Source of the DNA: Planctomycetota bacterium
GTDB lineage: Bacteria; Planctomycetota; Phycisphaerae; Phycisphaerales; UBA1924
Direction: 5' to 3'
Assembly: GCA_018242605.1 (NCBI GenBank)
Contig: JAFEBP010000022.1
Coordinates: 1-64,000, forward strand
Length of the DNA stretch: 64,000 nucleotides
The position numbers were made by a program, and so were the translations under genes. This document shows positions 1-64,000 of this stretch, piece after piece; within the stretch, counting starts at the first letter, position 1; each line of letters starts with the position of its first letter. The notes under the pieces were generated by a model, which ran no database searches, was not told the origin of the DNA, and worked only from the letters and a program-made list of their open reading frames with translations.

Positions 1-439
1 CGACAACGAGATCGACATGGCCGGCCTCACCAAGTTCCCCGGCGTCAAGCGCGTCAACATCAAGCCCCAGTTCGACGAGTACGTCTTCCCCGCCCACGAC
101 GGCCGCAAGACGCACTCGATCCTCGTGCTCGCCGAGGGCCGCCTGCTGAACCTGGGCTGCGCCACCGGCCACCCCTCGTTCGTCATGTCCGCCTCGTTCA
201 CCAACCAGGTCGTTGCCCAGATGGACCTGTGGACGAGCGCCAACGGCAAGCCCACCATGGCCGGCATCACCTACGAGACCGGCAAGGTCTACACCCTGCC
301 CAAGAAGCTCGACGAGATGGTCGCCCGCCTGCACCTTGATAAGCTCGGCGTCCGCCTCACCCGCCTCACCGACGATCAGGCCAAGTACCTGGGCGTCAGT
401 GTCGACGGCCCCTACAAGCCCGTTCATTACCGCTATTGA
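1..439 (+). CDS. ahcY: Adenosylhomocysteinase, C-terminal fragment (5' end outside window)
   Basis: Hydrolyses S-adenosylhomocysteine to adenosine and homocysteine in the cytoplasmic methyl cycle. Only about 145 codons lie in the window; the first complete codon is at base 2. The DNEIDM segment, the [14 protein letters not shown] stretch and the C-terminal YKPVHYRY ending are hallmarks of the family; the terminal Lys and Tyr take part in NAD binding in characterised enzymes. It is followed by purU and metF on the same strand, so methyl recycling and folate one-carbon genes are clustered. No odd feature is visible in the part present. Confidence 0.97.
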
Positions 440-495
440 TCATTCCGCCGGCACGCCCCAACCGGCGTGCCGGCGCTTTGTATGTCCGCCCCCGC

Positions 496-1353
496 ATGCG
501 CACCGACACCGTCCGCCTCCTGATCTCCTGTCCCGACACCCGCGGCATCATCGCGGCGGTCTCGTCGTTCATCGCGCTGCACTCGGGCAACATCGTCGAA
601 CTCGATCAGCACACCGACGATTCGAGCGACCGCTTCTTCATGCGGGTGGAGATCGAGACCGCCGGTTTCGGTCTGTCCCGCGAGACCTTCGCGCCCGCGT
701 GGGGCCCCCTGGCCCAGCGGTTCGGCATGGAGTGGCGCATCGCCTGGGGCGAGGACCTCAAACGCATCGCGCTCTTTGTGAGCAAGGAATCACACTGCCT
801 GCACGACCTGCTCCTGCGATGGAAGTCGCAGGAACTGCGGGCGCAGATCCCCCTGGTGGTCAGCAACCATCCCGATCTGTCCGAGGCCGCGGCGGGCGCG
901 GGCGTGCGGTTCGTGCACCTGGAGATCCAGGGCGGCGATCGCGCCGCGCAGGAAGACCGCATCGCGGCTCTCATGCACGAGCACCGCGTCGATCTGCTCG
1001 TGCTCGCCCGCTACATGCAGGTGCTGTCGCCCGCCCTGGTGGCCAGGTTCCCGCAACGCATCATCAACATCCACCATTCGTTCCTCCCCGCGTTCGCGGG
1101 CCCCAAGCCCTACCACCAGGCCTTCGACCGCGGCGTCAAGATCATCGGCGCCACCAGCCACTACGTCACCGATGTTCTCGACGACGGCCCCATCATCGCG
1201 CAGCAGACCGCGGCCGTGGGCCACCGCGACAGCGTGCAGGACCTGATCCGCAAGGGGCGCGATCTGGAGCGCGTCGTGCTGGCGCAGGCGGTTCGGCTTC
1301 ATCTGGACGATAAGATCCTCGTCGGCGGTCAACGCACCGTCGTGTTTGAATAA
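496..1353 (+). CDS. purU: Formyltetrahydrofolate deformylase
   Basis: Hydrolyses 10-formyl-THF to THF plus formate, balancing the one-carbon pool. The protein is 285 aa, the usual family length. An N-terminal ACT domain (about residues 5-80, beginning VRLLISCPDTRG) is followed by a formyltransferase domain. Catalytic residues are visible: Asn191 and His193 in NIHHSFLPAF and Asp229/230 in DDGPII. The ATG at 496 is chosen because the reading frame upstream of it (back to a TTG at 436) overlaps the ahcY stop and looks unlike PurU. It sits 57 bases after ahcY and 15 bases before metF, so co-transcription is likely. Confidence 0.95.
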   Translation: MRTDTVRLLISCPDTRGIIAAVSSFIALHSGNIVELDQHTDDSSDRFFMRVEIETAGFGLSRETFAPAWGPLAQRFGMEWRIAWGEDLKRIALFVSKESHCLHDLLLRWKSQELRAQIPLVVSNHPDLSEAAAGAGVRFVHLEIQGGDRAAQEDRIAALMHEHRVDLLVLARYMQVLSPALVARFPQRIINIHHSFLPAFAGPKPYHQAFDRGVKIIGATSHYVTDVLDDGPIIAQQTAAVGHRDSVQDLIRKGRDLERVVLAQAVRLHLDDKILVGGQRTVVFE

Positions 1354-1368
1354 GGTCGGAGCGCACGG

Positions 1369-2286
1369 ATGCACATCCGCGATATTTTCGCCGAGCACGG
1401 CACGACATTCTCCTTCGAGTTCTTCCCCCCCAAGACCATGGAAGGGGCCGAAGAGTTGTTCGCGCACATCGCGGCGCTCGAACCGCTCAAGCCCTCGTTC
1501 GTCTCCGCCACCTACGGCGCGGGCGGCTCCACGCGCGAGATGACGCACAACCTGGCCGTGCGCCTCAAGACCACGACCACGCTGGACCCGATCCCGCACC
1601 TGACCTGCGTGGGCCACACCAAGGGCGAGATCGAGGCGATCCTCACGCGGTACGCGCAGGCCGGCATCAGCAACATCATGACGTTGCGGGGCGATGTGCC
1701 CCGCGGGCTCTCGGCGGGCGAGGACCCCTGGCGTGACTTCCGTTACGCATCGGAGCTGGTGTCGTTCATCCGCTCGTTCAACGAGCGGGGCGTACACCCC
1801 GACAAGCGCGGCTTCGGCATCGGCATCGCCGGGTACCCCGAGGGCCACCCCGAGACGCCCAACCGCATGCTCGAGATGGACCGCATGAAGGCCAAGGTCG
1901 ACGCCGGCGCGGACTTCATCGTGACCCAGTTGTTCTTCGACAACCGCGACTTCTACGACTTCCGCGCCCGCTGCGAACTGGCCGGGATCCGAATCCCGAT
2001 CATCGCGGGCATCATGCCGATCACCTCGATCCCGGGCATGAAGCGCATGGCCGAGCTCGCGCTGGGCGCCCGCTACCCCGCGCCGCTCATCCGCGCGATC
2101 AACCGCACCGCGGGCGATGAAGAAGCCGTGAAGCGGGTCGGTGTTCACTGGGCCACCGAGCAGTGCCGCGACCTGCTGGACCATTCCGTCGCCGGCCTGC
2201 ACTTCTACACACTCAACCGCTCGTCCGCGACGCGCGACGTCTACGCGACATTGGGAGTGAAGGATTCGCAGGGTCTCAAGACCTGA
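1369..2286 (+). CDS. metF: 5,10-methylenetetrahydrofolate reductase
   Basis: FAD enzyme that reduces 5,10-methylene-THF to 5-methyl-THF, the methyl donor for methionine synthesis. The 305-aa length fits the bacterial MetF family. The start region has the FSFEFFPPK signature, followed by SATYGAGGSTR and later the FIVTQLFFDN segment, all conserved in the TIM-barrel fold around FAD and folate. The ATG at 1369 follows a GGTCGGAG stretch. It is the third gene of an ahcY-purU-metF block and makes functional sense there: the products of AhcY and MetF both feed methionine regeneration. Confidence 0.96.
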   Translation: MHIRDIFAEHGTTFSFEFFPPKTMEGAEELFAHIAALEPLKPSFVSATYGAGGSTREMTHNLAVRLKTTTTLDPIPHLTCVGHTKGEIEAILTRYAQAGISNIMTLRGDVPRGLSAGEDPWRDFRYASELVSFIRSFNERGVHPDKRGFGIGIAGYPEGHPETPNRMLEMDRMKAKVDAGADFIVTQLFFDNRDFYDFRARCELAGIRIPIIAGIMPITSIPGMKRMAELALGARYPAPLIRAINRTAGDEEAVKRVGVHWATEQCRDLLDHSVAGLHFYTLNRSSATRDVYATLGVKDSQGLKT

Positions 2287-2298
2287 CCGGGCTCCCGC

Positions 2299-2679
2299 TC
2301 AGCCCTCCACCGCGACCATCGCCAGCTGCGCCGCCGCGGCGATCACGGGGAAACTCGCCACGGCGAGCAGCGCGGCCCCGAGCCTGCGGGCGGTAGTCAC
2401 CCGGCGTTCCGAGATGTACACGCAGATCGCCGCGGCCGATCCGACGCACGCGAACTTGAACAGCGCCACGCCGAACAGCCCGTAGTGTTCGATGATCGAC
2501 TCGGCCAGGCCGTTGACCTCTCGCCCTCCCATGTGCTGGAAGCTGGTGAGGATGATCGAGGTCAAGGCCACGTCCAGCACCGAGAGGAAAGCCAGCCAGA
2601 AGTAGAAGTCCTTCAGCCCGCGTGGATTCGCCTCGCCGCGGATCAGGTCCGTCAGGTTGGTGATTGTCATGCGTGCCAT
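2299..2679 (-). CDS. Small three-helix membrane protein, DUF5658-like
   Basis: A 126-aa protein with three hydrophobic stretches (about residues 27-47, 68-88 and 99-122). The first carries LDVALTSIIL followed by REVNGLAE, which resembles the 'LLDalLT...EaNP' pattern of DUF5658 proteins; this is pattern recognition, not a search result. Function is unknown. It is convergent with metF (12 bases between stop codons). Two in-frame ATGs (2679 and 2670) are possible; the first follows GAGAGA and is preferred. Confidence 0.75.
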   Translation of the reverse strand: MARMTITNLTDLIRGEANPRGLKDFYFWLAFLSVLDVALTSIILTSFQHMGGREVNGLAESIIEHYGLFGVALFKFACVGSAAAICVYISERRVTTARRLGAALLAVASFPVIAAAAQLAMVAVEG

Positions 2680-2818
2680 GGCCGGTTCTCTCGTTCTAGG
2701 TTCCTGGGACGGGCCACACGACGTGGCCCTCCACCTACATAGCGAGAAAGACCGCGGTCACTTACACCGGCGCGCAACGATTCGGTCCCCGTTCATGCAA
2801 AATGTGCCGCGGATGCAG

Positions 2819-4501
2819 TTACTGGCCAAGCCGTTCCCGGACGAGGCGGTCGAAAAGCCCCGCAGGGGCGGGTTTGCCCAACCACGCTCCGAACTGCGCC
2901 TCGGCCTGCCGCACGAACATCGCGGCTCCGTCGATCACCTTGGCTCCGCGTGCGCGGGCCGCCTTGAGCAGCGGGGTTTCGAGCGGGTTGTAGACAGTGT
3001 CCATCACGATGAGCGGGTCGGGACACGCGGACATGGCTCCGAGCGGCGCGGGCGACTCGTCGGGCGCTGGGCCGCCGGCCATCCCGACGGGCGTGCAGTT
3101 GATGAGCACTTCGCAGCAGGCGCGAGGGAGCGAGTCCCATGCCGCCGAGACCACCTTGCCCCATTCGCGCGGGCGGTCGGGCGTGTCTTCGCGGAACAGC
3201 GAACCGACTTCGTTGGCGAGCGTCTGAGACTTGGAGTGCGAACGGGCGTAGACGATGACGGTAGCCCCGGCGCCGGCGAGCGCGAACGCCGCGGTGCGTG
3301 CGACTCCGCCCGCTCCCAGGATCGCCACGCGTTTGCCGGCGAGGGCGCCCGCGGCCTCTTGTACACACTGGACGAGCGCGGGGCCGTCGGTATCGATGAC
3401 GCTGGCGCCGGTAAACGCCCCCGAGGCGTCGCGGCCCGCAATCAGCGTGTTCGCGGCCCCCACGGACAGGGCCGCGGCGGACACCGCCCAACCTACTTCC
3501 CGGGCAAGACGCACGAGGTGCTGCTTGTGCGGGATGGTGACGCTGCACCCCGCCAGGTCGAAGCGGTCATGGTGCAGGAGTTCGAGCAGCGTGGCCTTGA
3601 AGCTCAGGTACGACACTTCGGCGTCGCCGCCTTCGTCCGCGGCGATGGGGAGCGGGATGTACACGCCGTCGTGTCCCGCGGCCTGGAATCCCGCGTTGTG
3701 AACCAGCGGCGAGAGCGAGTGGCCCAGGGGCCAGCCCACGACGCCGTACACCTTGGTCGTCGGCTTGATCGAACGGAAGCGGTACAGGTTGAGCAGGTCA
3801 GAGAGCGTGGGCTGGCCGGGAGCGGTGGTGGTTTGGGGGCGAAGCGAAGCGAAGGTGAGGAACCCACCGAACTTGGGCGCGAGCACGCGGGAGGCGAGCC
3901 CGAACTCGCCCATGCCCAGCGAGATGGTGGGCTTGCCGGTCTGGGCGGGCAGGTCGAGCAGTTCGAGATTGTCACGCAGGGAGCGGGCGCGATAGGCGAC
4001 CTTGATGACCGCCGCGGCGGGCTCGGAGGCCATGGCGGTGACGCGGCGGAGCAGATCGTTCGGGCGGCCCGCGAAATCGTGCGTCGAGAGGATGAGCGAA
4101 GTGCGCAGGTCGCGGATCTGCTCGGGGTGATCCACCGCGAGTTTGACCTTCTGCCGCAGGTTCGCGGAGCGGGAGTAGGAGGCGTGCTCGAGATCGATGT
4201 ACCGGGGCGCGGGTGCGTCGGCGCGGACGCACAGCGATTCGTACAGGGCGATGCGGGCCATGTCGTCGCCGTCGTAGCCGCCGCCCTCCTGCTTGGTTCG
4301 GCAGGTGACGATGCACGGGAGGGGCGATTCGGCGACCAGACGGCGGGCCAGTGCTTCGCCCGCGTCATCACCCTCGCCGGAGAAGCACTCGTCGATGCGG
4401 AACTCGACGAGATCCGCGCCGCCGAGGCGGGCCGCGGCCGCGTCGGCGAGAGCGGCGTGGGCTTCGTGAACGAGAATTGGTACGCAGACCAGCGTGGACA
4501 T
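2819..4501 (-). CDS. aroDE: Fused type I 3-dehydroquinate dehydratase / shikimate dehydrogenase
   Basis: Bifunctional shikimate-pathway enzyme of 560 aa: dehydratase about residues 1-235, dehydrogenase about 255-560. The dehydratase half shows LSTHDF (catalytic His) and VIKVAY (Schiff-base Lys). The dehydrogenase half opens with YGVVGWPLGHSLSP, has VTIPHK with the catalytic Lys and a GAGGVAR NADP-binding turn. The usual NTDG motif reads SVIDTDG here: the Asp is kept but the Asn position differs and the loop looks longer. The gene starts 30 bases after the stop of the upstream minus-strand gene, so the two are probably co-transcribed. Such fusions are known from plants and Chlamydia. Confidence 0.94.
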   Translation of the reverse strand: MSTLVCVPILVHEAHAALADAAAARLGGADLVEFRIDECFSGEGDDAGEALARRLVAESPLPCIVTCRTKQEGGGYDGDDMARIALYESLCVRADAPAPRYIDLEHASYSRSANLRQKVKLAVDHPEQIRDLRTSLILSTHDFAGRPNDLLRRVTAMASEPAAAVIKVAYRARSLRDNLELLDLPAQTGKPTISLGMGEFGLASRVLAPKFGGFLTFASLRPQTTTAPGQPTLSDLLNLYRFRSIKPTTKVYGVVGWPLGHSLSPLVHNAGFQAAGHDGVYIPLPIAADEGGDAEVSYLSFKATLLELLHHDRFDLAGCSVTIPHKQHLVRLAREVGWAVSAAALSVGAANTLIAGRDASGAFTGASVIDTDGPALVQCVQEAAGALAGKRVAILGAGGVARTAAFALAGAGATVIVYARSHSKSQTLANEVGSLFREDTPDRPREWGKVVSAAWDSLPRACCEVLINCTPVGMAGGPAPDESPAPLGAMSACPDPLIVMDTVYNPLETPLLKAARARGAKVIDGAAMFVRQAEAQFGAWLGKPAPAGLFDRLVRERLGQ

Positions 4502-4531
4502 CGGGCAAGCGTAGCGGAACGGCGCGGCGGG

Positions 4532-5470
4532 TCAGTCGCCGCCGCCACCTCCACAGCCCGATCCACCGCAGCCGGAACTGGCGCAACCCGAGCCGCCGCA
4601 GCCGGAACCGCCATCTCCCGAGCCGCTGTCGCCGGATCCGCCGTCGGTGTGGCAACCCGAATGGCCGTCGCTGTGACCGTTGTGATGGCCGTCGGAGTGC
4701 CCGGGGTGGTGAGTGCCCTCTGTGCCGGAGGAGTCCGTCGTGTGTCCCGTGCCCCACGCGCCAACGCTGCACCCCGATCCGTCCGCGCTATCGCGTCGGG
4801 TGGAGGCCCCGCTCCCGGACTGGCGCAATCCCTTGATGATGGCCAGGATGCTGAACGTTCCCAGCAGGGCGAATGCTCCGATCGCGACGCTGTTGTTCGG
4901 CGTTGTCTTGGCGATCATGGCGCCGCATCCGGCGAGGGCGGCGGCTCCGCTGATCAGCGAGACTCCCACGACCGCTGTGCGGCGCACGGCGCGTTTGGAG
5001 ATGATCCAGTTCTCCGCGATGTTGATGCGTCGGAAGTGGAGGGGGCGTTCGAATCGTTCCTGCGCCGCGGGCCAGAGGTCGGGCGGCGGCTCGCCGAAGA
5101 AGGTGCGGTACGACGCGAGCGTGCGGGCGTACCAATCTTCGAACTTGGCGCCCTCGCGGCGGCCTCCCTTGGTGGGGCCGTGGTGAAGGGGTTTGCCGAG
5201 CACCGCGCCGCAGAGGTCGTTCCAGTACGACCGGGTGTACACCATGTGAAGGTGCCAGGCCTGATCCACCTCGTCCGAAGGAGTCACGGGGTGGCCCGCC
5301 TCCATCGCGAGGAAGAGGAATTTCTTGTACTCCTCCACGGCAAGTTTCGCAAAATCCTGCGGCCAGTTGTTTTCGCGTGCGAGTCTCTTCTCAAACGTCA
5401 GACTCGCGTTCGGAAGATCGATTTGGAATCCCTGGAGCCTCTCCCACAACGCCTGTTGCCTGGGGTTCAT
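4532..5470 (-). CDS. Glycine-rich-domain-type membrane protein with Cys/Gly/His/Ser tail
   Basis: A protein of 312 aa. The ATG at 5470 is chosen over longer frames because AGGAGA lies 6 bases upstream. The N-terminal part has the WHLHMVYTRSYW block (VDQAWHLHM...), seen in proteins related to the plant glycine-rich domain (GRDP) and TIGR04222 families. Two hydrophobic segments follow (about 168-190 and 195-215), then an 80-residue low-complexity tail of Gly, Ser, His and Cys with repeated GCGGSGC-like units, eight Cys in the last 30 residues or so. Function is unknown; the tail could bind metal or make disulfides, which is inference. Downstream neighbour on the same strand is aroDE, 30 bases away. 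Confidence 0.8.
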   Translation of the reverse strand: MNPRQQALWERLQGFQIDLPNASLTFEKRLARENNWPQDFAKLAVEEYKKFLFLAMEAGHPVTPSDEVDQAWHLHMVYTRSYWNDLCGAVLGKPLHHGPTKGGRREGAKFEDWYARTLASYRTFFGEPPPDLWPAAQERFERPLHFRRINIAENWIISKRAVRRTAVVGVSLISGAAALAGCGAMIAKTTPNNSVAIGAFALLGTFSILAIIKGLRQSGSGASTRRDSADGSGCSVGAWGTGHTTDSSGTEGTHHPGHSDGHHNGHSDGHSGCHTDGGSGDSGSGDGGSGCGGSGCASSGCGGSGCGGGGGD

Positions 5471-5746
5471 GCATTCTCCTGAGGGGTTGATGTTCATCAT
5501 GAATACGGCGAAATCGAGCACTTTCTTGCGGATTTTCGGCGAGCGGGCCATCGGCGGTTGTTTCACAACCAGGCCATCGTGTTCCACGCCGAGGGAGCAT
5601 TGAGTATTCGGTGGACGGGCGGGGATTTGGTTGGGCACCGGTGCGCGGGGGCGGTAACATACCGGTGGAATCATTGTGGCCACCGAACGCCGGCCCGCTC
5701 CTGCGTTCTGCCGCGGCTCGGTGGCAAAGTGGGAGCGCCGATCGCC

Positions 5747-5905
5747 ATGTCGAAAAACGCGCACAAACACGCCAAGCCCAAGCGGCCCGATCCGGTGACG
5801 GGCGCCAAGTCCAAACCGGCGTACTTCATGATCTTCGTGCTGGTGCTCGTGGCGTTCTCGCTGCTGGCGATCCTGATCTGCTCTGGCACGTGGGTGCCGT
5901 GGTGA
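5747..5905 (+). CDS. Small single-pass membrane protein
   Basis: A 52-aa protein: a basic N-terminus (KNAHKHAKPKRPDP) followed by one hydrophobic helix (about residues 27-48) and a short Trp-containing end. The ATG at 5747 is taken because the frame upstream is Cys/His/Arg-rich and does not look coding. It points toward the flavoprotein gene and ends 6 bases before its stop codon. Function unknown; real expression is not certain. Confidence 0.55.
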   Translation: MSKNAHKHAKPKRPDPVTGAKSKPAYFMIFVLVLVAFSLLAILICSGTWVPW

Positions 5906-5911
5906 GCAGGA

Positions 5912-7192
5912 TCAGGGTGCGGGGCAAGCGGCCGCGGCGGCGACGCCCGCGACGAAGCCCGAGGCCCACGCCCACTGGAAGTTGTATCCGCCGATGCGGC
6001 CATCTACGTCGAGGATCTCTCCGCACAGGTGCAGGCCCGGGCAGACGCGGCTCTCCATCGTGCTCAGATGGACTTGCGTGAGAGGGATCCCGCCGGCCGT
6101 GACTTCGGCGAATGTGAACCCGCGATCGCCGGTGATGGGTAATCGTGTTTGCGTGAGCGTGGAGGCCAGTGTGCGTCGCTTCTCGCGTGTGAGCGTGTGG
6201 CAGGGTGCGGAAGGATCGACAGCCGCGGCGGTGCAAAGGGCCCGGGCGAGACGTTCGGGCAACTGACGCTCCTGCATGAAACGCACGGGCGTGACGCGGT
6301 TCTGATTCTGCAGCGCGGTGTCGATGGCTTCGGGCGTCTCGCCGGGAATCCAGTTAATGCACAGGTGGGTGCCGGGGTCGGTCTGCCTGGTGGCCGTCAG
6401 GTGGCGGCTGATGTCCAGCACGCCGGGGCCGGAGAGGCCGAAGTGTGTGAGCAGCGTGGAATCGGTGAAGGCGACCAGTCGCTTGCCTGTGCCGGAGCGA
6501 AGTTCAATTGTCGAGGGGAGCGTGAGTCCGGAGAGCTCGGTGATCCAATGGCCCTTCTCCAATAGGAGTGGTACGAGCGCGGGGAAGACCGGGGTGAGTG
6601 TGTGGCCGAGCGATCTGGCGAACTCGTAGCCCACGCCGTCGGAACCGGATCGGGGAAGGGCCTTGCCGCCGGTGGCGAGAATCACGCGTCGCGCGTAGAT
6701 AATCGGAGCGGCGCGCGGGTCGAGGCCGGGATCTGCTTCCTGAGCGCGGCAGATGATGAAACCATCGACGGCGCGATCGATAGACGCGACGCGCCAGGGG
6801 TGGAGGAGTTGCACTCGGGCGTCCGCCGCCGCGGCGAGCAGGGCGTTGAGCACGGTGTGTGCATCGTCGGTGACGGGGAAGAGCTTGCCGGTTTCCTCAC
6901 GCTTGAGCTCGACGCCCAGTTGAGAGAAGAAACGCACAGTCTCGGGCACGTTGAACCGGCCGAGCACGTTGCGGATCGAGTTGCGGGAGGAGCCGCAGTA
7001 GCTGCGCTCGTCGACATGGTCGTGCGTGACGTTGCAGCGGCCGCCGCCGGCCACGAGGATCTTGGCGCCCAGTCGCTTGGCGCCGTCGAGGCCGATGATG
7101 CGCAGCCCGGGGCCGGCGCGGCCGGCGTGTATCGCGGCCATGAGGCCCGCGGCCCCGATGCCGATGACGGCGATATCCGCGCGTTGGTTCAT
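5912..7192 (-). CDS. HI0933-family FAD-dependent oxidoreductase (BaiN/RdsA-like)
   Basis: A 426-aa flavoprotein. The N-terminus holds the dinucleotide-binding motif GIGAAGLMAA, followed by the family signature KILVAGGGRCNVTH. The C-terminus has GLHLCGEILDVDGRIGGYNFQWAWASG, split around the conserved GE..D..G.GGYN.Q.A pattern of HI0933-like proteins. Members reduce or oxidise varied small organic substrates, and the substrate here cannot be predicted. It lies 10 bases downstream of the RDD membrane protein gene on the same strand. Confidence 0.9.
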   Translation of the reverse strand: MNQRADIAVIGIGAAGLMAAIHAGRAGPGLRIIGLDGAKRLGAKILVAGGGRCNVTHDHVDERSYCGSSRNSIRNVLGRFNVPETVRFFSQLGVELKREETGKLFPVTDDAHTVLNALLAAAADARVQLLHPWRVASIDRAVDGFIICRAQEADPGLDPRAAPIIYARRVILATGGKALPRSGSDGVGYEFARSLGHTLTPVFPALVPLLLEKGHWITELSGLTLPSTIELRSGTGKRLVAFTDSTLLTHFGLSGPGVLDISRHLTATRQTDPGTHLCINWIPGETPEAIDTALQNQNRVTPVRFMQERQLPERLARALCTAAAVDPSAPCHTLTREKRRTLASTLTQTRLPITGDRGFTFAEVTAGGIPLTQVHLSTMESRVCPGLHLCGEILDVDGRIGGYNFQWAWASGFVAGVAAAAACPAP

Positions 7193-7202
7193 GCGTTGAC
7201 GC

Positions 7203-7931
7203 TTACTTGAGCACGAGCGTGCCGGCGATCATGTCGTGAAGGGTCTGCTTCTTTTCGGTGAACGCGGCCATGATGAAGCCGATGAAGAGGATGAAGTTGG
7301 AGAGGATTCGGCCGAAGAATCGGCCCGTCGCACGACCGAAAGAGATGCGTCGACCTTCAAGATCGGTGACGCGCAGACCCAGCATCGCCTTCCCGAGAGT
7401 GGCCTGCCTCTCCGAGGACTCGAAGATCGCGTAGTACAGCCAACCCAAAAGGATGGGCGCCAAGTTCAGGAAGCAGCCGCCGATGGTGATGAGAACATCT
7501 GCCCCGGAGAACCGCGTGGAACCACGCGTGCCGCCCAGGACCATGACAAAGCCGCTGAACCCGCAGTAGACGGCGAACATGACTAGACCGATGATCAGGG
7601 AGTCCACGACCAGTGCGCCTGCCCGCAACCAGAAGCCGGCGTAGTTGGTCGGTCCCGGGACGCCGGCGACGAGGGGACCGGGCAGTGTCGGCGGCGCCGT
7701 GTGCACTCCGGCCTGCGCCGCTTCGGCCGCGAAGGAGGCGAGGGCGGGCACCGATTCCACGGGCAGCCACTCGGCCATGCCCTCTGTCCACACGAGTGTG
7801 CCGGCCTTCACCTGGCCGGCGTTGATCAGTTCACGGATCTTGGCTTCCGGCACCGGGCCCTGCCGTTGCCCGGCGAAGACGAAGTACCACATGGATCCCG
7901 CCTGCTGACCGTTCCCTTCTGGTTCGCTCAT
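7203..7931 (-). CDS. GYF_2 domain plus RDD-family membrane protein
   Basis: A 242-aa protein. Residues 13-60 form a GYF_2-type domain (WYFVFAGQRQGPV...W..GM.EW.P), a putative peptide-binding module. From about residue 95 an RDD domain follows: the opening Arg-Ala/Val-Asp pattern, several hydrophobic helices and the LGKAMLGLRV box with the RISFGRATGRF segment. RDD proteins are multi-pass inner-membrane proteins of mostly unknown function; some are thought to transport ions. The ATG at 7931 gives the GYF_2 domain a normal N-terminus; the longer frame upstream is Arg-rich and not conserved-looking. Confidence 0.85.
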   Translation of the reverse strand: MSEPEGNGQQAGSMWYFVFAGQRQGPVPEAKIRELINAGQVKAGTLVWTEGMAEWLPVESVPALASFAAEAAQAGVHTAPPTLPGPLVAGVPGPTNYAGFWLRAGALVVDSLIIGLVMFAVYCGFSGFVMVLGGTRGSTRFSGADVLITIGGCFLNLAPILLGWLYYAIFESSERQATLGKAMLGLRVTDLEGRRISFGRATGRFFGRILSNFILFIGFIMAAFTEKKQTLHDMIAGTLVLK

Positions 7932-8188
7932 GGGGCGGATGGTACCGGGGCGAGTGGGCGCGTGCCCGAGGTTCCGAGTGGGCGGCGAGCGGCGGAAGAA
8001 TCTCCCAATTTCAGCGCGAATTGTGCGGCGCGTTTTGGATGTTTCGCGTCGCGGCGCGTATTCTCCTCCAGTTTGCGCTCGCCCGGACGGACGTGGTGGT
8101 TCCGCGGGAGCGATCAACGCCACGGCGGACGCTCATCAGGTAGACGTTCGGGTGGTCATTCGGATGTGGACGCCTGCGAAGGAACGCG

Positions 8189-11100
8189 ATGCCCAAGCGA
8201 ACGGATATCAAGACAATCCTGGTACTGGGGAGCGGCCCGATCGTGATCGGTCAGGGTTGCGAGTTCGACTACAGCGGCACGCAGGCGTGCAAGGCGCTGA
8301 AGGCCGAGGGCTACCGGATCGTGCTGGTGAACAGCAATCCGGCGACGATCATGACTGACCCGGCGTTCAGCGACCGGACGTACATCGAGCCCATCACCCC
8401 GGAAGGGGTCCGCAAGATCATCGAGACGGAGATGGCCCGGGGCCCGCGGATCGACGCGATCCTGCCGACGCTGGGCGGGCAGACGGCGCTCAACTGCGCG
8501 TGCGCCCTGTGGGACAACGGGACGCTCAAGGAGTTCGGCATCCAGATGATCGGCGCCAACCGCGAGGTAATCCACCGCGCGGAGGACCGCCAGGCGTTCA
8601 AGACGATCTGCGAGGGCATCGGCCTGAAACTGCCCCGCGCGTCGGTGGTCAACACGATGGAAGAGGCCCTGGCGGCGCTGACCGACATCGGCCTGCCGGC
8701 GATCATCCGGCCCGCGTTCACGCTGGGCGGCAGCGGCGGGGGAATCGCCTACAACCTGGACGAGTTCAAGGACATCATCTCGCGCGGGCTCGCGGCGAGC
8801 ATGATCCACCAGGTGCAGATCGATCAGAGCGTGATCGGCTGGAAGGAGTTCGAACTCGAGGTGGTGCGGGACCGCAAGGACAACTGCGTGATCGTCTGCG
8901 GCATCGAGAACATCGACCCGATGGGCGTGCACACGGGCGACTCGATCACGGTGGCGCCGATTCTGACGCTGACGGACAAGGAATACCAGGCGATGCGGGA
9001 CGCCGCGATCGCGATCATGCGTGCGGTGGGCGTCGAGACGGGCGGCAGCAACGTTCAGTTCGCGGTGAACCCGGCGCCCAAGGACGGCAAGTTCGAGATG
9101 GTGGTGGTGGAGATGAACCCGCGCGTGTCGCGGAGCAGCGCGCTGGCGAGCAAGGCGACGGGGTTCCCGATCGCGAAGATCGCGGCGAAGCTCGCGGTGG
9201 GCTATACGCTCGACGAGCTGCGCAACGACATCACCGGGACCACGAGCGCCTGCTTTGAGCCGACGATCGACTACGTCGTGACGAAGATGCCCAGGTGGAC
9301 GTTCGAGAAGTTCCCCGAGGCCGACGAGACGCTCACGACGCAGATGAAGAGCGTGGGAGAGGCGATGGCGATCGGCCGGACGTTCAAGGAGAGCTTCCAG
9401 AAGGTCATCCGTTCGATGGACGTGAAGCGGTTCGGGCTCGGGCTGGACCGCAACGACAAATGGCTTGAGGCGATGCGCGCGGTAGAGCACGGGCAACTGG
9501 TGCTGGACGTGATGGGCTCGCGGGCGGGCAAGCGGGTGGAGGCGGCGACTTCCGACACCGGGCTGCGCACCGCCGACGGTCAACCGATCGAGTGGCCGAT
9601 TCCGCACGACAAGCTGAGCCGCAAGCTCGCGGTGCCGAGCCAGGGAAGGCTGTACTACGTGCGGTACGCGTTCAAGATGGGCTGGAGCATTGATCAGGTG
9701 CACGAGCTCACGCGGATCGACCGATTTTTCCTTGACCAGATCGCCCAGCTTGTGGAGTTCGAAGACACGCTGTGCGATTTCAAGCGTCTGGAAGATGTGC
9801 CCGCCGAGGTGCTCTTCGAGGCCAAGCAGTTGGGCTACAGCGATGCGCAGCTGGCGAACCTGTACTTCGGCAAGCTCAATACCGAGACGATTCTGAAAGT
9901 TCGCGAGCACCGGCACCGGGCGGGGATCGATCCGGTCTACAAGCTGGTGGATACCTGTGCCGCTGAGTTCGAGGCGGTGACGCCGTACTTCTACTCGACA
10001 TACGAACGTGCGTTCGAGGGGCCGACGGCGTCGTCGGCATCGCCGTACCTGGGTGATGACGAGATCCGCGTCACCGACAAGAAGAAAGTCGTGATCATCG
10101 GCGGCGGGCCCAACCGCGTGGGGCAGGGGATCGAGTTCGACTACTGCTGCTGCCACGCGGCGTTCGCGGCGGACGAACTGGGATTCGAGAGCGTGATGAT
10201 CAACTCGAACCCCGAGACGGTTAGCACGGACTACGACACCAGTGACCTGCTCTTCTTCGAGCCGCTGACGCTGGAGGACACTCTCAACGTGATCGAGCGG
10301 CTCAACGGTCCGGCCGGGCGCATCCACGGGGTAATCGTGCAGTTCGGCGGGCAGACTCCGCTGAACCTGGCCAAGGGGTTGGTCGCGGCGGGGGCGCCGA
10401 TCATCGGCACCAGCGTGGATTCGATCGATCTGGCGGAGGATCGCGACAGGTTCGATGCGCTGCTGGAGCGCCTGAAACTGCACCGGCCGCCGTCTGGGAT
10501 CGCGCGGTCCATCGAGGAGGCGCGGGCGGTGGCGGCGCGGATCGGGTATCCGGTGCTGCTGCGGCCGTCCTACGTGCTGGGCGGACGGGGCATGGAAATC
10601 TGCCCGGACGAGAAGGCGCTGCTCAACTTCATCACGACAGCGCTGCAGTCTGCGGGGATGGATGAGGCGCCGGTGCTCATCGACAAGTTCCTGGCGGGCG
10701 CGACCGAGGTTGACGTGGACGTCGTCGCGGACTTCCCGCCCAGCGGCGGAGCGCCGGCGCGGCGTGCCGATGCGCCCCGGGCGCTGATCTGCGGGGTGAT
10801 GGAGCAGATCGAGCAGGCTGGCGTTCACTCGGGCGACTCGGCGTGCACGCTGCCGCCCGCGTCGCTCTCGCGAGACATCGTGACGCGCATCGAGAACCTG
10901 GGGCGAGATCTGGCCCGAGAGCTCAGCCTGTGCGGCCTGATGAACATCCAGCTGGCGGTGAAGGACGATGTCATCTACATCCTGGAAGTCAACCCCCGCG
11001 CCAGCCGCACGGTGCCGTTCGTCAGCAAGGCGACGCACGTGCCGTGGCCGGCGATCGCCGCCAAGGTGATGATGGGGCGCTCGTTGGTTGAACTGGGCGC

Positions 11101-11752
11101 GGTGGAGAAGCACATCTCGGGGTACTGGGCGGTCAAGGAGAGCGTGTTCCCGTTCGGCAAGTTCCCCGGAGTGGACGTGGTGCTTGGTCCGGAGATGCGC
11201 AGCACCGGCGAGGTGATGGGCATCGACGCGAGCCTGCCGATCGCGTTCGCCAAGAGCCAGATGGCGGCGGGCACGCGGCTTCCGACGGACCCGGCCAAGG
11301 GCGGCGTGTTCCTCTCCGTGCGAGAGGCGGATCGCGGCGTCATCGTGGAACCGGCGCGGCTGCTCATGCAGATGGGTTTCAAGGTGTACGCGACATCGGG
11401 CACCGCCGAGTATCTGCAGGGCCAGGGGCTCAAGCCCACGGTGCTGCAGAAGGTGGCGTCGGGCGTGCGTCCCAACGTGATCGACCTCATGAGCAACGGC
11501 GAGATCGCGCTGGTCATCAACACGCCCACTCGCACCGGCTGGCAAACCGACGAGGGACGCATCCGCTCCACGGCGGTGCGTCTCAACGTGCCGATGATCA
11601 CCACGAGCACCGCGGCGGTCGCCGCGGTGCGGGCGATCGCCGCGATGCGAGAAAAGGACTGGGGCGTTTCCGCGATTCAGGACTTTGCGGCGATGATGGC
11701 AAAGGCCGCTACGCTGGTGGAGCCGGCATCGCGGCCCGCGGTCCGGGTGTGA
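8189..11752 (+). CDS. carB: Carbamoyl-phosphate synthase large subunit
   Basis: Makes carbamoyl phosphate from bicarbonate, two ATP and ammonia delivered by CarA, for pyrimidines and arginine. The protein is 1187 aa, somewhat longer than E. coli CarB (1073). It has the two tandem ATP-grasp halves: the first begins [19 protein letters not shown], the second [18 protein letters not shown]. Each carries its own ATP-grasp metal segment ([18 protein letters not shown] and [18 protein letters not shown]). The C-terminal allosteric domain ([15 protein letters not shown]) is present. A short Pro/Ala/Arg-rich insertion (around 10735-10785) sits in the second ATP-grasp domain. carA is not in the window. 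Confidence 0.98.
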
Positions 11753-11939
11753 TGTAACACGGCATTAGAGTGATGCGCTCGATGGAACTGGGGCTGCGCT
11801 GCCTCCGGGGCGGAAGGGCTGCTCGCCGATGAGCGGGTCGCGCTGATCGTGGTGCAGAATCCTGGAACCACGCTACCGTTTCGTTCATGAGTGAACGCGT
11901 AGGTCAACTCGGTCGGCGATGGAGCGCACCGTGGTCGCG

Positions 11940-12887
11940 ATGATCCTGCGCCGACTGTTGCAACTGCCGCTGATCCTCGCGGCGGTGTACACCATCACCC
12001 TTGCTCTGGCGTGGGCGATTCCCGGCAATCCGCTGGAACGGCCGGAGGGGAAACGTCCGCCCGCGGAGATCGTTGAGGCGATGAAGGCGCGGTACAACCT
12101 CGACAGTTTCGGGAACTTTTACTGGTCGTACCTGGCGCGGGCGAGCGGGGTCAAGTACCTTTCAACCGGCGTGCCGAATCAGCGCGTGTTTGACCTCGGA
12201 CCGTCTTTGCAGTACCGTGACCGTGACGTCAACGAGATCATCGGGGGCTCGCTGCCGGTCTCGATGACGTTGGGCGCGGCGGCGATGTTGATCGCGCTGC
12301 TGCTGGGCGTGGGTGCGGGGGTGGTGGGGGCGGCGAAACCGAACTCGTTGGCGGACGCGGCGACGCTGGGTGTGGCGCTGGTGGGGATCAGCCTGCCGAC
12401 CTTCGTGGTAGGCACGCTGCTGCAACTGGTGTTCGCGGTGTGGTTGTCGTGGGCGCCGGTGGGGGGGTGGGAGTTGCCGCGGGGTCTGGTGCTGCCGGCC
12501 ATCACGTTGGCGCTGCCGTTCGCGGCGTATATCGCGAGATTGACGCGCTTAGGAATGATCGAAGCACTGGCGAGCGATTACGCGAGAACGGCGCGGGCGA
12601 AAGGCGCTTCGGAGTGGCGGGTGATCCTGCGGCATGCGCTCAAGAACGCGTTCCTGCCTGTGCTGTCGTACTTGGGGCCGGCGTGCGCGATGGCGATGAC
12701 GGGTTCGTTCGTCGTGGAGCGGGTGTTCTACATCCCGGGGCTGGGCCAGCACTTCGTCAACGCGGTGCAGAACAAGGACCTGTTTCTGATCCTGGGTGTG
12801 GTGCTGGTCTTTGCGACGATGCTGATCGTGTTCAATCTCGTCGTGGATGTGTTGTACGCCTGGGTCGATCCGAGGACCGCCGCGTGA
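11940..12887 (+). CDS. DppB/OppB-type ABC transporter permease
   Basis: A 315-aa inner-membrane permease with about six transmembrane helices. The N-terminus (MILRRLLQLPLILAAVYTI) is the classic DppB opening and the EAA-like cytoplasmic loop reads YARTARAKGASEWRVILRHALKNAF (only a 20-residue portion, ARAKGASEWRVILRHALKNA, is diagnostic). It ends with the usual final helix and VDVLYAWVDPR. Peptide/nickel importers need a DppC partner, two ATPases and a binding protein; none is adjacent. The ATG at 11940 is preferred over 11919 because it starts at the conserved N-terminus. Confidence 0.9.
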   Translation: MILRRLLQLPLILAAVYTITLALAWAIPGNPLERPEGKRPPAEIVEAMKARYNLDSFGNFYWSYLARASGVKYLSTGVPNQRVFDLGPSLQYRDRDVNEIIGGSLPVSMTLGAAAMLIALLLGVGAGVVGAAKPNSLADAATLGVALVGISLPTFVVGTLLQLVFAVWLSWAPVGGWELPRGLVLPAITLALPFAAYIARLTRLGMIEALASDYARTARAKGASEWRVILRHALKNAFLPVLSYLGPACAMAMTGSFVVERVFYIPGLGQHFVNAVQNKDLFLILGVVLVFATMLIVFNLVVDVLYAWVDPRTAA

Positions 12888-12888
12888 C

Positions 12889-13392
12889 TTAGTACGACAC
12901 GAACCCGAAGTGAAGTTTGGCGTGACCGACGTTCAGCGTGATCCACTCCTCGTGTGTGAGCGGGCCAAAGACGGGGTTGGGGTTCACCGGCGCTGATTGC
13001 TTGAGACGCCGGCACGCGGCTTCGAGGCGGGCGAGTCCATCCTGGGTGCTCAGCCTGTCGACTCCGTATGTGCCCTCGGGGGCTCCCCGGATGCGAAAGC
13101 CCGGGGGAAGGGGCTTTTTGAAGAACGAGTTCTTCATGAGCCTCGCGATGATTCGAACGAACCACGGCGGCGAGACTGGATAGCCGTCGAAGGGGTAGCT
13201 CATCCACGCGGCGACGTGACCGAAGATCTGGCCCGAGGTCCAGTTGCCAAGGTGGCGAAGATTGCCGGAGTTTTCCGCCGCGGCGATGCGTCTTGCTTCC
13301 GCGACGACGTCGTCGAGCGTCTTGAGCGAGACCGGTCGCCTCTGCACCTTGGCGGTGTCAACGTGAGCGCCGGGCGTGGAGGTGCTGTTCAT
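12889..13392 (-). CDS. DUF1569 (DinB-like) domain protein
   Basis: A 167-aa protein resembling DUF1569, a branch of the DinB/YfiT-like four-helix metal-binding fold. Visible signatures are WTSGQIFGHVAAWMSYPFDG near the middle and EEWITLNVGHAKLHFGF at the end, whose His residues match likely metal ligands in the fold. Function unknown. Its start overlaps the end of the small membrane-protein frame at 13358-13639 by 35 bases, and it is convergent with the permease gene (1 base between stops). Confidence 0.8.
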   Translation of the reverse strand: MNSTSTPGAHVDTAKVQRRPVSLKTLDDVVAEARRIAAAENSGNLRHLGNWTSGQIFGHVAAWMSYPFDGYPVSPPWFVRIIARLMKNSFFKKPLPPGFRIRGAPEGTYGVDRLSTQDGLARLEAACRRLKQSAPVNPNPVFGPLTHEEWITLNVGHAKLHFGFVSY

Positions 13393-13639
13393 GGGCGGAG
13401 CGTATTACGCGGGGCGGGCGGCCGTCGATCATCTCTTCCACGTGGGCGCGGCGGCGTTGGTCGGCCTGATCCATGGCGTCGAGCAGGAGCAGGGCGCCTC
13501 CCACCTGGCAGAGAAAGAACACGCCGATGTAGAACCAGACCTCTACGGAATCGGGGACGAGCCCGAATCGGAGGTTGATGGCGGCGGCGATCAGCGAGAC
13601 CACCGCGATCGCCAGCCCGGTCTGTGCGACGCGATTCAT
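13358..13639 (-). CDS. Putative small two-helix membrane protein
   Basis: A 93-aa frame starting at an ATG at 13639. Residues 7-27 and 36-58 are clearly hydrophobic (GLAIAVVSLIAAAINL and WFYIGVFFLCQVGGALLLL), and the C-terminus is charged (DQADQRRRAHVEEMIDG). Its last 35 bases overlap the DUF1569 gene in another frame, so translational coupling is possible. No Shine-Dalgarno is obvious. The hydropathy pattern makes a real gene plausible, but it could still be spurious. Confidence 0.55.
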   Translation of the reverse strand: MNRVAQTGLAIAVVSLIAAAINLRFGLVPDSVEVWFYIGVFFLCQVGGALLLLDAMDQADQRRRAHVEEMIDGRPPRVIRSAHEQHLHARRSR

Positions 13640-13710
13640 GCCCGTGTGTATCGATCGGGGGCCGCGAAAGTTGCACTTTTTCGCGGCATCGCTCCGATGG
13701 CCGGGGCGGA

Positions 13711-14793
13711 TCAGATGCCGCGCTTGATGGCGTCGACGATGCGCTGAGCGGTGCGGACATTGGCGAACCCGGCCTCGGCGTCGATGGGCGGGCGTTCGCC
13801 GGTGCGGACGGCGTGGATGAAGGCCTGCAGTTCCATCACGATTGGCTCGGCGTCGTCGACGACGAGCTCTTCGATGTTGACCAGTTCGCCCCACTTGAGA
13901 TTGGTGAGGTCCGAGCCGAGCTTGATCTGCTCGCGGACTTCGCGCATCTGGATCTCGTTGGCGATCCGGCGGATCATGTTGCCCTTCTTGGCGCCGTAGT
14001 CGATCTTGATGTAGGCGTTTTCGCCGGTGATGCGGGTGACCCGCTCGGTCTTGAGGGCCAGGCGGCTGGAGGTGATGTCGGCCACGCAGCGGCCCTTGGG
14101 GGTGTTGAACTCGAGCCAGGCGTTGCAGAGGTCTTCGTGCTCGGTGATCACGGCGACGCCGGCGGCGCGGATGAAGTCCGGCTCGTGCCCACCCATCATC
14201 ATGAGGACCACGTCGATGTCGTGGATCATCATGTCCATCACGACGCCCACGTCCACGGAGCGGAAGGTCATCGGGCTCACGCGGACAACCTGCATGAAGC
14301 GTGGCACGATCGGCTGGCCCGTCGCGGCGGCCTTCTGCATGGCACGCATCACGGGGTTGAATCGCTCGATGTGGCCGACCATCAGGACGCTGCCCGTAGA
14401 TTCGGCGAGTTCCTTGATCGCCAGGGCGGTCTCGACGTCGCCCGCGAGCGGCTTCTCGATGAGGCAGGCGATGCCGGCTTTGAGGAGCGGCTCGGCGGCG
14501 GCGCGGTGTGCGGTGGTGGGCACCGCGATGGAGACCGCGTCAACTCCTGCGTCCAGGAGTTGATCCACGCGTTCAAAGCCGCGGGTTTCAAACTTGTCGG
14601 CCATCTCGCCTCGGCGGCCGGGCTCGGCGTCGACGACGCCCACGAGTTCGCAGTCGGGCAGGTTGGCGTAGACGCGGGCGTGGTGCCGGCCCATTCGTCC
14701 GACGCCGACGACCCCGCACCGCACCTTTCGGCCCGCGAAGCGGTCTTTGTTAGCGGGCAAGTCGTTGGCGCCGTTTGAAGCGGGGGCTGGCAT
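13711..14793 (-). CDS. Gfo/Idh/MocA-family NAD(P)-dependent oxidoreductase
   Basis: A 360-aa protein with an N-terminal Rossmann domain (CGVVGVGRMGRHHARVY) and the EKPLA motif (LIEKPLAGD) whose Lys is usually catalytic. The C-terminal alpha/beta domain contains MIHDIDVVL, the H..D pair typical of the family. Relatives act on sugars or nucleotide sugars, including UDP-GlcNAc 3-dehydrogenases of lipid A synthesis; the substrate here is unknown. Transcribed toward the small membrane protein gene, 71 bases away. Confidence 0.9.
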   Translation of the reverse strand: MPAPASNGANDLPANKDRFAGRKVRCGVVGVGRMGRHHARVYANLPDCELVGVVDAEPGRRGEMADKFETRGFERVDQLLDAGVDAVSIAVPTTAHRAAAEPLLKAGIACLIEKPLAGDVETALAIKELAESTGSVLMVGHIERFNPVMRAMQKAAATGQPIVPRFMQVVRVSPMTFRSVDVGVVMDMMIHDIDVVLMMMGGHEPDFIRAAGVAVITEHEDLCNAWLEFNTPKGRCVADITSSRLALKTERVTRITGENAYIKIDYGAKKGNMIRRIANEIQMREVREQIKLGSDLTNLKWGELVNIEELVVDDAEPIVMELQAFIHAVRTGERPPIDAEAGFANVRTAQRIVDAIKRGI

Positions 14794-14865
14794 AGGGGCG
14801 GATTGTAAACGTCGCGTGGGCGGCGGTCACTGTTTGAGGGTTTGACAACAGGAACGGTCAAAAAT

Positions 14866-14888
14866 GAACACGGGCCGCGTGGGCGGCC
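14866..14888 (-). terminator. Intrinsic terminator downstream of trxA
   Basis: Read on the minus strand, a GC-rich hairpin with arms CGCGGGCCGC and GCGGCCCGTG (one mismatch in 10 pairs, short loop) lies in 14868-14895 and is followed by TTCATTTTTG. It sits just after the trxA stop codon at 14916. Boundaries are approximate. Confidence 0.65.
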
Positions 14889-14915
14889 CGCGTTGGGTGC
14901 TTGGTTGGTTGCGGG

Positions 14916-15248
14916 TTACGCCGCGGCTTCGGTGATGGCGGCCGCGATTTCTTCCTTCTTCTTGAAACCGACGAACTTCTTCACCACCTGTCCGCCCTTG
15001 AAGATGATGAGGGTGGGGATGGCCGTAATGCCGAACTTCATCGCGACATTGCGATTGGAATCGATATCGACCTTGCCGACCTTGGCCTTGCCCGCAAACT
15101 CGTCGGCGACAGAATCGACGATGGGAGCCAAGTTACGGCAGGGCATGCACCACTCGGCCCAGAAATCGACCAATACGGGCTGCGCATTGGAGAGAACTTC
15201 TGCTTCGAAGTTGGCGTCGGTGAACTCTTTGACATTGGCGTTTGCCAT
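14916..15248 (-). CDS. trxA: Thioredoxin
   Basis: A 110-aa thioredoxin that reduces protein disulfides in the cytoplasm. The fold is recognisable from VLVDFWAEWC, the cis-Pro motif GITAIPTLIIF and GGQVVKKFVG. The active site reads WCMPC, whereas most thioredoxins have WCGPC; a changed second intervening residue usually alters redox potential or partner range. The ATG at 15248 is preferred because GAAGGAAT lies 6-7 bases upstream; a longer frame reaches 15380. It stands alone, with its own terminator, 200 bases after folP. Confidence 0.95.
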   Translation of the reverse strand: MANANVKEFTDANFEAEVLSNAQPVLVDFWAEWCMPCRNLAPIVDSVADEFAGKAKVGKVDIDSNRNVAMKFGITAIPTLIIFKGGQVVKKFVGFKKKEEIAAAITEAAA

Positions 15249-15448
15249 GGATGATTCCTTCAGTACTGCTTCCGCTGTGTTCGATGCCGCGGCGGTCGAA
15301 TCGTCGCGGAGGACATGGTACGCCATACCTCGCGACACTTCGCTTGCGGCATTCGGCGTGCCGCGGATTGGTGGATTCAACCCACAATAATCTCGCCTGG
15401 GATTCCGATGCGGACGGTGATTCGGTGACGGTCAGGCGGCGTCACTGC

Positions 15449-16348
15449 CTAATTGGCAGTCGCCGGGGCGGCAAGGCGAGCGGCCTCGAGAGCGGCGAGC
15501 GCCTGGATGTGCGGTTCCACATCGTGGACGCGAAGGAGGGTTGCGCCGCGTTGGGCGTGGAGGATGCTCAGCGCCAGGGTGCCTGCGAGGCGTTCGTTGG
15601 GCTTGGAATCGCGGCCGAGGCTGACACGGCCGACGAAACTCTTGCGTGACAATCCGCTCAATACCGGTTTGCAGGTGGCGGCGATGATGGCCGGGGTTTC
15701 CTGGATGAGTTCCAAATTCTGCACCACAGTCTTCCCGAACCCAAGTCCGGGATCGACCAGGATCTGCTGGGGGCGAACTGCGGCGGCGTACGCGGCGGGG
15801 AGGATTCGCTCGGTGAAAGCGGTGATGACGCGCTGCGAGACGGTGCCGCGGGCGGGCGGAGTGGTGTACCGATCCGAGTAGGAATCCAGGTGGGGCGGCA
15901 ACTCGCGGTGCATCAGAATCAGGCCTGCGCGGCGGGTGGCGGCGAGGGAGAGGATGGCGGGGTCTTCGGCTCCGGCTGAAACGTCGTTTATTGCATCCGC
16001 GCCGGAATCGAGCGAAGCCTGAGCTACCTGGCTGAGTGTGGTATCAATGCTGATGGGGATGGCGGCGAGCGTTCCGCCGGAGCCACGGATTGCGGCGATG
16101 ACGGGCACGACTCGGCGGATTTGTTCGGCGGCGGGCACCCGCTGGGAGCCGGGGCGGGTGGACTCGCCGCCGATGTCGAGTATCGCAGCTCCGGCTTTAA
16201 CAGCACGGGCCGCGGCCGCGAGGGCGTCTGCGACGGATGCCAGTTGGCCGCCATCCGAGAAGCTATCAGGGGTGATGTTGAGGATGGCCATGACCCGGGG
16301 GCGGGTCAAATCGATGAAACGGCCGTTGGCGAGTTCCCAGGGGGGCAC
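15449..16348 (-). CDS. folP: Dihydropteroate synthase
   Basis: Condenses p-aminobenzoate with the pterin pyrophosphate in folate synthesis and is the sulfonamide target. The 299-aa protein has MAILNITPDSFSDGG, ILDIGGESTRPGS, LVDPGLGFGK, LSGLSRKSF and LLRVHDV, the full set of DHPS pterin and phosphate-binding motifs. It starts with GTG at 16348 without a strong Shine-Dalgarno. It is divergent from rpsT, 151 bases away. It fits with purU and metF as part of a folate-related gene set in this region, though not contiguous with them. Confidence 0.96.
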   Translation of the reverse strand: MPPWELANGRFIDLTRPRVMAILNITPDSFSDGGQLASVADALAAAARAVKAGAAILDIGGESTRPGSQRVPAAEQIRRVVPVIAAIRGSGGTLAAIPISIDTTLSQVAQASLDSGADAINDVSAGAEDPAILSLAATRRAGLILMHRELPPHLDSYSDRYTTPPARGTVSQRVITAFTERILPAAYAAAVRPQQILVDPGLGFGKTVVQNLELIQETPAIIAATCKPVLSGLSRKSFVGRVSLGRDSKPNERLAGTLALSILHAQRGATLLRVHDVEPHIQALAALEAARLAAPATAN

Positions 16349-16382
16349 GGGCTACGGTATTGTCGCCGGGTTCACAGGCGGC

Positions 16383-16411
16383 TTGATTCGCCCGGGTGCC
16401 CCGCCAATAAT
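16383..16411 (+). promoter_or_regulatory. Candidate sigma-70 promoter for rpsT
   Basis: TTGATT at 16383-16388 and AATAAT at 16406-16411 are separated by exactly 17 bases, 88 bases upstream of the rpsT ATG. This is a -35/-10 pair by eye only. Confidence 0.45.
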
Positions 16412-16499
16412 TCAGGCCCCGCGTCCCCCATGGTGGGAAGGGTGGGCAGTTTGGTCGTGTCAGATTTTCGGTGTTTTTCAGGCAAGGAAACGGCTCGTT

Positions 16500-16778
16500 A
16501 TGGCTCACTCGCGTACCGCTCGCAAGCGTGTTCGGCAGAACATCAAGTCTCGCGCCCGCAATCGCTGGCGTTTGACGACCATGCGCGAGGGGGTCAAGGA
16601 GTTCAACGAGGCTCTCCTCCACGGCACCGTCGCCGCGGCGACCGAGATCTTCCGCAAGATCTCCCGAGTGATCGACCGCACGGCCCAGCAGGGCGTGATC
16701 CACAAGAACCAGGCCGCCCGCCGCAAGAGCCGCATGAGCGCGAAGCTCAAGGCCAAGAAGCTCAGCGCCAAGGCCTGA
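16500..16778 (+). CDS. rpsT: 30S ribosomal protein S20
   Basis: A 92-aa, strongly basic, helical protein that binds 16S rRNA in the small subunit body. The N-terminus AHSRTARKRVRQNIKSRARN matches the family opening (S.kKrirq..k.r.rN), and HKNQAARRKSRM is the conserved C-terminal block. AAGGA lies 11 bases before the ATG. It is a monocistronic gene with a candidate promoter upstream and a perfect intrinsic terminator downstream. Confidence 0.97.
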   Translation: MAHSRTARKRVRQNIKSRARNRWRLTTMREGVKEFNEALLHGTVAAATEIFRKISRVIDRTAQQGVIHKNQAARRKSRMSAKLKAKKLSAKA

Positions 16779-16808
16779 GAGGCCAGTTTCAGCTACAGAG
16801 AAATTGAT

Positions 16809-16845
16809 CAGCCGCGGCGGCATCGACGCCGCGGCTGTCGTTTTT
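16809..16845 (+). terminator. Intrinsic terminator of rpsT
   Basis: Perfect 11-bp stem CAGCCGCGGCG / CGCCGCGGCTG with a 7-base loop, followed by TCGTTTTT. It begins 31 bases after the rpsT stop codon. Confidence 0.92.
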
Positions 16846-16882
16846 GATATTGCCGATCCGCGACTGCTACGCTCGCCCCGCG

Positions 16883-17683
16883 ATGGCCAAGGCAACACGT
16901 CCAGTGAAACCGAAGGGCGCCGGTCTGTTCGGCAGCGATGCCAAACCGACGAGTTACGCCGCGCTGTCGACGCGTCCGTTGTACGTGCTGTGCTTTCTGC
17001 TGCCGTTCATGGTCCTGTACGAGGTGGGCTCGTTCAAGTACCTGCGAGATTCGGGTCGGGGCGTGATCGAGACGATCGGGGCCCGCAAGATCCTGGCGGG
17101 TTTTTTCGAGACATTCGGGATCGCGAGCTTTCACATCCCCCCGCTGGTGTTGTGCGCCGTGCTGATCGTGTGGCATGTATTGCTGGGGGACGCATGGAAA
17201 ATCAAGGGACGGGTCATCGTGGGGATGGCGCTTGAAAGCGTGCTGTGGACGCTGCCCCTGCTCGTGTTCGCTCTGACTTTTTTCGTGAGGAGGCCGCCGG
17301 CGTTCATCGGGGCGGAGGCGTTCGCGGATCTGTCGATGCCGGCGCGGCTCACTCTTTCGGCAGGTGCGGGCGTGTATGAGGAACTGCTGTTTCGGCTGAT
17401 CATTATTTCGGTGGTTCACTTCATCGTGGTGGATCTGCTGCAGGGATCGCGAGGGGTGGGGTACACCATGGGCGGCGTGATCTCGGCGGTGGCGTTCGCG
17501 ATGGCGCACAACATTTCGCATCCCGGTGGAGGCACGGACTTGGGTTTGTTCGCGTACTACGCGCTGGCGGGCCTGTACTTTGCGGGGCTGTTCGTGTTCC
17601 GCGGATTCGGGATGGTGGTGGCGACGCACGCGCTGTTCGACGCTGTTGTGCTGGTGGCGATTCCATCGGCAACGGCCCGATAG
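16883..17683 (+). CDS. CPBP-family intramembrane metalloprotease
   Basis: A 266-aa multi-pass membrane protein of the CAAX-protease/bacteriocin-processing (CPBP, Abi) family. The three motifs are visible: GVYEELLFR (the Glu-Glu...Arg pair), AVAFAMAHN (His) and VATHALFDAV (His with Asp/Asn-type partner). These residues form the membrane-embedded active site in Rce1-like enzymes. The ATG at 16883 starts a basic N-terminal tail of about 30 residues before the first helix. Substrate unknown. Confidence 0.9.
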   Translation: MAKATRPVKPKGAGLFGSDAKPTSYAALSTRPLYVLCFLLPFMVLYEVGSFKYLRDSGRGVIETIGARKILAGFFETFGIASFHIPPLVLCAVLIVWHVLLGDAWKIKGRVIVGMALESVLWTLPLLVFALTFFVRRPPAFIGAEAFADLSMPARLTLSAGAGVYEELLFRLIIISVVHFIVVDLLQGSRGVGYTMGGVISAVAFAMAHNISHPGGGTDLGLFAYYALAGLYFAGLFVFRGFGMVVATHALFDAVVLVAIPSATAR

Positions 17684-17924
17684 CGTCGCCGGGAGGGCAT
17701 TTCGACCCGTCCGATCCCCAGGTTCGGAGCAGGTAGGAACTCAGGGACCGTTTGGGCGGTCTGTTCGCTGCCTGGACGGTATGGCGGAAGTGGATTCTGG
17801 AAGGCCTCCCCGTTACCCTTGGGCATCGGCGTTTTTGACGGGTAGTCGTTTCGATCTCGCAATAGCCCTGCGTCCCACTGTGTGCAACCGGACGCCCGGC
17901 ACTTGATTGGAAGGCTGGTTCAAC

Positions 17925-18227
17925 ATGGGTCTAGATTTCGCGATCGACGCTTTGTACGAAACGGGCTGGAACTGTTCAGCGACCGATCGTGCGGAACGGC
18001 ATGTTGACGGGCGGCAGTATCCGACTCCCCAGAGCGTCGCGGCGACGTTTGCGGAGCAGGGGTACGACTTGACATTGCGGCACATTCAACTGTTCGATTG
18101 CTATCGCGCCGAATGGCGCGATTCGCAGGGGCACGCGGCCGGCGCTGTGGTCGGACAGACGGCTGCGGAAGCTGCGGTGTACGCGCTTTCTCAGCTTCGT
18201 CGGCAACTGGTCGCGGCGAACGCCTGA
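17925..18227 (+). CDS. Small protein of unknown function
   Basis: A 100-aa soluble protein (MGLDFAIDALYETGW...). Nothing in it is recognised. The middle has a YDLTLRHIQLFDCYRAEW strand-like segment and the end an Ala-rich helix with charged residues (AAEAAVYALSQLRRQL). The ATG at 17925 follows GGAAGG 9-10 bases upstream. It is a free-standing gene just before the tRNA-Glu unit. Confidence 0.65.
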   Translation: MGLDFAIDALYETGWNCSATDRAERHVDGRQYPTPQSVAATFAEQGYDLTLRHIQLFDCYRAEWRDSQGHAAGAVVGQTAAEAAVYALSQLRRQLVAANA

Positions 18228-18290
18228 ACAGTTGCGGTTCGACGAGCAATCAAACGGGCATTCATGGCGCTTTTTCGTGCGGCGGGCGAG

Positions 18291-18319
18291 TTGAACCCGG
18301 TCCGCAAAGTCGCTATTCT
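18291..18319 (+). promoter_or_regulatory. Promoter for tRNA-Glu
   Basis: TTGAAC at 18291-18296 and TATTCT at 18314-18319 have a 17-base spacer and end 27 bases before the tRNA, a good fit to a sigma-70 consensus. Confidence 0.65.
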
Positions 18320-18346
18320 CTAGGCCCGCCAAACGGGCGGAAGCAG

Positions 18347-18421
18347 GGCCCCATCGTCTAGCCTGGTCCAGGACGCCAGGTTCTCATCCTGGTAACAGGG
18401 GTTCAAATCCCCTTGGGGTCA
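18347..18421 (+). tRNA. tRNA-Glu (anticodon CTC)
   Basis: The cloverleaf can be drawn in full: acceptor arms GGCCCCA (18347-18353) and TGGGGTC (18414-18420, one G-T pair), discriminator A at 18421, anticodon stem CCAGG/CCTGG around the loop TTCTCAT with anticodon CTC, and a T-arm AGGGG/CCCCT around TTCAAAT. CCA is not encoded. It decodes GAG. Confidence 0.95.
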
Positions 18422-18448
18422 TTGGGCTGTCGACTTTGAGGCAGCATG

Positions 18449-18489
18449 GAGCGGAAAGCGCCTGCAGAGCAGGTTCTTTCCGCTCTTTT
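18449..18489 (+). terminator. Intrinsic terminator after tRNA-Glu
   Basis: A two-tier hairpin: perfect outer stem GAGCGGAAAG / CTTTCCGCTC (18449-18458, 18476-18485), inner stem CCTGC/GCAGG with a 3-base loop, then TTTT. It separates the tRNA from the glycosyltransferase gene. Confidence 0.88.
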
Positions 18490-18612
18490 CACTTGGGCGG
18501 GTGCGGGCGTTCGCGTCGAGCGGTCTTCAACGGTGTCGGCGTGAGTGCCGTCTCGACGGAGCCGGATCAGGAGCAGGTTTCATACCGCCGGGGAATATGC
18601 TTGTCACTGTTC

Positions 18613-19881
18613 ATGTCACTGGTGGGCTACATCCTCGCGGCCTTGCTGGACGCTGCGGCGATCGTGCTGTTCGTGTACTGGTGCGTGGGGCTTGTTCAGA
18701 TGATCACCACGCTCAGGACCGTGCCGACGATCCGCGCGGGGGTGGAACTGGCGTCGAAGAGCCCGGCGCCCAACGAACGGGCGTGCATCGTGGTGCCGGC
18801 GCACAACGAGGAGGCGTCGATCGAGGCGCTCATCCATTCGCTGGCCGCGCAGGACTATCCAAACTTGAGCATCGTGCTTTGCCTGGACCGGTGCACCGAC
18901 GCAACGCTGGAACTGGCGCGCCGGGCGGTGGGGGACGATCAGAGATTCACGCTGCTTGAGATCCACGACTGCCCGCAAGGGTGGGCGGGGAAGGTGCACG
19001 CGGTGTGGCGCGGCACGCAGGCGGCTCCGGCGCACAACGCGGATTACCTCGCGTTCATCGATGCCGACACGGCGCTCGACCCCGCGTGCATCAGCGCGGC
19101 GGTGGCGCTGCTGAAACACCGCGAGCTGGACCTGCTGAGCCTGCTGAGCACGCTGTCGTCCAGGCGGTGGTTTGAACTGGTCGTGCAGCCCGCCGCGGGG
19201 CTGGAGTTGGTGCGGCAGTATCCGCTGGGCAAGGCGAACCGCCCCGCGGGCATGCGGCCGCGGGCGTTCGCGAACGGGCAGTTCATGCTCTTTCGGCGAG
19301 AGGCCTACGAGGCGGTGGGAGGGCACGAGGCGGTGAAGGACGAACTGTTGGAAGATCTCGCGCTGGCGAGAGCCATCGTGGATCGCAAGGGCGAGAAGGC
19401 TGGGGGCGAGGGCAATGCGGGCTTGTTCCTGGCCGACGGCATGCTGACGTGCCGGATGTACGAATCGTGGGCGGCGTTCTGGAGAGGTTGGAAGCGGATC
19501 TATACCGAAGCAACACGGTGCAAAGTGGGGAGGTTGCGGCGGGCATCGTGGAGCGTCATGATGATGGGCTCGGTGCTGCCTCTCGCCTCGGTCGGGAACC
19601 TCTGCTGGTCGCTGACGCTGCTGCTGGGGGATGATGGCGTGGAGCCGGCGTGGTGGTGGATCGGGCTCGTCGGTGTGATCTTCGCGATGGCGTCATTAGC
19701 GATGTGGGGGCTGTTCGTAGGAGCGACGTACCGGATTGGTCGCGTGCCTCTGTGGGCGTTGCCGGGGTCGATCGTGGGTTCGTGGCTGGTCGGCAGGGTG
19801 TTGGCCGAAGCGGCGAGAGATCTGGAGCGCGGAGTGCCGACCGTGTGGGCGGGGCGAGAATACGTGAGGCTCCCCCGGTGA
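18613..19881 (+). CDS. Family 2 glycosyltransferase, HpnB-like, membrane-bound
   Basis: About 422 aa. An N-terminal membrane helix (YILAALLDAAAIVLFVYW) is followed by a GT-A domain: IVVPAHNEEASIEALI, a nucleotide-sugar site at LCLDRCTDAT, the DxD-type FIDADT, GQFMLFRREAY, and DELLEDLALA near the base. Two or three C-terminal helices follow. The LEIHDCPQGWAGK pattern resembles hopene-associated HpnB and carotenoid CrtQ-type transferases; the acceptor cannot be told. The start is uncertain: ATG 18613 is chosen because a terminator ends at 18489, but a GTG at 18541 is also possible. Confidence 0.85.
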   Translation: MSLVGYILAALLDAAAIVLFVYWCVGLVQMITTLRTVPTIRAGVELASKSPAPNERACIVVPAHNEEASIEALIHSLAAQDYPNLSIVLCLDRCTDATLELARRAVGDDQRFTLLEIHDCPQGWAGKVHAVWRGTQAAPAHNADYLAFIDADTALDPACISAAVALLKHRELDLLSLLSTLSSRRWFELVVQPAAGLELVRQYPLGKANRPAGMRPRAFANGQFMLFRREAYEAVGGHEAVKDELLEDLALARAIVDRKGEKAGGEGNAGLFLADGMLTCRMYESWAAFWRGWKRIYTEATRCKVGRLRRASWSVMMMGSVLPLASVGNLCWSLTLLLGDDGVEPAWWWIGLVGVIFAMASLAMWGLFVGATYRIGRVPLWALPGSIVGSWLVGRVLAEAARDLERGVPTVWAGREYVRLPR

Positions 19882-19977
19882 GCCGTCGGGCCTGAGTCGC
19901 GGGTCCTGGAAGTCGACAGAAATGACGGTCCGGGCGGGCTGATCTTGGCCGGGACGGGGTCGCCGCTACCATTTCGC

Positions 19978-21804
19978 ATGACGACCGCAACCGCCCGCAC
20001 ATCCGCGTCGCACACGCCGAAAGTGGACCCCCACGCCGTCACGATTTCGGGGCTTGTGCTCGATCCCGCGTATTCGCCTTCCCGACCCGCGGCGGCGCTC
20101 ACGAACATTGCACGTGATATCGCCGAGCCCGGGCAGTATCCGTACACGAGGGGGCTCTTCCCCAACGGGTATCGCTCTCGATTGTGGACGATGCGCCAGT
20201 TCGCGGGCTTCGGTTCGGCGGACGATACGAACAAGCGGTTCAAGTACCTGCTGAGCCAGGCGGGGCATCCGTCTTCAGGCCAGCGGAGCAGTTCGGGCTC
20301 TTCGAACACCGGGCTCTCGACGGCGTTCGACCTGCCCACGCTCATGGGCCGCGACAGCGATGATGAACTCTCCGTGGGCGAGGTGGGCAAGTGCGGGGTG
20401 GCGATCGCCACGATCGAGGACATGCACCGCCTGTATGCGGATATCCCGATCGGACAGGTGACGGTGTCGCAGACGATCAACGGCCCCGCGGCGGTGATCT
20501 GGGCGATGTACCTGGCGCACGCGCTGCAGCGGGGCATCCCCTGGTCGGACGTCGGCGGGACGCTGCAGAACGACATTCTCAAGGAGTTCCACAGTCAGAA
20601 CGAGTTCATCTATCCGCCCGAGGCGAGCGTGAAACTCGTGGTGGACACCATCGAGTTCCAGAGCCGCATGGTCGCCAAGTGGAACAGCGTTTCGATCTCG
20701 GGGTACCACATCCGCGAGGCGGGCAGCACGGCGACCCAGGAGCTGGCGTTCACGCTTCGCGACGGCATGGAGTACGTCGAGGCGGCAATGGAGCGCGGGC
20801 TTGATCTGGACAGCTTCGCCCCGCGGCTGTCGTTCTTCTTCAACTCGCACAACGAGTTCTTCGAGGAGATCTGCAAGTTGCGTGCGGCACGCCGCATCTG
20901 GGCCCGGGCGATGAAGCACCGCTACGGCGCCTCGAGCGAGCGGTCGCTGTTCATGAAGACGCACGTGCAAACGGCGGGGTGCTCGCTGACGGAGCAGCAG
21001 CCGCTGAACAACATCGTTCGGGTGGCCTACCAGGCGATGGCGGCGGTGTTGGGCGGTTGCCAGAGTCTTCATACGGATAGCATGGACGAGACGCTTGGCC
21101 TGCCCACCGAGCAGGCCGTGACGGTCGCGCTGCGCACGCAGCAGATCCTGGCGTACGAAACGGGCGTCACCCGCGTGACCGATCCGCTGGGCGGATCCTG
21201 GTTCGTCGAGCAGTTGACGGACACAATGGAACGCGAGGCCCTCGGGCTTATCGACGAGATCGATCGCATGGGCGACTACGGGGCCGGCGCACGGCCCGCG
21301 AAGCCCGGGCCTGCCCCGGCGAATCTCGCGGATCACCCCGCGTACGCCGCGAAGAAGACGTTCGGACGCTCATGCATCGCCGGGATCAATCGCGGCTACT
21401 TCCGGCGTTCGATCGCGGAGGCGTCGTACCGCTTCAGCGAAGAGTGCGAGGCCGGAGACCGCCTGGTCGTGGGCCTCAACGCGTTCACCGACACCAACGA
21501 GCAGAGGCCGATCGACATTCTGCAGATCGGGCACGAGGTGGAGACGCAGCAATGCGAACGGCTCGCGGCGTTCAAGAAGCGACGCGACAAGGGCATGGTC
21601 GAGAAGGCGCTGAACAACATTCGCGCCGCTTGCCAGGGAAAGGCCGCGGCGACGATGTTGTGGGATGGCCCCGGCGCGGGTTTGCATCCGACCAACGTGA
21701 TGCCTGCGCTGATCGACGGTGCGCTGGCGAACTGCACGCTGGGCGAAATGGTGCAGGCGATGGCCGACGTGTACGGGCGCTACACGGGCGGGCCTGAGTG
21801 GTGA
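19978..21804 (+). CDS. Acyl-CoA mutase large subunit (isobutyryl-CoA-mutase-like)
   Basis: Coenzyme-B12 carbon-skeleton mutase subunit of 608 aa with the substrate-binding TIM barrel but no B12 domain (no DxHxxG), so a separate small subunit is required; none is in the window. Family motifs are TGLSTAFDLPTLMGRDSD, QTINGPA, GTLQNDILKEF and SGYHIREAGST with His244. Two specificity positions are informative: Phe75 (Tyr89 in methylmalonyl-CoA mutase) and Gln207 (Arg207 there) match isobutyryl-CoA mutase (Phe80, Gln198). Thus methylmalonyl-CoA is an unlikely substrate. A Ser/Gly-rich insertion of about 14 residues (GHPSSGQRSSSGSS) precedes TGLST. Start: ATG 19978, family-like N-terminus. Confidence 0.88.
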   Translation: MTTATARTSASHTPKVDPHAVTISGLVLDPAYSPSRPAAALTNIARDIAEPGQYPYTRGLFPNGYRSRLWTMRQFAGFGSADDTNKRFKYLLSQAGHPSSGQRSSSGSSNTGLSTAFDLPTLMGRDSDDELSVGEVGKCGVAIATIEDMHRLYADIPIGQVTVSQTINGPAAVIWAMYLAHALQRGIPWSDVGGTLQNDILKEFHSQNEFIYPPEASVKLVVDTIEFQSRMVAKWNSVSISGYHIREAGSTATQELAFTLRDGMEYVEAAMERGLDLDSFAPRLSFFFNSHNEFFEEICKLRAARRIWARAMKHRYGASSERSLFMKTHVQTAGCSLTEQQPLNNIVRVAYQAMAAVLGGCQSLHTDSMDETLGLPTEQAVTVALRTQQILAYETGVTRVTDPLGGSWFVEQLTDTMEREALGLIDEIDRMGDYGAGARPAKPGPAPANLADHPAYAAKKTFGRSCIAGINRGYFRRSIAEASYRFSEECEAGDRLVVGLNAFTDTNEQRPIDILQIGHEVETQQCERLAAFKKRRDKGMVEKALNNIRAACQGKAAATMLWDGPGAGLHPTNVMPALIDGALANCTLGEMVQAMADVYGRYTGGPEW

Positions 21805-21941
21805 GCCGCTGGGAGGGCGTGCACGCGGTTTTGCTCTGAAATCGCGGTGAGCTATCTAGGAAATACTGTGGTCGCCGCTGGTTCGGAAACCTGTGGGCGC
21901 GGTCCTATCCTTGCCGCCCGGATTCCAGCAACACCCGAATT

Positions 21942-24218
21942 ATGCCCAAACCCAAGAACACCCCGCTCCGCGTCTTTGTTCCGCTCATCGTCTCGCTCAT
22001 GGGTTTGGGCGTTGCGTACGCGATCTACAAGACCAACAAACCGGCGAGCCTCAGCCAGCCGGCCGCGCCGGCCGCGACGGTGGCACAGCCCGACACAAAG
22101 GCCGATGTCAAAGCCGAGACAAAGGCAGACGCCACGACGCCGACCCAGACCCCGGCTCGTGAGACACCAACGGCTCCGGCGGCGCCGGCCGGTTCACCGC
22201 TTACGGGGCTCTCGGCAAAGGTATTCACGGGTGAACCGCTGGCGACGTTTGACAGCACGGTTGGCGGGGACACGCCCAAGGGATTGGACCGCGCCCGCGT
22301 GAAGTTCTCGCCGATCGGCGCGGGCGTCTCGGCGCTGACGCTCGCGGATCATTTCGACACGATCAAGCGCGAAACGCACTACGAGTTGCAGGCGGAGCAC
22401 AAGCTCGCTGCCAACAGCGTGCAGGTGCTGACGCCGTTCGCGGCGCTCGCGGTGGAAGTGACGCAGGCTGGGCAGGCCCCCCAGATCGTCGGGCTCAGCG
22501 GGTCGCCCGATGCGCCGGTATGGCGGAAGATGGAAGGGGCCCCCGCGGGAACTTTCGAGGCGTTCGTCGTGGACGCGTCGGGCGCGAAGGTGCTGCGGGT
22601 CGAGCGCCGCTTCTCGCTGGCCGCGGGATCGCACGACCTCAAACTGACTCAGCGGATCGAGAATCTCTCCGCATCCCCGCTCACCGTGCGCTGGTACCAG
22701 ACCGGGCCCGTGGACCCCCCCGGCGATAGCGGCACCTACGGCGGCGACAAGCGTCAGGTGCGGGTCGGCTTCCTGCTCCCACCGGACCGGGATCCCACGC
22801 GGGCGGCGGTGCTGGCTCACAGCCACGACAAGGCGCGTCGCGACGTGCTGGGGCAGCGGGTTTCGCAGGTCGCGGCGAACGGCGCGGCCGTGTCCGTGTA
22901 CGGGGATCTGCCCGTGTGGCCCAACGCCGCTTCGACGGAAGGCAAGCACGAGATGGCGTGGCTTGCGTACACCAATCGGTATTTTGGTGTGGCGATTCAC
23001 CCGCTGTTTGATCTCAACAGCGCGGGCGGGCGCTCGCTGGCTTGGATCGGCCAGGCGGATCGCGTGGTGCTCGATGCGGGCAGCGGCAATGAGATCGTGG
23101 GGATGCGTCTGACGAGCAACCCGCTTTCGCTGGGGGCCGCGGGAGGCGCCGGGTCGTCCGCGGACCTGTCGCTGGGCGTATACGTTGGCCCGCTGGACCG
23201 CAAGCAGATCCGCAGCGAGCCGTTGCTGGCCGCGTTGCATCTGGACAAGATGGTGGTGTACAACTTCGGAGGCCCGTGCGGCTTCTGCACGTTCGACGCC
23301 ATCACAGGGTTGTTGCTGTTCGTTCTGCGATCGCTTCACGATTACATTTTTCACGACTGGGCGCTGGCGATCATCTTCCTGGTGGTGTGTGTGCGCACCT
23401 GCCTGCACCCGCTGACCAAGTGGACGCAGATCCGGATGAACCGGTTCAGCAAGCAGATGGCGGCCATCGGTCCCAAGCAGAAACTGCTGCAGGAGAAGTA
23501 CAAGGACGACCCGGCCAAGATGCAGCAGGAGACCGCCAAGCTGTGGCGTGAAGAAGGAATCAGCCCGGCGGGCTTCCTGGGCTGTCTGCCCGCGTTCGCC
23601 CAGACCCCGGTGTGGATCGCGCTCTCGGCGGTGCTCTTCTTCGCGGTTGAGCTTCGGCATCAGGGGGCGTTCTACGGCGTTTTCCAGTCGGTTCAGCAGA
23701 AGGGATGGCTGACGTGGTGGTTCCTGGGCGACTTGGCCGAGCCGGACGGTTTCCTGCACTTTGGTCGCGCGATCGCGACGCTCCCGATCCTGGGGCCGGT
23801 CACATCCATCAACATCCTGCCGATCGTGCTGGGCATCGTCTTCTTCATCCAGCAGAAGTACCTGAGCCCGCCTCCGACCACGCCCATGACGCCGGAGCAG
23901 GAAACGCAGACCAAGATGATGAAGTGGATGACCGTGCTCATGTTCCCCATCATGATGTACAACGCGCCGGCCGGCCTGGCGCTCTACTTCACAGTCAACT
24001 CCACGCTGGGCATTCTCGAGAGCAAGTGGATCCGTGCCCACATGGACAAGTACGGCCTGCTCGACCTGGACAAGATGCGGGCCGAGCGAGAGGCACGCCG
24101 CAAGGCCCGCGGCGGCGCGGGCGCCGGCAACGGCTTCATGGCCGCGCTTCAGAAGTACGCGGAACGCCAGCAGGAAACCCAGAAGAAGTTCGGTCAGGAC
24201 AAGCGTCCGGGCCGCTGA
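21942..24218 (+). CDS. yidC: Membrane protein insertase YidC
   Basis: Inserts and folds inner-membrane proteins, with or without SecYEG. At 758 aa it is longer than E. coli YidC (548). One N-terminal helix (residues 9-27), an Ala/Thr/Pro-rich linker, a large periplasmic beta domain (about 70-440), then the conserved five-helix core from [17 protein letters not shown], with the groove Arg in [11 protein letters not shown], the cytoplasmic hairpin [19 protein letters not shown] and [13 protein letters not shown]. The C-terminus is basic (ending KRPGR), as expected for ribosome contact. mnmE starts 16 bases downstream, an arrangement common in bacteria (yidC-mnmE). Confidence 0.96.
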
Positions 24219-24234
24219 AGCACGCGGAGCGGTT

Positions 24235-25563
24235 GTGGTCAGAACAGACACCATCGTGGCTCGATCGTCCGCGCCGGGCAGATCGGCGCGGGCGTTGGTG
24301 CGCATCAGCGGGCCCGCGACTTCTCTGGTGCTGTCGCGGTGTGCTGGCGTGGAGCGGGCGTCGCCGGGGTGCGGTCGTGCGACGATCCGCATCGGCGGGC
24401 TCACGCTGCCCGCGCTGTGCATGTTCTTCGCGGGGCCCAAGTCGTACACGGGTGATGACGCGGCGGAACTGCTGATTCCCGGGAACCCCACGCTCGTGGA
24501 GCGAGTGCTCAACGAGTTCATGCGGGTGCCCGGCGTGCGATCGGCCGAACCGGGTGAGTTCACCGCTCGGGCGTACCTGTCAGGGAAACTCACGCTCGCC
24601 GAGGCTGAAGGGGTGGGGGCGGGGATCGCGGCGGAAACGGACTCGCAACTCGAAGCGGCGAGACGATTGGGCGTCGGCGAGACCGGCGAGGTCTACCGGC
24701 GCTGGGTCGAGGAACTGTCGACGCTGCTCGCGCTTGTTGAATCCGGGATTGACTTCACCGATCAGGAAGACGTTGTGGCCATCTCGAATGAGGCGTTGCA
24801 TTCCCGGCTCGCTGCGGTGCTCGCGGAAGTGCGAGATCATCTGGGTGCCCGCACCGGAGCGGAAACACCCGTTTCATTGCCGGTGGTGGCCTTGGTGGGC
24901 CGGCCCAACGCGGGCAAGTCGACGCTGTTCAACGCGCTGCTCGGAAGGCCAAGGGCTGTGACCAGCCCGGTTCCCGGCACGACGCGCGACGTGATCGAAG
25001 AGCCACTCGATCTAGACCATGATGTTCCGGGCGCCGGTTCGGTGACACTGCAGGATCTGGCCGGGTTAGACGCGGTGCTGGCGTCGAGCGCCGGGGCGCT
25101 GGAATCGCGGGCTCAGTCGGCGGCAACGCTCGCCGCGCAGCGGGCTGATGTTGTGCTCTGGTGCGATCCGACCGGTCGGTTCGATGCCGCCGGCGACCTG
25201 CCCACGGCGGGCCAAAGCGTGATCCGCGTCAGGACGTTTGGAGACCGTCCTGTCGCCGGTGGCCCGGGTGCGATCGCGGTGTGCGCTTTGGACGGGTGGA
25301 ATCTGCCGGTGCTTCGGCGTGCGATCGCGGACGCCGCGTGCGGAGCGCGGGCGGGGGCGCTCGCGGATCTTCTGCCGCGGCATCGGCGAGCGCTACAGGA
25401 GGCGGCGCAAGCGATCCATCCGATGCTGATCGAGAGGCCCGCGGCGGAGATCGCCGCGGACAGTCTGCGAACGGCACTGGACAGCCTCGCGGTGCTCATT
25501 GGCCGAGTCAGTCCTGACGATGTGTTGGGACGGGTGTTTTCAACGTTCTGCGTGGGCAAATAA
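24235..25563 (+). CDS. mnmE: tRNA modification GTPase MnmE with eroded GTPase motifs
   Basis: With MnmG it makes the cmnm5/nm5 group at wobble uridine 34 of several tRNAs. The 442-aa protein starts at GTG 24235, six bases after GGAG. The N-terminal folate-binding domain ([37 protein letters not shown]) and C-terminal Cys motif FCVGK are intact. G1 (GRPNAGKST, about residue 222) and G2 (PGTTRDV) are normal. G3 reads DLAGLDA, not DTAGLRE, so the catalytic Glu (Glu282 in E. coli) is missing, and no NKxD G4 can be found: the region reads [12 protein letters not shown] turnover may therefore be weak or altered. Co-transcribed with yidC. Confidence 0.92.
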
Positions 25564-25709
25564 GCGTGGACGGGCGTTCTGCTTGTGTTTGGTCGGATCT
25601 TCCGGGGAGTGGTGAGCGGACGGTCTGGTGACCGACAAACGGGTTTGGAGATTCCCGCTGGTGCGAAATTCGCAATAGGAGTCTGTTCGAGACGTTCTTG
25701 CAAGAGTGG

Positions 25710-26345
25710 ATGGAGCCTGCCACGTTGACCGACGAGAACCAGGATGGTGGCGGGAGCGACGCAACTCAGGAAGCGGCGCAACCCGCGGATCTCGCGCCTC
25801 TCCTGGCCAGCGCGGCCAAGGGCGATGACGCAGCGTGGCAGGCGGTGATTGACCGGTACGCGAAGCGCGTGTTTGCGCTTGCCAAAAGCCGGTGCAGGGA
25901 CGTGAACGTGGCCGAAGAGATTACCCAATCCGTGTTCGCGACCATCGCCATCAAACTCGGCGCGGGCGAGTATCTGGAGTTGGGGCGTTTCGAGTCCTGG
26001 CTATTCCGTGTCGCGGCCAACCGTGTGAGGGATCACGTGCGGCGGCTGCGAAGAAACCCGGCGGTGGGGGATCCGGCGGCGTTGGACACGTGCGCCGCGG
26101 CGGAACTGGAACGGTCGGCGGCCGACCCCGCGTTGGACCGGTTGCGAGAAGCGATGTCTGCCCTGGCGGAGGCAGATCGGGAAGTTGTTGAACTACGCCA
26201 CCATGGCGGGCTGAGTTTCAAGCAGATTGCTGAGGTATTGGGTGAACCGATCGGCACGCTGCTCGCTCGGCACCATCGAGCCCTGCGCAAGTTACGGGAT
26301 ATGCTGGAAGAGCCTCAATCCGCCGAGAGGGGGTTGTCGACATGA
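25710..26345 (+). CDS. ECF-type RNA polymerase sigma factor
   Basis: A 211-aa sigma-70 factor with region 2 (VIDRYAKRVFALAKSRCRDVNVAEEITQSVF, of which AEEITQSVF is the core) and region 4 (REVVELRHHGGLSFKQIAEVLGEPIGTLLARHHRALRKL; helix-turn-helix FKQIAEVLGEPIGTLLAR). Region 3 is absent, as in all ECF factors. The ATG at 25710 is chosen, with a TTG at 25698 also possible. The TGA stop overlaps the next gene's ATG (ATGA at 26342), so the two proteins are likely made in step. This pattern suggests an extracytoplasmic signal system, which is inference. Confidence 0.92.
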   Translation: MEPATLTDENQDGGGSDATQEAAQPADLAPLLASAAKGDDAAWQAVIDRYAKRVFALAKSRCRDVNVAEEITQSVFATIAIKLGAGEYLELGRFESWLFRVAANRVRDHVRRLRRNPAVGDPAALDTCAAAELERSAADPALDRLREAMSALAEADREVVELRHHGGLSFKQIAEVLGEPIGTLLARHHRALRKLRDMLEEPQSAERGLST

Positions 26346-26833
26346 GTATGAACCGCGAACAAGTTGATTCCCACGATGGCGAGGTTTCGGCGTTGCTGGA
26401 CCGGCTCGCGAAGTCTGATGCGGCTTCTGCGCCGCAAGGGTTCGAAGTCCGCATCGGCCGGGCGACCGCTCCGATGCTGGAATCCGCCTCGACGCCGCCG
26501 ACGTTTGACTTTTCAGCCGCGGCTTCATCAAGGAACGACACGAGCCGCATCGGCGCCGGTTCTGCGCTGCGGCTCGCCGCGGCGATGGCGCTCGCGGCGA
26601 CGGTGGGCGCCGTGGTCGTGGCGCAGAGAGGTGGCGCGTTTTCTCACGTGGTGGCGCCGCAGACCCAGGTGGCCGCGGCGGAATCCGACGAAGCGTTGTT
26701 CGCGCTGGTTGGATGGGCCGAGGGACAGAGCGATGATCTGGCCGAGATCCGCACACAGACCGAATCGCTGGACAAAACGATCGGCGGCGGATGGGATTTG
26801 TCGGACCTGCTTACCGACGAGGGAGCATCCTGA
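26342..26833 (+). CDS. Membrane-anchored protein coupled to ECF sigma (putative anti-sigma)
   Basis: A 163-aa protein with one transmembrane helix (about residues 75-96, LRLAAAMALAATVGAVVVAQ). A cytoplasmic N-terminal half contains LLDRLAKSDAASAPQGFEVRI, and the exported C-terminal half is acidic (WDLSDLLTDEG). It overlaps the sigma gene by four bases and precedes the next gene by one base. Topology and context suggest an anti-sigma or sigma-tethering role. No ZAS zinc motif or RskA/RseA sequence signature is seen, so the assignment is contextual only. Confidence 0.7.
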   Translation: MSMNREQVDSHDGEVSALLDRLAKSDAASAPQGFEVRIGRATAPMLESASTPPTFDFSAAASSRNDTSRIGAGSALRLAAAMALAATVGAVVVAQRGGAFSHVVAPQTQVAAAESDEALFALVGWAEGQSDDLAEIRTQTESLDKTIGGGWDLSDLLTDEGAS

Positions 26834-26834
26834 A

Positions 26835-27800
26835 ATGAAACTCACGCGGCTGGTCCTGATTGGCGGAGCGGTGGGCATCTCAGGCCTTCTGGCGGGTCTG
26901 GGCGCGCCGACGCAAGAGCCGGCGCCGCAGGAACAACAGCCATCTAAGTCGGCCGAGCAGCCTCCCGAAGCGCGGTTGCAGCGGCCACGGGGAGAGCGGG
27001 CGCAGCAGTCGTTGGATCCCAAGCAGATCAAGCAGATGCTCGAGCGAAGAATGGAAGAGCTGGCGCGTCAGCAGGAGCGCTGCCGCGAAGCACTGACGAG
27101 GTTGGAGAAGGGTGAATCTCCGGCGGACATTTCCCGTGACATGTTTCCCAATGCCCGGTTTGGCGAGGGAGCCGGGCGGCCCGCGGGCGAGCGAAACGAG
27201 GACGGCGCCGGAGAGCGTCCTCCGCCGCCGGGTCCGGGCGGCGGTCCCGGGCAACCGATGGCGGACAGGGAAGAGATGATGCAGATCGTCAGGGAGCATC
27301 TGCCGATTCTGGCCAAGCGCTTCGAAGAAATGCAAGGGCGAGAGCCCGGGATGGGCTTGCGTCTGCTGCGGGGCTTGGCGCCGCGCATCCGCGAAGCGCT
27401 GCCGCTGCGCAAGTCCGATCCGGAGATGTTCCGTCTGAAAATGGCCGAGATCCAGGCGGGCGCGATGGTGATCGAAGCGGTGCCGGCGTATCGCCACGCG
27501 TTCAGGGCCCCGGCGGGTTCCGAGGCTGCCGGGAAACTCGAAGAGGCGGAGAAGAAACTGCGTGAGGCGTTGGCCGCGCAGTTTCAGGCGAAGATCGCGG
27601 TACAGACTCAAGAGGTTGAGAAACTCACGCACCGCCTGGAGGATATGAAGAAAGATCTGGATTCGCGGCGGGCCAAGGAAAAGGACGAAGTGGATTCGAT
27701 GCTGGAGCGAATCCGCGATGGCAAAGAGCCTCGGGGTCAGGGCGGGCCCGGGGGACCGGGTGGTCCGGGAGGGCCAGGCGGGCAGGGCGAACGCCGATAG
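26835..27800 (+). CDS. Exported coiled-coil protein with Gly/Pro-rich tail
   Basis: A 321-aa protein. The start (MKLTRLVLIGGAVGISGLLAG) looks like a signal peptide. The body has long charged helices: KQIKQMLERRMEELARQQER, MQIVREHLPILAKRFEEMQ, and a coiled coil from about 235 to 295. It ends with GGPGGPGGPGG repeats. The layout recalls Spy/ZraP-type periplasmic proteins of metal or envelope stress responses, but there is no sequence motif that proves this. It lies one base after the putative anti-sigma gene, so it is probably the output or the sensor partner of the sigma module. Confidence 0.75.
   Translation: MKLTRLVLIGGAVGISGLLAGLGAPTQEPAPQEQQPSKSAEQPPEARLQRPRGERAQQSLDPKQIKQMLERRMEELARQQERCREALTRLEKGESPADISRDMFPNARFGEGAGRPAGERNEDGAGERPPPPGPGGGPGQPMADREEMMQIVREHLPILAKRFEEMQGREPGMGLRLLRGLAPRIREALPLRKSDPEMFRLKMAEIQAGAMVIEAVPAYRHAFRAPAGSEAAGKLEEAEKKLREALAAQFQAKIAVQTQEVEKLTHRLEDMKKDLDSRRAKEKDEVDSMLERIRDGKEPRGQGGPGGPGGPGGPGGQGERR
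27741..27784 (+). repeat. GGxCCx-type coding repeat (Gly-Pro-Gly tail)
   Basis: Short tandem units of GGxCCGG type encode the GGPGGPGG tail at the end of the exported coiled-coil protein. Coding low complexity, not a mobile element. Confidence 0.7.
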
Positions 27801-27935
27801 CGGCGTGGCGTCGGTTGCAGCTGAAATCGTCGTGAGGTTTCGCGGAAGGCGACCGCACTCTTTGCAGCGCAAGGACGCTTAGCCAGCCGCGTGCCTTTTT
27901 GATGTCCGCCGCGGGCTTGTGGTTTTCGCCCGCTG

Positions 27936-30900
27936 TCACTGTCGAGCCGCGGGCTTGGCGGGGACCAACCGTTTGCGATAGTAATCCTCGTGTGCGCGTA
28001 TGCGATCCTCCGCGCCGGCGAGGTCGTACTCGACGATGAAGCGGTTCGCGGCGGCACCCGCGAGCTTTTTGGAATCCGGTGAGAACGCGAGCGACACGAT
28101 CGTGAGGCCGTTGGTGTCGAAAGACGCGAGGTTGCGGAGCGTGACGGCGTCCCAGATCTTGACGAGAGAGTCTTCGCCTCCCGTGGCGAAGAGCTTGCCA
28201 TCGGGCGAGACCGCGATCGCGGGGATGAGTCGCTGGTGGCCCCGCAGAACGCGCTCGGGTGTCCAGTCGGGCGCCTTGAACACTTCGATCGTGCCGAGCT
28301 GGGTGCTGACGAACATGCGGGAGCCGTCGGGGGAGAAGGCGACGCCCCAGGGCTGGGTGGTGGTTTCCACGCGCCGGGCGATCTCCTTCTTTTCAACGTC
28401 CCACAGCGCGATACCGCGTGCGAGACCGGAGACCGCGAGAAACCTGCCGTCCGGCGAGAACGCGAGGCCTTCGATACGCTTCTCCAGTGTGGGGAGCGTC
28501 ACCGCTTTCTCCTGGGAACGCAGATCAAAGATGCGTGTCACGCGGTTCGAATGGCCGACGGCGGCGTATCGGCCGTCGGGAGAGACATCCAGTGCGAAGC
28601 ACTCCGACCGCTCGCCCGGCAGCGAAAACTTCTCCGAGCCGGTGTTGGGGTCGAGCCCGCGCAGGACGCCGTCGTGGCAGGCCGCGAGCATGGTCCGGTC
28701 CGAATCGATGAAGTGGACCTGGCGGGTCCGGAACCCCGTGTTGGCGATGCTCCACCTGGCGAGGCGGCGACGTTTGGTCAGGTCGATGGTGTCGATCGTG
28801 CCGTCGCCGGCGCCCACGCCCATCATGGTGCCCCCGGCCGAATATGTGACGGAGAAGCACCAGGACTCAAAGCCGGTGATGCGCGAGGCCGAGACGTTGG
28901 TGGAGAGCGAGCAGCGGCGCAGGAGTCCGCCGTCGATGACCATCGTGGCGTCGTTGTCGCCCGCCCACGCCGCGGCCAGAACCGAGTAGCGTTGCCTGGG
29001 GAGCGGACGCGTCTCCATGACGCCTTGCGTGCTCATGATGAAGGGCCGCTCCTGCGCGGCCATCAGAATGCCGCGGTCGTCGGGAGCACAGGTCAGCGCG
29101 ATCACGGTTCCCGCCGAGACGTGGGAGCTTGGGGTGAGCGTCGTATCGCCCGGCTCCCAGAATGACATGTTTCCCGGCCGGTGCGCCACGACGAGCCGGT
29201 TCGCTCTGGATTCGAAGGCCAGCGCGCTGATGCCCGAACCGTCGGGCGGGCTCAGGTCCGCGACGAGCTCACCAGTTTGCGTGTCCAGCACATTGAGGGC
29301 GGAGTATCTCGAGACCGAGTCGCTTCCCGCGGCGAGCAAGGAGCCGTCCGCGCTGAAGGCGAGGTGTCGGGGTGCGCCGCCGACCCGCCACTCACGCACG
29401 AGCCCGCAGGTCCGGTTGTCCCAGAGCCGCACCAACGTGCCGGGGCCCGCGGTGGCGATGAAGTTGCCATCGCCTGAGAACACCGCGCCGCGCACTCCGA
29501 TGGAGCCGGCGAAGTTGTGAGATGCGCCGGATCGCGAAAAGGCGATGGCGTCATTGCGGGACGACCCAATGAAATAGCCTTCGCCGTCGGGTGAGATCGC
29601 GATCACCAACGGCGCGGGAATTGGCGAGACAATGTCGAGCGTCTTTTCGCCGCTCTTGACGTCGAACGCGACGACCCTTCCCGAACTGGACATCCATGCG
29701 ATCGTTCGCTGATTCGACGAAACGACTGGAAGCCCGGAAACGGCGGGGCCCTGCACGATCCACTGCGACGGGATGCGGTCGTACAACTCCCACAGGCCCC
29801 ATTTGGCCGAGACGGACTGAGTGTCGTTGAAGTACTCCCGCCACAGCGTGTCTTCGGCGAGCGCGAGATTGCCGGTCGCGGCCTCCAGGCGGCCGCGTTC
29901 GATGTTGGCCTGGGTCAGTTCGCTCAGGGCTTGGGCGCGAGCGGCGATGGCGTCTTCCTTGGCCTTGATCGCCTCTTCCCGGGATCTGATTGCCTCTTCC
30001 TTGGAGCTTCGTTCGCGGTCGCGGGCTTCGGTGGCCAGGTGAGCGAGTTGGCGCTGGTTCTCGGCGCTGATCGATGCGTAGATGGAGAACGCGATCAGCG
30101 AGACAGTCGCCAGAACGACCAGCCGGGCGGCGGTCCGGTGCCGGCGCATCTGCTTGCGGAGCAGGTAGATCGCCGAGTCGCGGCGGGCGGCGATGGCGTC
30201 GCCGGCCAGGAATCGCTGGATGTCCTCGCCGAAGGCGCCGGCGCTCGCGTAGCGGCGGTCGGGCTCCTTGGCGATCGCCTTGAGAATGATGACTTCGGCG
30301 TCGCCCCGAAGGGACTTGTCGAAACGCGACGGGGGCGGAGGCTCGTCCTCTCGGATCATGCGAGAGGCCTCGGGCAAACCCACCACCGTGAGATCGAAAG
30401 GCAGACGCCCCGCGAGCAACTCGTAGGCGACGATGCCAAGGGCGTAGACGTCCGAGCGAGTGTCGACTTCCTCCCCGCGCATCTGCTCGGGGCTCATGTA
30501 CGAAGGCGTGCCGATCAACTGGCCGGTTCGCGTAGCCATGGAGGCGTGGTTGCTCTCTTCGCAGGCGCGGGCGATGCCGAAGTCCACGACCTTGGGCTGT
30601 CCGTCGTTGCCCACAAGGATGTTGCCGGGCTTGAGATCACGATGTATGACGCCGCGTTGGTGCGCATGCTGCACAGCGTCGCACACCTTGAGCAGCAGTT
30701 CCCATCGGGCTTTGTGGTCGAGGCCATTCTCGTTCGCGTGCTGGGTCAGGGGACGTCCTTCGACCAGTTCCATCGCGAAGAAGGCCTGATCGGGAGAGGC
30801 TTCGTCCGCCACGCCCGCTTCGTACAACTGCGCGATGCCGGGGTGCTGCAGCCGTCCCAGCAACTCAACTTCATTTCGAAATCGTCGGAGCAGGGCGCGG

Positions 30901-31274
30901 CTATTCATTCCCGGGCGAACGGCCTTGAGGGCGACTCGTCGGCGGGGAAATGCCTGCTCGGCCTCGAACACGATCCCCATGCCGCCCTCGCCGATGGTCC
31001 GCAGCACGCGGTAGTTCCCCGTCAGCACCGGCAGCGCGAGGTGCTCCTTGGCGATGCTCGGCATGACTCCTGTCCGCCCAACAGCGGCCAGTCCGGCGCC
31101 GGTCGCGACGGCGGAGCCGTTGGAGTTGTGGTGATCGAGCAGGGCTTCAACCTCGGCGAGCAGTTCAGGGTCGTGACCGACTTCCCGCCGCACGAACTCG
31201 GCGCGGCGCGATGCGTCTACCTCGAGCGCTCGCTCAAAGGTCTGCATCACGATTTGAAAACGGTCATCACTCAT
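27936..31274 (-). CDS. Transmembrane Ser/Thr protein kinase with WD40 repeats
   Basis: A 1112-aa protein. The kinase domain (about residues 87-350) has IGEGGMGIVFEAEQ, VALKAV with the ATP Lys, VIHRDLKPGNILV (catalytic loop), VVDFGIA (DFG) and GTPSYMSPEQ. A membrane helix (LVVLATVSLIAFSIYASISA) and a charged coiled coil (EEAIRSREEAIKAKEDAI) lead to a long region of WD40-like beta-propeller repeats with SPDGRFLA/SADGSLLA units to the end. Kinase inside, propeller outside is likely if the one helix spans the membrane. ATG 31274 is chosen; GTG 31286 is an alternative. Divergent from the globin gene (about 120 bases apart). Confidence 0.94.
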   Translation of the reverse strand: MSDDRFQIVMQTFERALEVDASRRAEFVRREVGHDPELLAEVEALLDHHNSNGSAVATGAGLAAVGRTGVMPSIAKEHLALPVLTGNYRVLRTIGEGGMGIVFEAEQAFPRRRVALKAVRPGMNSRALLRRFRNEVELLGRLQHPGIAQLYEAGVADEASPDQAFFAMELVEGRPLTQHANENGLDHKARWELLLKVCDAVQHAHQRGVIHRDLKPGNILVGNDGQPKVVDFGIARACEESNHASMATRTGQLIGTPSYMSPEQMRGEEVDTRSDVYALGIVAYELLAGRLPFDLTVVGLPEASRMIREDEPPPPSRFDKSLRGDAEVIILKAIAKEPDRRYASAGAFGEDIQRFLAGDAIAARRDSAIYLLRKQMRRHRTAARLVVLATVSLIAFSIYASISAENQRQLAHLATEARDRERSSKEEAIRSREEAIKAKEDAIAARAQALSELTQANIERGRLEAATGNLALAEDTLWREYFNDTQSVSAKWGLWELYDRIPSQWIVQGPAVSGLPVVSSNQRTIAWMSSSGRVVAFDVKSGEKTLDIVSPIPAPLVIAISPDGEGYFIGSSRNDAIAFSRSGASHNFAGSIGVRGAVFSGDGNFIATAGPGTLVRLWDNRTCGLVREWRVGGAPRHLAFSADGSLLAAGSDSVSRYSALNVLDTQTGELVADLSPPDGSGISALAFESRANRLVVAHRPGNMSFWEPGDTTLTPSSHVSAGTVIALTCAPDDRGILMAAQERPFIMSTQGVMETRPLPRQRYSVLAAAWAGDNDATMVIDGGLLRRCSLSTNVSASRITGFESWCFSVTYSAGGTMMGVGAGDGTIDTIDLTKRRRLARWSIANTGFRTRQVHFIDSDRTMLAACHDGVLRGLDPNTGSEKFSLPGERSECFALDVSPDGRYAAVGHSNRVTRIFDLRSQEKAVTLPTLEKRIEGLAFSPDGRFLAVSGLARGIALWDVEKKEIARRVETTTQPWGVAFSPDGSRMFVSTQLGTIEVFKAPDWTPERVLRGHQRLIPAIAVSPDGKLFATGGEDSLVKIWDAVTLRNLASFDTNGLTIVSLAFSPDSKKLAGAAANRFIVEYDLAGAEDRIRAHEDYYRKRLVPAKPAARQ

Positions 31275-31395
31275 CAGGAAACTCACCGGATCGCGGGACG
31301 GCTATCTTTCGCGTCCCGTCGGATTGGCGACGGATGCGAGTTCTCGGCCCTCTGCCTAGCCTTTGGCGAGATCAATCTCGCACTGATGTACGGCT

Positions 31396-31926
31396 ATGCC
31401 CATTTCCCGTCATCCATTGAGCGGTCCTATTCCTCTGCTGTCGGGGATCAGAGTGGACGCCGCCGCGGTACAACGGTTGCGTGACAGCCTTGCGCAGTTG
31501 TCGCCGCGAACCGGTGAGTTGGCGCACGATTTTTACTCGGCGTTGTTTGCTCGCTATCCGGGCGTACGGGTTTTGTTTCCAGCGGATATGAAAGCCCAGG
31601 AAACGAAGCTAATGGAATCGCTGCAAGCGGTGGTGAGTAATCTCGACAATGGTGAGTTGGTTCGAAGCCGACTCGCGGAACTTGGCAAGCGGCACGAGGC
31701 GTACGGCGCCAAGCCCGAACACTACCCGATTGTCTGCGGGATACTCCTTGAGACGATGGCGAAGTTCGCCGGACCTGCTTGGACGGCGGAGATCGCCGCC
31801 GAATGGTCGCAGGCGTTGCAGCTCGTGAGCAACGCGATGATCGGCGGCACTTCGATGGGCCCGTCGGGACCGGCTACCCGACCGCATGCGGACAGGACAC
31901 AGACCCGTCCTCCCACGCGGAGTTGA
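31396..31926 (+). CDS. Single-domain globin
   Basis: A 176-aa haemoglobin-like protein. Residues 25-150 align by eye with the flavohaemoglobin/Vitreoscilla-type globin domain: DFYSALFARYPGVRVLFP, then KLMESLQAVV, and the proximal His in KRHEAYGAKPEHYPIV. No reductase domain follows; the C-terminus is a 25-residue Pro/Arg-rich tail. It could bind O2 or NO, or serve in respiration under low oxygen; the sequence does not tell. Divergent from the kinase gene and convergent with the sigma factor, whose stop codon is 4 bases away. Confidence 0.88.
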   Translation: MPISRHPLSGPIPLLSGIRVDAAAVQRLRDSLAQLSPRTGELAHDFYSALFARYPGVRVLFPADMKAQETKLMESLQAVVSNLDNGELVRSRLAELGKRHEAYGAKPEHYPIVCGILLETMAKFAGPAWTAEIAAEWSQALQLVSNAMIGGTSMGPSGPATRPHADRTQTRPPTRS

Positions 31927-31930
31927 CTGC

Positions 31931-32557
31931 TCATTTGGTCTGCGATTCGATTTCCTTGCTCAACCAAGCTCGCGCAAACGCCCAATCATTCTTGACTGTG
32001 GCGGGGGAAACGCCGAGCGCTGAGGCGGTCTGCTCGACAGACAAGCCGGCGAAATACCGCAGCATCACGACCCGGGCTTTTCTCGCGTCGAGCGCTTCCA
32101 GCCGCGTGAGGGCAGCGTCGAGCGCGAGCACCTGATCACCGGCGTCTTCGGTCGACGGGTCCATGGCCGCGGCGTCTTCTGAGAGTTCGATCCGTGTGCG
32201 ACCGCCACCGCGTTTCTCGGTTTTTCGAGCACGGGCCCTGTCAATGAGAATGCGGCGCATCGCGATGGCGGCGGCGCCGAAGAAATGGCCTCGGCTGTTC
32301 CAGCCGCTCTCGCCGTGTCCTTCGGGGCCCAGCAGCCTCAGGTATGCCTCGTGCACCAACGCGGTGGGCTCTAGCGTGTGGCCCACTCCCGCGTTGGCTT
32401 CCTTGTTCATGTTGGAGGCGGCGAGCTTGCGGAGTTCCTCGTAGATGAGCGGGAGCAACTCCGCGGCGGCGCGTGCGTCGCCCTTGCCGGCCTCTTCGAT
32501 CAGGATGGTGACTTGATGGCGAGGATCGGTGTGCTTGGGCGGGGTGGGTTGGGGCAT
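31931..32557 (-). CDS. ECF-type sigma factor (planctomycete-type, Sigma70_ECF)
   Basis: A 208-aa sigma factor of the pfam07638-like type: LLPLIYEELRKLAASNM, EPTALVHEAYLRLLG, and region 4 with RVVMLRYFAGLSVEQTASALGVSPATVKNDW. The FGAAAIAMRRILIDRARA segment is typical of these factors in Planctomycetes. The ATG at 32557 is preferred; an ATG at 32608 would add 17 residues, and the frame upstream of both looks non-coding. It is transcribed divergently from the FMN reductase gene. It lies on the same strand as the kinase gene at 27936-31274 but separated by the globin gene. Confidence 0.9.
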   Translation of the reverse strand: MPQPTPPKHTDPRHQVTILIEEAGKGDARAAAELLPLIYEELRKLAASNMNKEANAGVGHTLEPTALVHEAYLRLLGPEGHGESGWNSRGHFFGAAAIAMRRILIDRARARKTEKRGGGRTRIELSEDAAAMDPSTEDAGDQVLALDAALTRLEALDARKARVVMLRYFAGLSVEQTASALGVSPATVKNDWAFARAWLSKEIESQTK

Positions 32558-32672
32558 CGCGATTGATTCGGCGGAACGAAGAGTCGAACGGAGAGGCCTC
32601 TGAAACATGATACGCCCTACGGGTGCGGCGGATTCCCCCGCGGGCGCTGTGACGCGACCCATATGATCGCTC

Positions 32673-33254
32673 ATGGCCATCACACCCAAAGTCCTGGCGT
32701 TCGCGGGCAGCACCCGGGAGCATTCGTTCAACAAAACGCTGGTAAAGGTTGCCGCGGCGGGCGTGAGAGCGGCCGGCGGCGATGTCACGGTGCTCGACCT
32801 TCGGGACCTGAACATGCCGCTCTACGACGAGGATCTGGAAACCAGGTCGGGGCTTCCCGAGGGGGCCAAGCGATTTAAGGACATGCTTCGCGCTCACCAG
32901 GGGTTGCTGATCTCCTCCCCGGAGTACAACTCCTCGCTCTCCGCTGTGCTCAAGAACGCGATCGACTGGGCATCGCGGCCGGAACCGGGGGAACCGCCGT
33001 TGTCCTGCTTTGTGGAAAAGGTCGCGGCGATCATGTCCGCATCTCCGGGCGCGCTCGGCGGGCTTCGCGGGCTCGTTCATCTGCGGGCGATTTTGGGGAA
33101 CATCCAGGTGCTGGTCCTTCCGGGTCAGCAGGCGATCGTCAGGGCGCACGAGGCGTTCGGCAGCGATGGCCGCCTCAAGGATCCGAAGCAACAGGCAGCA
33201 GTGGAGCAACTTGGCGCGAGCGTGGTTGAGGTGGTTCGCAAGCTCCGGGCCTGA
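32673..33254 (+). CDS. NADPH-dependent FMN reductase family protein
   Basis: A 193-aa flavodoxin-like protein. AFAGSTREHSFNKTLV near the start is the FMN phosphate-binding loop and ISSPEYNSSLSAVLKNAIDW the isoalloxazine-binding segment (SPEYN..S..LKN.iDW) of the NAD(P)H-dependent FMN reductase/azoreductase family. Substrate may be flavin, quinone or chromate; none can be chosen from sequence. The ATG at 32673 gives the usual short N-terminus. Confidence 0.92.
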   Translation: MAITPKVLAFAGSTREHSFNKTLVKVAAAGVRAAGGDVTVLDLRDLNMPLYDEDLETRSGLPEGAKRFKDMLRAHQGLLISSPEYNSSLSAVLKNAIDWASRPEPGEPPLSCFVEKVAAIMSASPGALGGLRGLVHLRAILGNIQVLVLPGQQAIVRAHEAFGSDGRLKDPKQQAAVEQLGASVVEVVRKLRA

Positions 33255-33560
33255 GCCGGCTTGACCTCGGTCCGTTGACACGGCCTGATGATTGGGGGTC
33301 TGGGAAGCAACGCCGCTGAGCAGCGGGCCTTCAAGTTTGCGTGCCGAGCCGAGGGCAACTTGCTGCGATCACTCGCCCCCGCCGCTCAACCGCCCTAAAC
33401 TTACCAATTGTGTGGGCGAGCATAGGTAGCCCGCGCGATGACCTACTAGAGCACGAACAGCGAGCGTCTCCAAGGTGACACTGAGCCTTGGGATGATCGC
33501 CGAACCGAAAGAACGAGGCCGATCAGCGCGACCGGCCGATTCAAGACCCGAAAGGTTGCC
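33255..33560. other. Intergenic region before ppdK
   Basis: 306 bases without a plausible gene or RNA. A small hairpin CCGCT/AGCGG is present near 33313-33325 without a T-run. The only other signal is GAAAGG about 6 bases upstream of the ppdK start, a good ribosome binding site. No clear promoter is seen. Confidence 0.6.
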
Positions 33561-36338
<2,778 letters not shown>

Positions 36339-36377
36339 TGCGGCGAACAGCCGCGGTTGATTGAACGCATATCTCAG

Positions 36378-36408
36378 ACGCCCCCGGATCAGATCCGGGG
36401 GCGTTTTT
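36378..36408 (+). terminator. Intrinsic terminator of ppdK
   Basis: Perfect 12-bp stem ACGCCCCCGGAT / ATCCGGGGGCGT with a CAG loop, followed by TTTTT. It lies 40 bases after the ppdK stop codon and before the convergent RNase HII-like gene. Confidence 0.93.
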
Positions 36409-36437
36409 CTTGGGTCGCGTGGTGCTTTGGAGACTCT

Positions 36438-37472
36438 CTACGCGCTGCGCACCAGCCACTCGCGGTCTTCGCGGCCCATCACGTCTGTGCCGATCTCCTC
36501 CAGCCAGCGGCGGGCGTCGGTCGCGTATCCGGCCGTGGGTGAAATCGCTTTGCCCTTGAGTTCCTCGTGCAGGCCGTTCCAGTACTCGTTGAAACGGGCC
36601 ATCATCAGTTCCCGCACGAGTTTTGCCGCCATGGAGGCCAGAGCCACCGGCAGGTGCGCGGATTCACCCTCGGTGAGGAACGCCGCGCCGGCTTTGTGCG
36701 CTGCGCCGTCCTCTCCTCGGCCTCGGATCACATAACGGCTGCGGGTCTCGCTCTCGTCCACGATGTCCGTGGTCGTTCCCGGCAGTTCGCGCTCGAGCAG
36801 CCCTGCGTACGCGGCGCGACCTCCCAGGCGGTCGCAGACGATGCCCAGTCGTTGGCTCTCGCTCTCGCGGCCCCACTCTTTCCACGCGTGGCGGAAGTGC
36901 TTGCCCAGAGCCCACGCCGTTGTCTCGGCCTTGTTGCCCGTCTCGCGGATGATGGTGTTGAAGTCGCCCTCGCACACCGCGATCGTGCGGAGCGCCAGCA
37001 GTTCAACTCCAGCGGCGGCCAGGCACGATCGCAGGAGGTTGCCCGCGATCGCGAGCGATCCGGCGTCACTTCCCAGCGGGAGCGGGCGGGGCGGCCCCGC
37101 GTAGCACCGATGCTTGTCAGGCACGCTCCCCAGGGCTTCAAAGAGCGCCAGGTCGCTCTGCGGGATCGGCATTCCGTTGGCCGCCAGAAACGTGAGAACG
37201 CCTCGTTCCAAGTGAACCAGAGGGTGCACGCTCTTGACCGAGTTGGCGAGTTTCAGCGCCTTGCTGTCGGCCACGGCAATGCGTCCTCGGGCATCGGGCT
37301 TTCCGCCCCTGCCGGGTTCTCGGCAGACGCCCTTTTCGAGCAGTTTCCAGAGGTCGGGTGCGGGTTTGGAGGCGTCGGAGTGATGGATGCGCACCGCAGC
37401 CATGCCCACGCAGAGCGGGCCGAGCGTCGGGCCGTAGCCCGCTTCATCGCAGCCGACGATGACCCAGGACAT
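36438..37472 (-). CDS. RNase HII-like protein, extended
   Basis: A 344-aa protein whose start VIVGCDEAGYGPTLGPL matches the RNase HII opening (GiDEAGrGplaGp, catalytic Asp-Glu). ADSKALK corresponds to the DSK motif, CDRLGGR carries a candidate third carboxylate, and SPTAGYATDARRWLEEIG resembles the C-terminal GYpT.aH...L...G block. At 344 aa it is much longer than typical RNase HII (about 200). It may cleave RNA in RNA/DNA hybrids, or be a diverged relative. The ATG at 37472 gives the correct short N-terminus. Confidence 0.75.
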   Translation of the reverse strand: MSWVIVGCDEAGYGPTLGPLCVGMAAVRIHHSDASKPAPDLWKLLEKGVCREPGRGGKPDARGRIAVADSKALKLANSVKSVHPLVHLERGVLTFLAANGMPIPQSDLALFEALGSVPDKHRCYAGPPRPLPLGSDAGSLAIAGNLLRSCLAAAGVELLALRTIAVCEGDFNTIIRETGNKAETTAWALGKHFRHAWKEWGRESESQRLGIVCDRLGGRAAYAGLLERELPGTTTDIVDESETRSRYVIRGRGEDGAAHKAGAAFLTEGESAHLPVALASMAAKLVRELMMARFNEYWNGLHEELKGKAISPTAGYATDARRWLEEIGTDVMGREDREWLVRSA

Positions 37473-37528
37473 CGGTGCAGGGTACGGCCGCGGCGACGGG
37501 CGGCGGCTTCGGTATCCTTCGAGCACTT

Positions 37529-38449
37529 GTGAGCGTCGTTGTTGTCGCCAATCCCAACTCCGGAAGAGGAACAGCCCTGTCCCTGGGCCGCGAGATCGCT
37601 GCGGCGCATGGTGCCGAAATGGTTGAGACGCGTCCTGGATCGCCCGCCGTGTGGCTCGCCGAGGTGCAGGCGCGACTCACGCGGAACAGTGTGTGTGTGG
37701 TGGTGGGGGGGGACGGCACGTTGCACTCGGTGTTGCCCGCTCTTGTGGCTTCAGGGGCGGCGGTGTATCACGCCGCCCGTGGTACCGAGAACCTGTTCGC
37801 CCGGCAGTTCGGGATGGTCGCGACTGCCGGGGCGATTGCGACGGCGATCGCCGCGGCGCGGACGATGAACGTGGATGTCGGCGAATGCACGACCTGCGAA
37901 GGCGAACGGGTGCTGTTCACGCTCATGGTGAGCAGCGGGCCGGATGCGGGTGTCGCTCGGCGGCTCGCTCTGGAACGTCGCGGAGCGATTACCCACATGT
38001 CGTACGCGGTCCCGATGATGGAGGAACTGCTCAGGCCCAGCCTGCCGCGGATGCGAGTGGAGGTGGACGGGCGGGTGCTGGTGCAGGGGCGCGGCTGGTT
38101 GGTGATCGCCAACTCGTCGCAGTACGGCGCGCGGATCGATCCGGCGCGCGAAGCCTCGATGACTGATGGCTTGCTGGATGTCGTCTTCTTCCCGGCCCGC
38201 ACGGGGCTCGCCGCGTTGGGATGGCTCGCCGCCAGTCGGCTGGGGTGGAGCGGGTCGTCGAGTTCGGTCTTCAGATCCCGGGGCAAGCGCATTCGGGTAG
38301 AGACTGACCTCTCGGTGCTCCAGGCCGATGGTGACTGGATCCGCGAGTCCGGAGAAAAGACATGCAAGACCACCGGGGACAACCATGGCCCGTTTGTGTG
38401 GGAGGCTGGAATCCTCCCCGCCGGTCTCAAGGTACTGTTGCCATCGTGA
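37529..38449 (+). CDS. Diacylglycerol/lipid kinase-like protein
   Basis: A protein of about 306 aa with the DAGK catalytic-domain fold: VVVVANPNSGRG at the start, VVVGGDGTLHSVLPAL (the GGDGT nucleotide-binding motif) and a C-terminal GLLDVVFF segment with the DG.ldv pattern. Known relatives phosphorylate diacylglycerol, sphingoid bases or similar lipids. The start is a GTG at 37529; a further GTG at 37475 is possible. Divergent from the RNase HII-like gene. Its TGA overlaps the GTG of ybeY (GTGA at 38446), indicating translational coupling. Confidence 0.85.
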   Translation: MSVVVVANPNSGRGTALSLGREIAAAHGAEMVETRPGSPAVWLAEVQARLTRNSVCVVVGGDGTLHSVLPALVASGAAVYHAARGTENLFARQFGMVATAGAIATAIAAARTMNVDVGECTTCEGERVLFTLMVSSGPDAGVARRLALERRGAITHMSYAVPMMEELLRPSLPRMRVEVDGRVLVQGRGWLVIANSSQYGARIDPAREASMTDGLLDVVFFPARTGLAALGWLAASRLGWSGSSSSVFRSRGKRIRVETDLSVLQADGDWIRESGEKTCKTTGDNHGPFVWEAGILPAGLKVLLPS

Positions 38450-38985
38450 CCCCCCACATTGACATCATGGACGAGACCGGACGGATGGCGGAGCAGGCCA
38501 GGAACTGGCTCCACGACCGCGTCCGGGAGGCGATGGTTCGGCTGGGTGCCGCCGGCGACCTTCGGGTGCGGATCGTGGGTGATGAGGCGATGGCCAGGGC
38601 TCACGAGGAGTTCGCCGGAGTCGAGGGAACGACTGATGTCTTGACCTTCGACATGAGCGATCCGGAGCTTCAGCGGCCGCAGATCCCTAGTCTAGACGAG
38701 GTAAAATCGGGTAATGTTCGTAATGCGTACGTAATAGATACGGATATTTTGGTCTGTATCGATGAAGCGCTACGCCAAGCGACCCCGCAGGGATACCCTT
38801 TTGAACGAGAGTTGCTCCTCTACGTGGTTCATGGGGTTCTGCATTGTCTGGGCTTCGATGACCATGAGGAGGAGGACTACGCCGCGATGCACGCCATGGA
38901 AGACGTGGTGCTCGCAGCGATCGGAGTAGGGCCGGTGTTCCACCGTCCGCGTGAGCGGCCGGAGGGGCACGATGGGGCAACGTAG
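38446..38985 (+). CDS. ybeY: Endoribonuclease YbeY
   Basis: Single-strand RNase for 16S rRNA 3'-end maturation and ribosome quality control. The 179-aa protein ends with VHGVLHCLGFDDHEEED, the three-His zinc motif HGxLHLxGyDH, and has GTTDVLTFDM and ERELLLYVVHG. The GTG at 38446 overlaps the previous stop. Codons between 38701 and 38760 are AT-rich (22 of 60 bases are G or C, 37%) and include AAA, ATA, GTA and AAT, unlike the rest of the window, although the protein there (DTDILVCIDEA) is conserved core. The next gene is CNNM/CorC-like, as in the ybeY-ybeX pair of E. coli. Confidence 0.94.
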   Translation: MTPHIDIMDETGRMAEQARNWLHDRVREAMVRLGAAGDLRVRIVGDEAMARAHEEFAGVEGTTDVLTFDMSDPELQRPQIPSLDEVKSGNVRNAYVIDTDILVCIDEALRQATPQGYPFERELLLYVVHGVLHCLGFDDHEEEDYAAMHAMEDVVLAAIGVGPVFHRPRERPEGHDGAT

Positions 38986-39009
38986 TATGGCCGCCCCGGA
39001 GAGCATGGT

Positions 39010-40359
39010 GTGAACGATTGGGTGTGGCTTGGGGTGAGTACGGTGGCCTTGGCGGCAGGGTCCGTGCTATCGACTTTGGTTCAGTCGCTGCGCGACCTGA
39101 GTCGCCCCGCGCTGGATGACATTGTCGCCATCAAGAACAATCCCAACGCCGCGGCACGCCTGGCCCGGATCATGGACGATGTCGAGGGGCACGCGGCGGC
39201 CACGGCCATGCCCCGGACCGTCTGCAACCTGATCGTGGCGGTCGGGCTCGTGCTCTGGATCACCGCCATCCGCCAGCAGGCGGACCCAACCTGGATTGAC
39301 GGGCTGGTGGGCATCGTCATCGCTAGCCTGGCGCTATGGGTCTTTACGTCCGTTCTGCCGGCGAGCATCGCCAAGCACGCCGGCGAGATCACGGTGTATT
39401 CCTGGAGCATGCTGCTGCGGTTTCTGTACGTCGTCGGCAGCCCGCTCCGCAGCATTGCGCGAGTTGTGGATGAGGTCGTCAAGCGATTGGCCGGCAAGGC
39501 CGACCAGACCGAAGCCGAGGTGCTGCAGGAGGAAATCCTCTCCGTCGTGGAAGAAGGACGGGAGGAAGGCCAGTTCGACGAGTCCGAACGCGACATGATC
39601 GAGGCCGTGGTCAAGTTCCGCGACAAGACCGTGGGCCAGGTGATGACGCCCCGCACCGAGATCCACGCGCTGGAACTCTCCAACAACCTGGGCGAGGTCA
39701 CCGCCGCGATCCGCAGGATCGGCCACAGCCGCATCCCCGTGTACACCGACAGCCTCGACCACGTCGTGGGCATCTTTTACGTGAAGGATCTCATGCGGTG
39801 GCTCGCGGGCGAGAGCTCCCGCGGCGGCAAGACGTTCGACCTCAAGAGCCTGCTGCGTCCCGCCTATTACGTGCCCGAGACCAAGACCGTGCGAGAGTTG
39901 CTCGCGGAGCTGCTGAGCAAGCGCGTGCACATCGCGATGGTCGCGGATGAATACGGCGGCACGGCGGGTCTGGTGACCATCGAGGACATCATCGAAGAGG
40001 TCTTCGGCGACATCCAGGACGAATACGAAGGCACGCAGGAAGAGACCCCCGAAGTCAAAGTAATGACGGCCGAGCGCATGGCCGAGGTGGACGCCCGCGC
40101 GTACATCGCTGACGCGAACGACCAACTGAGGTCGCTCAGCGTCGAGATCCCCGAGAGCGAGGACTACGACACCGTCGGCGGGTTCGTGACGGTGACCCTG
40201 GGGCGGATCCCCGCGGCGGGCGAGCAGTTCACGCACGAAGGCATCAAGGTCACGGTGCTCGCGGCAGAGCCGACGCGGGTAACACGGGTGCGGCTTGAAG
40301 CGCTCGCCGCGACCGAGACAGCTGTCGAAGACGCGGCGCTGCATCCGGCCGGCAAGTAA
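39010..40359 (+). CDS. CNNM/CorC (hemolysin C)-family membrane protein
   Basis: A 449-aa protein with a DUF21/CNNM membrane domain (about residues 1-150; helices near 5-25, 63-83, 95-118 and 130-150), two CBS domains (VGQVMTPRTEIHALEL and PETKTVRELLAELL, second with VADEYGGTAGLVTIEDIIEE) and a CorC_HlyC domain at the C-terminus (SEDYDTVGGFVTVTLGRIP). Relatives transport or regulate Mg2+ or Co2+; CBS domains bind nucleotides. GTG start with GGAGAG seven bases upstream. It follows ybeY closely, a conserved pairing. Confidence 0.93.
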   Translation: MNDWVWLGVSTVALAAGSVLSTLVQSLRDLSRPALDDIVAIKNNPNAAARLARIMDDVEGHAAATAMPRTVCNLIVAVGLVLWITAIRQQADPTWIDGLVGIVIASLALWVFTSVLPASIAKHAGEITVYSWSMLLRFLYVVGSPLRSIARVVDEVVKRLAGKADQTEAEVLQEEILSVVEEGREEGQFDESERDMIEAVVKFRDKTVGQVMTPRTEIHALELSNNLGEVTAAIRRIGHSRIPVYTDSLDHVVGIFYVKDLMRWLAGESSRGGKTFDLKSLLRPAYYVPETKTVRELLAELLSKRVHIAMVADEYGGTAGLVTIEDIIEEVFGDIQDEYEGTQEETPEVKVMTAERMAEVDARAYIADANDQLRSLSVEIPESEDYDTVGGFVTVTLGRIPAAGEQFTHEGIKVTVLAAEPTRVTRVRLEALAATETAVEDAALHPAGK

Positions 40360-40368
40360 GCAACCCGA

Positions 40369-41496
40369 TCAGTTGCCGAAGAGGTTTTTCTCGCCGAAGT
40401 AGTTGTTCTGCTCGAAGTACGCGAGCGCCTCGGGAACGCTGCTGAAAATCCGCGTCGCCGTCTCGGTGATGAACGGGCTTGGGCTCTTCTTGGGCTTCCA
40501 CACCACGAACACCTCCTTGGTGTGTTCGAACGCGTGGTGCAGTTCGCGTTCAACGCCGGAAGAAAGGCCGGGGATGCCGCCGGGCAGTTCCGGGATGTAC
40601 GACACGATCATGTCGCTCTGGTCCACCAGCCGGAAATCCCGCATGTAGATCTGGCCGTCGATATCGCCGGCGATGTCCAGCACCTCGCGCACGCGCACTC
40701 GGATCGGCGCCGCGTCCGCGGCACGGCTGCCACCGTACGCGTGGGGGGCCACGTCGAGGAACTCCTTACCCTCGCGTGCCGCGGCGATGGCGCGTTCCAG
40801 GAGCAGCTTCTCGTCCACGTCGCCGGGATCGAAGGTGATGAAGTGCTTGGCCAGTTCGGCGCGGAACGCGTCGATTTCCGCGAGGACGTCGGGCATATCC
40901 ACCACGTGGCTCATGGGGAAGCTCGGGTAGACCTTGCGCAGGCCCGGGCGGGCGACCAGGCGGAACATGGTTCGGGTCGTGAGGTTGTGCCGGCCCCGGG
41001 CCATGATGTAAAACTTGCTGTTGGGGATGGCCTTGCTCATCAGCTCGGTCGCGAGGATCTCCTCCTCGCGCCACACCATGCAGTCCTTGAGCGTGGCGTC
41101 GATCTCGTGCTCGCGGTGCAGGCGGTGGTGGACCACCTCGATGTTGTCCACGAGGCAGATGAACAGTTCGGGCCGGATCTTCTCGATCTGATCGTAATCG
41201 AACGCGCTGAACAGTCCGTGCCGCCAACGGAAGGTGGCGTGGGTGTTCACGATGATGTTCGGGAAGACGCCGCTCTCGGCCATGATGTCCTTGAACGCCG
41301 CCCGACGCAGCGAGTTGAGCCGGCTGATGGGCAGGTCCAGGATCTTGCCCGGGCGCACGTCGGGCGCTTCCTTGTACATGATGTCGCCGACGTGGTACAA
41401 ATGCAGCGACTCGCCCTGCTCCCCGGCGAATCTCGCCGCGGCGTCAAGGTAGGGCTTCTTGTCCATCCCGATCTGTCCGGTCACGATTGCTCGCAT
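40369..41496 (-). CDS. Degenerate P-loop NTPase fused to a deoxyribosyltransferase-like domain
   Basis: A 375-aa protein of unknown function. The N-terminus has an adenylate-kinase-type opening (AIVTGQIGMDKKPYL), but the Walker A reads GQIGMDKK where GxxxxGK(S/T) is expected, so the Gly and Ser/Thr are lost. The C-terminal third contains SDMIVSYIPELPGG, SSGVERELHHAF and VFVVWKPK, an arrangement like nucleoside 2-deoxyribosyltransferase or related Rossmann domains (D...yiP....G...E...A....V..vw). It might bind nucleotides without kinase activity. Both halves are inferred by pattern. ATG 41496 is clear. Convergent with the CNNM gene. Confidence 0.7.
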   Translation of the reverse strand: MRAIVTGQIGMDKKPYLDAAARFAGEQGESLHLYHVGDIMYKEAPDVRPGKILDLPISRLNSLRRAAFKDIMAESGVFPNIIVNTHATFRWRHGLFSAFDYDQIEKIRPELFICLVDNIEVVHHRLHREHEIDATLKDCMVWREEEILATELMSKAIPNSKFYIMARGRHNLTTRTMFRLVARPGLRKVYPSFPMSHVVDMPDVLAEIDAFRAELAKHFITFDPGDVDEKLLLERAIAAAREGKEFLDVAPHAYGGSRAADAAPIRVRVREVLDIAGDIDGQIYMRDFRLVDQSDMIVSYIPELPGGIPGLSSGVERELHHAFEHTKEVFVVWKPKKSPSPFITETATRIFSSVPEALAYFEQNNYFGEKNLFGN

Positions 41497-41981
41497 TTGC
41501 CAGTGTAGTACGATGGCAAGCGTTGTGCGGCGCGGATGCTAAGGGATCGATCCCGGACCGCATCGGCGTGCCATTGTCACGTCCTATTGGCAAATTGGTG
41601 CGGCAGCTACCAGCCGTTCATGAGGAAATGCCCACAGCTCAAAGAAATGCCGGCAAGCGCGGGCGCGTGGATTGAGGCTGAAGTTGGGTAGGAGGTAGGC
41701 ACTCGCGCTGGAACTGGGTTGGCCCCGCGAAATCCGGACGAGATCTTTGGTCCATGAGCGTGGCCATGCTCGCGATTCGAAGCATCCGCGGAAGGCAGCG
41801 GGGAGTGTTGTGTCGAGGGTGCGGTGGCAGGAAAGGTCCTGATGAGCGCGATGGGTGCAACGCGTCCAACACCGGCTCGGCCGAGTGAGGAGCTAGCGGC
41901 GCCCACGGCTTTTGGATTGGTGCAGGGAAGGTGGCGTGCCCGCTTCGAAGGATCGCTGGGGCATGCCGTCAGCCGGACGGC
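41497..41981. other. Intergenic region, no gene recognised
   Basis: 485 bases. The only frames here are short (under 100 codons), Arg/Pro-rich and with no protein-like pattern. No tRNA, terminator or obvious repeat is visible. Probably promoter and untranslated DNA for the minus-strand gene at 40369-41496, perhaps with decayed sequence. Confidence 0.55.
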
Positions 41982-43481
41982 TCACTTGGACTCCTGCTCC
42001 GCACGCGCGGGCTGAGCGACCGTGATGGTGTGCGGGTCAGGTACGGGGGCCAGCCCCAGCGACGCTCGGACCGCATTCTGCTTCAGCAGTTCCACGGCGA
42101 ACGTTTCGGCGGGAATCACAGCAATCGTGCCATCGACCAGGCCGACTGGCACCCGAGAACCCGAGTTAGACCCCGCGGGCGCTTCAACGAAGAGCCATAC
42201 CGCCGCGGCCTTCGGGTCGGCGGGATCCACTCCGTGCCACGTGAACACCATGTCGCCCACCCGGTGTGCGATCACGCCGGAGCGCACCGACTCGTCCAAC
42301 GCGGTGGCCCATTTGTTCAGGACCTCCGGGCTCATGTTCGCCACATCCGCGACCTTGATGCCGTCCAAGAGCGTTTGATTCTCCGACAGCGCACCGAAAT
42401 ACTGGCTCGCGAGCGCGAATCCCTCTGTCATCAGCATGGTCCCGTGGCAGGGCAACTTGCCGTCGTGATTGGACCGGTAATCTTGAACGCTTGACTGCAG
42501 CGACTCAATGGCATGCAACTCCACCGGAAGGGGTACCGCGGCTGCGGGCGCTTTCGGGGGAGACACCGTGACCCCGCCGGTGCCGAACTTCATCGTCTTG
42601 GGAGTCGTGGTGATTCCGATGTAAAAGAAGCCAAAGAGCGTTATCGCACCGATCAGAAAGGGCGGCAGTCCGATGGCCAAGATCGCCCGCCAGACAGAAA
42701 CGCGGTGCACGCGGTGCAGCATGATGCCGGCCGAGATCACCCACCAGACAGCGAAGAGGGGGTACATCATGAGGCCGAAGCACGGCACCGCCGTCAGCGC
42801 GTTGGCCCCGGTGCTGTATCCCAGCGCGTGGACCGTGCGTGCGAGCGGCGCAGTGAGCGGCCCGGTGATCCGCAGCAGCCCGTGCGCGACAACACTCCAG
42901 ACGCACACGAGCACGCACGACAGCACGGCCGTCACGAGGATCGCGCCCGCGATCACCGCGGCGACCGACCACGCCCCGCGGGGCAGGCGCAACGCCGCGA
43001 TCATGCTGGGGGCGACAAAGAAGATCCCCAGGTTCGTGGTGAAGAAGATGAAGTTGCACAGCGTGCTGTACGCGATCGCTTCGGTCGCGGGATGGTTCTC
43101 CGGCGTCAGGTCCATGAGCCGGGCTGGGTCGCCCATGGCCTTGCCGACCGTCTTGAACCACGCTTTGAAGCGGCCGATCTTCCCGCGGGCGATCCAGGGC
43201 ATCTCCTCGACACGGGTCTGGCTTTCCTGCACACCCGCGGTGGGCAGGAGAACCATCTCGTCCATGTCGATTTCCTGGCGGCACCCCACGCACACAAATC
43301 GGCGCGGCACCAGGTGGCCGAGTTCGCCGGTTCCGTAGTACGGCTGACGACAATGAGGGCAGCAGAAGCGAACGGAGTTGAGCGCGAACTCAAAGTCCGA
43401 GGGTTTGAACGGCGCGCCGCACTCGGGGCACTGGCGTGCCGCGATGTTCCACAGGGTGTACTCGCAGGTCTTGCAGTTCAT
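41982..43481 (-). CDS. Zinc-ribbon multi-pass membrane protein
   Basis: A 499-aa protein. The first 75 residues hold four CxxC pairs (CKTC, CPEC, CPHC, CVGC), likely two zinc ribbons. A five-or-six-helix membrane region follows (about residues 135-300) like Yip1-type proteins, then an exported C-terminal domain containing DYRSNHDGKLPCHG and ADPKAAAVWLFVEA. Function is unknown. It begins 6 bases after the upstream gene and is the last gene of a three-gene minus-strand operon. Confidence 0.75.
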   Translation of the reverse strand: MNCKTCEYTLWNIAARQCPECGAPFKPSDFEFALNSVRFCCPHCRQPYYGTGELGHLVPRRFVCVGCRQEIDMDEMVLLPTAGVQESQTRVEEMPWIARGKIGRFKAWFKTVGKAMGDPARLMDLTPENHPATEAIAYSTLCNFIFFTTNLGIFFVAPSMIAALRLPRGAWSVAAVIAGAILVTAVLSCVLVCVWSVVAHGLLRITGPLTAPLARTVHALGYSTGANALTAVPCFGLMMYPLFAVWWVISAGIMLHRVHRVSVWRAILAIGLPPFLIGAITLFGFFYIGITTTPKTMKFGTGGVTVSPPKAPAAAVPLPVELHAIESLQSSVQDYRSNHDGKLPCHGTMLMTEGFALASQYFGALSENQTLLDGIKVADVANMSPEVLNKWATALDESVRSGVIAHRVGDMVFTWHGVDPADPKAAAVWLFVEAPAGSNSGSRVPVGLVDGTIAVIPAETFAVELLKQNAVRASLGLAPVPDPHTITVAQPARAEQESK

Positions 43482-43487
43482 GCGCGT

Positions 43488-44144
43488 CTAACGCTTCCAG
43501 GAATGAACAAACGCACGGACCGAAGGCCTTGAAAACCAGATGAAGACGAACACCGGCAACGCCGCCGCCCACAGGAACGCCATGACGGAGGAAACCCCTC
43601 CGATCGCGGCGAACACGCCCGGGGGCACGGGACGGGCGCCTTGCTGCTTGCTCATCTCCTCCATCATCGCGGCGAACTGGGCCTTCTGCATGAAGTAGGT
43701 ATGCGTCGCCTGCACGATGCCGCTGACGATCCGCAGGCACGCCCAGACGAGCAGGAGGGTCACCGCGGCACGCCGCTTCCCGATCAGCATCCCCCCGGAG
43801 ATGGCGAGCATTACCGCGCACAGGAGTGTGAACCCCCACACCGCCGCGGATTCACCAGCGTGCTGTTTGATCGTCGCGATCGATGCCTGAGCGCCCGGTA
43901 CGTTGACCGGAATGAACGCGGGCACGGTGATCCCTGCGACCATCTGGCTGCCGGCCATCAGAGCGCCCAGAATCCCCATGACCAGGAACGCGATTCCCAG
44001 CGGCGTGTGCCACGTCGGGGGCTTCGCGACCACCGCTAACCGCCCCGGGATGGTCGGCGGCGTTGCTGGAATAGGCAACGAGTCCGCCGGAGGCGGCGGA
44101 ACGGTTTGCGGCGGCGGCGTGGGTGTGTTACTCAAGTGCATCAT
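43488..44144 (-). CDS. Pro-rich four-helix membrane protein
   Basis: A 218-aa protein: a proline-rich N-terminus (TPPPQTVPPPPADSLP), then four hydrophobic helices (about 48-68, 93-113, 120-143 and 180-203) separated by short loops. A middle loop has MMEEMSKQQGARPVPPG. No known domain is recognised. ATG at 44144 or 44141. It lies 6 bases before the zinc-ribbon gene and 40 bases after the lipoprotein gene. Confidence 0.72.
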   Translation of the reverse strand: MMHLSNTPTPPPQTVPPPPADSLPIPATPPTIPGRLAVVAKPPTWHTPLGIAFLVMGILGALMAGSQMVAGITVPAFIPVNVPGAQASIATIKQHAGESAAVWGFTLLCAVMLAISGGMLIGKRRAAVTLLLVWACLRIVSGIVQATHTYFMQKAQFAAMMEEMSKQQGARPVPPGVFAAIGGVSSVMAFLWAAALPVFVFIWFSRPSVRAFVHSWKR

Positions 44145-44184
44145 CGCTGGCCGCGGATACTGTGAGCCGGACGGGGCCAGTGCC

Positions 44185-44493
44185 TTAGAAGCCCGCTTTG
44201 CTCACGGAGGTGATCTTGCCCTTCTCCACCTGCACCGAGATTTGTTTGCCGTTCTTTTTCCATACGTATGTCGCTACGGTCGAGGAACTTCCGCTGGCGA
44301 TCCCGGCGCCGGAGATGCTCATTCCTTCGGAAGTCTCCAGTTCCCCTTTCCCGCCCAGGATCTTCTCCACTTCGTACACCGCCATGCCCGGCTTGATGGA
44401 CGAGAACGACGATTCGTTGATCTTGTCTTCGCACCCGGCAAGCGGCGCGAGTGAAACAAAGAGAATCAACGCCGCGGCGAGAGTTCTGAACAT
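44185..44493 (-). CDS. Lipoprotein, DUF3862/BamE-like
   Basis: A 102-aa protein with a lipoprotein signal peptide ending at the lipobox LAGC (Cys21) and a small domain SSIKPGMAVYEVEKILGGKGEL, which resembles the DUF3862/SmpA-OmlA motif (GMtyeeV.kilGgkGe). The rest is a beta-rich region ending YVWKKNGKQISVQVEKG. GGAG lies 7 bases upstream of the ATG at 44493, deciding this start. First gene of the three-gene envelope operon; function unknown. Confidence 0.8.
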   Translation of the reverse strand: MFRTLAAALILFVSLAPLAGCEDKINESSFSSIKPGMAVYEVEKILGGKGELETSEGMSISGAGIASGSSSTVATYVWKKNGKQISVQVEKGKITSVSKAGF

Positions 44494-44672
44494 CGGTGGC
44501 TCCATTAGTGTGTACGGAAACCGCAAGGAGAGTGTCAAAGGTAGCCGTCGACCTCGCTCCCAAGCGAACCGCATTGCTCCCGGACTGCTTCAGGGCGATC
44601 TTGGTCCCGAAACTGCCTGACGGAATCAGGGTGTCATCCGAGTTGCCGTCGGATGCGCGACCAACTACACTT

Positions 44673-44734
44673 GTTTTCAGAAATATTTGAAAACTCAACC
44701 TTCCGCAATAGATACGGTATTTGATAGGAATACC
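44673..44734 (+). promoter_or_regulatory. AT-rich inverted repeats upstream of mqnC
   Basis: Two inverted repeats lie in a low-GC stretch (24 of 70 bases G or C in 44661-44730): GTTTTCA/TGAAAAC with an 8-base spacer (44673-44694) and GGTATT/AATACC with a 7-base spacer (44716-44734). TTGAAA at 44687 could be a -35 element. Possible operator/promoter of mqnC; no known regulator is implied. Confidence 0.4.
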
Positions 44735-44760
44735 AGCGGAATAACGGACGGGCTACCTCA

Positions 44761-46176
44761 GTGACTCACACGCCGCGCCAACATCCCCAACTGTCAGCGA
44801 TTGATTCAGGACTTCTGTCGGCGGTGGTGGCGGGGGAGGCACGCCTGACGTGCGAGCAGGGCATGGAGTTGTACCGCGAGATGCCGCTGCCGACGTTGGG
44901 CCGGTGGGCGGATGAACGCTGTCGCACCTTGCACGGCGATTCGGTCCGCACATACATCATCGACCGCAATATCAACTACACCAACGTGTGCAACGCCAAG
45001 TGCACGTTCTGCGCGTTCCGACGCGACGGCGACGAGAGCGACGCGTACACGCTGGATTACAGCGCGATAGTTCACAAGATCGACGAACTGGTCGCGGCGG
45101 GGGGCACCCAGATCCTGATGCAGGGCGGGATGAACCCGGACCTTCCGTTCGAGTGGTACTTAGGCCTCCTCAGCGAGATCAAATCGCGGCATCCCAGGGT
45201 GCACGTACACGCGTTCAGCCCGCCTGAGTTTGTTGAGTTCGTGCACTTCTTCAACCCTCCGGGCGACACGTTCGAGGACAAGGTCCGGTGGGTGATGGTG
45301 CGTCTGCGCGAGGCAGGCATGGACAGCCTCCCCGGCGGCGGCGGCGAGATCTTCGCCGATCCCGTGCGTCGCAAGATCGGGCTGGGCAAGTGCGATGCGC
45401 AGTCGTGGCTCACCGTGATGTACGTAGCGCACAGCCTGGGAATGTTCACCAGCGCGACGATGATGTTCGGCCACATCGAGGGCCGCGCGGACCGCATCCA
45501 CCACATGATGCTGGTGCGAGACTGGCAGGACCGAGCGCTGCGGGACGTTCCATCGACGAGAGGGCGGGGATTCGGTCATTACAAGGCGTTCATTTCCTGG
45601 CCCTTCCAGCGCGAGAACACGCCGTTGGGCCGCGTGAAAGACTGGGGTTTGGAGCCGGGCGAGTTGGAATCCGAGTTCCCCGGGGACGTTGTCGCCCGGG
45701 CCTTTGACTGGGGGCGCCATCCCGAAGTCGACTATCGCTCGCTGTCGCCGGAGTTTGGACGGCGGGTGCGGATGGCCGGCGCGAGCGAGTACCTGCGGAC
45801 GCAGGCGATCAGCCGCCTGTTCCTGGACAACATCTACTCGATCGGCGCCTCGTGGGTCACGATGGGCCCGCACATCGGGCAGGTGGCGCTGATGTACGGC
45901 GCCAACGACATGGGCAGCGTCATGATGGAAGAGAACGTGGTGAGCAGCGCGGGCACGACTTACTGCCTCGACGAGGCCGTGCTCTGCCGTCTAATCCGCG
46001 AGGCCGGGTTTGTCCCGGCGCAGCGCGACAATACGTACGACGTTCTGCGCATCCACACCGGGCCCGAGTCTCCTGACCTGCGCGTCACCGACTGGTCCAC
46101 GCACCGTGCGAAGAAAAATCACCAGCAGGCCCCACGCCAACCCAAGGCCAGACTCACGGTGAGCGCCAAGGCCTGA
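44761..46176 (+). CDS. mqnC: Dehypoxanthine futalosine cyclase (MqnC)
   Basis: Radical SAM enzyme of the futalosine route to menaquinone; cyclises dehypoxanthine futalosine. The 471-aa protein has NINYTNVCNAKCTFCAFRR with the CxxxCxxC cluster site, ILMQGGMNPDL, HAFSPPEFVEF, LPGGGGEIF, and LDNIYSIGASWVTMGP near the end with MMEENVVSSAG. It carries a short insertion relative to relatives around 45545-45580 (DVPSTRGRGFG). GTG start. The C-terminal 30 residues are basic and unusual. It points to menaquinone as respiratory quinone; mqnA, B, D are not in the window. Confidence 0.92.
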   Translation: MTHTPRQHPQLSAIDSGLLSAVVAGEARLTCEQGMELYREMPLPTLGRWADERCRTLHGDSVRTYIIDRNINYTNVCNAKCTFCAFRRDGDESDAYTLDYSAIVHKIDELVAAGGTQILMQGGMNPDLPFEWYLGLLSEIKSRHPRVHVHAFSPPEFVEFVHFFNPPGDTFEDKVRWVMVRLREAGMDSLPGGGGEIFADPVRRKIGLGKCDAQSWLTVMYVAHSLGMFTSATMMFGHIEGRADRIHHMMLVRDWQDRALRDVPSTRGRGFGHYKAFISWPFQRENTPLGRVKDWGLEPGELESEFPGDVVARAFDWGRHPEVDYRSLSPEFGRRVRMAGASEYLRTQAISRLFLDNIYSIGASWVTMGPHIGQVALMYGANDMGSVMMEENVVSSAGTTYCLDEAVLCRLIREAGFVPAQRDNTYDVLRIHTGPESPDLRVTDWSTHRAKKNHQQAPRQPKARLTVSAKA

Positions 46177-46190
46177 GACGTGCACAGCGC

Positions 46191-47888
46191 TCAACGAAGG
46201 ATCGCGTTCGATCCATCGCCTGACTTCAGGATGCACGCGGAGTTAAGCACCACGGGCGTGGTTCCCGCCAGCGTCTCTTCGTATGTTCCCGAGAGCACCT
46301 GGACCACGCCCTCCGCGGCGCCGCCGAGCACCGCCTGGGTCGCGAATCGCATCCGCGTAAACGGCCGGTACCGAGTCCCGTCTCCTCCGGCGAAGAAGCT
46401 CGGGTTTGTCCATACCTGCGTCGAGCCGATGTTGTACTGCGAAACCGAGAGTCGCGACAGGTTGATGAGGCCAGCGACGTTCGCGGCGGAGTCGCCGATC
46501 GCGGCGGGATTGCACGCCCCCGGGGGATCGAAGATGACGCTCGGGTTGGACCAGAACGAGATGCCCGTGCTGCTGTCGCACGAACTGGTGAACTGGTACG
46601 CCATCGTTGTGTGCCAGCGCAGATCGCATGTGGGTTGGGAACAGACCAGCAGGAATCCGCGGGGAGAACCTGTCACCGAGGGCGGGTCGCAACCACCGGT
46701 TGCCACATCGTGGCAGGCGCCGAAGTTGTGGCCCACCTCGTGACTGAAAGTCGTCCCGAGGTCATTGCCGGTGCGGGACACCACGCTGAACGCCGAGGTT
46801 ACGGCCGGCACCGAGCCGGGGCGGTTGGCCAGCCCGGCGAGATTGAGTGCCGAGTTCTGCCGAAGCAGAACCACCAGGTCGGCGCGGTATAGCGATCGCA
46901 GAGTGTGCAGGTTGTCCATGACCCCGTCGGCGCTGCTCTGCAACCGACCCAGGTCGGTGTGCAGGTCACCGGATTCGTGGTATGCGGCCGCCGCGGGGTC
47001 GGCGTGCATGAGCCGGAGCGTGAGACTGACGCCCGAGTTCGAGCAACGCACGTTGAAACCGTCGACGCAGGCCTGGACCTCGGAGTAGAAGGCGTTGTCG
47101 TTCGCGTAGCTCGCGCGTGCCTCAAGGGTGCAGTAGACCGCGACATCCACCACGTCCGCCGGATCGGCCTGGGAGCGCGGGCCATACCCGCCCCGCGAAT
47201 CGGACGAACTGCCGGGAGAATCGGGGGTGGGATCGATGTGCGCCGCGTCCGCGCCGCAGGTGCCGCACGTGGCCCGCGGCCCTGTGTCCGCGGTTTTGCG
47301 GAGCACATGGGAAGCTCCCAGGCCGTCGCGTGCCGGCGCGTACTGGATCTCGTACACCTTCTTGCGGTCGTAGTCTTTCACCACGGCATAGACAGCATCG
47401 TCGTATCGAACAAGAATGACCTCGCTCGCCGGAACTCCTGCGATTTGACCGAACAGTGAGTAACGCGTCGGGCCGCGAAACTCGGCCCTCGCGAAGGCGA
47501 TCTCAATCTCATCGCCGTCGAACAGCGGCAGAGTGACCCGCTCGCCCTCATCCAAGGCGTTGACCAGATCCCAGTCGAGGCTGATGCGTTGGCCGCGTGA
47601 TTGGTAGTCCAAGAGCGCACTGCGCGGTTCGGGACCATCCGAGGTGAAAGCGAACAGCGGCGCCGGGGACTGGGCGGAGGGGGGGATCGGGTTCGCGTAG
47701 TCCAGGAACCCCTGGGCGCCGTGGAAGCGGGCCGTTCCGACCGGCCCCATCGATGCGCGCATCATCGCTTCCTGCTCCGGGGTGCGGTCGATTTGGGCTG
47801 CGGACAGCGGGGCCATTGACGCGGCGCTCAGCAGTACCGTCCCGAGCAAAGCCCGCGGGTGAGTGAGCGATTGATCAAGTGTGAACAT
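46191..47888 (-). CDS. Secreted reprolysin-like zinc metalloprotease
   Basis: A 565-aa exported protein. The N-terminus (ALLGTVLLSAASMAPLSAA) is a signal peptide. The zinc motif SHEVGHNFGACHD (HExxHxxGxxHD) fits the metzincin/M12B group. A C-terminal segment (GTRYRPFTRMRFATQA, GTYEETLAG, ILKSGDG) resembles one coil of a pectate-lyase-like beta-helix. The ATG at 47888 is preferred because AGGAAC lies 9 bases upstream. It follows the fibre-like protein gene on the same strand, 93 bases apart. Confidence 0.87.
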   Translation of the reverse strand: MFTLDQSLTHPRALLGTVLLSAASMAPLSAAQIDRTPEQEAMMRASMGPVGTARFHGAQGFLDYANPIPPSAQSPAPLFAFTSDGPEPRSALLDYQSRGQRISLDWDLVNALDEGERVTLPLFDGDEIEIAFARAEFRGPTRYSLFGQIAGVPASEVILVRYDDAVYAVVKDYDRKKVYEIQYAPARDGLGASHVLRKTADTGPRATCGTCGADAAHIDPTPDSPGSSSDSRGGYGPRSQADPADVVDVAVYCTLEARASYANDNAFYSEVQACVDGFNVRCSNSGVSLTLRLMHADPAAAAYHESGDLHTDLGRLQSSADGVMDNLHTLRSLYRADLVVLLRQNSALNLAGLANRPGSVPAVTSAFSVVSRTGNDLGTTFSHEVGHNFGACHDVATGGCDPPSVTGSPRGFLLVCSQPTCDLRWHTTMAYQFTSSCDSSTGISFWSNPSVIFDPPGACNPAAIGDSAANVAGLINLSRLSVSQYNIGSTQVWTNPSFFAGGDGTRYRPFTRMRFATQAVLGGAAEGVVQVLSGTYEETLAGTTPVVLNSACILKSGDGSNAILR

Positions 47889-47981
47889 GAGTGTGTTCCT
47901 GCGGCGGTGCGAATCAGGACCGCAAACGGCTTCGATCATTCCGAGTGATGGACGAGGTGCGAGTGCAAGGGCGGGAGCACG

Positions 47982-49763
47982 CTATTGGAGCGAGACAAGA
48001 ACCAGCACCAATCCCTTGCCGTGACCCAGCGGCGTCATCGCCTTTCCGAGTACAGATCCGGGCATCCGCCTGGGGTCGCAGGCACGCATCGCGTGGCCGC
48101 GCGTGGCCGAGGTGGTGAGGAGGTCTCCCGGACGGATGGGGCCCGATGCGTCCGCGTCTACCCAGCAGTAGACTCTGCCCGAGAGGGCCACCGGACGATC
48201 TCCGTCGGCGAGGGTTCCCTCGTGCTTGAGACGCAGGCCCGCCGCGACGCCGCCCGCGCCGCTGATGATGCCGGCGACGGTGGGGTCATACTCGCTCGAG
48301 GCCAGCTGCAGCTTGCCCGGATGTTCCGGATCGATGCAGACGATCATGCCGGGGCGTGTGTCTTCATCGGGCGAAATCACATCAAACGGTTCGGCGATGT
48401 CGGCGCCACCGCGGATCTCGTATTGCTTGGCGCTCAGCAGTCCGGTAGCGGAGTTGAATCGCAAGGAAGTGCCAAATCCGCCGTCGGCTTGCGACGCCTG
48501 TGAGATATAGAAGATGCCATCGGCGCCCATCACCAGGTTCATGGCCTTGTTGGACGAAGCGCTGAAGATCTCGATTCCCGCCGCGTCGGCCTGGGTGGTG
48601 TTGGGGTTGGCGAAGCGAGCCGTGCGATAGGCCGCGGTGCCCACCACCTCCAGTTTCTGGGTCGGCGAGTTGGTGCCGATTCCGACGCGGTTGGACGCGT
48701 CGATCGTCATGGCGGCGCCCGCCCCGCCGTTCTGCAAGTGAATTCGCCCGCCCGCGGCCTCGTTCCGAATGACGGCGTCGTTTGCGATCGCGCTGCTGCT
48801 GTACTGCCCGCCCCCGCCCGCGACGCCGATGGTCAGGGTGGCGGCGGAACCGTTCAGGAAGCGCAGGGCGTGCGGTGCCGCGCCCGAGAGGTATGTTTCG
48901 CCCGCTACTTCCAGGGGCCCGCGAGCGGTCGAGCCGCCGATCCCGACGAATCCGCCATCGGGGTTCAGGAGCAAGGTGTCGGGGCCCGCGAGCGTCGAGT
49001 GGTCATTGCGTGCCTGAATTCGGCCGTACCACCCGGCTCCCACGCCCGTGGCGTTGAACTCCAGCAGCGAGTTGCCGAAATCCCCTCCCCGCAGGCGAAG
49101 GGGCAACGCCGCGCCGGCGACCGTCAGGGTGTTCGTGAACGTGTTGGTCGCGTCGAGCCGGGGAATATTGCCCGAGAGGCGGGCGTCCGCGAGCGTGCCG
49201 GTGCTGATGTTGGAAGCGACGAGGCCGATCAGGGCGGCGCCGTTTCCGGCGTAGGTGTTGTTGGAGTTGGTGAGGTTGAGCGTGCCGGCGTACGTGCCCG
49301 AAAGTCGTGGGCTTGCGATCTGTCCGCTCACGAGGTTGGAGGCGTCCTGGAAGTACGCCGAGGATTGGCCGTTCAGGGTCGTTGCGTTGAGCGCAAAGGG
49401 AGAAGGCGCGATGCGCTGGCGGGGAGCCAGCGTCGTGTAAGCACCGCCGCCCGCCGGCCGCACGGAAATCTCCAGCCACCTGGCCTGACCGCTAAACGCG
49501 GCGGCACCGAAGTCCAAGTCGACGGCGAATCGTCCCTGTTCGATGTCGACCGCGGACGATGTGAGGGTCGCGCCGACCTGCCCTCCCGAACTCGCGGCAT
49601 CGAACAGGCGGAACTGGAAGTCCGCGCTCCCCGTGAACGCCGCTCCTTGTTGCGAGAGCTCTCCTTGGTACGTCACCGATGAACCGACCGGGCCGGCCAG
49701 GCATGGACTAAGGGCGATTCCGCCCAGAACAGCGCAGATAGCGAATCGTTGTAATTGTCTCAT
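47982..49763 (-). CDS. Large secreted fibre-like protein
   Basis: A 593-aa exported protein with a signal peptide (MRQLQRFAICAVLGGIALSPCLAG). The middle is Ala/Gly/Asn/Ser/Thr-rich with beta repeats resembling phage tail-fibre or autotransporter passengers (NTYAGNGAALIG, NTFTNTLTVAG). The C-terminus has a conserved module GGADIAEPFDV..GMIVCID...VAGIISGAGG....GDLLTTSATRGHAM, found in surface proteins of other bacteria. Function unknown; likely surface-exposed. Divergent from the sigma/kinase pair. Confidence 0.8.
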   Translation of the reverse strand: MRQLQRFAICAVLGGIALSPCLAGPVGSSVTYQGELSQQGAAFTGSADFQFRLFDAASSGGQVGATLTSSAVDIEQGRFAVDLDFGAAAFSGQARWLEISVRPAGGGAYTTLAPRQRIAPSPFALNATTLNGQSSAYFQDASNLVSGQIASPRLSGTYAGTLNLTNSNNTYAGNGAALIGLVASNISTGTLADARLSGNIPRLDATNTFTNTLTVAGAALPLRLRGGDFGNSLLEFNATGVGAGWYGRIQARNDHSTLAGPDTLLLNPDGGFVGIGGSTARGPLEVAGETYLSGAAPHALRFLNGSAATLTIGVAGGGGQYSSSAIANDAVIRNEAAGGRIHLQNGGAGAAMTIDASNRVGIGTNSPTQKLEVVGTAAYRTARFANPNTTQADAAGIEIFSASSNKAMNLVMGADGIFYISQASQADGGFGTSLRFNSATGLLSAKQYEIRGGADIAEPFDVISPDEDTRPGMIVCIDPEHPGKLQLASSEYDPTVAGIISGAGGVAAGLRLKHEGTLADGDRPVALSGRVYCWVDADASGPIRPGDLLTTSATRGHAMRACDPRRMPGSVLGKAMTPLGHGKGLVLVLVSLQ

Positions 49764-49925
49764 GGGTGGCTCCGGGTCTAAGGGGCGAGTGGGGATGCGC
49801 GGACCGCGTCCGCTATGTGGAGATGCTCAAAGACTCGGAGGTGTCCGCCACAATTCCGGTGACAATTGCTGGGACCCTACCATGTTCGGCGTTTGTGGGA
49901 CCCCGTTGGCCTTGATTTAGCACGT

Positions 49926-50489
49926 ATGGAGCCGCAGAGTGTTACGCGGATACTCGAGCGAGCCGCGGCGGGTCACCCGTCCGGGGCCGAGTTGCTCATT
50001 CCCGTGGTATACGAAGAACTTCGGCGGTTGGCCCGGGCGTACATGCGGCGGGAGAGGGCGGATCACACTCTGCAACCCACCGCGCTTGTCAACGAGGCGT
50101 GTGCTTCGCTGCTCGCCAGCGAGGGGCTGACGTGGGAGGGACGAGCTCATTTCTTCGCGATCGCTTCCCGGGCCATGCGCCGGGTGCTCGCCACGCACGC
50201 AAGAGACCGGCGCGCCGCCAAGCGAACCCCGGACGGCGTTCGGGTGGATATGTCGGACGCAATCACCTGGGCGGCATCGACGGTTGACATGATTGCTCTG
50301 GACGACACTCTCCAGAAGCTCGAACGGTTGAACCCCGAACACGCGGAAATGGTGGAACTGCGCTATTTCGGGGGGCTTTCGATCGATGAGATGTCTGTGG
50401 TGCTGGGGTTCCCCAAGCGGACTATCGAGCGGCGATGGCGGGCGGTCCAGGCCTGGATCGCCCGCGAACTGCAGGCCGAAGGTTCTTGA
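49926..50489 (+). CDS. ECF-type sigma factor (Sigma70_ECF)
   Basis: A 187-aa sigma factor with VVYEELRRLARAYM, QPTALVNEACASLL and region 4 MVELRYFGGLSIDEMSVVLGFPKRTIERRWRA. The FFAIASRAMRRVLATHARDR segment is typical of planctomycete ECF factors. ATG at 49926. The kinase gene begins 17 bases after it, so they form a pair. Such sigma-kinase pairs are known in this phylum; phosphorylation of the sigma by the kinase is inferred, not shown. Confidence 0.92.
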   Translation: MEPQSVTRILERAAAGHPSGAELLIPVVYEELRRLARAYMRRERADHTLQPTALVNEACASLLASEGLTWEGRAHFFAIASRAMRRVLATHARDRRAAKRTPDGVRVDMSDAITWAASTVDMIALDDTLQKLERLNPEHAEMVELRYFGGLSIDEMSVVLGFPKRTIERRWRAVQAWIARELQAEGS

Positions 50490-50506
50490 CGTACGTCACT
50501 CCACAC

Positions 50507-53500
50507 ATGGACCCGAAGAAGTACAACCTGGCCCACCGGGCCTTCATGGAAGTCTGCGACCTGGAGGCGGGTGAACGCACACGCCGCCTCAGGCTCGCGG
50601 TCGGCGACGATCCGGAGTTGGAAGCGGTTGTTCGCGGTATGCTCGCGCAGGATCAGGTTGCTGCTGCAGAGCGGGTCGCCACGCGTCCACCGTTCGACGG
50701 TTTGCTCCTGGGAGCGGATGACCCGGTCACACCCGAAGAAGTGCCGGAGTTCATCGGCCCGTACCGGGTGATCCGCCGGATCGGCGAGGGGGGCATGGGG
50801 ACCGTCTACGAGGCCGAGCAGGATCAGCCGCGTAGACGCGTCGCGATCAAGGTGATGCGGCGGGGGATGGCGTCAGGTAGGGGTCGGTTTCTCAGGGAGA
50901 TCGAGACGCTGGGCAGGCTGCAACACCCCGGCATCGCACGTGTCTACGGCGCGGGGGTCGCCGTGGTCGCAGGGAGTGACGCGCCGTACTTCGCGATGGA
51001 GTTTGTGGATGGCGTGACGCTGACGCGCTTCGCGGACGAGCAGAATCTTGCCATGCGCGAGCGGCTCGGCCTGATCGCGGCTACCTGCGACGCCGTTCAC
51101 GCCGCACACCAGCGCGGCGTTGTGCACCGAGATCTCAAGCCGCAAAACGTTCTCGCGGAACGTCGACCGACGGACGCGAACGCAGAGTACTCGGTGAAGA
51201 TCCTGGACTTTGGAATCGCCCGGGTGGTGACGCCGGAGGATCACTCAGTCAGCATGCGTACCGAAGCGGGGCAGATCATCGGGACCATCTGTTACATGAG
51301 CCCGGAACAGTTGCACGGCGAGCCGGCGACCATCGACACCCGATCCGACGTGTACGCGTTGGGGGTGCTTCTGTACGAACTGCTCAGTGGTCGACTGCCG
51401 CACGACGTGCGTTCGCTGACGCTCCCGGAGGCGGCACGGATCGTGGCGTTCGATCCGCCCACGCGACTGTCAACGTTGAACCCGAACTTGCGCGGAGACG
51501 TGGAGTCCATCGTCGCCAAGGCCTTGGAGCCCGATCGACAACGCCGCTATCAATCGGCGTCCGAACTGGCGTCGGACATTCGCCGCTTCCTTCGCGACGA
51601 GCCCGTGACCGCCCGTCCGCTGACCATGATGTACCAACTGCGCAAGTTCGCGAGCCGCAACCCCGGCTTGGCTTGGGGCGTGGGAGTCGCGGCGGCGGGG
51701 CTGCTGATCGGCGCTGTCAGCACAGCCGTCGCCCTGGTGGGCTCGATCCGCAACGAGAGCCGGGCGATCGCGAGTGAGGCGGCCGCCCGACGAAGCGAGG
51801 CGCAGGCGCGAGCGGAGTCTTACCGCTTGGCGCTGGCCGCGGCCGACGCGAGCGCCGCGCCCGATCCCGTGCGATCGCGTCGGCTCCTGGATGAAGTGCC
51901 CGCCGAGATGCGCGGGTGGGAGTGGCACCACTATCGCAGTCGGTTGGAGAGGACCACCCAGGTGATTCCGGGCGACTCGGTCGCGACCGCCGCCATCGGT
52001 GGTGCCAGCGGAGCATCGATTGCGGTGTGCCGCGAAGGTCGAGTGGAAATCGTCGATATCGAATCGGAATCAAGGCGAGTGCTGAGCGCATCGGACGGGT
52101 TCTTGAGCCGCCCCGTTTTTAGCGGCAGTGGTTCGCGTCTGGCCGCGTTGGAGGCCGCTTCGGACGGAGCCGTTTCGGTGGTGGTGTATGAGGAGGATCG
52201 ACCTGTAGCCCAACTGTCGGCGGGCACCGTGTGGGATGAGCCCAGAATGGGGCTCTCTTTCGACGGTTGCACCATGTGGATCGAGGATTCCAGCCAGGGA
52301 TTCCGCATCATGGATACCGATTCGGGAACGACGTTGTGGGCCCGCCCGCCTGCTCCGTTGGGGACGCGCAGGATCGGTCTGTTTCGTTCCGACGGGCAGT
52401 TCGAGTGGTGCGTCTTGGATGCGGAAGCACGCCGCGCCGAGAGTCCGGACGGAGCTGTTTCCCGCGACCTGGCGTTCGACTTGATGAACTCGCTGGACCA
52501 CAACGCAACAATTACGCTGCGCGATCCGGACGGTACTCTGGACAAGCGGGCTGTTGAGATCTATGACGCTCTTGGTCAGCGGATCGCCGTTCTGACGGGG
52601 CACACCCGCTTTGTGACCGCCGCGGCGATCTCACCCGACGGAACGTTGATCGCGACCGCCGCCGCGGACAACACCATTCGCGTCTGGGACACCGCGGGAG
52701 TCTGCCGCACGGTGATCCCTATTGACCCGATCGCCGTCGCTGTGCGGTGGGGGGCCAGAGGAGAATCACTCCTCTGCGCCGACGATCGCGGCGGGGCATT
52801 CGTGGTCACTCTCGCGGAACCGTGCGTGCGGACACTGAGAGGCCACACCAGTTTCGTCTACTTCGCGGCATTCAGCCCCGACTCCACCCTCATCGCGTCT
52901 GCCTCATGGGCGGACGCGGTCCGAGTGTGGAATTCGTCGACGGGCTCACCCGTGGCGGTGCTCGACCGGTCGTTTGCCCAGATCTACCCGCCGGTCATGC
53001 TCGGGTTCACCCGGGATGGCACGCGGCTCTTTGTTCAGGAGCAAGGGGACTCCGTCTCCACTTGGAGTGTCCAAGGCGTGAGCCAGGGCGTCACGCGGCG
53101 TGAGCCGGAGTCGCCGGTGATCCGCACATTGCGAGATGATCCGTGGTCGGTGGCCGCCTCTTCAACCCGTTGGTGCAGGTTGCAGGGTGGGCAGGTTCGC
53201 GCCGTGTCGCCCCGTGGTGACCTCCTGGCCTTCGAGTCCGGTCCCGGAAATGTGAAGATCCGCGACGTTCATTCCGGACGCGGCGAACTGTGCGAGATAT
53301 CTACCGGCGAGCACTCAGTCTCCGCGGTCGCTGTCTCGCCCGATGGATCGCTTCTCGCAACGAGCTCCGAGGGCCCCAAGATCTCTGTGTGGTCTTTGCC
53401 CGAGGGCAAGTTGGTACGGACGCTCTCCAGGCATGAAGGTCCTGTCTTTTCGCTGGATTTCAGCCCCGACGGTTCTCGACTCGCCAGCGCGGGGGAGGAC

Positions 53501-53725
53501 ACGGTCGTGCTTCTCTGGCACACGGGATCCTGGGAGCCCCTCGCCGAACTCCGGGGCCATACGAAGTACGTGAGCGCTGTGTCATTCAGCACGGACGGCA
53601 CGCAGATCGTGACCGCCAGCGGCGATGGAACCGTCAAGGTCTGGGACACGTTGTCACCGCGAGATCGGTCGGCGCTGCTTCGTTCGGCTGGCCTTGATTC
53701 AAGCCATACGAATCCAGCGGAGTAA
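50507..53725 (+). CDS. Transmembrane Ser/Thr protein kinase with WD40 repeats
   Basis: A 1072-aa protein with the same architecture as the one at 27936-31274. The kinase domain (about 80-360) has IGEGGMGTVYEAEQ, VAIKVM, VVHRDLKPQNVL, ILDFGIA and GTICYMSPEQ. A helix follows (LAWGVGVAAAGLLIGAVSTAV, about 390-410), then a coiled segment and WD40-type repeats (ISPDGTLIATAAADNTIRVW, SPDSTLIASASWADAVRVW, STDGTQIVTASGDGTVKVW). The ATG at 50507 is just after the sigma gene. The last 27 bases overlap the ABC permease gene on the other strand. Confidence 0.94.
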   Translation: MDPKKYNLAHRAFMEVCDLEAGERTRRLRLAVGDDPELEAVVRGMLAQDQVAAAERVATRPPFDGLLLGADDPVTPEEVPEFIGPYRVIRRIGEGGMGTVYEAEQDQPRRRVAIKVMRRGMASGRGRFLREIETLGRLQHPGIARVYGAGVAVVAGSDAPYFAMEFVDGVTLTRFADEQNLAMRERLGLIAATCDAVHAAHQRGVVHRDLKPQNVLAERRPTDANAEYSVKILDFGIARVVTPEDHSVSMRTEAGQIIGTICYMSPEQLHGEPATIDTRSDVYALGVLLYELLSGRLPHDVRSLTLPEAARIVAFDPPTRLSTLNPNLRGDVESIVAKALEPDRQRRYQSASELASDIRRFLRDEPVTARPLTMMYQLRKFASRNPGLAWGVGVAAAGLLIGAVSTAVALVGSIRNESRAIASEAAARRSEAQARAESYRLALAAADASAAPDPVRSRRLLDEVPAEMRGWEWHHYRSRLERTTQVIPGDSVATAAIGGASGASIAVCREGRVEIVDIESESRRVLSASDGFLSRPVFSGSGSRLAALEAASDGAVSVVVYEEDRPVAQLSAGTVWDEPRMGLSFDGCTMWIEDSSQGFRIMDTDSGTTLWARPPAPLGTRRIGLFRSDGQFEWCVLDAEARRAESPDGAVSRDLAFDLMNSLDHNATITLRDPDGTLDKRAVEIYDALGQRIAVLTGHTRFVTAAAISPDGTLIATAAADNTIRVWDTAGVCRTVIPIDPIAVAVRWGARGESLLCADDRGGAFVVTLAEPCVRTLRGHTSFVYFAAFSPDSTLIASASWADAVRVWNSSTGSPVAVLDRSFAQIYPPVMLGFTRDGTRLFVQEQGDSVSTWSVQGVSQGVTRREPESPVIRTLRDDPWSVAASSTRWCRLQGGQVRAVSPRGDLLAFESGPGNVKIRDVHSGRGELCEISTGEHSVSAVAVSPDGSLLATSSEGPKISVWSLPEGKLVRTLSRHEGPVFSLDFSPDGSRLASAGEDTVVLLWHTGSWEPLAELRGHTKYVSAVSFSTDGTQIVTASGDGTVKVWDTLSPRDRSALLRSAGLDSSHTNPAE

Positions 53726-55089
53726 CGTCCGGAAGTTCGGTGGTTTGCCGTACATCAACACGCCGATGCGGAAGACCTTGGAGGCCGCCCACAGCGCGAC
53801 GCCCACGTACACGAAGCCCAGGACGATGGTGGCGGGGATCTGCCACGCCGGCACCGGTTCGCTGCCCGAGATGCGCAGCACCATCACGAACGGCGAGATG
53901 GGCGGCAGGAAACTCACCACCTGCGAGAACATGCTGTTGGGGTTACGCAGGATCGGCAGCCACAGCATCATGGGGATAACCAGAACGATCATGATCGGCC
54001 CCAAAAGCGACTGGGCCTCGCGGATGTCAGAGACGGCACTGCCGATCGCGGCCATCAGGCTGGCGATCATGAAGAAGGCGATGACGAAGTACACGAACAG
54101 ATAGAGCAGATTCGTGAGTGCGACGATGTCGCCCATGTTCTTGAAGACGAGCGCCGCCAGCCCCGCTCCGCTGTACAGGAACATCATCATCAGGCCCACC
54201 GCCATCTGCCCCAGGATCTTGCCCGTGAGCAGCTCCATCGGCGAGACCGCGCTGAGCAACACCTCCATCACGCGGCTGGACTTCTCCTCGATGGTCGATG
54301 TGAGCAACTGCTGCCCGCACGCGAACGTCGCGATCCAGAGCAGGAACATGAACGCCCCGGGGACCAGGATCTTGACGGCGTCGTTGATGTTCTTGTCGCC
54401 GCTGGAAGTGACGCTCTTGGCCTCGACTTTCGGTGCGTCGGTGATGGCCCGCACCTTGGCCACGTCCATGCCGTTGGTCTCGATGCGTGCGTCGACGATC
54501 GCCCGGCCGATCTGGCGTTGAATGTCGCTCTGCACTTCAACGTCGAGCTTGGGAGCGACGAAGAAATCGAACGAGCCGAACACGCCGTCCTTGTCGGCCT
54601 TCAGCGACTCTGCCGGGATAACGGCCAGCGCGAGGCAAGGGTCATCGCCCTCGGCGTTCTTGGCCTTGTCCCCCGTGCGGCGGATCTCGTCCTTGACCTT
54701 CTCGGGGTCGCTCGTCACCGGCAGCGATTGCACGGTGAGCGACGGGGCTTTGGCCTCGGCCGCTTTGGCAATCATCCCGGTATTGGTTTTCGCCATGTCC
54801 TTCGCGGCCTGCGGCGCGGGCAGCTCTTCCATGACCTTCTTGGCCTTCTCGGCCATGCGGGCCGCGAGCTTCTCGGGGGTGAAGGCGTCGAGAATCTTGG
54901 GCGCCACCACTCCGGTCCGATCGATCACCGAGACGTGACCCTTGACCTTGGGCGACGCCGCGTTCATCAGAATCGGGAGCAACGCGAAGACGCACAGCAT
55001 CATCACCGGAGGCAGCACCAGCCCGAGCAGGAAGGCCTTGGTGAACACGGTGGCCGCGAACTCGCGGCCGGCAATTCGTAGTGTCTTCT

Positions 55090-55093
<4 letters not shown>
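53699..55093 (-). CDS. ABC-2-type permease (NatB-like)
   Basis: A 464-aa permease with one N-terminal helix (TKAFLLGLVLPPVMMLCVFALLP), a large extracytoplasmic domain (about 50-235) and five or so C-terminal helices (from FMFLLWIATFACGQQLL to ILGFVYVGVALW). The EEKSSRVMEVLLSAVSP segment is the hallmark of NatB/ABC-2 permeases. Starts with ATGA overlapping the ATPase gene, so translationally coupled. Exports Na+, a drug or a peptide in relatives; substrate unknown. Confidence 0.9.
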
Positions 55094-56121
<1,028 letters not shown>

Positions 56122-56222
56122 CGGATTCCCGTGCGGCGGCGTTGAGCGTGGTCGGGGCGGGCAGCTGTCGCTGCGATTCGGCGCGCGAAAGTACGCATGC
56201 GACCCCGATACTCTTGCACCGC

Positions 56223-57344
56223 ATGCCGGTTGATGAACCCACAGTCTCCATAGGCTCCCGCCAGATCCCGGCGCGGGTCTTCCAGCGCTTGGCCGACATG
56301 GATGAACTGGAGAAACGCCTGGCCGAGCAACTCGAAGACCCAGCGGTGCTGACGGATCATCGCAAGGTGCGCGAGTACTCGGTCCAGCGCTCCACGCTCA
56401 TGCCGGTGGTGGAGGGGTACCGGCGCCTGAGCGCACTTCGCAAGGAATCAGAGGATCTCCGCGGCGTCATCCGTGCAGGAGACGACAAGGACCTGATCGA
56501 GCTTGCACGCGAAGAGCTTCCCAATGTTGAGCAGCGGCTGGAGGAGACGCTCGACGCGGTCCTTTCCCGCCTGGTGACCACCGAGGACCGCAAGATCGGG
56601 TCGGTGATGATGGAACTGCGCGCCGGGACCGGCGGCGACGAGGCGGCGCTCTGGTGCCGCGACCTGCTGGAGATGTACGAGAAGTACGCCGCTCGCCGCG
56701 GGTGGACGATCGAAACGCTCGAACTGACCGCCGAACCCTCCACGGGGGGTGTGCGCAGCGCTGTCATCAACATCCGGGGCGAGGGAGTGTGGAGCGAGAT
56801 GGCGTTCGAGGCCGGCGTGCACAGCGTCAAACGCGTGCCCGCGACCGAGGCGCAGGGACGCATCCACACCAGCACCGCGACGGTGGCCGTGCTGCCCGAG
56901 CCCGAGGAGATCGATATTAAAATTGATTGGGCCAACGACGTGGAAGAGAACGTGACGACCAGCCAGGGCCCGGGCGGTCAGAACGTGAACAAGGTGGCGA
57001 CCGCCGTTCAGCTGCACCACAAACCCACCGGCATCCTGATCCGGATGCAGGAGAGCAAAAGCCAGCAGCAGAACCGCGCCGCGGCCCGGCGGCTGCTCCT
57101 CACCAAGTTGCTGGATTTTGAGCAACGCAAGAAGCACGCCGAGCGATCCGCGGCTCGTCGCAACCAGATCGGCAGCGGCGACCGCAGCGAGAAGATCCGC
57201 ACGTATCGCTGGAAGGAAGGCATTGTGGCCGACGAGCGGTTGCCCGGGGAGTATCAGCTGCGGAACCTGATCGCGGGCGACATGGGCGAGATCATGCGAG
57301 ACCTGCTCGACGCCGAGACGGGGCGACGGTTGGCGGAGTTGTGA
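56223..57344 (+). CDS. prfA: Peptide chain release factor 1
   Basis: Reads UAA and UAG and triggers release. The 373-aa protein has the PxT anticodon motif (VKRVPATEAQGRIHTS) and the GGQ loop. The flanks read QGPGGQNVNKVATAVQLHHKPTGI instead of the usual GAGGQHVN; this GPGGQNVNK form is more like ArfB/PrfH, but length and PAT support RF1. ATG 56223; the frame upstream is not RF1-like. A near-perfect hairpin (57350-57376) follows the stop. Confidence 0.93.
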   Translation: MPVDEPTVSIGSRQIPARVFQRLADMDELEKRLAEQLEDPAVLTDHRKVREYSVQRSTLMPVVEGYRRLSALRKESEDLRGVIRAGDDKDLIELAREELPNVEQRLEETLDAVLSRLVTTEDRKIGSVMMELRAGTGGDEAALWCRDLLEMYEKYAARRGWTIETLELTAEPSTGGVRSAVINIRGEGVWSEMAFEAGVHSVKRVPATEAQGRIHTSTATVAVLPEPEEIDIKIDWANDVEENVTTSQGPGGQNVNKVATAVQLHHKPTGILIRMQESKSQQQNRAAARRLLLTKLLDFEQRKKHAERSAARRNQIGSGDRSEKIRTYRWKEGIVADERLPGEYQLRNLIAGDMGEIMRDLLDAETGRRLAEL

Positions 57345-57349
57345 ATGAA

Positions 57350-57376
57350 ACGCCGGAGTCCGTTGGACCCCGGCGT
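57350..57376 (+). terminator. Hairpin after prfA
   Basis: Stem ACGCCGGAGTCC / GGACCCCGGCGT, 11 of 12 pairs, GTT loop, 6 bases after the prfA stop. No T-run follows, so Rho-independent termination is not certain. Confidence 0.5.
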
Positions 57377-57431
57377 CGTCTGTGCCTGCAACCCACGAGA
57401 TCAATCCGCTGGATTCTTCAGCGGACGAGGA

Positions 57432-58211
57432 TCAGCAACCCCCGTTCTCCCAGGCGACGAAGAAGTCCTGGACGTCAGAGCCGTCCACGCCGCCATCCTC
57501 GTTCACGTCCGCCGCGGGCATGCCGCCTTCCCAATCAGCGAAGAACGCTTGGACGTCGGTGCCGTCGACGCCCCCGTCCTGGTTGTAGTCCGCGGGGCAG
57601 GGCGTAGGCTGCGATTCGTAGAAGCCGCCGTTGAACGAGACATAGGTTCCCTGACCTTGGGTGCTGAAGGAGTTGTACAGCACGCTTGTGGGCGTCCACA
57701 CTCCGGTCACGGGGTTGCGTGCCTCGAACAGCAAGTTGGCCCTGAAATCCTTCGAATCGACCTGCGCCACAACCTCGCCCGCAATCGACAGGCTCATGCC
57801 CGTCACCATCGGGACGGGGCTCCCCAACATGTCGAACGTGCGGATGGTCAGCCGTGTCGGAACCGTCGTCGTGACGAAGCTCGTTCCGTACAGGAACGTG
57901 AACGGTGAGGTGCCCAGGAACACCGCAACGCCTTGGTCAAGGGAGCTGGCGTTGATGTTCAACGAGACAGCGTCGAGCGGAGAGCCTCGCAGGGAGTTGA
58001 CAATGGGCGCGCCGGCGTCGCCCCACCAGCGGGCGATCACGCCTTCCATGCTCATGCCGGTGTAGGTGTTCGTCTGTCCGCCGTAGTCACCCGCGTTCCC
58101 TGTGAAGGAGAAGACCACGCCGTTGGTCGGCGGATACATGGGGCCGTGCATGCCTCCCGCGGCGAACTGGCACAAGCACAGCGCCGCGCCGTACGCGATG
58201 AGTAATTTCAT
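57432..58211 (-). CDS. Secreted GC-type dockerin-anchored protein
   Basis: A 259-aa exported protein. Signal peptide KLLIAYGAALCLCQFAAGG, then a beta-rich body (about 25-205) and, at the C-terminus, two EF-hand-like calcium loops: DYNQDGGVDGTDVQAFFADW and DVNEDGGVDGSDVQDFFVAW, ending NGGC. The pattern of Asp at positions 1, 3, 5 and 12 is dockerin type I. The ATG at 58211 is preferred to 58217 because AGGAGA lies 7 bases upstream of it. Partner (cohesin or sorting system) is unknown. Confidence 0.9.
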   Translation of the reverse strand: MKLLIAYGAALCLCQFAAGGMHGPMYPPTNGVVFSFTGNAGDYGGQTNTYTGMSMEGVIARWWGDAGAPIVNSLRGSPLDAVSLNINASSLDQGVAVFLGTSPFTFLYGTSFVTTTVPTRLTIRTFDMLGSPVPMVTGMSLSIAGEVVAQVDSKDFRANLLFEARNPVTGVWTPTSVLYNSFSTQGQGTYVSFNGGFYESQPTPCPADYNQDGGVDGTDVQAFFADWEGGMPAADVNEDGGVDGSDVQDFFVAWENGGC

Positions 58212-58694
58212 GTGCATTCTCCTGATCCTCGGGGTCGGCGCATCGCGGATCGCGACGTATTCCGCATTCACCGTCGCTCCGAGGACAGCGCCGATGAACC
58301 GGGCGTGCCGTTCACGCTCCGCGGCCGGTCGACCGCGGGCGAGCCTCTCCGCCGACCCGCCCTACTCCCGACGGCCACGCCCAAGCGTTGATTCGGGTCG
58401 GACTTGCTCGGCTAAGTATCCCGCGTCCGCCTGTCCGGGGCGACGAGGAAGTTTCCCCGATCATGGAAACACATCCCCTGAACGGGCCAGTAGCTGGTCA
58501 TTGAGCGGCAAATTGTCGCGGGGCGGGTGAGTGGTCGGCCGGAGGGTGGGTGCCTACACTCTCGACCCTTGTGGACACGCCGCGCTCTGACGGGCACGGG
58601 TGACATCCCAAGCCGAAAGTACTACCGAGCCTTGCTCGTCCTTCGCCGGGACGGGCGTCCGAGTTATCGGAGGCCGGTGGGAGGTTGATATAGG
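58212..58694. other. Non-coding region before rplK
   Basis: 483 bases. No gene, tRNA or secE/nusG sequence is present. A TACACT at 58555-58560 might be a -10 element without a clear -35. GGGAGG (58678-58683) lies about 11 bases upstream of the rplK ATG. It probably holds the promoter and leader of the rplKAJL cluster and the promoter of the dockerin gene. Confidence 0.55.
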
Positions 58695-59123
58695 ATGGCC
58701 AAGAAAGAAGTTACCAACGTTTTCAAGATCATGGCGCCCGGCGGTCAAGCGACCCCCGCGCCACCGCTCGGCCCCGTTCTGGGCAGCAAGGGCGTGAACC
58801 CCGGACAGTTCATCCAGAAGTTCAACGCCGCGACGCAGAACGTCAAGGGCAAGATCGTCGGGTGCATCGTCACGGTGTACAACGACCGCTCCTTCGATCT
58901 GGAGATCAAGAGCAGCCCGGCGTCCGTCCTCATCAAGGAAGCCGCGGGAGTCGAGAAGGGCTCCGGCGTTCCCAACAAGGACAAGGTCGGCAAGATCACC
59001 AAGGAACAGGTGAAGAAGATCGCCGAGGCGAAGATGCAGGACCTCAACAGTCACAGCATCGAGACCGCGATGCGCGTCGTCGAAGGCACCGCGCGGTCGA
59101 TGGGCGTGACGATCGTCGGATAA
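58695..59123 (+). CDS. rplK: 50S ribosomal protein L11
   Basis: A 142-aa GTPase-centre protein that binds 23S rRNA domain II with L10/L12. The N-terminus has FKIMAPGGQATPAPPLGPVLG and later VNPGQFIQKFNAAT. First gene of rplK-rplA-rplJ-rplL. No secE or nusG lies upstream. Confidence 0.97.
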   Translation: MAKKEVTNVFKIMAPGGQATPAPPLGPVLGSKGVNPGQFIQKFNAATQNVKGKIVGCIVTVYNDRSFDLEIKSSPASVLIKEAAGVEKGSGVPNKDKVGKITKEQVKKIAEAKMQDLNSHSIETAMRVVEGTARSMGVTIVG

Positions 59124-59185
59124 GCGGGTCACCGGACACACATGAACGCAGCCCGCCCACGCGGGCCACAACAGGAATACGAGCG

Positions 59186-59887
59186 ATGCCGGTCAGAATG
59201 ACGAAGCGCGACAAGCACAACGAAAGCCTCCGGGTCAAGGAGGCTCTCGAAGCCCCCCAGGCGGTGGCCTCGTTGAAGAAGTTCAAGGGCCCCAAGTTCG
59301 ACCAGACGGTCAACGTGGTGATGCACCTGAATCTCGACACCAAGCAGAGCGACCAGAACCTCCGCGGCGCGATCAGCCTGCCCCAGGGCATCGGCAAGAG
59401 CAAGCGGGTCGTGGCGTTCTGCCAGAGCGACGTGGCCCCCAAGGCTCTCGAAGCCGGCGCCGTCAAGGCCGGCGGCGAGGAACTCGTCGCCGAGATCGAG
59501 AAGGGTTGGATGGATTTCGACGTGGCCGTCGCCAGCCCGGACATGATGCGGGTCGTGTCCAAGCTCGGTAAGGTCCTGGGCCCCAAGGGCCTGATGCCCA
59601 GCCCCAAGGCCGGCACCGTCACCCCCGACATCGCCGGGGCCGTGAAGGAATACGCCGCGGGCAAGGTCGAGTACCGCACCGACACCGCCGGCAACATCCA
59701 CGCCATCATCGGCAAGATGTCCTTCCCCGAGGCGTCGCTGACCGAGAACCTGACCCACTTCATCCACACGATCGAGAAGATCCGTCCCGCGACCGTCAAG
59801 GGCCATTACATCAAGAGCATCACGATCAGCGGGGCCATGACCCCGGGCATCAAGGTGAAGTACGTCGCGGCGGCCGCGCCGGAGTGA
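59186..59887 (+). CDS. rplA: 50S ribosomal protein L1
   Basis: A 233-aa L1-stalk protein; in many bacteria it represses its own operon by binding the leader mRNA. Signatures are LGKVLGPKGLMPSPKAGTV and VEYRTDTAGNIHAIIGK. ATG 59186 is supported by AGGA upstream. It follows rplK by 62 bases. Confidence 0.97.
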   Translation: MPVRMTKRDKHNESLRVKEALEAPQAVASLKKFKGPKFDQTVNVVMHLNLDTKQSDQNLRGAISLPQGIGKSKRVVAFCQSDVAPKALEAGAVKAGGEELVAEIEKGWMDFDVAVASPDMMRVVSKLGKVLGPKGLMPSPKAGTVTPDIAGAVKEYAAGKVEYRTDTAGNIHAIIGKMSFPEASLTENLTHFIHTIEKIRPATVKGHYIKSITISGAMTPGIKVKYVAAAAPE

Positions 59888-59899
59888 GTCGGCGACCCC

Positions 59900-59954
59900 G
59901 CTCTCCAGGGCGGTGTGCGCCGAATGACCGAATGCGGATGAGGCTCTGGAGAGC
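59900..59954 (+). promoter_or_regulatory. Probable L10 leader
   Basis: The arms GCTCTCCAG (59900-59908) and CTGGAGAGC (59946-59954) are perfectly complementary and enclose a 37-base internal region 23 bases before the rplJ start. Position between rplA and rplJ fits the ribosomal-protein L10 leader, which L10-L12 binds to control translation. Confidence 0.6.
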
Positions 59955-59977
59955 CGATCCACGATTGAGAGCGACCC

Positions 59978-60535
59978 ATGTCTAAAGTTGTCAAAACCAT
60001 GATCATGCGGGAGTACAAGGCCCGCATCGCCAAGGGAACGGACCAGTGGCCGGACGCGATGGTCATCAGCATCCGCGGCGTCAAGGCCGTTGATACCACC
60101 AAGATGCGCCACACGCTGGCGAAGAAGAACATCCGCGTCACCGTGGTGCAGAACGCCCTGGCACGCAAGTCGTTTGAGGGCACCAGCCTCGCCGGCCTCT
60201 CCGACATGCTCACGGGCGGCAACGCCCTGGCGTACGGCGGCAACAGCGTGGTCGAGGTGGCCCGCGAGGTCGTCGCGATCGTCGAGAAGATGCCCGGCGT
60301 TGAGCTCAAGGGCGCCATCCTCGACGGCACCGTGTTCAAGGGCAAGGCGGGCGTGCTCGAACTGAGCAAGTTCCCCACCCGCGAAGAGGCCATCGGCCGG
60401 GTCGTCACCCTCATCGTCAGCCCGGCCCGCAAGATCATGGGCCAGGTCAAGGGTCCCGGATCCAAGGTCGCCGGCATCATCAAGGCGATCGAAGAAAAGT
60501 TGGAAAAGGGCGAAGCGATCGCGAAGGTCGCCTGA
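59978..60535 (+). CDS. rplJ: 50S ribosomal protein L10
   Basis: A 185-aa stalk base protein that carries L7/L12 dimers. The order rplJ-rplL and the YKARIAKGTDQWPD... start fit L10, with a C-terminal helix (IKAIEEKLEKGEAIAKV) for L12 docking. ATG 59978. Confidence 0.95.
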   Translation: MSKVVKTMIMREYKARIAKGTDQWPDAMVISIRGVKAVDTTKMRHTLAKKNIRVTVVQNALARKSFEGTSLAGLSDMLTGGNALAYGGNSVVEVAREVVAIVEKMPGVELKGAILDGTVFKGKAGVLELSKFPTREEAIGRVVTLIVSPARKIMGQVKGPGSKVAGIIKAIEEKLEKGEAIAKVA

Positions 60536-60571
60536 AGCTCTGCGAGTGTTTTGACATCGACACCCCACTGG

Positions 60572-60608
60572 CCCGCCTTGGCGGGTTAAAGGCCGAAGTG
60601 TTTCGGCC
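60572..60608 (+). promoter_or_regulatory. Tandem hairpins between rplJ and rplL
   Basis: Two small hairpins, CCCGC/GCGGG (60572-60585) and GGCCGAA/TTCGGCC (60591-60608), lie in the 137-base gap. No T-run follows. They could be processing or attenuating elements. Confidence 0.4.
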
Positions 60609-60672
60609 CCTCTGGGGTGAGGCGTGCGTCAGGCCTACGGGCTCGGCGCGATAGTGAAGAAGGAATTTGAAC

Positions 60673-61062
60673 ATGTCGGAAGTTGCGACTCACATCAAGG
60701 ACCTGGGCGACAAACTCGCGGGCCTCACCCTCAAGGACGCGGTCGAGCTCGGTAAGTACATGAAGGATGCCTACGGCATCGAAGCCGCCGCCGGTGGCGC
60801 GGTGATGATGGCCGCCGCTGGCGCGGCCGCCGCCCCCAAGGCCGAAGAGAAGACCTCCTTCGACGTCATCCTCAAGGCCGCGGGCGACAAGAAGATCCAG
60901 GTCATCAAGGTCGTCCGCGAGGCGACCGGTCTGGGTCTGGCCGAGGCGAAGGCCTTCGTCGATGCTCCGGGCAAGGCCGTCAAGCAGGGCTTGGACAAGG
61001 CCGAAGCCGAGAAGCTCAAGAAGACCCTCGAAGAGAACGGCGCGACCGTCGAGCTGGCCTAA
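60673..61062 (+). CDS. rplL: 50S ribosomal protein L7/L12
   Basis: A 129-aa factor-recruiting stalk protein: N-terminal dimerisation domain ([20 protein letters not shown]), an Ala/Gly-rich hinge, and the C-terminal domain [20 protein letters not shown] with [20 protein letters not shown] 60673 is preferred to a TTG at 60667; AAGGA lies upstream. Confidence 0.97.
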
Positions 61063-61179
61063 GCCAGTCTCCCAGGAAGCGGCAATCTCTCACCGACAAG
61101 GAGTTTCACCTCAGAGGTTGAATGACCTCAACGGGTGGATCATCCGAAAATCGGTTTCTGATCGGTAATTCGAGAAAGA

Positions 61180-61216
61180 CGCGGGCCCGCCGCAGGCGGC
61201 GGGCCCGCGATTTTTT
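61180..61216 (+). terminator. Intrinsic terminator after rplL
   Basis: Perfect 13-bp stem CGCGGGCCCGCCG / CGGCGGGCCCGCG with a CAGG loop followed by ATTTTTT. Confidence 0.93.
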
Positions 61217-61239
61217 CAAGAGATTTTGTGGCATGACAC

Positions 61240-61269
61240 TTGCTTAGGCGGTGTGTCGGCGCATATACT
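61240..61269 (+). promoter_or_regulatory. Candidate rpoB promoter
   Basis: TTGCTT at 61240-61245 and TATACT at 61264-61269 with an 18-base spacer, downstream of the rplL terminator and 168 bases before rpoB. Confidence 0.55.
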
Positions 61270-61437
61270 GTGAGGTTCGGCATTCTGCGTCGCTCGGGCA
61301 GCGGCGCACAGGAACCTGCCAACTTGTCTCTAATCGTCATCCAGTAGAGTCGGCCCGGTTTGATGCACTGCGAAGCGTGATCGTGCTACGTAGAACAAAC
61401 TGAGTGGTCGGTATCACCATCCATCGCGAGGAATTCG

Positions 61438-64000
<2,563 letters not shown>

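Follow-up and report, generated by a model that had tools for sequence, protein, structure and literature searches.

Does the tightly packed three-gene unit at positions 25710-27800 of this window form a sigma factor switch, and if so, which genes would it control? The window is the whole 64,000-nucleotide stretch of DNA that was analysed, bases 1-64000 of contig C14 from a 4.98-Mb draft genome (its "own genome"). That genome has 45 matches to PF07638. To our knowledge, a planctomycetotal genome can hold tens of ECF sigma factors, very few of them with a known promoter, partner or regulon. Two more PF07638-type ECF sigma genes lie in the window itself, at 31946-32515 (-) and 49935-50474 (+), the former close to a gene for a protein kinase with WD40 repeats (27936-31286, -) that is the downstream neighbour of the unit and lies on the strand opposite to it. 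The three genes encode an ECF sigma factor, a membrane protein (G2) and an exported helical protein (G3), and from comparison of the sequences the trio appears to switch on its own genes together with a set of exported proteins, all through a shared promoter. The features are as follows.

25672..25696, + strand: predicted autoregulatory ECF promoter (-35 GCAATA at 25672-25677, 15-nt spacer, -10 CGTT at 25693-25696); the exact site is also returned by a pattern search of the own genome
25710..26345, + strand: ECF sigma factor, 211 aa, ATG start, with Pfam Sigma70_r2 and Sigma70_r4_2
26342..26833, + strand: G2, candidate membrane anti-sigma factor, 163 aa; ATGA overlap (4 nt) with the sigma gene; position and topology kept
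26369..26491, + strand: G2 cytoplasmic two-helix module, residues 10-29 and 34-50 (AF2 block means pLDDT 90-96 over residues 11-50), with conserved R37 and GLExR[VI]..A[ST]
26555..26638, + strand: G2 transmembrane helix, residues 72-99 (a helix in AF2 and a hydrophobic segment)
26835..27800, + strand: G3, exported helical protein, 321 aa, candidate extracytoplasmic partner of G2
27261..27716, + strand: G3 conserved helical core, residues 143-294 (helices only in AF2, 10-residue block means pLDDT 82-98)

A sequence-only reading of this DNA had described three genes with a 4-base overlap and a 1-base spacing, and the gene coordinates confirm both (the gap between G2 and G3 is 1 nt). An MnmE gene lies upstream. 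A TTG start for the sigma gene at 25698 is less likely than the ATG because it falls only 2 nt behind the -10 element.

Conservation of the trio was the test set beforehand for that reading, and the trio is conserved within one order of Planctomycetota. The window sigma scores above the curated Pfam cut-offs for both Sigma70_r2 and Sigma70_r4_2 and has only the sigma2 and sigma4 domains. Matches to it at E<=1e-20 occur in 58 of 61 genomes sampled from the order (own genome counted), with one strong match per genome in 57 of the 58 and two in G040; these are called orthologues for short, on the basis of single strong matches and without a tree. A phylum-wide survey at E<=1e-25, which scored no more than ten candidates per genome and may therefore have misses, finds the sigma in 12 of 294 genomes: 12 of the 15 from the window's order and 0 of the 279 outside it (none of 7 from other parts of the class and none of 272 from beyond the class). 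Eight of the ten nearest loci in named records come from Phycisphaerae, Phycisphaerales and other Planctomycetota MAGs; the two weak ones are actinobacterial.

The partners are traced less evenly. G3 has a match at E<=0.001 in 44 of the 61 genomes and stands beside sigma in 39 of them; sequence matches put it next to sigma in f1, f2, f3, f5 and f6, five families of the order, and gene position does so in f4. The G3 match of G024 and G055 is elsewhere or on another contig than sigma, and G029, G041 and G053 have a G3 match with no sigma match at E<=1e-20. Of 67 sigma loci, 36 have a G3 relative by tblastn (34 of 65 once two duplicates are set aside); without exception it is on the strand of sigma, and it begins 964-2323 nt downstream of the point where the sigma match starts. 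G2 was found by sequence in just 9 of 61 genomes because it is short and variable; in the 49 relatives kept it was recognised by position and topology. The retained chains of sigma, G2 and G3 genes, 49 from relatives and one from the window, give 50 proteins per family. Of the 67 relative loci, 17 were removed by hand, either as duplicates (two) or because of contig ends or doubtful gene calls, and L100 fell outside the length limits, which were set at 130-275 aa for G2 and 250-540 aa for G3 (those kept span 133-272 and 252-535 aa). Close packing is common among the 49 relatives: 30 have an overlap of 1-11 nt between the sigma and G2 genes, and 28 have one between the G2 and G3 genes.

G2 is a membrane protein that probably restrains the sigma factor. 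The single membrane helix read earlier from the window holds for the family, since 49 of 50 G2 proteins have exactly one hydrophobic segment, preceded by a median of 73 residues and followed by 75; charge bias puts the N-terminus inside in 41 of the 49, the opposite way in 6 and equal in 2. An AF2 model built from an alignment of 38 sequences (overall pLDDT 73, pTM 0.32) has the two confident helices and the transmembrane helix listed above, followed by less confident outer helices. The cytoplasmic part is thus two helices in this single-chain model, where the class I hallmark is a three-helix bundle plus a fourth helix. The arginine of the second helix (R37 in the window) is conserved in 44 of 50 proteins, and A[ST] is conserved there also, in a family that is poorly conserved overall (12 of 50 do not fit the second-helix pattern). 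The same reading had seen no known anti-sigma signature, and this too stands: window G2 has no Pfam or NCBIfam match above cut-off, the HxxxCxxC zinc motif of the ZAS subtype of class I anti-sigma factors occurs in 0 of 50 proteins, and G2 matches no anti-sigma factor among PDB sequences and none known by sequence otherwise, two of 38 members weakly touching DUF3379 among the matches listed. With two cytoplasmic helices, a transmembrane helix and no zinc motif, the modelled design would resemble that of class II (CnrY-type) anti-sigma factors, and G2 represents a new candidate family of minimal anti-sigma factors. The second-helix element is found twice before the transmembrane helix in 9 of 50 proteins by pattern. 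The trusted cases (L066, L096, L098, L101) carry GLExRV..A[ST] twice, as if a putative sigma-binding module had been duplicated; in L061, L089, L093 and L095 the repeat was seen by eye and missed by the pattern.

A conserved putative promoter before the sigma gene, and the regulon predicted from it, go beyond the sequence-only reading. Of the 66 regions upstream of sigma (65 loci plus the window), 52 carry the motif GCAATN-N15/16-CGTT, with a spacer of 15 in 40 and of 16 in 12; the -10 is always CGTT in a count that allowed spacers of 13-20 and CGTT, CGTC or CGTA. In a first-order Markov control, 1.2 of the 66 regions have it on average and never more than 4, a comparison that flatters the motif because it was first read by eye from the same sequences in which it was then counted, with ties given to CGTT and spacer 15. 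The 14 regions that lack it are those of L038 and L041-L045 (all six named-record loci examined), of L083, L086, L088, L090 and L100 (five of the six f2 loci), and of L094, L105 and L107, L105 being the second sigma copy of G040. Autoregulation through GCAAT[A]/CGTT is therefore unsupported in f2. The window ATG lies 13 nt behind CGTT, and at 47 of the 52 motif loci the first start codon in frame comes 4-27 nt after it, so that the sigma mRNA leader would be very short or absent. We take the spacing of GCAAT[A]-N15/16-CGTT to fit ECF promoters, and the motif is predicted to be the autoregulatory promoter of the trio. In the part of PMC8103513 available, the ECF promoter hallmark is AAC at -35 and CGT at -10, which holds for many ECF factors and not all; the -10 of the motif agrees with this CGT, and its -35, AAT, is a variant of AAC.

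Counted over whole genomes, the strict site (GCAATA) is in excess across the order. It occurs 415 times in the 61 genomes vs 113 for the backward pattern, a 3.7-fold excess, with more sites than controls in 53 genomes, fewer in 2 and equal numbers in 6. The excess beyond the order is small, yet also significant: 89:57 in the rest of the class (7 genomes, Wilcoxon p 0.02) and 755:598, or roughly 1.3-fold, in genomes from beyond the class (the first 90 of 272 listed, Wilcoxon p 0.003). The own genome has 5 strict sites vs 1 control; they precede sigma and the exported L120, L123 and L124, with L121 falling within a gene. Freeing one more base raises this to 36 sites vs 8 and adds members of the families A and B described below, but many of these sites are inside genes. 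Ten of the 36 precede a signal-like ORF (L120, L123, L124, L215, L218, L229, L231, L235, L236, L239); the frame is open through the site in four of these (L120, L215, L231, L236), and L215 looks like a multi-TM protein. As background, a site lies <=200 nt upstream in 1 of 492 neighbouring genes with the strict pattern and in 8 of 492 with the relaxed one. L236 (1555-2805, +), signal-like and behind a relaxed site, has a match to Peptidase_C2 (calpain).

The predicted regulon is drawn from 95 of 116 strict sites in ten genomes: the own genome, six near relatives, and G048, G044 and G051, chosen for their many sites. A credible ORF follows within 130 nt at 69 of the 95, and 8 of the 69 are sigma itself; the other 26 loci were dropped, among them L123 and L184, both exported-looking, which fell to the coding score. 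Among the 61 non-sigma targets, 44 look exported vs 83 of 402 neighbouring genes (21%), by a test that is crude and for which start codons were first chosen differently in targets and neighbours. Allowing any early Met as start gives 47 of 61 vs 103 of 402, and with that test the own genome and six near relatives alone give 16 of 22. Sites L168 and L228 lie in coding sequence of family A-like genes and were set aside by eye as conserved coding; L168 nevertheless stayed in the 61-ORF count, as not exported. Three exported families recur. Family A stands behind a site in five genomes (G001, G013, G006, G005 and the own genome; L164, L166, L179, L181, L235), family B in four (G001, G013, G003 and the own genome; L158, L161, L182, L229), and family C in two (L184 in G003 and own L123), the last pair joined by BLASTP at E 0.001, low-complexity masked, over the first 48 residues. 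Own L229 and L235 carry the relaxed sites GCAATG and GCAATC. L235, L181, L182, L139 and L204 score above the Pfam cut-off for LTXXQ (PF07813), a family that we take to include Spy and CpxP, and L166 scores just below. Own L124 is a sulfatase by Pfam, eight further sulfatases among the G048 targets were named by eye, and L125 (G048) is a PSCyt2/PSD1 protein. Several targets are Gly/Pro/Arg-rich, like G3; L123 (256-1470, -), with collagen-like repeats, and L184 (561-1466, -) are exported proteins of this kind behind a predicted promoter. Unnamed families of exported proteins thereby gain a predicted regulatory context, although other ECF factors, of the 45 with PF07638 matches in the own genome, could share the promoter.

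In our judgement the three genes probably make up an ECF sigma switch that regulates itself, includes a membrane anti-sigma factor and an exported partner, and has a group of exported proteins as its output. In the resting state, sigma would be kept at the membrane by the pair of cytoplasmic helices in G2. G3, once exported, would interact with the outer segment of G2 and in this way set or report the state of the envelope; this is the weakest step of the scheme. Once released by G2, sigma would, as the comparative evidence suggests, direct RNA polymerase to GCAAT[A]-N15/16-CGTT promoters. One of these would be its own, giving positive feedback on the trio. The other promoters would drive genes whose products are exported: close to the window's lineage, LTXXQ-type (Spy/CpxP-like) helical proteins and two further recurrent families; in a different family of the order, sulfatases and PSCyt/PSD1 proteins. 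An output of exported proteins would make the trio work like an envelope-directed ECF system. The order of sigma factor, single-TM protein and exported helical protein is as the sequence-only reading gave it, while the roles of anti-sigma factor and sensor are ones that we infer. A larger claim, possible but somewhat short of an even chance, is that the trio heads a core regulon for the envelope throughout the order, in which sigma, a minimal anti-sigma factor that has two helices and belongs to a new sequence family (its sigma-binding module tandemly duplicated in some members) and a new-family exported partner that gauges the state of exported proteins would govern recurrent, mostly undescribed exported families. 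It would do so via one promoter type with a variant -35 (AAT), common to five of the six sampled families and replaced in the sixth.

The role of G3 is where the strongest alternative enters. Its export and long helices, claimed earlier from the window, hold up in the family: 48 of 50 G3 proteins look exported, none of the 50 has a lipobox or a further TM segment, and the AF2 model (44 sequences; overall pLDDT 78, pTM 0.58) has an all-helical core. The GGPGG tail is present in window G3 and is not seen as a conserved feature in the family alignment. Window G3, Gly/Pro/Arg-rich and helical, has no Pfam or NCBIfam match above cut-off, so that, like G2, it still falls in no described family. Sequence comparison with the PDB gave nothing usable, Foldseek with the model gave no match at E<=0.001, and the best VIA-align match (Z 10.5, rmsd 32) reflects generic long helices. 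BAR domains, coiled coils and periplasmic adaptor hairpins came up in the fold searches and were set aside as generic long-helix matches; Spy, CpxP and CnrX are absent among the fold matches listed, which is uninformative. Kinship of G3 with the LTXXQ-type targets was also rejected, hhalign giving a probability of 11% for family B and 1% for family A, and hmmsearch touching only L162 and L204, in low-complexity sequence. It is possible, though we are doubtful, that sigma and G2 alone make up the switch and that G3, rather than being a sensor, is simply the regulon's first exported product and is co-transcribed for the sake of its expression level. G3 does look exported like the other targets, it shares with several of them a Gly/Pro/Arg-rich, helical character, and its interaction with G2 is one that we infer only. 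Its place beside sigma in 39 genomes, through five families by sequence and f4 by position, is nevertheless the usual sign of a regulator and not of cargo.

The neighbourhood in relatives raises a second alternative. An OppC-like permease gene (named by reading its sequence) lies downstream on the same strand at 19 of 59 relative loci and also at 6 of 8 named-record loci, in families f1, f2 and f4. These are L065, L067, L073-L075, L077-L086, L088, L090, L091 and L100, and L038 and L041-L045, accompanied in part by OppA- or OppD-like genes. That the trio is a local regulator of a neighbouring oligopeptide-type (Opp/Dpp) ABC transporter would account for this linkage, and several permease-linked loci are without the promoter motif, so the system may be rewired there. 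We think it unlikely as a general account: the permease was not found at the other 40 relative loci (three with <800 nt behind sigma) or at the window, where the opposite-strand kinase gene follows, and the predicted regulon is wider than a transporter. The linkage is perhaps old and lost in part of the order, and the permease perhaps one output and not the main function of the switch. Neither MnmE nor YidC was found by tblastn at E<=1e-4 in 68 relative loci, so the window's upstream neighbours look incidental. At L049 an ECF sigma-like gene and a prepilin-like partner (named by eye) lie divergently upstream of the trio on the opposite strand, at -1166..-564 and -2405..-1170 when counted from where the sigma match begins. 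Comparable ORFs, alike in size, location and strand, are found at a number of loci in L049's family and not at the window.

Very improbable, finally, is a CnrYXH-like metal-sensing system with G3 as a CnrX-like periplasmic metal sensor: the same three kinds of part are there, with a two-helix cytoplasmic module in G2 as described for CnrY in the portions available of the papers cited below, but Metal_resist (PF13801) has no match in window G3 and, among the matches listed, touches one of 44 family members weakly (E 0.013), G3 proteins have 0-2 Cys each, no column of their alignment has His or Cys commonest in half or more, and no metal efflux gene was recognised among the target starts listed, a minority of the targets having been scanned against Pfam. 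The earlier idea of metal stress is accordingly dropped. The gene order of CnrYXH also differs from that of the trio.

Compared with known systems, the trio is closest in plan to two. CnrYXH of Cupriavidus metallidurans comprises an ECF sigma factor, an anti-sigma factor with a two-helix cytoplasmic part and a periplasmic sensor (PMC4598750, PMC7406223), and of the two helices of class II CnrY the first lies on sigma4 and the last on sigma2 (PMC7406223), as far as the available parts of these sources describe them. The trio is like it in having an ECF sigma factor, a G2 with two predicted cytoplasmic helices and an exported third protein, a likeness of design that does not imply homology. Unlike CnrYXH, it has no metal signature and no detected sequence similarity, and its predicted regulon is one of exported proteins and not of metal efflux. 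RpoE-RseA-RseB of Escherichia coli is, in the accessible portions of PMC4598750 and PMC8103513, an autoregulated envelope sigma factor with a membrane anti-sigma factor and a periplasmic regulator, the same plan that we propose for the trio. RseA has a three-helix bundle and a fourth helix (PMC4598750, again in part), whereas two cytoplasmic helices are predicted for G2; unlike RseB, G3 has no match to a named periplasmic regulator detected by Pfam, PDB sequence or profile searches. LTXXQ (Spy/CpxP) proteins enter as predicted targets (L139, L204, L182, L181 and own L235); G3 itself has no PF07813 match, that family not being among the three listed for window G3 at E<=0.1. In R. baltica, the ECF factor RB10049 was suggested, in the part of PMC2754498 available, to control a protein that has PSD1 and PSC2 domains; the sigma of the trio is likewise a Planctomycetota ECF factor with a PSCyt2/PSD1 protein among its predicted targets (L125). 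Nothing was recognised in the literature, covered in part, that describes the sigma, promoter or partners of this trio, which does not imply absence from print. The sigma is kept as one strong match per genome, and its promoter, partner and regulon are now testable predictions. The kind of system is already known; its shared promoter and recurrent exported targets set this trio apart from other sigma trios.
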